Below the pieces are notes generated by a model. It was not told the origin of the DNA, searched no databases, and saw only the letters and a list, made by a program, of their open reading frames with translations. The position numbers were made by a program, and so were the translations under genes. A DNA stretch of 64,000 bases from Scatophagus argus (lineage: Eukaryota; Chordata; Actinopteri; Scatophagidae), in NCBI RefSeq assembly GCF_020382885.2, contig NC_058499.1:20445872-20509871 (forward strand). The letters run 5' to 3'. This document shows, one piece after another, positions 1 through 64,000 of the stretch. Position 1 is the stretch's first letter. Each line of letters begins with the position of its first letter.

Positions 1-371
1 CACGTCTGCAGTGTAAATTATGTGCTAATCTCAAAACACAAAACAGTAAAACGAGCTCAGACTGTAAACTTTTTTGTGTGTGTAAAAGTCCAACATCTAA
101 AAACATTTCACCCATTTTTTCTCACACTATTAGAACTGAAAGTCATAACTTATTTTTGTTATCTGCAATAACAAACTGGAGATGTGATTCTGAGGTCTGG
201 ACCCAGGTCACCATGGTCTGGACCTGTTACCCAGTGACACATAGTCGGCAGTGAATTTTCACAATGTCACAAGATGTTGCATTATTGTGGATCTATTTTG
301 AAGCAGTTCTTGCCCAAAATTATGTCCACAGATGAGGTTAAAAAATTCTTACTTATTACCTACAGTTACAT
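1..371. other. Intergenic, no gene seen
   Basis: AT-rich DNA with no convincing open frame, splice structure or recognisable repeat. It ends where the terminal repeat of a Tc1-like element begins near position 372. Confidence 0.5.
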
Positions 372-876
372 ACACTATATTGACAAAGGTATTGGGACAC
401 CTGATCAATACCTGAACAGAGAATTTATTGACATCTAAATACACAGACAGCTTTGCAGCTATAACAGCTTCCATTCTTCTGTTTCTGTGGGATTTTTTGC
501 CCATTCCTGCAGTAGTGCATTTGTGAGGTCAGACACTGATGTTGGACCAAAAGGCCTGAATCACAGTCTCTGTTCCAGTTCATCCCAAAGGTGTTGGATG
601 GGGTTGAGGTCAGGACTCTGTGTGGGCCAATCAAGTTCTTCCACACCAAACTCATCCAACCATGTCTTTATGGATTTGCTTTGTGCACTGGGACACAGTC
701 ATGCTGGAATAGAAAAGGGTCTTCCCCAAACTGTTGCACCAAAGTTGGAAGCATAGCATTGTCCAACATGTGTTGGTATGCTGAAGCATTAAGAGTTCCC
801 TTCACTGGAAGTAAGGGGCTGAGCTCAGGCCCTGAAAAACAGCCCCATCTCAATACTTTAGTCTAATGTATCTTTC
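372..876 (-). mobile_element. Tc1/mariner-like transposon relic, internally deleted
   Basis: On the minus strand, positions 853 to about 668 read like the C-terminal half of a fish Tc1-type transposase: a WGCFSG block, then a leucine/proline-rich stretch ending in a QHD-type catalytic motif. The protein continues in shifted frames (655 to 425) towards the SPDLNPI-like region, so frameshifts have broken it. Terminal-repeat-like sequence lies at about 372-400 (CACTATATTGACAAAGGTA) and, inverted, at about 855-876. The DNA-binding N-terminal half is missing, so this is an internally deleted, inactive copy. A shorter copy of the same family lies at 8697-8866. Confidence 0.75.
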
Positions 877-1254
877 TATCTACAGTTGCAGACTGTACAT
901 GGTGATAATGAAGGATTAAAGTTGCATTAATGAGTGTATTTGAGATTAACTCTGATCTGTCATGGATTACGGTTAACATTATTTAAATGTGTGTTTAGCA
1001 TGATGGATAGACAAAAGGATGACCTGTTACATCTATTCACATAGGGAAACAAAATCTAACAAATGAATAAATGAAATGTTAAAAGAATCTTCAGTATATC
1101 TTCTATAGTTAAAGTCAGCCACTGACTGGTTGTTATCTGATAATTCATAAAAGCCCTAAACTGAATATGTGAGATTTATTGTCTTCCTTTAATCAATACG
1201 CACATTATCCAGAAAAGACACATAACCAGAACATTTTCTCATTTCATCAATTAC
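877..1254. other. Intergenic gap downstream of the chemokine gene
   Basis: AT-rich, with no supportable coding region. It separates the Tc1 relic from the 3' end of the minus-strand chemokine gene. A minus-strand AATAAA at 1255-1260 is a possible distal polyadenylation signal for that gene. Confidence 0.5.
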
Positions 1255-1334
1255 TTTATTATTATTACTGTGATTATTATTGCATCAAAATATAAAAACA
1301 ATTATTTGTATCTTTTGCTCTGCAAAACCAGGCT

Positions 1335-1340
1335 TTTATT
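1335..1340 (-). terminator. Polyadenylation signal of the chemokine gene
   Basis: AATAAA on the minus strand, about 30 bases after the TGA stop. A second copy lies further downstream at 1255-1260. Confidence 0.45.
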
Positions 1341-1368
1341 TACAACATGTTTACACAGTAAAATATAT

Positions 1369-2184
1369 TCAGGGCTGCAGACCACTGCTAACAGTGTTGT
1401 AGAGACGATTGTACACATCCAGAGCCCACGGGAAGGTCTGACTGTAGCAGATCTGTTTTCCTCTGATAGTTTGGACTCTGCAAAACACACAGAAGAGAAA
1501 ATTTAAATCAACACTCGTGATGAAATCCATTTCCGTTAGAAATGACAATCCCAGCCTTGAATTGAATCATTTGCTGATTGTGTAAATCTCTACTCCACTG
1601 AAAGAGGACTGTGTACTGTAAACATAATCATAATCCTACATGTAGCTCAATATAAGCAAGCAAAAATATCATTCAAGATCCTGACTTGAGCACTATTAAT
1701 ATTTTTGATGGCTGTGGTTTTAAACAATGATGTTCAGTAGTTCAGTAGGACCCAGTGAAACTCCAGTTTATCCAACAACATTTGTTCATGTTTTAAAAGA
1801 AGTGTAATTAATTATTATGGACAGTGGAGCCTGGTGATAAAGGTGGTTGTCCAACTTTCCATTCATTTAATTATAAATTCTGAGAAATAACAGAAGAATG
1901 AAGCACAAACTTACATGAATGCCTTATTCTGACAGGAGCTGTGGGTCTTAATTATGCCAGATACTCGCTTTATCGGTAAATCACGTGTGAAAAAGTTGAA
2001 GCAGCAGTTTCCAGGTGATGTGCTGAGCTGCAGACCATAAGCTGTGAGGAAGGTAAACGGATGAAGTTACTATAAACGTGTGAGTGAGAAACCAACAAAC
2101 AATTATAGCGAGGCACAAAAGAAGCCACTTACGCATGGCGTTGCAGCAGCAGGCGATGAGCAGCAGCAGCCACAGAGTCTTCAT
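1369..2184 (-). CDS. CC chemokine, three exons, complete (95 aa)
   Basis: A secreted small cytokine of the CC family, expected to signal through G-protein-coupled chemokine receptors on leukocytes. Coding exons (minus strand): 2184-2133, 2041-1915 and 1477-1369, with GT-AG introns in phases 1 and 2, the usual three-exon plan. Exon 1 encodes a hydrophobic signal peptide (MKTLWLLLLIACCCNA). Exon 2 carries the adjacent cysteines in GNCCFNF and the third cysteine in HSSCQ. Exon 3 carries the fourth cysteine in KQICYS, followed by the W-L-D-V-Y helix start typical of chemokines. The family is clear, but I cannot assign the gene to a named CCL. A poly(A) signal lies about 30 bases past the stop. 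A possible relic first exon lies about 250 bp upstream. Confidence 0.9.
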
Positions 2185-2262
2185 GATGCTATCTGTAAAT
2201 TTGGTGATGATGATGTTTTTCTTCTGTCTCTGTTGTGATTGATTCTTGGCACTGCTCCATCC

Positions 2263-2271
2263 CATATAAAC
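2263..2271 (-). promoter_or_regulatory. Possible TATA-like box of the chemokine gene
   Basis: The minus strand reads GTTTATATGGG here, about 80 bases upstream of the chemokine ATG at 2184. That spacing fits a short 5' UTR, but the match to a TATA consensus is only partial. Confidence 0.3.
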
Positions 2272-2395
2272 CCTGTCCACTGGATTACGTAATCTTTTCC
2301 ACTGTCTAAAATTAAATCAGCTTTCTATTAATTCCACCATAAGGAGACGAAGAAATTCGCCCCCTCACCTACTGTCTGTTTTAGGAAAGGAAGTT

Positions 2396-2465
2396 GCACT
2401 GAGGGGACATCCCACAGAAAGCAGAAGTCTCAGCATGATCTTATCTGTGAATTTTGAGTTGGTGG
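2396..2465 (-). pseudogene. Relic or alternative first exon resembling the chemokine 5' end
   Basis: The minus strand around 2465-2434 closely resembles the sequence just before the chemokine ATG (both contain an ACAGATA...ATCATG stretch). The ATG at 2436-2434 opens a short leucine-rich peptide beginning MLRLLLSVGCPL, like a signal peptide, that stops after about 23 codons. A weak GT in the frame (after CCCCTCA) would join chemokine exon 2 in the right phase. It is either the remnant of a tandem chemokine copy or an unused alternative first exon. No second set of exons 2 and 3 is seen nearby. Confidence 0.35.
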
Positions 2466-2899
2466 AAAAGATATCAAGAGCGTTAAGTTTGTTACATGCT
2501 TTTTAGACCGTCCTTAAATTTATACAGAAGAATAAAATACATAAACACAATTTTAGATTATACTCAACCTTTATTTTTATGTTTCAGTTAAAGGGACATT
2601 CTTTGATGCTTTACTTTTCGTATTTCCAGAAGAACATGACTTTCTCATCTAACTTGGAACCAACTAAACATATATCCCAAAATATATATTGTTCCTTCAA
2701 TGACTTGCACAGAACACAGCCTTGAGCTTTTGACCATCTTCAACATTACAGCTAAAGCACCTTTCTCTGGGCACCTTTGTATAATATATGATGACATGAA
2801 GTTTTTCCATCAGATCTAATTCTACTCATATTTAGAGGGTTAGATGTGATTTAAAATGCATTAAGTAAACATTCATACAAGCTGAGATGGATTTGTTTT

Positions 2900-3240
2900 C
2901 ATCTTCATCTTCTTCCATTCCACCCATCCAGGTCTGAGTCGAGGGGGCAGCAGTCTCATCAGGAAAGTCTGGACTGTCCTCTCCCTGACCAGCTCATCTG
3001 GGGGGACACCGAGGTGTTCCACTGGGTGGAGCAGCGGCTCCACTTTGAGCTGCCATGCAAGATGCTGACCTGCTGATCAGGAGCGATAGAGCGCTTACCC
3101 AACTCTCACACATACAGTCAGGGATCATTATCTGGCACCGGGACACTTCATCATACAGACTGGTGGAGGTAGTGATTGACCCACTGATCCTCCAATTAGT
3201 GAACGACCTGCTCTACCTCCTAAACCACCTGTAATGGACA
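2900..3240 (+). repeat. Fragment of a dispersed fish repeat (LINE-like)
   Basis: The stretch with GGAGCAGCGGCTCCACTTTGAG and the following text resembles a very common degenerate fish interspersed repeat. It has no open reading frame. The family name is not assigned. Confidence 0.4.
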
Positions 3241-3837
3241 TAGTGCTGTTGACTGTCCAGGTGACAGTTCTCATTTTAAAATAGCGTTATAAATAAATAG
3301 GATTTATTGAGCTAAAATGTCAGAGGGCTGGGGAATTATAAATTCAAATGCAAAAATACCAAGCACCAAAAAAATAACATTGGTTTCCATCTTCAAGGAG
3401 GTGGAACGCAATATGAAAAATACCCACCACCAAAAAAGAACATACTGGTTTCCACCTCCTTCAGTGTAAATTACATTACTTTGTTTGTCATCATGAGTCA
3501 GTTCAGTTTCCACTTTTATGCAAATCTGTGTGGTGCAGACCAAAGTCATGGCTGCAGTATGATGTTCACAAGATCTTATCACAGCTTTCGGATGCGTGCA
3601 CAAACACCCAGCTTAGCAATGAATCTATGACCTATTTAAAACACTACTTTGCATGCATACACAACTCCATCATCACAATCTCTCAGCCATTTTTGTACTA
3701 CCTCCAGAACCATATTTATTTCACTTATTCTATTTTGTTTTACCTTATTCTATTTTATTTTATTTTATTCTGCTATTATATGTTACTCTTTCTTACGTTC
3801 TATGTATGCACCAATCACCAAGACAAATTCCTAGTAA

Positions 3838-3900
3838 TGTGAAACCTCTTCACTTACAATGGCAATAAAGACGATTCTGATTCTGATTCTGATTCTGAAA
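3838..3900 (+). repeat. Retroposon 3' tail with (GATTCT)n
   Basis: AATGGCAATAAAGACGATTC followed by four tandem copies of a GATTCT unit, the usual 3' end of a fish non-LTR retroposon. Confidence 0.6.
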
Positions 3901-4769
3901 TGAAAGAGAGAATACATTCAGACCTTTTCTTGTCCACAGACGAATGTAAGACTAATATCCACCATGTTTTGAATTCTGCGATACGTCAGACTAGGCAGTG
4001 TCACAAGGTGGTGAAAAACTGCCAGAGTATTCTTCTCCTTACTCAAGCATTTTTACTTAAGTTAAGTAAAATAGGTTTATATTTAAGTAATGCAGCAGTG
4101 TCAAAATTCTCAACCACAAGTTTAAGTCTTCATTACAAGTGCATAAGTATTATCAAGAAGAAGTAAGGGTTTTATTGTAAGTGATATATCACAGTTGTTG
4201 AGTTGTTTTTATTGATTGAAACTGTATTTTTAATATCATAGCTGGCTGAATTGGAGCTAATTCTAATGAATCAAGACTGTAGGCTGTCTTGAATTGAAAG
4301 CACTGAGAAACCCCCATTTTAGGCCACCATATTTAAAAATCTTCATTTTTGCTACACTGAATACATTTTCAGATGACAGTTGGTATTTTATTGATGTGAT
4401 GGTCTGGAGTACAAAACAGCATATACAACATGTGACTAAACAAGGGCACATGGCAGGAATAAAATGCTAATAAACTGCATCATTTATTTGATCCAAGATA
4501 AACAAAACCTTTATAATGTATGTATAACTTTTGGCTTATCCAAATGTGATAATCAAATTAATTTAAACATAATAGTTGCACTAATTCTCGTTTTAATTCT
4601 TTTCTAAATGCTACAGGTGGTGAAGACGATTCATAAACTGACAGTTGGATTTATTGAGGGTTGCAAATGTATTTCAGGATTTAACTTTGATACACAGTTT
4701 GTTTCACATGACACTCCTGAAGTGAAGAAGAACATGCAGGCAAAAGGCTAAGAGGAGGAAGTTGCTGAA

Positions 4770-4960
4770 GATTCAAGACCTTTATTGTCATTGAACAGTT
4801 GCCTGTACAGCAAAAATAGAAGAGACAACAGACAATGGAAGAGAAAGTAAGACACAAAAGAAAAAGAACAAAATCAAGAGGTGGGTGATATGGTAGTTGA
4901 AAAGAAAGTTTTTCAAAATAGATACTATATAGATATGTAAAAAAATAAATTCTACAAAAC
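4770..4960 (-). repeat. Non-LTR retroposon 3'-end fragment
   Basis: TTTATTGTCATTGAACAGTT followed by an A-rich stretch is characteristic of the 3' region of fish LINE/SINE families. The 130-codon minus-strand open frame across it (5073-4681) is hydrophobic by composition and is not considered a gene. Confidence 0.5.
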
Positions 4961-5157
4961 ACATTATACGTGCTGTCTGTATCCGTCTTAGAGTAACATG
5001 TCAGCACAAATAAAAGATTAAGGAGTATTATGATTTCTACTAAATTGCTCGATATACCCACAATGCAGAACACACTTGAGACTTGGAAGCAGTAAAAATG
5101 GAGTCTTTATCACACACAAATGAGAGTTCTTAGCTGAGTACAATGAGTCCAACTGTA

Positions 5158-5243
5158 TCAGAATCAGCTTTATTGGCGGGGCTTACATATACAAACAAGG
5201 AATTTGACTCTGGTTAGTATTTGCTCGCAATGTACACAACAGA
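5158..5243 (-). repeat. Retroposon tail (ATCAGAATCAGCTTTATTGG type)
   Basis: Contains the ATCAGAATCAGCTTTATTGG motif and a downstream CAAGGAATTTGACTC segment seen at the ends of many fish retroposons. Other members of this broad class lie at 3838-3900 and 41715-41870. Confidence 0.6.
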
Positions 5244-5275
5244 TTCTTAACATATTAGAGTATGTTATGTCTTGA

Positions 5276-5848
5276 AGACAACAGCTTATGGCAATTTGCT
5301 AATTCAGACTTACATCTATTCCTTTCACTTAATACGGTTTTGCGTCAAAGGTACTGTATTTGTCCAAAGGGGAAGCACATGAGGGTGGAGCTGGAGGTTG
5401 AGCATAGGAAGCTTACGTAGTGAATAGTCTCATGAGATCCTGACCAGATTTTATTTCCTGAATCACAATGAGTGGATCACAGTACGAAAAAGTCATCTTT
5501 AATCCCAAAGACAATCACCTGCCTATAAGGTTCCTCAGCAGATTTAAAATTCACAGACCAACCCTCAGTATGTGCAGGATGTTACTGGTGTCTCAAGAAA
5601 AGTCACATTTTACCATTAATGACTTACTGTACTTATCCATATTGTTTACAATGTATGCTGTCTGTTCCATGTGTCAATTGTCTTATTGTCTATTGTATGT
5701 CTGATGCACTTCCCAAGTTAAGTCATTATTACTTGTTGTCCTCATAATAATACTGCCTTACAGACAACAGGTTTTGGCAATTCATTAATTCGGGCTTACA
5801 TCTTTTCCTTTCACTTAATACGGTTTTGCATCAAAGGTGCTGTACTTG
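5276..5848 (+). repeat. Pair of 87-bp direct repeats upstream of znf276
   Basis: Positions 5276-5362 and 5762-5848 align without gaps with 11 mismatches by my count, sharing the core TTTCACTTAATACGGTTTTG. The copies are 486 bp apart and the second ends about 30 bp before the putative znf276 promoter. Confidence 0.8.
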
Positions 5849-5873
5849 ATTCACTGGTTAAATCCTATTCCAT

Positions 5874-5892
5874 GCACGGCAGGTGGCGCTGT
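5874..5892 (+). promoter_or_regulatory. Possible CTCF-like site upstream of znf276
   Basis: GCACGGCAGGTGGCGCTGTA contains the AGGTGGCGCT half of the CTCF consensus. The 5' half matches poorly. Confidence 0.3.
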
Positions 5893-5921
5893 ATCGGTTT
5901 TCTTCTGGAATTTGTTCAAGT

Positions 5922-6055
5922 AGCACTTCCGGGTTCTAATGTTTACAACTGTGAGCAGCGTTGAAGGCATAGAGCTGACTTCTTGGCTCATGAAAAACGT
6001 ATTTTATGTCAAAAGCAGCATGTACTTCAAGTACTAGGATTTATATGCTGTGACG
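5922..6055 (+). promoter_or_regulatory. znf276 promoter and 5' noncoding exon
   Basis: An ETS-type site (GCACTTCCGG, 5923-5932) lies just upstream of a likely noncoding first exon ending at the donor GTAAGT at 6056. A matching acceptor (CTTTACAG) at 6566 leads into the exon carrying the znf276 ATG. The transcription start is inferred, not seen. Confidence 0.5.
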
Positions 6056-6630
6056 GTAAGTTGTGCTACAGGACTGCAGTAGTGATAACGTTAAGGCAAA
6101 TGTTTTAACACACTAGCTGGCTAATGTAGCAGTCTCGCTCAGGCTAACTAGCTAACGTTAGCTGGTTGAAATCAACACCAGCTACTGAACACTAGCTGTT
6201 TGTTGTAATGTAAAAGTTATAATATTCTAGACGTGTTTGTTGCTCTTACTGGGAAAAAAAGGAAATGGATATTAGGGATTGTAAATACAGACAACGACGT
6301 TCATATGAAAATAACATGTTGATGTGTTTGAATGTACCTCCAACTACTCCAACTGGTGACTGCAAACTAAGTAGCCATGTATGATGGAAATACGGTTTGT
6401 CAAATAGATGGCAAAGTGAAATAAGTAGTTTTATTCAGTGGTTCATCATATTTTCAATTGACAGCATAACCACAGTGATGTTAAGTTAATAAATTGTTTA
6501 TTATGTAGAATAGATAAGACGAAGATAAATTAATTGGGACTTGGCTTACATTGCAAATCTTTACAGTGGACAAGGCAGCAGCACACCATCATTGGGATCA
6601 GCTGCTGAGAATCCAACTGTAGGATAAACT

Positions 6631-9600
6631 ATGAAGAAGAAAAGCAGATGCCCAAGGTCCAGCAGGACACAGACAACAGTGAGCATCAGTGAGGATAAGA
6701 GGCCACCCGGAAACAGAGGGAGGCCACGCAAGACTGTGCCTCTAACCACAGACAGTTTCTACCATGAGAACACTGCAAAAGACAAGACTGCAACCTTCAG
6801 TGTACCAGCAGCTGGCAACACACAAAAACATCCAGAGAGCAAGCCCAAATCTTCAGGTGAGTGCCTCGGTACAAGATTTAATGTGTTGCCTCTTGTCTTG
6901 TAAAAATAGAGTCGTACCAGACGGCATTAAAAAAAAAGGTACTTTGTTCATCTCTGGCTTCCTCACAAAAGACTTCAGTATGACAATGTCTGTTTCTTTG
7001 TTCCTTTGTGACGTCACCAAAATTCTGTTGATCGTAGTAAACAGTGGAAGGTGGATTATCTTCAAGAAGATGCTGCTTTTGGATGAACATTTAATTGGCA
7101 TTTTTGGTTGGAATTTGGTATGATGTCCTTTTCATTTAAATAAAGATCATGTGCTTGAAGTCAAGGTTCCCAACTTGACTCACGGAGACTAGGTTAAAAA
7201 TAACATCCACTTGGTGACTTTGGGTCACTACTGGCAGTATAGAAACACACTGATCTTTGATTTATCCCAGCAGGTAGACTGTCAGCCGCTATCTGTCGGC
7301 TCTGCCATGGAAAGTTTTCTCCACGCAGCCTGCGGCACGCATTCAAGTGGCCTCAGGATTCCATTGATATCATTGACGATGAGTCAGACACCACTTCCCG
7401 ATCGCCCCTTTTATTCCACACAGACTTCCAGCAGCTGGTAGGGGTCCAGTTGGATCGTGACCCACGGTTATCTGAGTTTATCTGCAAAAAATGTCATGCT
7501 AAGTTCTACAAGTGCCACAGCATCCTGATCAGTTTTCTGCAGAGAGTCAACCTCCCTCCAGTTTGGAAAGATAACCCAAAAAGCCGGTAAGTTCAGTTGT
7601 CACTTTTGCAGTGTGTATTTATTGGATAGTTTTCAATTGTTCAGGCAGATAATCTACAAATACAAGCAACTGTTTGTTTCTTTTTCAGGAAGAATGCAAA
7701 GTGTCCAGAGTCCTCAGTAAACCATGACTCAACAAGTAAAGAATTTTTTTTTTCATTTGGCTTTGCTTTTGTTTACAAAAATTACATAAAACACATGTCA
7801 AGCTAACTGATTGCATTACTGTCATTCTGCTGTTTTTTTTTCCCCAGCACCACCATCCTTTACCTCAGACCCTAAGTGCCTCCACAGTCTGGTGTCCTGG
7901 GCTCACCACCACGGAGAGGCCTGCCGTTCCTGCCCCGACCTGAAGGAGGTGCTGGAGGGCCAGTGCTGGGGTTCTGTTAAGGCCATTTGGGGTTGCGTTG
8001 ATGGTCACAGATACATCATGGACACTCAGTGCACAACTGCCTCAAAGCCAGGGTACACAAAGAACTTCAGCTGTGGAGTGTTAGGGAGTGGCAATGGTGA
8101 TGGAGTGATGTCAGAGGAGGAAGAACAGGAGGAGGAGGAGGAAGACGAAGAAGAAGAGCAACCAACTGGACAGGCCCCAGTTGGAAGTATTAGCACCCTG
8201 ACTCAACACAGTCCGCCTGAAGTCACAGCACAGACTCAGAGCTCAGCGTTGGCTCACTGGACCGGTAACACTGAAGGTGAGACTGAGATCCAGAGAAGGT
8301 GTGAGGCAGCATCACATAGAAAACTGTCAAAATGTTTGAAGGTCCACAGCCAATACTGTGATTTTCTTTCTTCTGGGGATATGTGATGGATGTTTTTTGA
8401 TGTATTTTTTGATCAAGCACTGTGAAATTGAAATACAAACTATTACTCCTAATAATTAGTTTTCAACAACAACAACCCATTCAGTGTGTTAAGAACTGCT
8501 TGTCTTTCTTATGCCCAAGAGGTTTCTAGCTTCTGAGATTATTTCCTGTGCATGTGGCCCACTGAATATCTGCAATAGTGCTGCTGACCCTCGAGGGCAG
8601 TTAGATAATAATACATAATATATGGATTAAAAAATTACAATATAAAGAGTCATACCTTATTTGCAATTCGAGATATCCTGTCAACAGTTTACAAGCGCAC
8701 CATATAGACAAAAGTATTGGCGCACCCGACCAACCAACAGGGACTTTAATGACGTTGCATTCTAAATACATAGACAACTTTGCAGCTATAACAGCTGGAA
8801 CTAAGGGTCCTAGCCAAACCCCTGAAAAGCAGCCTGTCTGGATACTTTGGTCTATACAGTGTATATCTGGGGTCATAGAATTTTTTTAACTGTAACACCA
8901 CAAGTGGCCACTGGGCAAAACTAGAAGCAAAGCTGAGCAGCTGTGCTGTTTCCAGGATGGGTTTTCAGTACATGTTTAGTAATACTAACAGTATAGCTCT
9001 AAGGATAGCAGTCTTGATTTTTGGTGATGCAGTTTAATGTGTGTGCTGATCTGTGATCTGTGTGTTACATTTAGTGTCTACACTTGCCTTGTTCATGAGA
9101 TGATTTTTGAACTGTTTTATGCATACTAGTCCTGGTGTTTTTATGGAAATATTAACCTGTTCTTCTACTGCAGATGCAGACCCAAGTGTTAAGCACTCAT
9201 CACCGTGGCTCCTTTTAAGTGTTTGTCTGGCTTGCGGTGTGTCTGTATGGATCCCGGACTCACACTGTGGTGGTTTCCCCTCCCTTAGATTTTACAGGTC
9301 ATAACGAGGCGCTGTCTCTTGCTCCCGCCCGGCCAGAGGACCAGGCTGCTGACAGTGATCTGTCTGACAGGTTGGTTACGCTGTTCATGTTTCTCACCTG
9401 ATTCTGTCTTTCCCATTGTCTTATAACCACCAATTTGTGGGGTGGACGCAATACTTGTAGATTAGTAAGTACTTTTCAGCCTGTAAAGTGACTGAAATCA
9501 AGTGATCGAGACTGACAGAAGGCCGTAACTGTGTGTGTTTGTACAGGGTCATCTCCGAGGATGATATAGAGGAGAATAGAAAAGAAGGGTTATCAGATGA

Positions 9601-11616
9601 TGAGTTGTTCGAGCCGTACTCAGACAAGAGGTGGGCACAGGTTTTCTTCAGCAAAGCTTGTTGTTCTGCTAAAACAGCAGAGATGAGCTGGAAATGACTG
9701 CCGACAGGAACCCACGTACTGTGTTTTATGTACCTTACTCACTTTCCTCCCAGAGCTCGCAGGGGTGCAGTCCCCAACAAGAGAAGACGAAGCCCTAAAG
9801 CGCCAGAGGAGCCTAAAATCAAAAAGAAACCTGGACCCAAACCTGGCTGGAAGAACAAGTTCAAACCCAAAGGGTACGTTGGCAAATTTGCCACAATTTC
9901 ACTCTTGCTTTTCCTTTAATACATAACCTTCATTTGACACAAGTTAGTGTAATATTTAAATATGTAGTTTAACTACTATTGTTACTGTTTTCATTTTCAG
10001 AGAAGAGCTGCCCAACATCTATAAGTGTACTTATCCAGGCTGTACAGCCGTCTATAGAGCTCCTGATGGTTTAAAGGTCAGAATTCACAAACTCCTCTGT
10101 TTGCTTAAGTGATTAACGTTCAATAATTCAATCAGTCATGGTGTATATCAGTATTAGGAATGCTGTAGTACTCAGTGTTAGGTGTCAAGCCTATAACAAG
10201 CTAATTTCACTTCATTTTTATCAGTAAAAGAATGATATCTCATATGGTGTACATTATTAATAGTGATAATTTATTATTAATCTATACATGTATAGCTTTT
10301 AATCCTTATATAGACAGAGACGATGTGGCCTATCATATTAAGAGAACAACTTTACTGCATTCATTCTTAATCCACCACCAGATGAGACAGCTCTTTTTCT
10401 CCACACTACTAAGAGAAGTCATTATTTGACACCTGGATGAACTAAGTGACTGCTTTTTTTATGGGCTGCGTCTTTAGAAGCACATCAAGGAACATCATGA
10501 GGAGGTGAGAGAGCGACCCTGCCCTCATCCTGGCTGCAACAAGGTTTTCATGATCGACCGCTACCTGCAGCGGCATGTCAAGCTCATCCACACAGGTATG
10601 GTCAACAGAAAGGTTTTTGTTTGTTTGTAAAACTGTGTTTTACATGTGCTTGAGGCCTGCATCACTAAACAAGCTCAGGTGAGTGTGGCTCTATGTAAGA
10701 GTTGATTAAGTGGGGTTTATTTTTTTGGCTGTAGGAGCAGCAACAGACTAAAGAAATCTGTCATGAGTGTTTACCTTACCACAGTGTTAACAGTAGGAAG
10801 AATAACAACTTCATTTGTACTCAGAATATCAGCCTAGGTTGAGCAGCTTAATGTAAGGAAGTAACTACTATATTTATTACAACAATGTGAGTGGTGCACA
10901 CTCAGTGGGCTGACTCACCTGCCACATTAACACCTGCTCCTTTTGTTTTGCTGTAATGGCTAAATGAATCAGCCTGAACTTGGGCTGTGCCACATTAAAC
11001 ACACTGTACCAGTTCAACCAAGAAGACATTTGCTTTAGGTGTTAAATTGTAGTTCGACTTGTATTAAAGTTTGTCATGTGTCTGTTTCCAGAGGAGAGGA
11101 ACTACATTTGTGACCAGTGTGGCCAAACTTTCAAGCAGAGGAAACACCTTTCAGTTCACCAGATGAGACATTCAGGGGCCAAGCCACTGCAGTAAGTACC
11201 GATGATGTAATTAGCCGCTTTAAAACTTCTGTAGGTCACAAACATGACATGACTTGATGGATGATTTAGAATTTGTTTTCTAGTTTCAATATCAGAAGCG
11301 CAAACAGGAGACACACATTGTTTTTTTTCCCCCCTTTAGGTGTGAGGTGTGTGGCTTCCAGTGTCGCCAGCGAGCATCACTAAAATACCACATGACCAAA
11401 CACAAGGCAGAGGCCGACTTGGAGTTTGCATGCATGTTGTGCGGGAAACGTTTTGAGAAGGCTCACAATCTTAACGTCCACATGTCCATGGTGCACCCGC
11501 TGACTCAGGTGGATGCTCAGAGAGGCAGCAGCCAGCAGCAGCAGCAGCCGCCGCTTTACGACCTGCACACCATCACTCTGACTGGGGAGGTGGTTCAGCA
11601 AGACCAGGACAGGTGA
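6631..11616 (+). CDS. znf276: Zinc finger protein 276 (ZAD plus five C2H2 fingers), 620 aa
   Basis: A nuclear zinc-finger protein, presumed DNA binding. Coding exons: 6631-6856, 7274-7586, 7689-7735, 7848-8276, 9298-9370, 9547-9630, 9754-9873, 10001-10076, 10478-10595, 11092-11191, 11340-11616; all phases agree and the sum is 620 codons plus stop, close to the human length. Residues 83-149 form a ZAD-like treble clef with zinc cysteines in CRLC (83/86) and CKKC (146/149). An acidic Glu/Asp tract follows (encoded about 8110-8160), then a basic Lys/Arg-rich stretch (encoded 9754-9873). Five C2H2 fingers run from about residue 440 to 585, the first two of the CxxxxC form and the rest CxxC. A short glutamine run lies near the C terminus. 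The identification rests on the ZAD plus five-finger plan and the convergent fanca neighbour, as in mammals. The start is the first ATG after the 5' UTR acceptor. Confidence 0.93.
8697..8866 (-). mobile_element. Short Tc1-like deletion derivative in znf276 intron 4
   Basis: CCATATAGACAAAAGTATTG at the left end is matched, inverted and imperfectly, by ATACTTTGGTCTATACAGTG at the right end. The interior keeps only scraps also present in the relic at 372-876, such as the TTTGCAGCTATAACAGCT stretch and the CCCTGAAAAGCAGC segment. It is a nonautonomous, MITE-like remnant. Confidence 0.65.
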
Positions 11617-12784
11617 CAGCAGGCAGGCCAGGTCTGCTGCACAGGTACATAAACTGTGGGACAGGGACCAGTTCTGTGCATCTGTACTGTACGTTCCATT
11701 TGTTCACATTCAGATCATGGATTTTTTTTTTTTGGGGTCTGGCAGTACAAAACAGACTTTTATATCAGTTCTCTACCAACAAAGCCATTTTAGCTCGGCT
11801 TTGTGTCATAACGTCAAACTGTTGCCTTCAACATGAAGTGTATCAACATTTTAGTGGATCTTCACCAATAACTGTCATATGGACAGGTTATTACAGTTTT
11901 CAGGAATTACTTGTCATTCCAAAATGAGTCTGTTTCAATGTCAGGACATCTTCCGACCAAGTATGCCCCAAGTTTCGTTTTTCGCTTGTTTTTGGAGAAG
12001 CTCCAGTCTTTCCTACACTGGCAGTCGCTGCATTGCAACCAGACTCTCTTCCTTTAGTTTGTGACAGTAAAATACATTCTAAATAATAGATTAGAATAGA
12101 TTTTAAAAGTGTTATCCTGAGTTTTAAAATTGTAATTCGTAAGTTCTCAGTTCTCTGATTTGGTGACACCTGCGGTTACTGCAGTAACAACAGCAAACGC
12201 TCATTGTACAGCAGCACTAAAACATGTTGGATTTGCATTAGCAGTAATTTGATACAGGTGAAGAGTGACCAGTGAGTGATGTCACTGAGATCAAATTACA
12301 AACAGTAACACTGGATTACATGCTGTATGGTTCCTGACAAATCCAAACCCCTCAATTTAAATCCAGTGCAGTCATTAACAATAAAACGCAATATACAGAA
12401 AGAGATAATTAGAGAATGTAAGTACATTGTATGATTATTCCTAAAAATGTCCACCATTATAATCTCCTGAAAATCACAAGGATTATAACTAGAAAAGACA
12501 ACTACTACTTCTGATGCCTCTGTTACCGATCTGATGTGAAGTTACTCCCTGCCTGTGGAGTATATGGATCTATACAGACATTTTTATTTGATAGCTCAAG
12601 TACACAGTAGGAGCCACATATAAATGACCATATGTCCTACATAAATGCAATTGTAAGTTCTATAATGCAATATTCTTGCGACGTAAATATATGTAAAGCA
12701 CTTGTATGTGCTGTGTAACCACCTCACAGTTGGGTAGAAATGTTTTCCAAGAATATTCACTTTAGTTTTATCAGGTCACTGTTT

Positions 12785-12790
12785 TTTATT
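12785..12790 (-). terminator. Polyadenylation signal of fanca
   Basis: The first minus-strand AATAAA after the fanca stop (13145) lies at 12790-12785, inside the predicted znf276 3' UTR. The two convergent transcripts would then overlap by about 100 to 150 bases. Confidence 0.45.
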
Positions 12791-12875
12791 AAGTTATTAC
12801 AATGCTAAGTACTCTGTTTAAGAGTGTATCTCTGTATTGTAAACAGTGAAAAGGGCTTCAGATGTACATGTGTAT

Positions 12876-12920
12876 AATAAAGTCCTTTGTGCAATATGTA
12901 CAAAAAGACATGTCAATAAA
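12876..12920 (+). terminator. Polyadenylation signals of znf276
   Basis: AATAAA at 12876-12881 and 12915-12920, followed by a T-rich run (about 12930-12948). They give a 3' UTR of about 1.3 kb after the stop at 11616. Confidence 0.6.
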
Positions 12921-13144
12921 ATGTAGACTTTTTTTTTTTTTTTTTTACAAAGCTGAGTGTCTAAAGTTTTTTAAACTTTACGTAAAATATGAACAGTGAA
13001 GTGATTTTGATAAATGGCACTACAGGTATGAGTTTGTGTTACATCAGAACAAATGAAGTAACGGCTGTATATTAAGTTACCGTTACTCAGACCGTGAAAC
13101 CAGTTCACTTCAGTTTCTCCACCTCATTGTCAGTTTGCAGCTGT

Positions 13145-16100
13145 TCAGAGGAAGTCCATCTCTGGGCTGAGGCTGTGAGAATCAAGGTGCACAGAAAGAG
13201 CTGCTGCCACCTCTGGGTCCAGGTCTGCACACTGGGACTCCAGCTGGACCAGGAAACCCATCAGCAGAGAAACGAGACAATAAGGAGTGATGAAGAGAGA
13301 GGGAATGTTTTGTTAACAGAAGCTCTTACCGAGTGGCTTAATACAGATGTGTCCTGTTTTTATTGGTTACCTGTCTGAGTTGGCCGGGGGACAAAGCCGC
13401 TGGAGACGACTGCGAGATCTCTCTCAGAAGAAATTGCTTGGCATCGCTCAGAATCTGAAAAGGCTCCATCTAACATTACATATAGATTTGATGTCAGAAC
13501 AATGTCAGAGGTGAGGGAGTGTTGTTGCCCTCATCATGATATAACCACTCACCTGACTGTCAGTGCGTTCACTGGTTGGTCTAAGTGTGTGTCCATCCAG
13601 GAAAAGCTGCAGCAGACTGATGTAGCAGAGGACAGCAGTATGGAGGAACCCTGGACAACACACAGCTCTCTGTTGGAGGTCGGCACTCAGCTGGAGCAGC
13701 AGGCTAAACACACACACATTAAGTGCAATAAAAATAACTTACTGTTAGGACTGTAAGTCATGTACATACAGTACATGGGGAGAGTATATTTTCTGTGCCT
13801 AGAGTGACTCTGCTTTGCACATTCTAGATAAGAAATGCTGGAAATTGATGCATTTCAACTTGTGGTTTTGGGTGTTTTAAAAACATGAAGCAGCCACATG
13901 TTTACTTTCCCACTTCCTAGCTAGTTTTGGTCATATAATGTTAAAATCTGCCGACTGATTTATAGGGTAATATTATGGAAATACGATGCTCCCAAGAACA
14001 CACACACACACAAAAACAAACCTGTAAAAAGCCCAAGGCATCAGTCGAGTAAACTCATCTGATGTCACCATTGTAATCGACTGGTAAACACCTCGCTCTA
14101 GAGCTGGGAAAAACAGACAGCAGACTAAATTAACAATGCATGCATATACCCGAGACAAACCCATCTAATGTCAGTGCTAACATTATATTTTATCTGCCAA
14201 ATAAAGATTACCAAGCCAAACTGGAAACAAAATTGACAAACACTACTAGCAACTGATGTTAGAAGATATACACTGTACTGTTTGACTTAAAGATGAGCAG
14301 CCAGTCAGGGAAGTCCACCAAGACGAGCAGGAGGTCTGTGCATAAAGTCCTGGCTCTGTGATGGCACTTCCCCTACACAGATAATCTCAGTCAGAACACA
14401 GTGCGTTTAAAGCCTTTACTGCCTTAAGGGAGGCATTTTAGCAAGCAGGTCTTGGGTTTATTAGTGTCATATTGTTTCTGTGACTTTGTTCAAAGCTTAA
14501 ACATTTGACCTGAAGGAGTCTATATGGCATAAATCAACACGTAATTCATTTTCTTTCTGAGAATTAGATGACATGACAGATACCACTTTCATGCCTGTAC
14601 ACTAACTTTGAAGCTGGTTAGCTTAGCATAAAGACTGGAAAGAGCTAAGAGCTTCAGAGGTAACAATCTGCTACAGCTGCCTTTTGACTGTAGTTTTAGA
14701 TTTAATGGACTAAGGTGAGAGTGAATTGTGATCCAACACTTGGCATGAAAGCAAATGAGCGTATTTTCCCAAATGTCAAAACTCTGTCTTTAACAATGCA
14801 GCCATTTGACACTCCAGTTGAAAGAGGAATGCAACAGTGCAGCAGTACACTTCAATCCTACATTATTTATCCATTATTTTCATAAAGAAATTTCACAAGG
14901 TGTTGGTGGACTGGGACGGTTGGTGGTTAATTACCTGAGGATACAGGAGTGCTGACAGATAGTCGTTTACACACAGGAAAAGCAGAAAAACTAGCACCTG
15001 GAAGAAGAAATGAGACAGTAACAGGTCAGCAGCAGCAACCCCTGGCTGTCTACAGAGCAAGTGTATAATAAACAACAAACCAACTATTACTCACCAGATT
15101 AATCACCATAACTGGCTGCCATTACCAGTGTAACATGGGGTGGTGAAATGGCGTTAATATCTCACCTGTCTGTGCTGTATGTCCATCTCTGGTTGCAGCA
15201 TTTTCAGAGCAGCACTGAAGCTGTCGCACCCACGGCATCGGCAGGCTCGGTGCAGGCTGGCAGCCAGCAGCAGAGCCGTGGCTGCAGGCACCGGCGATGA
15301 CAAAGGGCCCTCCTCTAAACTGAGCACAGGTCACAAATTAAAAATCACGTTAATATGAGCCGTCAGGAAGACAAACCTGACAGTGAAATGGAAGCTGAGG
15401 GAGCAGTTGCGTTCTGCCACTTCTTGTTATTCCTTAGTCTAAAATGGAGATTCAGAGATGGTGGTTTGTGAGAATCGCGTTTTACCTGCAGGCCCAGTTC
15501 TGACAGCCAATGAGGAGCTGCAGCTGCTCTGGCACAGGCTCCACATCACATAGACGACGCCACAGGGACAACAGCATTGGAGACAGATGCTCCCACCAGT
15601 GCTACACACATACAAAATCATCACAAAATTTATTAATCATAAAAATTCTCTGGCCAACCTGAGAAAGCATGCGCATTAGTATCAGTGGTGGACAAAGTAA
15701 TGCAGTAAAGGATGCACTGATGGTAAACAACTTAATGCAGGACCATTTTTTACCATTGCTACATCTCTCACCAAATGTACAGTTTTCATGACATAAAACA
15801 AATCCCACTTGTTGCCCTGTAGTTTCATTTTTTTTCTTTGCATTCACAAACAACACATGAAAAAGTGCTGCAAGAGAATCCAGAAAATGATGCTTGAAAA
15901 GTTCATCAAAGTTTGTTAGCTGTGTGGAGAACAAACGCTACCACTGTGGAGACCAGGAGCAGAGGACAGCGTAAACTGATCTGAGACCAGGCTTTGTTGA
16001 CTTCTTCTGCTGAACGTCCACAACGTACACTGGCAGATAACATGCCCTGCAGAGGAAACAGACAGTAGATTTACTCTTGATCTTTTTTACAGTATGAAAT

Positions 16101-19100
16101 GTGTGTCAGCTTTGATTTCTCTTCAGATTTAAGTGAAGTGATTCTCACTCTCAGGAAGTGTGCTGTTAGATGGCAGGACAGCAAGCCAGCTGGGGAGCAC
16201 ACGTTCCTCTGTAGAATGAGCAGAAGGAGAGGAATTCAGACAAGGAAAAAGAACACACACACACTCATGACTGCACTTTTCCAGACAGCTGATGATCAGA
16301 AATGCCAGAGAAAAAATTCAGCACCTCACCTGATGCTGGTTGACATGTTCTATAAGCTGGTTACACTCCAGACTCGTCCTTCCTCCTTCAGTCTTTACCT
16401 TAATGAATAACACCGCTGGGAGAGCCAGCAGTACTCTGTGAGACACACACACACACACACACACACCAAGTTTTCAGCGGCTACGTATTATTTGACAGAG
16501 ATGATCTGCATGATATATTTGTGTGTGTACCTGTTCCATGTGTTCACAGTGTGTTGCAGGCTCAGCTTGGTGCTGATGCTTGGTGAAGCTGACGTCACTG
16601 TGGACAAGCATCTCTCAGACACCAAATCAAACAGGAAGTCATGCACATCAGCTCTGCTTCTGCCAGACAGGTCGGTCACTTCCATCTCATAGACAAGTTC
16701 CTGTAAACAAACAAACACACATGCCCTCTGATACTCATTACACATCTGCTTCTTATACACAGCTTTTCCCCCATTCATATGAATGTTAAGAACCCCGACA
16801 TCACTATAATAAACTGTTTTTCTTGTGTCAGCGTACACACCTGTACTCTGGACAGGATGTCTGGCAGACAGGTCCCAGTTTCTGACACTCTGTTGTCTAG
16901 TTTTCCCAGGGTCTGATTGCTGTTGACACAAAATACACAGAACAGTAAAACTTTTACAAAAGGTAGAAATACAGGTGTATTAAATATTTTAAAGTCCTTC
17001 AGGCTACTACAGTATGACTGTTGGGCAAATTCACACAATATATTGTATTATACTGCACTATAATAAGCTATATCATGTTATATGTTTGCTTATACATACA
17101 CATATGTATATTACAATTAGTAACCCACCAGTTATGAGTACTGTATGTGTACTGCTGCCTGTATTTTTGTGCTGTGTCTAATTGCTCTTGTAAAGTTTGG
17201 TTTTATCATATTCTTTGACATTATTATACTCTTATACATTTTTAATGATTTATTCTCTGTAGAGTCTCTACTTAACTATTTACTTATTCTGTCCTTGTGT
17301 TACTGTAACACCTGAATTTCCCCTCTGGGAAAGGACTAGCACTCACAAACTGTCCTCTTGCATCTTTTTATTCTTATTTCTATTTTATTTTTACTAAACA
17401 CCTCAGACAGTTGGTTCTTTGTTTCCCTAAACACGTGTTTTAATTAGGTTGCTCCTGATGCAGTCCAGCTGGGAGCTGAACCACCAACCCTGCCACAGTT
17501 AAAAAGAAATCTATCACAATTTGCTGTCTTTGGTAAGTTTGTGCATTAAAAGCATGAATTACATTCATACAAGATTTTACTGTGAATATGTATGCAAAAC
17601 CTTAAATGCTGATCCATGACAGCATTAAGCAAATGAGAGCAGAGCTTCTTCATGTCTCCTCCACAGCCTCCCTGCTCCTCTGGTCGAGGCAGGTAGAGTT
17701 CGAGGCAGGCCCACTGCTGGTACTCCTGACTACACACACACGCACACACACACAACAAATAACAGTTATTAGCTGTGCTGACTTTATTTCCAATGTATGT
17801 CAGATGGCACCTGTAAGTGTGTGTGTGTTTCCTGTCTTACCGTTCTGGGTCTGACAGGGCGTCTTCACTTCTGTGTACTCTGAGCTCATTAGCGAGCCAT
17901 TCTGAGAGCAGCAGCTTGACAAACAAAACAGAGGTTTTGTTGTCAATAGGATCGACTGCTTTCCGATGCACACTGAACATGATCTTCTACACCATTAAAC
18001 ACTCACTGAGATAAGGCTTCATTCAAACCAAACGACCCAGTGGAGCCATGTTTTACCTGATACTGTGGTATGTCTCCCAGCAGACGGAACGCAGGGTGTC
18101 TCCACAGACACCAAGCGGTCTTCCTCCAGGTGCTGCCGGCGTCTGTGGCGCTGCTCCACAGGCCGGGCAGGCTCTCCTCCTGGTATTCAGCAACTGGACC
18201 ACCAGCAGAGATGGGAGCTCTTCTGGCTTCAGGCAACAGTCTTGGGATGAGGTACAGAAGCTGAACATACACACAGTTATATGGAGAGTTAAAGCAGTAA
18301 AAATAATATTGTCAGAAAATAAAAAACTTACAAACACGTGCTTTGTGCTTCATTGGAACTCATCTGACTGTTTGATCTGGTGTTTTTATTGACCACTGCA
18401 GCAAATAATCTGTGGGGTAGATGACTGAACATCTGCTTTGGAGTGTGTGTCAAGGAATAGCATATATTAACATGTTCAGTAAACTGTATGAGCAGTACCT
18501 TTTAGTGTATGCGGCCTGCTAAAACAAGATGAACTGATTAATCAGTTGACAGAAAATAAATTTTCTTTTTTGATAAAAAGATTAATCTTTTAAGTCATTT
18601 ATTAAGAAAAAAGGCCAACCCTACTCTGGTTCCAGCTTCTCAAATGTCAGAATCCACTGCTTTATTCTATTTTATGTTATGTTATCGTCACAAATTCAGT
18701 ACCTTTGGATTCTGATAAGGATGCAAATCTTGGCAAATAAACTGCACTATTGACTCTTTTTTTTAAGAATGTGAAGATGAAGATGAAAATTTGTTAGGGG
18801 TATCAAGAGTCGTTTGTCTTCTGTCCACAGGTTGCTGCTGTTGTAGTTGAGTATCTGGATGTCGCCTATTCAGGTGAGTTCGCAAATTCGTTGTGTTCCC
18901 ACAATATTTAACACAAACGTGACAAAGCTTGCAAATGGCATTTCCCATGTCCACATCGTTGGTACCTGGTTTGCTGTAGAATCCAAAGTGTGCCCACACA
19001 TCTGCTTTAAAATGCGAGGGAGCCGCTCTTAACTTTTCCACGGTCTCAGCCATGTTGGACTTTCTCTAAAGTTCCCTCTTAGTGACCGCCGGACCACCGA

Positions 19101-21308
19101 GCCATACGCCGGCATCTATAGGACTGGAGGTTGTATTTGTTTTTGGCTGATGTTCGCGAACCGTGCAAACAATGTTTTTTTTATTCATTTTATTTTATTA
19201 AAAATCGATTTTTGGAGTCAGAAATCGATGTAGTATAAAGAAGTATTGCGATACATTGCCATAACGATATTTTTGCACACCCCTATTTCTGACATTTTAT
19301 AGACAAAGTGGAAAATTGAATAAATTGAAAATATCAACAGCTTCAGGTTGGAACTGACAGATACAATCAGAGCTGTCCATGTAGCAAAAGTAGGGAATGT
19401 GAGTGAAAGACAGACAGTAGAATGACACACCTCTTCACTTTGTCTAAACACAGTAGATGGTTATATACAGTATAGCACAAGTCTGACCTACCTTCTTGTA
19501 GAGGCTGTTGAGGATGTAGTCCTGCTGTTCTTGCTGAGGAAGTGAGTCCCCTCTGCACAGCCCATAACACACAGCTGCCACACACAACCTGGACAGCAAC
19601 AAGAAGACTGTGAGTCAACATGGCAGCCAGGCCAGGTGCCAACAACAGAGACATCTTCTGCAGTAAGCGTATAATGAGTCAGCTGAAGTTTGTAACCTCA
19701 CCTGACACAGAAGACCATGTTGGTGTGTGTGCTGCAGACCAGCGCAGAGCTGAGAGCTTCTCCAACAGGTACCGGCTGAAGCAGAACGGGTGGGACCAGC
19801 TGAACTAAGGGACTGTGCGACATGGAGGCGTGGAGGTGGACCACAAACGCTGTCAGACCGAGTAAGTGGGCGCCGCTCAATGACGATCCCTTTTTAACAA
19901 GAGGAGGTTTGTACAACTGATGAGCGAAAAATTAAAAATAAAACACTCCGGGCATAAAGTGAAACAGACACAAAGTGGCAGACGGACAGAGAGTGTATAA
20001 ATATGGGTTTATGTACCTGGTTATGAAACAGGTCCCAGAGTCTGTGTATAAGGCTGGAGAGGAGCTCTGTGTTCCCGAGCAGCACGCTGACAAACCTGGA
20101 GGCCCACAGGTTTTGCCTGGAGAGACGAAAAAGTTTCTGGTGAATCACACACCACAAAGAAACACAGTCTGAATGTGATCTGTGCTCCGAAAAGTGAATT
20201 CAATGACTTTCAATGTATTTTTCAGAAGTTGGCAATAATCAAACCCCTTTTTTCATTTGTAAGACTTTGAAAAAAGTTGTACTCCTCACTTGTTAGGAGG
20301 GTTAGCTCGGGAAGCATCTAACATGCACTGGCAAAAGCTTCTCAGGATCATGTTGACGACCTGAGGATATGAGGCAGAGATTTTTTAGAGTATACACAGA
20401 ATTACTAATGCATATAGACAACAGATATAGCAGTATAGGCTATCTAAAAAAACAGAAACAATAAATTTCATCACAACATACTTTGAAGTGGAGCTCAGAG
20501 GATGGAGGAGTGCTTATGTCAAGCGTGATTACTGCCCGTCCAGTCGGCTCATCAGGACGACCAGGAAAGACGACACTCAAAGTGTGTGAGATCCTGGACA
20601 GCTGGGCTGACATCTCTGAGGATACAGAACCAACATGACAGGTATGGAAATGAGGTTGCGGATGTCAGCTTGGAAGAAACTGAATGACCTACACATTCAC
20701 TGTATGCTGAATCATAAAGGTCCCCACACAGTTCTGGGTCTGGGAAGACTCATGAAAGGCAGAGGTTTGGAAAATACGAATTGAAAAGTTGAAAAGTGTT
20801 GAACACAAACAGTGTACTACCAGCTGTAACTAAAACCAGAGTGTGTTCAATAAGATGCCATATTTAAACCCACAGTGGGGAACTTTTGTCTCCTCCTTCT
20901 GGCAATGAGAGTTCAGATTTAAAAAGTCTGATATACTGCAAAATACAGAGAGGTTTATCTCATGGTGATTAATCAGCACTGTGTAATCTCATTTTGCAAG
21001 GGCTTTGATTTAATGGACAACATTTACATGAAAAAGTCTGACCCCACAAGCTTATGGAACACACACACACACACACACAACCGGATTAATAGCTCAATTT
21101 AGGAAAAGCAAACAGGAAGCACACATCAGCTTTGGATACACATCGCTGAAACAAACCAACAATAGACTAAAGAAAAATTTAAAAACTTCTTCATTACAGA
21201 ACTGGAGCAGCTTTCTGTCAACCCCTCCTTTCAGCAGTTCAGTTCAAAAAATTCTTGTTTCTTAAAATTAAATCATGAAGTCTTTTCAAGAATTAGAGTA
21301 TATTAGGG

Positions 21309-21347
<39 letters not shown>

Positions 21348-24300
21348 GCACTCAATCCCCCTCCACCATATCGTCGTACCTCCGTCATTTCCCTTGACAA
21401 GCAGCTCTGTGAATTCCTGCAGATGAATCTTCAGGACCTCCAAAGGATCATCACTAGTGGTCAAACACACTAAGCTGCCTGAAAACACAACACAGTGTTC
21501 ATGAAGGCATCTGTCAGTAAATGATATGACTGTACAGCATTACACTTGTCACCGTTTTCTACTCTTCATTTCAGCCATACGCAATGTATGTGTGCTGTGC
21601 CACTCTGGGATCTAATTCTAACGAAACACTGACTCATTTTCAAATATCTTCTCTGTATTATGTGGGCTACACTGAGGCCAACATGAAACACATGTCCACA
21701 GGTTCAAGATGTAGCTGCTGTTTTGCATGTAGTTGTTACATCATTAGAGTAAATTAGATGCATGTAATTGAAAAAAAAAACTACATAAAAAAAAATCAAT
21801 GATGTTATTTTGTCAGTCAACAACAACTGAACATCATAAAGAATACCCACAATCCTGCTGCCTCTGTTTCTGGCAGGATTCCACATAAGCTGAATACTGT
21901 GCAGCAGGGATCTTATCTGCTCTGAATACAAACAAACAACTGTCATCACAGTGAAAAAACACAAAACAATCACAGGTAACCATTACTGGTAAAGTGTAAC
22001 ATTAAGAGTCTGAGAGAGACGCAGTAACACTGGATTTGAAGAGTTAAAATGCATATTTTACAAGCTTCTGATAATAACTCACTTTTTCAGAGCTTCTATG
22101 AAATTCATCCGAGGATCTGCTTTCACGGGCAGCTGAAATTGAAAGACAGGAAAACTTGGACTCGTGTGATGTGAAGAGTTGTGATAATTAAAATAAATTT
22201 AAAAAAAAACACACACATCTGAGACTGTGCAGATCAGACAAAGAATAATAGTGAGGTGAAGCTGCTCACCACTCTCGCTGTCAGCAGAGCGGGGAGGAAT
22301 CGTGTTATGAAATACGGCCGCCGGAAAATACTGTGAGAAAAGATGTGTGAAAAACCTCTCAATTTTTACATCTACGCGAAACCCAGATTGAAAAGGACCC
22401 TCTCCTTCTGGGATGCAGCTGATAACCTGACTGAATACCTGGCCTCCATGACTGTGGCAGGGATTCTTCCTGTGCTCTCAAACAGAGACACTGCCTTCTC
22501 CACATCCTGGACAGCCTGGCACTGCAGCGACATACATGCAAACATTACACTCTTATACTGCTAAGATATTTAAAACAAAGCTCAAAAATTGTGTTGACAA
22601 CACAAACCATAACATTTTGTCTATGAATTATATTCAGCAGACGATTGCCCTTAGAATGTATTGCTATTGTTGCACTGTATTTTTAAGGTAGAAAACTAGA
22701 TTGTGCGCCACCTAGTGGTAGTAACCAGCAGTCTGTGTAAGAAACCATGGTTAGAAGACACACCAATGAATTACATACAAACCCATCACCATTTCGCTCA
22801 GTAAAAAAACTAAGGTATTGTAATGAGGGCTACACCTGAGACAGCCATTATTTTGGTAACGACCAAAATGTTTTGACGTTAATCTTAAAGTTAACATCAA
22901 AAGTCTGATAAGATCAAATCTTATGCAATTTTAATAAGTTGAGTTTGGTATTTGGTTTGTTATTGCAACCAAAACTCAGGAAAGAATGAACAAGAACTGA
23001 AAAAACTTAACTGAATTGAACTGAATAAACTGAAAAATAGATTTTTACTGCACATCTGTAAGGGGGTTGTGGTGGTTGGCAGTTGATTAATATACTTTGC
23101 TACTTCAACAATTATTTAACCAGGCGCTGAGGTGTCTGGTTGTTTAAATCTTAGTTCAAGCATGGTGCTGATTTTTGATTCTGATTTTCTTTGACACTCT
23201 CCTAAGTCTAGTAAATCAAAAAACACCTATTAAACTAAGGGTGTTTTGTACTGCGCCCTCTCATCATCTCTCGTTAGTCAGAATCAACAGGTGTTGATAC
23301 CCCAAAATACCACTGGGTGTCACTGTTACCTGCACTGATGCTCCACCTGCACCAGAAACGTCTTCATATAAGGCCATGTCCTCCACCGACTCCTGCACGT
23401 ACACACACAACACGTACAAAACACAAACGCAGGCGCACACACACAGACAGTACACTCAGTCTAGTACAGATTCTATTGGATTTTAGGATGTGTACGCTCA
23501 TGGAAAGTGACCAAAATAATACAATTGTAATCACAAACACAATAATTCATATGTTTCCATATGAAAAATTCAAAATAAGGCAGTAATGATGTATTCGGGG
23601 TGTTGAACTTTTGGCCCTGCTGTTACCTTGAGATCTGCCAGTCTGGTCTTGGCCAGAGAGACGTACTCCATCAAGAGGCTGCGGTGTTTCACAGGGACGT
23701 ATGGAGGGTGCAGGATGTGAACCTGTCAGGTGAAAAGCACAGTGAAGTGTTAAAATTCTCAGTTCATTTCTCTGTGTTTCCAGTGTTTTCTTAGAGCTTA
23801 CACTATAACTTCTTCCTGATGTTGATGATTTGTTTCCAGTACTGCCTTTTGCAGTCTTGTAGGCAGACCAGAAGAGAAGTATTAGCAGCAAAACATAGTT
23901 GAAGAAGAAGTACACAGAAATGACATAGTGGTGTCTGTTATAGCTTGCAGAGGCAGAGCTGGTCTGAAATATTGAATATTCTTTGAACCTCAAATAGTTT
24001 TTACTAATAGTTATATGAAACCATATCAGAAGTCCACAGGTATAACACGAATAACTGGTTTGATGTTTTGAATCCATTGGATTTTAACAACTTACCATGT
24101 TTTCTCTATTGAAAAAATCTAAAACATTAATGAGTAAATATAGCCGTCAGTAAAAAGTATAATATTTCCCTCTGAAATGTGATGAGCTGGATGAATAAGG
24201 CAGTAAGCACAAGTGCTGTACTTCAAGCATACTGTACATGACTAAATGTACTCTGAATCCTGTTTCTACTTGCTCTTCAAGTATTTAATTTGGCTACTGG

Positions 24301-26428
24301 TGTCATTACAGGTTCATCTAATATACAACACATATCTTTAGCCCAGCAAAGTGAGGTTATTGTTAACCTCAGTAATGTTTCAGAGTCGGAGACATAAGCA
24401 CAGGGTCACCTTGAGGTACTGTGAGGGTTCAAAAGGCACCAGGTCTGAGAGGAACTTCAGCAGAAACACCAGAGATTTCTTACTGGCTGCATGGTAGCCG
24501 CTGCTTCCACAGAAAGACATCTGAAAAGGCAAAAGAGAGTAATGCTACTGGTAAAAATGACAAACTTCTTAACATTAGCAGCATCAATTCAAATATATTA
24601 ATAAACTCTGAGCTGTTGCAGAAAAGTCGATACGAAACCTTGAACCAGTCGCTGTAGGAAGGGAAGATGCCGGGTCCCTCCAGCGCACCCTGTCGAGCCA
24701 ATAGGAATGCAGTTATCACGTTCTCCAGGTCGTAGCCTTCAAATGCAGAAGTCAGCAGTCTGGCCAGCAGCTCTGAAGGACGAAGAGAAACACAAGATTT
24801 TTAACACTGAAGTCAGTACAGCCACAAGTCCTTTTTACAACTGCCTGGTTTGAAACCAAAGTCTAATTGCTGTTAGTTTGTGCTTCCCTTGTGTATATAC
24901 GAGTCTGATATATTACTTTACTGGTGTTGGAAATTAAGTTTTAATAGAAGAGCTATTTGCTAAATAAATCACACAACTACAAAACTGCTGACACATGTCC
25001 ATTCTAATGTGTGAATCTGAATAAACACGAATGATAAGCTTTTATTATGCTGGTTTTTAGAGAAAACACAAATGCTTTAGCATAACAGTGGATAACAGTG
25101 GACATTGCATTTCAATATATTTATTCTCAGCACAAAATAATGGCCCCTTTTTTTAATCCACTATAACTAGTTTACCTTTGAGGCTGGACTGGGCACATGG
25201 ATTGTAAACCAGCAGAGTGGACAGGAAGCACAGGACGTGTTTCCAGTTAACCTCATGGGTTTCCAAAACCTGCTGCAGGTGAGACAGCAGCTGCTCCACA
25301 CTGAATATCACAGCCAGCTTTTACAGAAACACAGCAGCGATACAGAGGAGTTACAGCTTGTTGGAGCTAAGAACATCATCTCAGATAAATCAATACTCTC
25401 AGTGCTGTGTTGCTCTGGTCTGAAGGCTGTACACCTGAAGGCTGAAGTGATCTGACTGCTGTCGACAGCTGAGGAGTGAGGCTTGTAACTGCTGACTGTT
25501 CTAATGTTATGCTATTTTTTATTTTAATATAACACAGATATACAGAGTCATGCACTAGGAGAGACATCAGCTAGCAGTCAGAAATCCACAGATGGCTGTG
25601 AAATCCAAAGGCAAGAGAGAGTGACAGACTGAGAGCAGAGAATATTTATGAGAAGCTAGAAAATTGTTTAATACACGTATACGCTCTTACGTATAAAAAG
25701 TAATTTTAATCTTGGCAGAGCTCATTATATGTGAAGGTTTCCACACACACAGACACACGGCTGCATGGAAGATTTACCTTACGGAAAAGAGAGGTCATCA
25801 GTCGGCTGGATTTTGCAAAGGTCCACTCGTTCTGCTGAGCGATGGCATCTGAAACTGAGGACATATTATTTCATTTTTACATTCAACTTTTTGGAAATCA
25901 TCTTTGTTATCATTATGCATGATAATATTGGCACATCATCTGTATCAGCGGATAATGGCTTTATAATGGAATATTGGCATCAGCAAAAAGTTAACATTTC
26001 TGCCAAAGCACTGAGTAAGTAAGTTAAGTTCTTATGTTGCACAGTGAACATGTGCAATTTTAAAAGTGTTGTGTATCTGCATCTGCCAGTTGGCTATTAC
26101 TGCCTAATATATGAGATTCACTAAAGGACAGATTTGATGTTCCTGAAATTAGGTGGAAGTGCACGCCTGTGTTTTAAAGTGAAAATTAAGTGTAAGGGTT
26201 ATAAAGAAAAAACAGCATTAAGCTGACAATAAGTTGTTTTTACCTGTTAGTCGAGGCTTGTACGTGAGGGTCTGTGTGAGGGAGTGTGTGAAGAAACACT
26301 GAAGGGTGTCTGCTGACGCTGACACTCCACACAAAGAAGCATCAAAGATCTGTATCCTGTACAAAGCACAGAGCAGAGGAGTAAGAAACAGAGATAGATA
26401 GATTGACAGATAGATAGATGGATAGATG

Positions 26429-26490
<62 letters not shown>

Positions 26491-29400
26491 AATTCAAGAG
26501 ACACAATACCATAAAAGCTCTCACAAATGACCCGTTTGCCCGGTGTTTTACTATGAGCAGCTGTTAGACCACCTCCATGTTTAACTGAACAGCTTCCTGC
26601 TGCAGACAGGAGGCTGTGAGTCAGTGTGTGAGGCATGCACACCGAGCAGAGAGAGCCAGTCACTGTTACTGTTAGATTGTTTTAAACAGCCTGATCACAA
26701 TTGCCAGGTGCTCTGCTTTAGCACTTCAGGACCAGACAAGCACCAGGAATGTTCACACTCCAGTGTCAGAGTTCACAGAGAACAGGACACAGAGAGATCA
26801 TCCAGTCAGCTGCAGTCCTGCTGGATTAAAGTGTTCAAAAAAAAAATGTGGTGAGGCTTCCAGACAAGCCAACAAGTCTGCACAGAAAGCATTGTGAGGG
26901 GCATCTTTTGAAGTTCAACGGCTACAGATGAATATGATGCTAAGGTGTGCAGAAAGAATGTAGAAACACCAGCTGGATTAGCAGCAGAAACCAGGATTTG
27001 CTGAGCAGCATGAAGCTGAGCAGCATGAATATTTCACTGTGGCTCAACACAGGAGCCTACATCCTTAAATATTTGTATCTTTTTCTCTCGGGATCCTCTA
27101 ATCGGTTGCAAGCCAGTAAGTTGGATAACAGTGCACTTAAGATGATCCTCACCTACTCACAAAATCAGAAAATAACGTGTAAACATGTATTTAAAGAACC
27201 AGTTTTTGAAGATATCAGCTGTAGAGACGTCTGCACTTCCCTTGAATTAAAATAGAACAAGATGGCACTTCAAAGTGCCAAAATACCATGGAAAAACGCA
27301 ACGTCTCCTTCCAGACATCCAGCCGGACACTCTAGATAATCCACAGACCTTGTTGTGAGCAGGTTCATGTAGGAACAAGTCATCCTTGAAGTCGCTCTTT
27401 AGGCCTGCACTATCCTCAGTTGGTAAGGGTTTGGTGCTCGTTCTTTGTCTTTTGTATTAATAAAGAGAACATCTTTCAGTTTTAAACTGTTGGATGGAAA
27501 AGGTAATAATATTAAGTTATTCTAATACGTCATCTTAGCTTTTAGGAAACTGGGAATGAGAAATATTGTAAAATTTTCTATTTACTGATATTTTACGGAC
27601 CAAATGATTGAGAACAATAGATTGATTAAAAAAAAAGTCCCTGTGAGGTGTAAGAAATAGGAGCCAGAGAGATCTAACACAGTAAATGGTTCAATAAAAA
27701 GTTATGTTAAAATGCATGTATTGACTTGTTAGTTGATGAGGATCACAAAGTGCTATAGAATTCAGTAATAATAGAACAAGGTCACAGGACTGGTTTGTAA
27801 TGTTTTAACTGAACCGAGAGGGAAACAGCACAGACTGTATGGTCACTATAAATAGTGTAGTGGTGCATAACTCTCTCTAAATATATTTTTATCTGTCTTT
27901 GTGATTTCAAAATTTATACAGAATAACACATTTTCTCAGAGGGCTGCAGCTGCTATTTCATTCAAATAAATGATGTCTTTGTATATTGCTAATTGTGCAT
28001 GTTCTCCGACTATCTGACGTCTTCAAGGTTAATGAGACAAACAAAAGACACAGAACCATAGCTCGACTCCTGCTCCAGCACTCTGCAGCGTCAGGCTCTT
28101 TTCCACAGTGTCCAGAAACCCTGGGAAGTGGAGACAGAAAAACACTGTGTTAAAAAGTCAGACAAAGAAGGAAAGCACTAAAATAATACAGTTAAAGAAT
28201 CAGGAAATGAGCTTTTGTGGTCCACAGGTGTGAATCAAAGTGCTTCCCTAAATGTTTCATTGACACAGGACAGGGTAAGTGGGGCAGGACCACGCAGACT
28301 CACAGAAGAGCATGTCGTCCAGCACTGAGCAGCAGAGCAGGGAGATCCTCTTGTCTGTAGCTGCTGACTCAACGCTCAGCTCAAAGCCAGTTCCCACCAA
28401 GACTCCAACCACAGCTAAAACACAGGAGGAGATCACCTTTAGCTGTAGCATATGTCATCTGGTGAACATTCAAGTGGACACCACAAAAGCATTTTGGTTG
28501 GCAGCTTTGTGGTTGCAGTTCACCAAATGGTAAAAGGTAGTTATTAAAATCACTGGTATACAGCAGCAAATACTACAGACACCTAACTCTGCAAGAGAAA
28601 ACCCTGACTATTTTCTCTTTGAAATCCTCCTGTCTGGTCAGAGGTTTCTACAGCTCAGCTGAAGCAGATCCTTAGGCAGAAGAAAACAGCATCTCGGTTC
28701 CACACACAGTACACCATGATACGCTTTCTTTTCCCTTCTTGTCATTAAATTTGTTCTTTGCTTTTATTAAACAAACCTGATTGTATTCTGTATTGTGTGT
28801 ATGGCACCAGCACTCTATAGGTGACAAACAGTTTTCAGTGTTGTAATCAGTTGTTTATTGATTAATTATTGAGCCCACGTCTTCCATGAGGCACAGCTAC
28901 AAATAAGTGAGACAAATCTGTTTCCTTACTTGTCAACACTTTCTGTTGAACTTGTCTGGTCTCGTCTTCTCCTTGTGGAGGTGTCCAGCTGCACAGAGCC
29001 TTCAGCTGAGACACCAACCACAACCTAACTCCTTCATCACTGGAAGGGAAAAAAAGCGAGCAAGTGTGAGGGGTTAAGGGGGTGAGTGGGGTGAGTGACG
29101 GGTTAAACATCATGTCCTGCAGAAAGGTGTAGGTGTCAGCTATGCTTTTGTCTTTCACTGTCCTAGTGCCTTGGATATCCTTCTCTGGTGTGTCGTGCTT
29201 GTATTTGAGTCTTTCTGTGAACTGAACTCAGTGTGTGATTTAAAGATGGAACATCCACAGAGGGGCACTGTAACAACATAATCGACAACAAGGTGGTGTC
29301 GTGTGTGTGTGTGGCTTTCATCATCACTTCAGCCATTTCAAGGGTTCGAGGTTTGTTCATGTGTCGTTCTACAACACAGGATTGCGTGACGAAAGTTACA

Positions 29401-32400
29401 AGTTGCAGACCCTTTACATGACACTTTTTTTTCTATGGAAAAAATTATAATACTGACACTACTGTACTTGTAAAGCCATCTTAATTAATTGATGTAGTTT
29501 GATTTCCCATGTGTCATATTACTAGGTGATTTCAGGTTTCCTAAAATCAGAAGCAGCAGATTCACATGTTTAGAAAATATGTATTCAAATAAGATATTTC
29601 AATGCTATAAATTTATGAGTATTTAAATCTCAGCTTTAAGTGTTCAAAGGTGGCTTAACTTCACGGTTGTGTATTCTGTAGCTGATAAGATTCAAATTCT
29701 TGTGTTTGTGTTTGTAGAGGTATAAATAGTTCTGATAATTTTCTTTATGCCTTGTCATGTAGTAAACAGCTGCACGATGACTACACTCCACTGCCCGACA
29801 CCCACCAAGAGGCAGAACAGAACAGAAAAAAATGCTTAATATCTCTTACCTCTCTAAAATGTATTTCAGAGTGAGGATATTATAAAAGTGAAGATGGTAC
29901 ACCACCTCCAGCTTGGGTATCCTCTGGAAAAAAAAAATCACATCAAATGTTTCATTTACTGAATTATTTCATTGTGTAAGAAGGCCAAGCTGAGCTGTCC
30001 CTTTTGTGGTAATTTAGAACAACTGCTAAAAGATAAACAAACTTAATTTTTGTTTTGTTTACTTTTGCACTTCATCAACTTTTACTTTGACTCTTCATAG
30101 AACTGAGAATCCAAAACAAATGCATTTTGAAGGAGCTTTAAGATTACAACTCATGCAAACATCATGGCAAGCAAATTACTTTATTTGGCTTCTCATAAAG
30201 AGCAAAGAGCATGAACTGTAACACACACACACACACACACCTGATCTCGTCTGAACTCCTGCCAGAACAATTTAGGGCAGAAAGCTCCCTGTGATAACAG
30301 TTCTCTGCTGGACTCGAGCAGAACACACAGCTGGACCTGCACAGAACAGGAATGGATATCTGCATGAATTGTTGGGGGACTTAAACTCATGTAAAGTACA
30401 AGTACCACAAAATCCTTTCAGTACTATCAGTACTATCACAGTATCAACTGTCAATCCCAACTCTACATGGGTCTATATTTAAAAGTTTAAAATCACCCAA
30501 ACTGTCACTCTGAAGAGATACTGAGAAAACAAAATGTCTTTCTGAATATTTAATACTTAATATTATTGGTCAGTTTGTTTGTTTAAACATTACAGAGCTC
30601 ACCACAACCCCAAATTTATTCTCTCCACCTGTGAGCAGCTCCTCCATTTCCTTTGTGTATTGGATCATGGGAGAATACAGAACAGCAACAGACAAAATCA
30701 ACTGTATTTAGTTTGCATACTGCCTGTATTTTTTAGCATACTTCATTTTGTCACTTTATCCAGTGTAAACCCACTACATACTAGGCTTTAAGTTAGTGTG
30801 TAATTAGAGGATCTGGGACGCACTGATGGTCTGGTGAACAGCAGTCTTAAATTTGAGCGGGGATGTGATATACAGAGACCTCTACAATAAAAACGATTAT
30901 AAACCAATGTTCTGCAGACTGAAGGTGCTGACAACTCGCTATGTTTTAGCTTGTTTCAGTTTTCTTCTAGTAGACCACAGCAGGAAAATATCTGAGATGC
31001 GAGTTACCTTCTCATCACTCCAGTGACACCTGCACTCACTTACTCGCCCATCATCATGAGATGGCTAACAGTTCAGATGGCCCTTTAGACTTAGCAAATA
31101 CTCAACAGTCTACACTTTGGGAGGACACTGGTGGAACGTTCAGCTTGGATTTGGCCCCAAAGAAGTAAACTGTCAAATCCTACTGTCAAACACTCACTCG
31201 CTGAGCGAAAGGGAGCAGCTCTCTCCTCTTGTCATCTTCATCCTTCATTTCCTCAGGTCCAGTGATCTCCATCAGTCTCTCCAGCACCATCTTCACTGCC
31301 AGCACTGCCACTGGGACACCCAGCTGCGAGGCCTGACGCCTCAGCTCACACACTGTCCACAGACAATACAACACATCCTGTAGTTCACAGCATTTACTTT
31401 GTGTCAAAGTTAGGTTGTCACCATGCAGCACTGCTGTCAGGACCTGGTACAACTTCCATAAGTTTCCTTTGTGGTGCATAAAAAGAATCAAACAACATCA
31501 GAATACTGATAGCTGTCCTAGAGATAAACATTGTAAGAAGACAGACGTCATGAAAAGGTTATGTGAGAGTCCAAACACACAACAAACACTAAGAATGTCA
31601 GATGTTCTTGCTCATGACTGCAGAACCACACTTTTCTCCCTCCTTACACCCGTGTATCTCAGAATGTGTAAAGAACCAGATGTCTCTGGGAGTGTGTCAC
31701 ATGACCCTCCAATTTGACTTGTGCCACTTCGGCAGCATTGCTGTACAGCACAGAGGTTGCTTCTGAGACCTTGTGTCAAACACTTACCCACAAGTGAGCC
31801 TGCAATGGCAGATGAGATGCCTTCAGACCCTGCCTGTTTCTCCTCTCCATTCGGAGTGTGAAAAATGTTGCACAAATCTGGATTCTACAAAAAGCATAAA
31901 AAAAAAATACAGTAAAGATACACTGATAGCATATTAGTCAAAGATCAAGAACCACTGAATTTGAACATATCAAATCACTTTCATTTCCCCTTTTTAACAG
32001 GTTCCTAGCCAAAGCAGTCTTTAGCAGGTGTGCATTCTGCAGTGTATCAGATCATATCTTTCCTCTCTGCGTAGATGAGTATAAAATGTCTAGATTATTA
32101 TAGTTTAATGTTTGTTCATTGGTTACGCAGCCCAGTAGATTCTGCCTTCACCCTGAGGTCTGCACACTCACCCCGACCTCCCTGAGCAGACTGCAGAGGT
32201 TCTGCTGCTGCTCCAACAGCTGTAACGTCGCCTTCTGCAGCCGCTGACCATCTTCCTGCTTCGGCCTCTTCACCACACGACCAGCTGAGAATACAACAGC
32301 AGCAAAGACACAGAAGCCTTAGAAAAGTGGAACCAAAACTTTTTTTCATTTCCATTTGATAAGATAATGCCCCAATGTCCCCCATCTAAGATTTTTTTCT

Positions 32401-32822
32401 TTAGATTTCTTTTATGTACAGAGAGCGTACATAAAAGACCCATGCCCAGAACAGTCATACATTTTGTCACTTGGTTATTTATGGATGAAATTATAGTGAA
32501 AATAGATCATTCTCCTTTTTGCTGGGGTCACCCTGGACCCCTTATCGGCTTGAAGAGCGTTTACTGAACGCCACAATCAAACAGTAATATTACAGCCATC
32601 AGTCGGTAATTACTGACGTACACTACGGACATGACACAAACGGTGAGAATGGACTGGGTTTATTTCCTTTTGAGAGAGCGTCTTCATTTCAGTCTCTATT
32701 CCCGTACGGCGTAATCTGATATTCCGTACATAGTAACGTGAGGGTCCACCTGTCAACTCACCGAGGAGGTTCGATAGCGTCCTTTTCTGAGAGACGGATT
32801 CACACGATGCACTCAGTGACAT
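13145..32822 (-). CDS. fanca: Fanconi anaemia complementation group A protein, 41 exons, 1441 aa
   Basis: FANCA is the large helical-repeat scaffold of the Fanconi core complex that monoubiquitinates FANCD2/FANCI in cross-link repair. Coding exons, 5' to 3': 32822-32762, 32284-32172, 31884-31788, 31352-31198, 30336-30241, 29923-29850, 29039-28930, 28414-28304, 28120-28048, 26356-26244, 25848-25778, 25317-25176, 24772-24639, 24520-24410, 23722-23627, 23392-23330, 22521-22439, 22330-22270, 22132-22083, 21921-21847, 21474-21380, 20615-20482, 20360-20290, 20116-20017, 19916-19702, 19588-19492, 18260-18057, 17914-17841, 17729-17601, 16919-16841, 16700-16531, 16435-16330, 16046-15942, 15601-15486, 15319-15166, 14997-14935, 14372-14279, 14103-14022, 13703-13553, 13469-13371, 13243-13145. 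Every junction keeps phase. Recognisable blocks include [11 protein letters not shown] near the N terminus, [38 protein letters not shown] and, near the end, [10 protein letters not shown]. Length is close to human. Least certain are the donor of exon 9 (TATG/GTTCTG), the acceptor of exon 21 and the donor of exon 37. Confidence 0.96.
13999..14011. repeat. Short (CA)n run
   Basis: A (CA)n run in the fanca intron just downstream of exon 38. Confidence 0.7.
16443..16466. repeat. (CA)n at the acceptor of fanca exon 32
   Basis: On the transcribed strand this is a (TG)n run that ends 6 bases before the acceptor AG (16437-16436). Confidence 0.9.
17731..17754. repeat. (CA)n forming the acceptor of fanca exon 29
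   Basis: An imperfect (CA)n; on the minus strand it is (TG)n running straight into the TAG acceptor of exon 29 (17731-17730). Confidence 0.85.
18763..19284 (-). mobile_element. hAT-type element 5' fragment with a BED zinc finger exon
   Basis: Inside the fanca intron between exons 26 and 27, the minus strand opens a 96-codon frame (19053 to 18766, stop at 18763). It holds a BED-type finger: aromatic residues in VWAHFGFY, then CKLC, then HLNRRH. This is the usual start of ZBED/hAT transposases. Upstream, the minus strand begins AGGGGTGTGCAAAAATATCG near 19284, resembling a hAT terminal repeat. The catalytic (hATC) part is absent, so this is a truncated relic. Confidence 0.75.
21060..21079. repeat. 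(CA)n microsatellite
   Basis: (CA)n in the fanca intron between exons 21 and 22. Confidence 0.85.
21312..21346. repeat. (TG)n microsatellite
   Basis: About 17 TG units in the fanca intron, roughly 35 bases past the exon 21 donor on the transcribed strand. Confidence 0.9.
22703..22721 (-). promoter_or_regulatory. Strong CTCF-like motif in fanca intron 16
   Basis: The minus strand reads TACCACTAGGTGGCGCAC, matching the CTCF core CCACTAGGTGGCGC at every constrained position I know. Confidence 0.5.
26392..26490. repeat. (GATA)n microsatellite next to fanca exon 10
   Basis: About 99 bp of GATA/GATG/GACA units. On the transcribed strand it is a (TATC)n pyrimidine-rich run ending about 35 bases before the exon 10 start (26356). 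Confidence 0.95.
30221..30240. repeat. (CA)n forming the donor of fanca exon 5
   Basis: On the transcribed strand exon 5 ends ...GATCAG and the intron begins directly with a 20-base (GT)n run, so the repeat itself supplies the 5' splice site. Confidence 0.9.
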
Positions 32823-33070
32823 TTCACGGCTAAATGTTTAACATTCGTTGTTTAAGCAAATGAGACTTTTAAAATTAATACATGAACAGTGTTTCTGAAA
32901 CGTAATCGCACTAAATGACAACATTAATTCCCTAGTTTGCTTTTTCCAACTGCAGCGGAACTATTTTGGGTCAGTTTAGCCTCCATGTTTTTCCCTCGCG
33001 CTCTTCTCTTTCATTGGTTCGTGCTAGAGCCAATGAGAACAGACTATCATAGTTTTTGAGTCACGTGACT
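32823..33070 (-). promoter_or_regulatory. fanca promoter region with CCAAT box and CACGTG palindrome
   Basis: Upstream of the fanca ATG lies GCCAATGAGA (CCAAT box, about 33030) and, at 33059-33070, the perfect palindrome AGTCACGTGACT, an E-box/CLEAR-type site bound by USF or MiT/TFE factors. No TATA box is seen. The transcription start is inferred. Confidence 0.5.
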
Positions 33071-36000
33071 GGTGCGGCGCCCAGGAGGGCATTTCCAATA
33101 TTCTAACCATATTTAACACGTTTTCAACATAAAAGTCATTAATAATATGTCAATATAGTCAATAATATGCAATGCTAACTAATCAGGCTGGTGTCCAAAA
33201 CCTTCATGGTTTGTTTTCTTAAATAAGTGCACTGTGAACCCATCTTTTACACTGGTAAAATGTTTTGTGTCATAATCTGACCTGGTTTTGAAGGCCTAAA
33301 AGGTCATCTCATTGTACTGTTGGAAACTGCATCAGGGTGTTTTCTCAAAGCTGAAGCCATCAGCCAGGTTGGGATGTGCAAGGCTAAATATGCTGAGAAA
33401 GAACATTTTAATAAGACCCACTTATCTTAAAGAAATACGTTTTTTGACATAGTCGGTGCCAGACCTCACCAAACCTCACTGAGTGACCATGACTGTACAG
33501 CAGCAGGCTCCATCTTGTCCTCACAAGGTGTGTTGGAGTGAAGATCATTCATCGCAGTGAACAGCGTCGTCTTCTCTCCTCGGTTTGCGTATTTTCTGGA
33601 CTTCCCAGCTTTATTGCGGCAAGCAGCAGGAAACAACTTATCACTCATGGGAGTTGGTGAAAGGAACTCATGAAAACTTAATGCAATGTGTTCTCATGAA
33701 TTTTTAACAGCCCCCTCTTCCTATTGTGCCACTAATGTGCGGGATGGTAATATAAACAGGAGTGCTGATGTACCGAGCTGAGTGCAAACCCACCAGCGAG
33801 GCACCGGGTCATCACATGTCAGCCCCATGAAGAACAACACACAGTGACACCTGGACCCACACACACCCACACACACACTTTCAGTTAATGTGACAGCTTT
33901 TCTCTGAGTCAGTCACTGTTGATGAAAGACCGACTGGTCCCGGGCCTCAGCAGGATTTCCTGTGTGTGTGTTAGTGTAACAAAGTTTGAGAAGGAGTGAA
34001 TGAGGTCACTGTGAATAGCAGGTTATTTCACACATAAAGCAAACTAAATCTGAAGAACACCAAAATTCACACATAAATTTCAGGCACAAACAGGATGCAG
34101 CCTCTGACAGGGCCATTTTCAACTGTGGGACGAGAAACAATGTCATATTTCCTGCAACTCTGCAGTATAAAAGTGAATACAAAAGAAACAAAAGCATAAC
34201 TCATGCAATGTTCAGTAAACATATTTGTTACTTAAAGTGGAAATATTAATTAAATTAATTAATCAAAAACAAAGATTTAGATTATACTGCAAATCAAGTA
34301 GAGAATGATTTTTTTTAATATTGTCTCTAAGGTGTTTATATATATTTGGACAGCAATCACAGTATCAGTATCACAAAAAGCAAGCTGAATGCAATTTATC
34401 CCTGACATCAACGTGTTGAACAGCAAACAGTGCAAACGATGCTTCGTTTAGTCTTTTATCCCCCAGTGTTAAAGGAATTCTGAGGAAAAAATGATAGGAC
34501 TTTCTGAAAGGATTAGTCTAAGACTGACATATATTTAAAATTTGATGGATTTGTATTTTGCTTAATTACAGTTGCACAAATCCTTTCCATGAGCAAAGAA
34601 TATGGAAAATTCAAGTCCTGGAAGAAATCCCATTTCAGTTCAGTGGAAACAAAATGGAGGAAATGGTTTCATTATGAAACCCAAGCAAACAAGATTATTA
34701 TGTCTTACTAAGTGGATGTGCATTGGGCCTCTCTTACTTTTGTCATTTCTCTCAATAATAATCTTTCCTGCAATATTTGTGCTTTAATAAAATCACATTT
34801 GAGCTTGCTTACAGTGTCACAAATATTGTTTTTCAATCTGTTGTTTTTAATGACAGCAAAAAGGCCAAGTATTGAAAGGATAAAAGACATTTTTGATATT
34901 TAAAAAGTAAAGCGATCTTGTCCCCGGCTGCAGACATGTATTTAGTTCCAGTTACACTCATGTAGGTCAGGGAGCAGCTCTGTCCAGGAAAACATGCTTC
35001 TGGTGACAAAAATCAATAGCAGTCCAACAAAACGATGACATGTTCTAATAAATGAGCAAGAGGGACGCGGTAATGAACCAGAGAGATCTAGTTGCTCTTC
35101 CTGCAGTCATCATCCCCTTATGGGAAACCAAGAGAACTGGATTTCCCCTCCTGTGCAAGGCAGCCATAACAAACACACCAGCACTGACTGAGATGCCCAG
35201 CGAACCTCAGCTGCAGCCTGGAGGCTTTACAGCTGTGCTATATTCCTGAGAGCCCAGTCAAATCTGTCTGAACTCCTTTGTTTTCCACCACAGAAAGAGA
35301 GTTAATGAGAGCACAGAGAAGTCTGCTGCTCTTGAAGCATAAACAAGAAATGCAGTCTTTATATAAAAATGCCTTTGTAAAAAAAAAAAAACTTTCCCCT
35401 TCTTTGACTGGAGCTGCGAGCTGTTTTTTAGGCAGGAAAGGGAAGGTTAGTGTGCTGACTGTGAACAGTGAGCCTGTTTTCTGTTACTAGTGAAAGACCA
35501 CAGAGCTGTTTAGTTCTTAGCATGAATCGCAGTGTGCTGTTCAACAAGAGTAAGCTGATAAGAAGTGAACCTTGTCCTCTTATAAAAAGTTACCAAACCA
35601 GAAGCATGTCACACAGATTTACTGCCCATACCAACCTTTTGCATGGTCTTTAACCCACCATGTGATTTTACTGCTCTGAGTTTACTGACTGTTCTTTCTT
35701 TTACTCTCTTTGATTCCTGTTTTCACTTCTTCCTTGAATTCTTTACCATTGTTATTTTATCTCTTCCTGTAAAGCACTGTGTAAACTGATTTCATTTGCC
35801 CAGACGTTCTTCCACTAATCCAAATGAACGACAGTGGTCTGTGGTCCTCACAGAGGTAAACAAATGATGTAAAAACCCTGCATCAACTTGTCTTTCCACA
35901 AACAATGTTCTCAGTATTCTGAATAAGGCATAGCACACACTGTAAACAGTGGAAGCATGCTGTACAAAAGATGCATGAACAAGTAAACATTGTTTCTAAG

Positions 36001-36740
36001 GCCCTTCTAAGGCTGTGTTTGTTTGAGGTGCCGCTGATTGAAGCTATTTTATACACTGTCAGGTGGTTTGATTTACCATAAACCAGAGAGGTGTACTTTC
36101 AGTGCTTTGGAAATCTTTATCTGCAAAGTAACTATGACTGTCAGATAATTGTGGTGTAAAAAGCACATTTTCCTCTTAAATGCAGTGGTATAGGAATATA
36201 AAGCCTGGTATATTATTATATTATTCCTGGTACAGTACTGAGTAAATCTACATAGTTACTTTTCACCACAAGTACTGGGGTGGCAGCAGATGTTTCAAAA
36301 TTTAATATCTCAGAAGCTGCACAAAAGTCTCTGAAACAAAGTGTTTTGGTTTTTTGCATGTGAGCACACTGATCCTGTACAGTACGAGAGGCTATCGCCC
36401 CTGATTACAGTTGGAAAGGAAACAATGACCTCCTGTGCAGGTCAGTGCATGTAAAATATAAAGCTGGTATCAGTGGCTTTAAGAAATGTGATAAGCCAAA
36501 ATGTTACACTGGGGAATTTCAGCACCTACTGTGAAGCTGATCTTTAATGCAAAACACTGAAGAGCCGTTAGCTTTACCATATGTGTGTGAAAGTGAAACC
36601 AAACAGGCACATGTTAGTATTCTGGTAAAACCCGGCCTGGTCACACTTTTGCTATAGCAAACAGCCCACTGCCTGCAACAGCTCTGACCTGTTAGACCTG
36701 CTTTTTTGGCATACATACTGCTGACAGACTGAAGCCAGTT
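33071..36740. other. Intergenic between fanca and slc10a3
   Basis: Mostly AT-rich with no supported gene. A 60-codon minus-strand open frame at 33648-33466 has balanced composition and is listed as a finding, not as a gene. No intact mobile element is recognised. Confidence 0.5.
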
Positions 36741-36752
36741 TTAACAGTTTTC

Positions 36753-36758
36753 TTTATT
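36753..36758 (-). terminator. Polyadenylation signal of slc10a3
   Basis: AATAAA on the minus strand, giving a 3' UTR of about 560 bases after the stop at 37315. Confidence 0.5.
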
Positions 36759-37314
36759 TACTTTTTCTTCATTTCTCCTCTCTAATGTTCAAGTACATGG
36801 ATTCGCAGATCCAGGAAACACAATCAGAAGCAAATACTTTCAAAACATCATTATGTTCTTGTTTGATTTTACGAACAATTCCATTTAACATCCCAAAATT
36901 CTCCCCCAGGCTAAGACACATGGACCTCTTGTAAACATAATGCAAATCAATCTTTGCTTTTTGATTACAAAAAGTAATCTGGTACAAAAATATCTTTTCT
37001 TTTATAGGTATTTCTCTTTTTAGGAATATTTACATTAAGTACCTCACAGTATAATCTGATTTTAAAAAGTACATACTGTAAAATAAACACAAAAAGGTCT
37101 CAGAGGGGTAAAAGGCCTTTGGTTTTCATGAAAAATACGAAAAAAACAACAAAACACAATAAAATTCATTCACTGTCCTGTGACCCACAACAGTGATTAC
37201 TGGATTGGTGATTGTTGGGTGTCTCGTAGCCAAAAGTGTGGGACACCAAAATTTCCACAGGATTGAAAGGGTTCATTCTTCAAAAAGTTCGGAGCAAAAA
37301 AACCGCGGCTACAA

Positions 37315-38736
37315 TCAAGCGTCACTCCTGGGGACGGCAGGTCCACACAACCTTCGCTGGGCAAAGTACCCCAGAACGATGAGCAGCATCTCAGAGGTGC
37401 TGCTGAGGGCCACGATGAAGGGTGCCTGGGAAGCAAAGTCGGCCTCCGACCGGCGGAAGGACAGCTGCATGACAGCGAGTGCCAACAGGCTGTTCTGGAC
37501 GCCCACCTCTATGCTGACCGTCTTCCTCTGTGGTGGAGCCAGACCTGCCAGCTTGGCCAGTACGGCCCCAACGACCAGCCCCAGCAAAGGCACCGTCACC
37601 CCAACTGCCACGATCTGCGGCTTCACGTTGGCCAGGATGGACGCACCCATTTGGTAGGCCATGAAGATACCACCTATGATGAGCACGAAGCTGAATGGTC
37701 TTATGAGTGTCAGCAGGACACGTGTGAGAGCGGGCAGGCGCAGCTTGACCAGCATGCCCAGTGAAATGGGGATGGCAATGAACAGGAGGGTGCCGAGTAT
37801 CTTCACAAATGGCACGTGTAGGGCAGCATGGACGCCAAGCAACCGACCATACAGAGCTGACGACAAAGGCATGGCCGCTGCCGCCACCACTGTGGAGACC
37901 AGGGTCATGGAGATAGCCAGGGTGACGTCTCCTCCGAGCAGCAGGCTGTACAGGTAGCCACCCCCACCACCTGGGGCAGAGCAGGTGATGATCAGGCCCA
38001 GTGAGAGCGCTTTGGGCAGTAAGGCCAGCCGGGATACACAGTAGGCATACAATGGCATCACTAGAAACTGACCCAGCACCCCTAAGAGCAGCGGCACTGG
38101 GCTCCTCAGCAGACCCCTCAGAACCTCCACCTCCACCTTGCACCCGAAGGCACACTTGTTGACAAAGATGAGGGGCAGCAAGGCAAATAGCACAGGGTTC
38201 TCAGAGAAATGGGACAGACCACCCGACTGGATGAGCCGGGTGGCCGGGTCATCACTACCAGGCGCCACTTTGATGGAGTAATCCGTCCTCTCTTCAATCA
38301 GTACCGGAACTGAATCCTGGTCCAGGTCCAGCAGCTGGATCTCCAGCTGAGCCTTGCCTGGGAACCCGGAGCGGATGCTGATGATGTAGCTCTTGGATGA
38401 CCCTGCGTGGCCACTATCCGTCACATTAAGTATGGAGAGGACCTCTGGGTCCATAGACCGGACTCTCACCGTCTGCTTCCAGCTCTGTCGGCCCTTCCTG
38501 CTGGCCGCGGCGCTCCGGTACTGGCTGGAGATTACAATCACGCCATTGGTGTTTTCTGGAAACTCAAATTCCTGCGATGACCCGTCTCCTATTCTGATAT
38601 ACTTGCTACTGCTGCTGCTGCCGGCCGTCAGGTTGGTGTCGTTGCTGCTATCGACAGTCAGGTTTCCGGTGGCCCACGCCCGGTCCGCTCCACGGGTAAA
38701 AAGGAAGAGACAACAGAATGTAAATAGCGTCCTCAT
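37315..38736 (-). CDS. slc10a3: Solute carrier family 10 member 3 (P3 protein), 473 aa
   Basis: An orphan member of the sodium/bile-acid cotransporter (SBF/BASS) family, in the plasma or an internal membrane. The whole protein is one uninterrupted exon. Residues 1 to about 22 form a signal peptide, followed by an extracellular Ser/Asn-rich segment with several N-glycosylation sequons (NLT, NDT) and the IGDGSSQEFEFPE block typical of the P3 protein. From about residue 185 there are eight or nine hydrophobic helices with the family signatures HFSENPVLF, PLIFVNKCAFGCK, CSAPGGGGGYLYSLLLGGDV and VSIEVGVQNSLLALAV. Length is within a few residues of the human protein. SLC10A5 was considered, but the conserved blocks fit SLC10A3 better. 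GC content is well above its surroundings. The substrate is unknown in the family. Confidence 0.95.
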   Translation of the reverse strand: MRTLFTFCCLFLFTRGADRAWATGNLTVDSSNDTNLTAGSSSSSKYIRIGDGSSQEFEFPENTNGVIVISSQYRSAAASRKGRQSWKQTVRVRSMDPEVLSILNVTDSGHAGSSKSYIISIRSGFPGKAQLEIQLLDLDQDSVPVLIEERTDYSIKVAPGSDDPATRLIQSGGLSHFSENPVLFALLPLIFVNKCAFGCKVEVEVLRGLLRSPVPLLLGVLGQFLVMPLYAYCVSRLALLPKALSLGLIITCSAPGGGGGYLYSLLLGGDVTLAISMTLVSTVVAAAAMPLSSALYGRLLGVHAALHVPFVKILGTLLFIAIPISLGMLVKLRLPALTRVLLTLIRPFSFVLIIGGIFMAYQMGASILANVKPQIVAVGVTVPLLGLVVGAVLAKLAGLAPPQRKTVSIEVGVQNSLLALAVMQLSFRRSEADFASQAPFIVALSSTSEMLLIVLGYFAQRRLCGPAVPRSDA

Positions 38737-39240
38737 CTTACCGACGCACAGAGGCGGAGGGGCGCCGCAGAGACACGCTTCTCCCCCGCCAGCGGCCTCA
38801 AACGGTTACACCGCCGCCCTGTTACACCAGGAGGGTAAATTTATCATTCTAGTCTCCGGAAGAAAACGACAGCGTCGGCAGCCGACTCCACATCTCGTCT
38901 GGTTCCCATTTTCTCGCTGTCTTTATACCGGAACCTAAACATCACCCCGCCCTGTCCTGTCCAAGCCCAGCTCTACGACAGCAGTCCCCGGCACACAGGA
39001 AACACTCACACAGGTCTCTCACGGCTTGTCTTGTGTCTGCTCGGTACTAAGATGTATGTCTTCTGAAACTAAAGTCTCGCTTCGTCTTCCGTTTTTAGCC
39101 TCTCCCCGGGTGATGAAGACTGAGAGCATTGTAGCTCAGCCGCCGTCTGCTTGCTGCTCACAGCTATTTTGGTAAAGTTGGATTTAGTAAAAGTCAAACT
39201 TCCGGTCGTGAACGGCCAAAATAAAACCCTCTCATTTAGG
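38737..39240 (-). promoter_or_regulatory. slc10a3 5' region, CpG-rich
   Basis: Relatively GC- and CpG-rich DNA directly upstream of the slc10a3 ATG. It probably holds the promoter and 5' UTR. No single start site can be picked from the sequence. Confidence 0.4.
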
Positions 39241-39796
39241 TTTTGAAGGCTGTATTAAATAAGATCAGCGGGCACCTCCTCAGGACCCAGACTCCCCTAA
39301 AACCTGGGTTTAACTGTATGCCAACTGCGCTTGCACAATCTATTTTAAGGACCTTCATTTCATTAGGTTTTTCGATGAATAAATTCACGTGTTTAATCAA
39401 ACTACCAGCAAATCTTGGTCAGGTAGTATTCTAGCGTATACTTCGTATATTGCACACAGGGGTGGAGGAGCTGAGTGAATGAGGGCCCAGTGATTAATTG
39501 TTTTCTTTCTTTACCAAGGCCACCCATCGACATTGGGCCACCTGCAGCTCCATCCAGCCATAATGCTAATGCACATGTAAATCATTTATGTTAAGTAATA
39601 TATACTTGACTTGACACACTGCGATCATATAGTTTCTGTTACTGAATATTATGTCTCCAAATTGTTACGTACACTCGTTTATTTAATCCTATGGGCTCAA
39701 TTTATCAGAGAAATTACACCACTTCCTGTCTCTCTCTGGGTGAATGTGACTACCTTGACATAAACCTTCATTAATCCAATCGAAGCTACCAAAGCA

Positions 39797-39822
39797 CCCC
39801 CCCCCCCCCCCCCCCCCCCCCC
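39797..39822. repeat. Poly(C) run, 26 bases
   Basis: An uninterrupted C homopolymer followed by AGGGG. The exact length may be affected by assembly. Confidence 0.85.
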
Positions 39823-40123
39823 AGGGGCGGTCACATGGGAGAGGGAACACCGTGGTTTCTATCGGCTGGGTGGTGGGGTGGGGGCAGTTAGGGATTACCC
39901 ATGACACACAGACACAGGATGTCATGCTTTCAATTTCATTTACAAAGTAAAACGGCTGAATCTCAATAAAGCGAAGACATAACAATAAAGTGATAAATGA
40001 GCAGATAGTAAAACCTGTTCAAGTTACCTATAGAGGGATGTTTGGTGTTACACAGAGAATGCTTCCAGCTCATCTCTCATTTTTAGACTACTTTCACATT
40101 GTTATTGTCTTTAATTCTCTCCA

Positions 40124-40161
40124 ATGAGCAATACAGTCTCCATAGAAACTGTATTGCTCAT
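40124..40161. repeat. Perfect 14-bp inverted repeat (hairpin)
   Basis: ATGAGCAATACAGT, a 10-base spacer, then ACTGTATTGCTCAT. The arms match at all 14 positions. Confidence 0.95.
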
Positions 40162-41609
40162 CTCTGTCGCCAGCTTTCACTGTCAGTTTACCTTATCTTT
40201 GATCTCTGTAGTATCTTGTGACTGATCCATTGTGCTCATAGAGGAAAATCAACACATTCACACGTCCTGAGCAGTTTCCAGTTTCAAACGCATTGCCAAG
40301 TCGACTATTGCTTATTTGTCATACACAAACAGCAGACACAATTGAGAAACCCGAGACTGCCGCCCATCTCAGGCATGTGGCATTAAAGGGGAACTCCATT
40401 CTGTCAACGTAACCCCATGAGCATCCCTTTTTATAGTAACTGGCTCCTGCTGCTAGTCGCTCATATATTCAAAAGCCATTTTCAAATCATGATCTCACGT
40501 TTTTTCCAGAGGGTCAGCGAAGTTGTCGGGTCAGTATTTTCTAGTGTGAGCACCACTCAGGTTTATCCTGGATGTCAACTACCTCTACCTGTGTTAAAGT
40601 CAGTCCTGGCCCAGCTTGTTCATCAGCTATTGTGTTTTCATGAGTTGCGTGTCCTCTTTCTGTCACCACGGCTAAGTCAAGGCTTCCAGAAAAAGAAAAA
40701 GCGGGGGTGGCCACAGTGGAAACACTCAGTGCACGCCAAGACAACCTGCTGGGGTGATCGCTCTGGCCTCTTCTTTGACATTTCATAGAGCGACAGCCAG
40801 TTGTTTCAGGCCTGCCAGGCATGCACTTTTCCTGCCTGGCATTTGTGCTGCTTCCTTCCCCAGGCTGTCTAATTATTTACTCATGATATGATAATTTACC
40901 TCATGACTTATTTCACAAACAGTGAAGAAAGCAGACAGCAGGAAAGGGGGATGCAGAAAGAGTAAAGAGGAATGCTAAAAAAGCCCCTCAGTTACATTTC
41001 AGCGAGAAATTACTGGAATATTTGTTGTTCCTGCTGCAGCTTAAACTGTTTACCCAGAGAATCCAGCAGCCTGGCTTTACCTTTATTGGTGAACACACTG
41101 CATCTGTGTAAATATTCATGAACCAGCTGAGATCAGTGGTTATGATCAACCTTGTGTTGTGTTGCAGATTAGATATCATCATCATAATCTAAAACCATTG
41201 TGCTGAAATACCAACTTAGTGCCAGTCCACAGGAGGTTATCCTCAAATAGATGGCCAGTTTAGCAGAACAAGGGCCTTAGCTAGGTTTTTATTAATACAA
41301 AGGACAGGAGTCCAAAGTCTTCCACCTGCCTAAAGGTGTGTTCAGACACACCAGTACTAATTTTAGAGGTGGTGTGAGTGCACAAAAAGCCAGTGGAAGT
41401 GGATGTGAACATACATGGCTTTGCTCTAGGCTGCGCAAACTGCGGCAAAGTGTCTGAACAGAATAAAAAAGTTTCAACAAGAGTGAAAATTTGCCCTTAT
41501 TCCAAGCCTTATCAAGTCCACCTCATAAATAAACAAAGGTCAGAAAAATTGGAGAAAAGACTGGAGGAAAATAACAGAAAGAACTGGAGTTCCTGGTTAG
41601 GTGTAGCCA

Positions 41610-42060
41610 AAGCCTCCCACCTATCCCAGCCTATCCCAGCTGACTACGGGTGAGAGGCGGGGTTCACCCTGGACTGGTCGCCAGTCAATCACAGGGCTAA
41701 CACACAAAGACAGATTGTATTTTTAGATTTATACTTATCTTGCTTGCTGCTTTTGTTTAACCTATTTCTATATCTTTCACTTTTCTTTCTTGGTCGGGAA
41801 AACTGCAAGTGCAATGTCTGTACGAAAAAGAATTTCCCTTCGGGGATAAATAAAGGAATTCTGATTCTGAACCACACATGCACACACTCACACCTAGGGG
41901 CAATGTAGAGTAGCCAATTAACCTAATGCACATGTTTTTGGGATTGTGGGGGGAAGTCGGAGTACCCGGAGAAAACCCACACAGGCACAGGGAGAACATG
42001 CAAACTCCACATAGAAGGATCCAGCCCGGGACTTGAACCTGGAACCCTCTTGCTATTGAA
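41610..42060 (+). mobile_element. Common fish interspersed repeat, interrupted by a nested insertion
   Basis: GAGAGGCGGGGTTCACCCTG and CGCCAGTCAATCACAGGG on the left, and CACCTAGGGGCAATGTAGAG, AGTACCCGGAGAAAACCCAC and GGAGAACATGCAAACTCCAC on the right, are hallmarks of one widespread fish repeat. The two halves are split at about 41715-41870 by another element. Confidence 0.8.
41715..41870 (+). mobile_element. Retroposon 3' end inserted into another repeat
   Basis: Ends with AATTTCCCTTCGGGGATAAA then TAAAGGAATTCTGATTCTG, the usual 3' terminus of a fish LINE. It interrupts the repeat at 41610-42060 and is therefore younger. Confidence 0.75.
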
Positions 42061-42296
42061 AGTAAAATACATTGAGGATTTCATCCTCAACTAACCTCAC
42101 TGCTTTGATAAAGCTGCATTTGCAGCAGCTGATATCTAGCAGCAGCAGCAAATGCTTTTGAAGCATCTACTGCTTTTTGACATTTCATCATCATACTTTG
42201 AATTTTCATCATACTGTTGTACATACATCACCCTCTGTCTGCACTCAGTACACAAACCACTGAAGTCAAAGGAAAGACTGTTTCAGAGGGCAAGAT

Positions 42297-42302
42297 TTTA
42301 TT
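42297..42302 (-). terminator. Polyadenylation signal of chmp1a
   Basis: AATAAA on the minus strand, about 1.56 kb after the chmp1a stop. The long 3' UTR between contains a (TG)n run (43685-43708) and a 12-base G run (43545-43556). A nearer signal could also be used. Confidence 0.35.
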
Positions 42303-43684
42303 TTCACAAGATTCATATACAAAACAAAAGTGCTGAAAAGTCTGCTGAAGTTGGAGTATAAATAAACCCTCCCTGTGTTAAAATGGACAACAAACTGAAA
42401 ACACTGACAAAAGGGTGAAACTGCTCTGTCACAGGTGGAGGTGTGGCTTCAGCCAAAGGCGGAGACATCAAAACCAGTCAAAGCACTTAGCAGGCTACTC
42501 AACACAGAGCTATGACCTCAAAAAACAAGCAAAAAAACACCCTTTGCTCTTGATATGAACCATCTTATTTACCTGCATTTACCTGAAACATTGACTTTTC
42601 AAGTAAATGTGAGGTTTACATGGCAAAATGGGGTAACAAAAATCCAGCATGTCTTCTCCTGAAACTGTTTGGGCTGAGACAGATGGAGATGATTACTTTA
42701 TTTTGGGAGCTTCCAAAAATATCTGAGTGAGGTTTCAGTATCGCTGGGGGTTTCAACACCTTAAATCAAACACCACAAAAGAAAAGAAAAAAAAAAAAAA
42801 GGACAAGCACCCGGAGCTCAGCTCACACTCATCACAGTCGGTGTTGATGTGAAGCTGGCTAAGTCCGACACGCTAATGTCTCAAGCTCATCTGGCAGGAA
42901 GAGGAATGGAAAATTCCTTGTTCTGACCAAAGTCTGTTGAGTTTCGGTTCGATGCTGTTGGCTTTCTAAACTACCATCCTCCAGGCACTGGCGGGAGAAG
43001 CACCTATGCAAGCAACGGTATCCCATATAAGGCGTTCAAAGCAGAATGCAGGCATGAATAATAATAAGGAAAGTAAAATGAAACAGCAAAATAACAAATT
43101 TTGACAAACAAAAGATTTGGTGATTGTCCTTTGTTGTATACAGTGTTATAACAATGTCATGAAGATGGTGTTACTTGGATGAATCTGATGAGGGAGGAGA
43201 CTGTTAGTGTTACCGACACATCACTAGATATTTTCATTGAATATGCGTCTCCTTCCTCTGAGCAGAGTCATCCATTTGAAACATTTGAAACTGACAGAGC
43301 CCAGAGAATTTAAAAACAACATGTAGATACATATTTAACCCACCCTGCACCTTATGAGAACCAGGGACTCCCTCATAATCACTATGACTTCTTATTAAAA
43401 CTTTTTCATTTTCATCATTGTATATAATGCATTTTGTACAACGGGGATCCTGCTTTATACAATACTACATCCAGAAGTGTGTGAACTGAGGAACTGAGTG
43501 TAGACTCAGGAGGAGGGGGTGGTGGTGGGATAAAAATAAAAAAAGGGGGGGGGGGGCGGGCAAAAGGTAAACTGAGATCCAGTGGGGAATTAGAAAGGAG
43601 GATGGAAACGGGAATAGATGGATCGAAATGGGAAGGTGAACCAGAGAGAGATTCATTCCTTCTCAGGTGATATTTCTAGCCAAT

Positions 43685-43708
43685 GTGTGTGTGTGTGTGT
43701 GTGTGTGT
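43685..43708. repeat. (TG)n microsatellite
   Basis: About 12 TG units within the presumed chmp1a 3' UTR. Confidence 0.9.
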
Positions 43709-43859
43709 ATTTATAGAGCAGGGGGGATGGTAATCAATAGGCTCATGAAGTCCTCCTGGTAGGAACAGTTCAATAGAAACACACACAGCTCCTGTCGGCG
43801 TCATTAAGCTCATCTGCTTCAGCACAGCTTGTAAGCTCCGTCACCACCTGGAGGAGGCT

Positions 43860-50017
<6,158 letters not shown>

Positions 50018-50160
50018 GTCAAGACGAGTATGGTTCCAGATGATGACAGGAAAAAATATCGTTCAGCTCTCTCAACAAACTAGTCAAGATTTTGTTTTGA
50101 TACAACCGTGTATCTGACGCACAACGTACTTCCTGATCCAACAGCAGTCACGTGATCAGA
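50018..50160 (-). promoter_or_regulatory. chmp1a promoter region with CACGTG site
   Basis: The chmp1a 5' UTR and promoter lie just upstream of the ATG. GTCACGTGAT at 50147-50156 is an E-box/CLEAR-like site. No TATA box is seen. Confidence 0.45.
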
Positions 50161-51400
50161 CCCCCCCCCACTCCACTCCCTCCCCTTCTTCGTGATATAT
50201 TTTTGGCGGTTGGTGAACAACGAAATGGTGCATTACCGCCACCAGCTGGTGAGAAATGCGAATCGGGAAACTTGATCTACAGATAACCAAAACAACAACC
50301 ATCATATTTTCTAAACTGAATTCATCCTCCTCAGACAAAAACCAAAACCTCCTGAAATTATTTTCAAAATATAACATGAATCACATGAATCAAAGTAGGT
50401 TATAGTTTCATCTCTTTGAGGCTCTGAAATAGATACTCTCACCTTCATATCTTTGACAATGATTTTTAAAATATTTTTTTCAGAATTTTCCTGTTTTTCC
50501 CCCCTCCTAAAGTCTGAAAGAGTAAACGCAAATCCACATTAATTGACTGAATTCTCTGAAGCATCTGTTTAGACCTGGGTATAATTGTTTTTGTGACTTC
50601 TATCTATCCATGTAAAATCTATGGTTGGATCTCCCAAGTTTCAGTGGTTGTAGTGCTGGTACAGATGCACTAGTTTTAATATTTCTTGTTTTGTTGCTCT
50701 CAGGTTGTTCCCTTCTCTCCACACCCCAATAATCTAATGCCGATCTGATCTGATTAATGCAATATGAATGGTCCTCAATGAAATTCTTTGTGTTTTCTTA
50801 CATGTTTATAACCTTGGAAGTCCAAACCTCAGAAGTTTTTTTTTTCTCTACAATTCTTGATTATGTCATTTTAGTTTTAAATGTCTAATCTAATAATTTT
50901 GTAGAACATTTTCTTGCTTTAACCACTGAATTTAAAATCTACATAAATGACCACTCCTCAACTTTCCCAATAGCTTTCCTTTTCTCCCAGTCACTGAATG
51001 TAAAATTGATGGTAATAATAAAGTACACACTATAAACTTCCACCCTTCATCCACTTACACATGCGACCTTTTACCCACGCACATCTTAAATGTAACCTAA
51101 TTTGAATGGAAGGCGAGATTGTTAGCTGGACGGACTCATGAACACTGTGGGTCGTGTCCGCGCGTGGAGTTCACACCAACACTCCGCGCTTTGCCGCGAT
51201 TTTACTCACGTTGCCACTCAGCTGCTTCACGCAGTTATGGTTAGCTCACGTTTTTCCACAAGATCTTCATAAGGTTTTCGTGAGGCTCATTTGACTGAAG
51301 CTTCCTCACAACTTGTCCCTAGCAGAGAAGCGTGTTTTCTTTCGAAAGCGGTGTCCAGGCTACAGGCTGCTGTGGCCTATGAGGGATAACGTCAGTGTGG
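50161..51400. other. Intergenic between chmp1a and the chmp4-like gene
   Basis: AT-rich DNA in the left part with no gene. CpG content rises at about 51150-51200, which probably marks the promoter of the chmp4-like gene. A CCACCAGCTGG sequence lies near 50240. Confidence 0.5.
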
Positions 51401-51460
51401 TTATACTGAGTGCAGGACCAACCTCTGTCAATTGAAGTGTCGCTTTGTGTTTCAGACAAA

Positions 51461-53570
51461 ATGTCTTTATTTGTTAAGATGTTTGGTGGAGGAGAAAAGG
51501 TGAGAAAGAAGCCCTGCCAACAGGAGGAGATCGAGAAACTTCCAGAGAGAGAGGAGTTGCTGATGAGAAAGAAAGAAATTCTGAAGAAAAAGATTGACCA
51601 GGAACTTTTGTTTGCCATGAAAAACAGCAGAAAAAATAGGAGAGGTGAGATATTTTAAATGAAGTTGCATATTCCTACTGTAATTCTTTAATAAACATAC
51701 AAGTAGCCGCATAAAGCTAATGTGAATGTTAGCTGACGTATAGCATGCTGTTAAGCTAGCGCGCCGGCTAACTGCTGATTGACGATGCAACCAAAACCAC
51801 TGTAAGCTAACTTAAATTTAGTAGAAGTAGCTGCTTATCCAGAAGTACATTAAGGTGTTGGCCACAGCTATGAAACAAGTGTAATTGACCTTTACTGTGG
51901 TCTACATAAAGAAGTCTTGAATTTAAATAATATAAATACATACTGTATATACAGGAGGCAAGTTAAGATAGCAGACACACATGATCTGAAATTAACACAA
52001 TAACTGAGTGCCGCTTCTAAAATTATGGTTTATTGGTATGGTTAATTGTTGTTTGTAGTTTTATGTTTTTTTGGGGGGGTTTTTTGTTTGTTTTTTGCCG
52101 TTGTCTTACTTTGTGGCCACTGTAATGACCTTGTTTTATGGATTATTACATTGAAACTTTAAAATCAAGAGAAATCACTGAGAGCCGTTAAAGGTAGCAC
52201 TGCCAGTGTGTAAATAGAATAGCAAAATGTCTCAATGAATCACCTGATACTAAACATTAAGAGCAACTGCATCCCAGACAGACATCCCAGTCGTGAGGTC
52301 AGCTGCAGGCTTCCCTCACAGAAAACATACAGTATCACATACAGCTGTCATTACACTGAACTGTCTGATTTTAAGATATAATGGCTCAACACTTGATTAC
52401 TGTAACCTTGCTGTTTTGCTGGAAAAATCCCATGATTCTGTCTTTCTTTTCACTCTGTTAAGTACTTTCCAATTCTTATTTTCCATCTCATCGTGCTCTC
52501 CTCCCAGGGGCTCTGCAGGCTCTGCGAAGAAAAAAGTGGTACGAAAAACATCTCAAGTACATTGACTGTGCTGTTAAGGCCATGAGATCTGCTCATGAAC
52601 ACACGTAAGACGAAAGATATCAGCAGCGAGGTCGTTTGAGTTAATGATGTGCATCAGAGTATAATGTATGTTCATATTATCTATTTACAAATGTTAGCAC
52701 GAGCTTGGATTCATTTCACATCCACTGTTATGAACATCCTCATGTTGTATACCTACATACTAATATAGTTTTAAAGAAAACTTTAACTGGAACACAAACT
52801 TTGCGCTGGTTGTTTCAGAGATATTATCAACAAGGTGAATGACCTGATCAAAGACCTCACTGAGGAGAAGGATCCAACTCAAGACTTATCTGAAGCCCTC
52901 TACACATCTGTGGGATTCGGAGTGGAATTTGATGAGGTACAACGAGATTTTATTTCAGTTTTCAGACATTTTAGACATAGACTTTGGTTATTTGTATGCA
53001 TTACATTGATATATAAAAACCAGCCAGCAGGATCATCAGAATGATACAGTTTTACAGCAAGAACTCACAGCAAGTTTTTGTGGTGATCTTGATAAGATTT
53101 TTTTTTTATGCTGTGGGTGTGTGTTTACCTCAGAATGAGATGCTGGCAGAGCTGCAGAAGCTGGAAAAGAATCTAGACAAGAGTCTGTTTGAGAAGGACA
53201 GAATAGAGGAGAAAGTCTCTTGTCCCAGTGAGTCCCTGCCTGGTAAGGACCATGTGGTACAAAACACGCTCACTGGTTAGTGGGTAAAGCAGAGGATTAT
53301 CAAACCTTAGATCCAACTGCAGCACGTGACAGGTAACCATTTGGTAGTATGACGCTGCAGTGGTCAACTTCACATTAGTGAAGTAACTGGAAAACTGATG
53401 ACGACATCCTAGAATTACTATAATACAGCAGAAAGGGCAGTTGGCTGTTGTATCAATCAATCAATCCAAATTACTCACAGTTTTTTCTCTCCTTCAAAGC
53501 CAAGACAGAGGAAGACGAGGTTGAAGATGATTTAGAGTACCTGCGGCGCTGGGTGAACGAACCCTTGTAA
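51461..53570 (+). CDS. Divergent CHMP4-like ESCRT-III protein with an internal deletion, 192 aa
   Basis: A member of the SNF7/CHMP4 family, whose usual role is to form the ESCRT-III filament. Coding exons: 51461-51644, 52508-52604, 52819-52936, 53134-53242, 53500-53570; phases agree and no frame is broken. The protein starts MSLFVKMFGGGEK, as CHMP4s do, with a basic first helix, then GALQALRRKKWYEKHLKYID, VNDLIKDLTEE, VGFGVEFDE and NEMLAELQKLE. The acidic C-terminal helix ends YLRRWVNEPL, resembling the Bro1/ALIX-binding helix. Between YIDC and VKAM about 27 residues present in remembered CHMP4A/B/C sequences are missing within one continuous exon. A 5' noncoding exon is likely, because an acceptor (TGTTTCAG) lies 5 bases before the ATG. 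It could be a lineage-specific paralogue; I do not assign chmp4a, b or c. Confidence 0.85.
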
Positions 53571-53696
53571 ACACACCTTCAGCCACAATGCGCTGACATT
53601 AAAAGGAAAAGGTGAATGTGCAGGCTGTAATAATAAATAGGAAGAAATAATATGTTATTGTTCATAAGTTTCATGTTTGTGCGCACATTGAACTCT

Positions 53697-54016
53697 GAAG
53701 TCTCAATGAAAACGAACATGTAATTAAATCTAATGTGAGGCAGACACTACTGTATACTGTAGTAAAGTATGAGCTCTATAATACATACATGTTAACATTA
53801 CTACATGACTTTATGATGTGGTACACCAAGTCCCCTTTATGATGACGGCAGTTTGTACAGTTTGTATTATGCCTCAACCCTCTACAGTGAAGTCTCAATG
53901 AAAACGAACGTGTAATTAAATCTAATGTGAGGCAGACACTACTGTATTTATACTGTAGTAAAGTATGAGCTCTATAATACATACATGTTAACATTACTAC
54001 ATGACTTCATGATGTG
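53697..54016 (+). repeat. Tandem duplication in the chmp4-like 3' UTR
   Basis: Positions 53697-53820 recur at 53889-54016 almost unchanged (the second copy has a 4-base TTTA insertion and a few substitutions). They are separated by a 68-base spacer that itself recurs at 55537-55589. Confidence 0.95.
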
Positions 54017-54279
54017 ATATGACCTTATCTGAACTTGGCAACATGCATTGTCCCTGTCCCCTCAACCTCTCGTTTCAGCTACGTGTGCCTAGTTGAACAG
54101 CCTCCTCACCAGTGGCTCTTATTGTTTGGTTTGTTACTACAAATTGGTCTTTTTTTTATGCATGGGCTTTGCTGCAGCTGAGAAGCTTTGTTCTGGGTTT
54201 GTGAAACACAGTGTTGGTTTCATCCTGTTGGTTTTCCCTCCTATAAGAGTTTGTGTTTCAAGTTTCTGAATGTTACAAA

Positions 54280-54285
54280 AATAAA
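54280..54285 (+). terminator. Polyadenylation signal of the chmp4-like gene
   Basis: AATAAA about 710 bases past the stop at 53570, after the tandem duplication. An earlier AATAAA occurs near 53632. Confidence 0.45.
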
Positions 54286-54299
54286 CATTTATACACAAA

Positions 54300-55054
54300 T
54301 GTAATAATGGCATCTAGCCGATGATTTGTGCACATGAGATTTGAATAATGGATTTTAAATGAGGACTTCAAGCACCATCTGCCGCTCCAGATAGTTCGAG
54401 GGGCTGTCATGGTTTTTAAAATGAGGTGTTATTGTTACACAAAGTGCTGTGCTTTTGAAACCACATCCTTAAAATGTGTCATTATGATGCTGATATGGTT
54501 TGATCATATTCAAATTTGGCATGAAAACACAAAAAAATTCTGTGGGGACACATTTTTAGCTCTGATATTCCCTGTCCTCAAATGAGCTTTTCTGTGTAGT
54601 CCATAGGAAAAATAAATTTGACTGTCAGTTTGACTCTTTGACTGTCAGTTTTTGCATGCAGCATCTGTGAATAACATAAAAAACGGTCTGCACACTGTAG
54701 CTCAAGAAAATGCACACGAGTAAACTACAGAAATAAAAAATACTCTTAACTCTCTAACCTGAACATGCGCATATACTGCATAATAAAAACACACCAGCTC
54801 TTCCTATTTACCCTTTAAATCCAGCATTTCTTAATACTGCTGTGAGCAACTGTGCTGGATTAACGTGTGTCGCCAGACAGAGCGAGTGACGGAAACAGGG
54901 AGGGAGTGGCACACTCAGGGAGAGGAGAGCAGCCTGAGACACAGCACGGGCTCTTAAATGCAACACTCCGATTGTGCTGGAGCATAGACTGATCAAAATG
55001 TGAGCATCATGCATGTACACGTGTGAGGACCGTACAGCAGCTGACTGGAGCCTA
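54300..55054. other. Intergenic before the spata33 candidate
   Basis: No gene. Contains a small direct repeat TTTGACTGTCAGTTT near 54617-54655. GC content rises toward 54840-55050, which is the probable promoter of the next gene. Confidence 0.45.
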
Positions 55055-56393
55055 ATGGGGTCTGGAGCGAGCCAGAGGGAAGAGTCAGGTAGGGATGAAC
55101 AACGTGGGACTTCAAATAAACCTCAGTGGAAAACTCTGTGGATAAGACGGAGAATGAAACATACTGACAATATCAACTAATCAGTAAATCTGTGAGTTCT
55201 ACAGATTGGATTCAAGCATTGCTGCCTTAGGAAAAGATTGAATTTCACAATTTTGTGTTTGTGTTTGTCCAAACAAGTGCAGGGTAAGGACACAAACTAT
55301 CAGTGAGAATATTTCTGTGTGTACTGACATGTACCAGGCTGTTAACTTTTGAAGTTGCCATTTCGTTTTGCTGTCAGCCATCAAGACTTTACAATTCATT
55401 TGACAATTGGTATGTATCATCACTACAGATGGAGACAGTGTGTGTCCTCTGAGGTGAAGGTGCAGATGACCACTTTAATACTGCAGCATTAATGCTGATC
55501 AGCATTAGTGTAGATCACACCGACAATGCGAGAACTGGTACACCAAGTCCCCTTTATGATGACGGCAGTTTGTATTATGCCTCAACCCCTTCACCTTTGG
55601 ACGCAAGATACCATTGTGTTCGCTGGCTTGAAAATATCTGGTGCCTTTTTCTTAAAGCAGCTGAATGTATTGAGAATAGTTGATGATCATCATTAATGAT
55701 AATCGTTGTTCCTCTGTGTAGAACTGTATGAGGTAGACACAGCCCTAACACTATTAAAAAATTAGCCCAATCCAATTTAAAAGGTGCTGTTCCTCTTCAT
55801 GCTGAACAGAAACACAGCGCACATGCAGACTAACACACACACACACTGCTGAAAATCCTTCAGTCAGCAGGTATACCTCATCTGACCTGTAGGTCGGTTC
55901 CAGGCCAGTGACAGTCCAGTGTTCACTCATCTATCTGTGAGGGCTAAATTTAGTATACAGGAAATTAAAATAGCAGCGGGAGTAGATGGGGTGTTGGTAA
56001 GGAGCACTTTCATAACTTCATTGGGTTCATTATCTTATCTTATGACCGTTTACCCTGACTGAGTGCATATTGGTTCCACAAAGCTTCAATAATAGGATGA
56101 CAATACAAATGTGTACCAGACTGATATGTGGTGTCAGTCAGTGTGCATCTTCCACCTTAGATATGTCAGTCATTTTCTCTCGGTCCGTTACAGAGAGACC
56201 GTCCGTCTCACAGTCTACTGAGTCAGTTTCAGCTAACTTCTCTTCCGGTCCACCCGCAATCCTCATCACAGCTCCGTCACGAGAGGACATCTATGTCTCA
56301 CAGTCCAGCATGACTATAGCTGATGCTGTCAAAGAACGGAGGCCTTCTTCCACACCCATTGTAGTGGGGAGGAAATTCATGACCAAAAAGTGA
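55055..56393 (+). CDS. spata33: Candidate SPATA33 orthologue, two coding exons, 88 aa
   Basis: In mammals SPATA33 is a small disordered testis protein that tethers calcineurin to sperm mitochondria. Coding exons proposed: 55055-55088 and 56161-56393, joined in phase 1 by GT-AG sites. The product starts MGSGASQREES, an N-myristoylation-like start, is Ser/Thr-rich throughout, and contains PAILIT near its middle, an exact PxIxIT calcineurin-docking sequence followed by an acidic residue. The C-terminal part (TIADAVKERR, GRKFMTKK) is basic. Position between chmp1a and cdk10, same strand as cdk10, matches human SPATA33. Overall similarity to the mammalian protein is low, so identity rests on position, size, the MG start and the docking motif. 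Extra coding exons between the two cannot be excluded. Confidence 0.5.
55537..55589 (+). repeat. Third copy of the spacer segment from the chmp4-like 3' UTR
   Basis: GGTACACCAAGTCCCCTTTA and the following bases match 53819-53885 except for a 10-base internal difference. It lies in the spata33 candidate intron. Confidence 0.9.
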
Positions 56394-56533
56394 CTCAGCA
56401 TGTCCTGCCTCCGAAGGTAATCTGAACTGCTCTGTGTGTAAAAACAAGAAAACTATATGCAGTACATTTTTTGTGTAGCCCTTTAAGTACTGACCTTACT
56501 GTTACTGTCACTACACCCATGCTCACTGACAAC

Positions 56534-56551
56534 AATAAATAGCACAATAAA
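56534..56551 (+). terminator. Polyadenylation signals of the spata33 candidate
   Basis: Two AATAAA hexamers (56534-56539 and 56546-56551) lie about 140 bases past the stop at 56393, which supports a real transcript end here. Confidence 0.5.
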
Positions 56552-56789
56552 TAGCATATGTTCCTCATAATTGTATGTGAGGACTCGTGTGACCGCATCA
56601 TCAGATGGGTTTAAATGTTAAAAAACCTACACGTGTGTATTTTTTCTTTATCGCAGAATTCAAAGAAGGACTCAAAATGGACTTCACAAATATCACCCAG
56701 AACCGCGCAAAGGACGTGTTTACATAAGGTATCCCAGCCGGTTCAAACTCCGGGAAAGCAATTGGTTGTCCCTTTCGTGGCTCGGAGCA

Positions 56790-56863
56790 AAACAGTATGG
56801 CGGCGCCCATGAACTGCTGCTTGTCGAGTTGAAGCCATTACAGTCATAAAAGGGAGGATATTC
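56790..56863 (+). promoter_or_regulatory. cdk10 promoter and 5' UTR with YY1-like site
   Basis: CAGTATGGCGGCGCCCAT (about 56792-56809) contains the ATGGCGGC core of a YY1 site, often placed at TATA-less housekeeping starts. The cdk10 ATG follows at 56864. Confidence 0.45.
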
Positions 56864-63369
<6,506 letters not shown>

Positions 63370-63933
63370 TGAAGGCAGCAGTGCTGACGAGACACTTGAG
63401 TCAAAGACGACCCCATGGTGGAAACACTCGGTAATGTCGGTTTCTGTTCACACTGCGAGCATGAAACGTGGATCTGGAACTTGCAGCAAATGCAAACCTG
63501 TTCAAACAGAAACACAGCTGAAGCCACTAAACTCCCAACACATTTGCTAGCACATGTAGCGTCCAGTCTAAAGGCTGAAACTGCACATTCTGCAGTGTAG
63601 ATCCGCGCAGTAGAAATCTCTTGTTGGGTTTCTAGATGCTTTTATTACTGACAAGGTCTGCACACTAAATAAGGTGAAGGCAATGAGGACAAATTTGCCT
63701 TGATAAATATGAGGCATTGTGTGCATTGTATTGAACATTTGTTACATTTTAGATGGGCTATTACAACTGTTTCTGCTATTTATTGATGCAATCCAATCCT
63801 AAAATCAAACCTGTGAAAAGCCGTGACGTGAAGTAGGAACTGAACCAGCTTGCTTGAGCTCAGCCCACAGTTACACTGAATCCATTTTTTTAACACTGTA
63901 CTGTTGAAAATAGGATTCAAAGTTTTTGTCAAA

Positions 63934-63939
63934 ATTAAA
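63934..63939 (+). terminator. Polyadenylation signal of cdk10
   Basis: ATTAAA about 565 bases past the stop. No canonical AATAAA with better placement was found before the window end. Confidence 0.35.
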
Positions 63940-64000
63940 GGAATGGCAGCCTTGTCAAGATCTCAGGTTTGATCCTCAGTCATCAGTATGTGGCGATGAG

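Follow-up and report, generated by a model that had tools for sequence, protein, structure and literature searches.

Membrane fission by ESCRT-III is driven by the polymerisation of CHMP4, and the locus described here raises the question of what a CHMP4-type gene can still do once it has lost a segment of the helical core that is nearly invariant among its paralogs. The gene lies in a window (the whole stretch of DNA that was analysed) of 64 kb from Scatophagus argus, C7:20445872-20509871, which is without any N. The reading put forward, tentatively and with a probability of about 0.48, is that of an old duplicated chmp4b copy beside chmp1a, which is still coding and whose product is unable to make the normal filament contact, modulating instead the assembly of ordinary CHMP4. 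A natural, frame-keeping CHMP4 without its core segment would be a ready test for a genome-encoded filament terminator in vertebrates, and also of which contacts metazoan CHMP4 filaments need, the Snf7-like hydrophobic or the Shrub-like electrostatic ones. If it were instead a dying duplicate, it would still be a clear case of core loss after duplication, although of modest interest.

Gene structure and the missing core segment

The chmp4-like gene occupies 51461-53570 of the forward strand, and its five coding exons (Table 1) give a coding sequence of 579 nt, including the TAA stop, and a product of 192 aa. The eight splice dinucleotides are all intact, with GT/AG at the four introns, and the intron phases derived from the exon lengths (1,2,0,1) are identical to those of three intact chmp4 paralogs of the same genome. 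The five-exon CHMP4 layout, the intact splice sites and frame and the Bro1-binding-like C terminus that a sequence-only reading of this DNA had claimed are thus borne out, the last of them by an L..L..W pattern which is still in place in the sequence. The product belongs to the Snf7 family by its Pfam PF03357 score (43.6 bits against a cut-off of 27.3) and matches CHMP4B chains at E values of 1.2e-14 and 8.4e-13, the latter being the match of residues 97-189 to chain 3um3_B. The frame of exon 1 is open, and this exon is recovered in the own-genome protein search at E = 6.5e-31. Five other segments of the window are of the same CpG grade as the one upstream of the ATG, and three of those five lie, when positions are compared by eye, at the starts of chmp1a, of an SLC10A3-like gene and of a zf-BED frame. 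In the 3' region of the gene, a near-exact tandem duplication is seen at 53696-54019, with blocks of 60 and 71 nt and a repeat spacing of 192-196 nt; the blocks are 97-98% alike, so the duplication is a recent one.

Table 1. Positions of the chmp4-like gene, its parts and its ESCRT-III neighbour within the window
Feature	Position	Strand	Description
chmp1a	46217..50017	-	exons read; product matches CHMP1A chain 13gm_C, E = 2.2e-95; Pfam Snf7
CpG-rich promoter-like segment	50901..51420	.	directly upstream of ATG; o/e up to 1.08, window mean 0.36
Coding exon 1	51461..51644	+	MSLFVKMFGGG...KNRR; encodes an anchor-like N terminus, alpha1 and a loop; proline P28 is new in alpha1
Coding exon 2	52508..52604	+	97 nt; alpha2 start fused to alpha3 end; 178 nt in all three paralogs
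Junction zone of the 81-nt deletion	52550..52569	+	equal-scoring cuts after 43-48 and 58-61 nt of exon 2
Coding exon 3	52819..52936	+	DIINKVNDL...EFDE; alpha4; one residue longer than C8 and C3 paralogs
Coding exon 4	53134..53242	+	NEMLAELQKLEK...SLP; covers the alpha5/MIM-like region plus the linker; 18 nt less than in C8
Coding exon 5	53500..53570	+	AKTEEDEV..DLEYLRRWVNEPL, stop; acidic run plus Bro1-binding-like tail
3' UTR segment that aligns to the 3' UTR of C8 chmp4b	54073..54208	+	65%
AATAAA, possible polyadenylation signal	54280..54285	+	five AATAAA/ATTAAA sites follow the stop, this being one

A protein search of the species' own genome (570.7 Mb, 48 contigs), in which the best 15 candidates were scored, so that counts are lower bounds and more chmp4 genes are possible, finds at least three intact chmp4 genes besides the chmp4-like one, at C8:17.04 Mb (221 aa), C3:24.9 Mb (221 aa) and C18:8.6 Mb (227 aa). 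Separate normal chmp4 genes, whose presence the sequence-only reading had left to be checked, therefore exist in the same genome, and no second copy of the chmp4-like gene appears at E <= 0.001 among those best 15 candidates. The C8 gene adjoins frames which by eye resemble EIF2S2 and an SR splicing factor, a neighbourhood that we take to fit chmp4b, and we infer that it is this gene, while the C18 gene is probably chmp4c.

All three paralogs carry GTLSTIEFQREALEN..TNTEVLKN.GFAAKAM in an exon 2 of 178 nt. Since the same exon measures 97 nt in the chmp4-like gene, exactly 81 nt (27 codons) have been lost, in frame, and the stretch from ID to KAM spans 3 residues against 30 in the paralogs, which is the gap that had been claimed. 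The length differences to C8 for exons 1-5 are +3, -81, +3, -18 and +6 nt, all of them multiples of 3. The best protein-level cut takes out GTL...LG or TL...GF, and the breakpoint is ambiguous over about 7 codons, the DNA matching C8 at 75 of 97 nt for a cut placed either after YID or before LKYID. The later cut is preferred by the protein-level score, and at the earlier one C8 has a 5-bp repeat, GCTCA, exactly 81 nt apart. The piece from GTL to LG is the best conserved stretch of the three paralogs, which agree at 24 of its 27 residues. A hidden exon that supplies the missing piece, an outcome against which the claim had been set, is rejected, as a tblastn search with the three paralog versions of the missing peptide finds none in the 64-kb window (best E = 0.16). 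The in-frame core deletion in a CHMP4-type gene is real within this assembly.

Origin and selective constraint

The sister of the chmp4-like gene is C8 chmp4b; kinship with C18 or C3 instead is rejected, being 6.7-6.8 lnL units worse with two omegas and about 9 worse with one. Homology to C8 extends from the ATG to the 3' UTR, and no 3' UTR match to the C3 gene is found at E <= 0.01. When the 23.5-kb C8 region is compared with the window by blastn (E <= 1e-4), no intron homology appears beyond the exon edges: the 7 matching pieces correspond to the five exons, with short flanks, and to one 3' UTR stretch, so that duplication of a larger block is rejected, and a retrocopy is ruled out by the four introns. 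Because C8 is its sister and the homology runs from ATG to 3' UTR without intron matches, the best reading of the gene is that it was copied long ago, at the DNA level, from one chmp4b gene.

The most serious rival, which is nevertheless somewhat unlikely, proposes that this duplicate is becoming a pseudogene, that is, that selection long held the frame and was then relaxed, the core deletion being one item of damage in a gene whose protein has no role. Stops, frameshifts and broken splice sites, the damage by which a pseudogene is recognised, are absent from the chmp4-like gene, and the charge pattern and the CpG-rich start are kept. The simulations that bear on this cover all the divergence from C8, including what arose on the C8 side itself: in a neutral simulation that starts from C8 with a load of 0.87 substitutions per codon, the fitted neutral branch (4000 runs), 5.5 stops are expected against the 0 present (P(0) = 0.003), a test that weakens at lower load, with 7.6% of simulations lacking a stop at 0.3 per codon; and in a second simulation (5000 runs) K/R would be kept at 16.0 +/- 2.6 and D/E at 24.8 +/- 3.1 positions under neutrality, against 23/28 and 33/43 in the gene. 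The hydrophobic class, kept at 42/49 against a neutral 37.4 +/- 2.9, is marginal (P about 0.08).

The rate of protein change gives this rival its strength. In omega fits on the four-gene tree (179 gap-free codons), free branch lengths give the window branch an omega of 0.43, with 0.04 on the remaining branches, which improves on a single omega by 2dlnL = 27.5; this fit fails to reject omega = 1 for the window branch (2dlnL = 2.5), some branches being saturated. Capped branches give 0.36 against 0.08, with a bootstrap 5-95% range of 0.22-0.82 (60 resamples) and a 2dlnL of 7.2 against omega = 1, although the likelihood of this fit is lower than that of the free one. Relative to its paralogs, the protein has thus been changing at about 4 to 10 times the rate. 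Among the 46 codons that are identical in the other three genes, 29 have changed on the window branch, 23 of them non-synonymously, and the Pfam Snf7 score falls from 198 bits for the C8 product to the value given above; the segment lost is, moreover, the most conserved one. Of 147 paralog-invariant positions, 70 are kept, 27 deleted and the rest changed, the kept share being 6/7 in the N-terminus, 9/12 in the first part of alpha2, 8/19 in alpha4, 7/14 in alpha5/MIM and 4/7 in the tail. Given this share and the omega values, the constraint on the sequence is weak, yet the frame has been held. The earlier statement that the gene does not look like a decaying pseudogene is therefore favoured by its frame, exon lengths, splice sites, charge pattern and CpG-rich segment, and is qualified by its dN/dS, which is below 1 in the capped fit and not distinguishable from 1 in the free fit; recent relaxation toward a pseudogene is possible.

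Probable consequences for filament assembly

In the Snf7 filament, according to Tang et al. 2015 (PMC4720517), each alpha2/3 packs against alpha3 of the following protomer, alpha1 contacts the next alpha2/3 through R25/H29/K36 with E95/E102/E109, and the loss of the hydrophobic contact positions mutated there and of E95 and E102 stops filaments in yeast Snf7. The Snf7 letters and numbering were checked against PDB chains and matched to the fish genes by hand alignment; on this basis at least Snf7 residues 83-102 are missing from the chmp4-like protein, wherever the cut is placed. Of the 13 hydrophobic contact positions mutated in that work, 7 are missing on any cut (T83, M87, Q90, I94, A97, L99 and L101), and the later cut raises the number to 10 by adding T103, M104 and M107. 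The equivalents of E95 and E102 are gone as well, while the partner face in alpha1 carries K, R, K in the hand alignment. With 27 residues absent, there is no complete alpha1-alpha2/3 core with its longitudinal contact surface, so that the protein is not classed as an ordinary CHMP4 subunit despite its chmp4 descent and gene structure, and the published interface map supports the loss of the Snf7-type contact.

Other parts of the protein are retained to different degrees. The N-terminal part resembles the membrane anchor and is well kept, and the tail conserves L..L..W, but with the modest share of invariant positions given above, as a predicted Bro1-binding helix. The new proline P28 of alpha1 falls on the position of Snf7 R27 and, counted by hand from the hairpin turn, would lie about level with the alpha2 deletion, as might be expected if both arms of the hairpin had been shortened. 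In yeast, alpha4 recruits Vps24 (PMC6663469), and alpha4 is there but diverged in the chmp4-like protein; since alpha4, alpha5/MIM and the tail have all diverged, partners may be lost too.

The model favoured here proposes that the 81-nt deletion, which slippage between short repeats may have caused, took distal alpha2 together with the first part of alpha3, and that the protein would fold as a short alpha1/alpha2 hairpin in which alpha2 continues directly as the last part of alpha3. It would retain its Bro1-binding-like tail, its N-terminal anchor and the basic start of alpha2, but would no longer offer the next protomer an alpha2/3 surface to stack on. Because this surface is gone, the most likely role is that of a terminator or modulator, which would join or touch CHMP4B filaments, or compete for the Bro1 domains of ALIX-type proteins, without propagation. 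The modulator, the dominant-negative form and the filament of different spacing that the sequence-only reading had suggested are candidate roles. An intact frame together with the loss of the most conserved 27 aa of the filament-building part makes a modified regulator likelier than a normal filament subunit. The most likely outcome is thus a subunit that is one-sided and does not propagate, with an altered co-polymer as the main working alternative.

That alternative, a rather improbable one, is that the protein can still use the metazoan electrostatic contact to join CHMP4B, giving filaments of different spacing or curvature. The fly and human contact has been described as electrostatic, including R63-D83 of CHMP4B (PMC9320689, section 2.2), and R61 and D81 of the chmp4-like protein occupy these positions in the alignment, so that an R63-D83-type contact may be retained; this speaks against the favoured model, since ordinary co-assembly is then conceivable. 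Likewise, the exon 2 peptide is predicted, from the single sequence with no alignment, to form one helix that passes through the junction without a break (residues 2-31 of 33, mean pLDDT 83.6), along which the hydrophobic direction drifts gradually over the join. Against this, the remainder of the alpha2/3 face is gone, and with the earlier cut point D81 would not be the ancestral aspartate.

A bolder form of the favoured model, which is doubtful, sees in the gene a dedicated chain-terminating CHMP4, long kept in a fish group, that would halt the growth of CHMP4B filaments by entering them or by occupying Bro1 proteins. It might in this way restrain virus budding or abscission, and it might share its regulation with chmp1a. 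Finally, it is very unlikely that the species has the 81 nt and that this sequence lacks them because it was misassembled or represents one rare haplotype: the 5-bp repeat that C8, the closest paralog, carries at 81-nt spacing would fit such a loss, but the deletion is exactly in frame, the length differences to C8 in the remaining four exons are multiples of 3 as well, no alternative copy occurs among the best 15 candidates of the 48-contig search, and 81 nt within one exon is short for modern reads.

Known ESCRT-III duplicates and neighbouring genes

The gene resembles CHMP4B, Snf7 and Shrub in descent, five-exon structure, intron phases, a Pfam Snf7 score above cut-off and the pattern of N-terminus and tail; it differs from them in its faster evolution and in the absence of 27 residues from the alpha2/alpha3 core, where Snf7 has its main longitudinal contact surface. 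With RetroCHMP3, reportedly described by Rheinemann in 2021 as a retrocopy truncated at the C terminus, it shares being a duplicated ESCRT-III subunit changed in a part needed for normal assembly. RetroCHMP3 is intronless and cut at the end, whereas the chmp4-like gene keeps four introns and a complete C terminus and has lost an internal piece. Like CHMP4C, the regulatory paralog of the abscission checkpoint, it is a chmp4 duplicate that may restrain CHMP4B, and antagonism between isoforms is discussed in PMC7618577. CHMP4C, however, works through a phosphorylated serine-rich insert, and its likely counterpart here, the C18 gene, has a full core, while the chmp4-like gene groups with C8 chmp4b. 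No published account of such a shortened chmp4 gene was found in the literature searched, which reaches few of the subscription journals, and passages of two fish papers (PMC3853555, PMC8992836) name other CHMP genes only. Regulatory or inhibitory ESCRT-III duplicates such as CHMP4C and RetroCHMP3 are already known, but among the literature searched no account appeared of a variant that has lost part of its core internally and retains both its ends.

The chmp4-like gene and chmp1a are two ESCRT-III genes placed head-to-head, with 1444 bp from ATG to ATG according to their coordinates. Each has its own CpG-rich start segment, at 49741-50320 for chmp1a and at 50901-51420 for the chmp4-like gene; as these are separate, a shared promoter is rejected, and co-regulation with chmp1a is only possible. 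Together with the chmp4 set, the genes of the window (chmp1a, the zf-AD gene, FANCA and the SLC10A3/P3-like carrier) would suit a teleost. Elsewhere in the window, a single open frame of 496 codons at 37318-38805 on the reverse strand matches an NTCP5/P3 N-terminal domain and an SBF domain, and is apparently an intronless SLC10A3/P3-like carrier gene. A frame at 18766-19065 on the reverse strand, with a CpG-rich start and a Pfam zf-BED match (E = 2.6e-10), is possibly a domesticated transposon piece, lying in the same stretch as the FANCA and zf-AD genes. These two are represented by a Fanconi_A_N frame at 24483-24800 on the reverse strand, which corresponds to FANCA, and by a zf-AD frame at 7261-7587 on the forward strand, which resembles ZNF276, both in the window that holds chmp1a; human ZNF276, FANCA and CHMP1A also lie close together, on 16q24.
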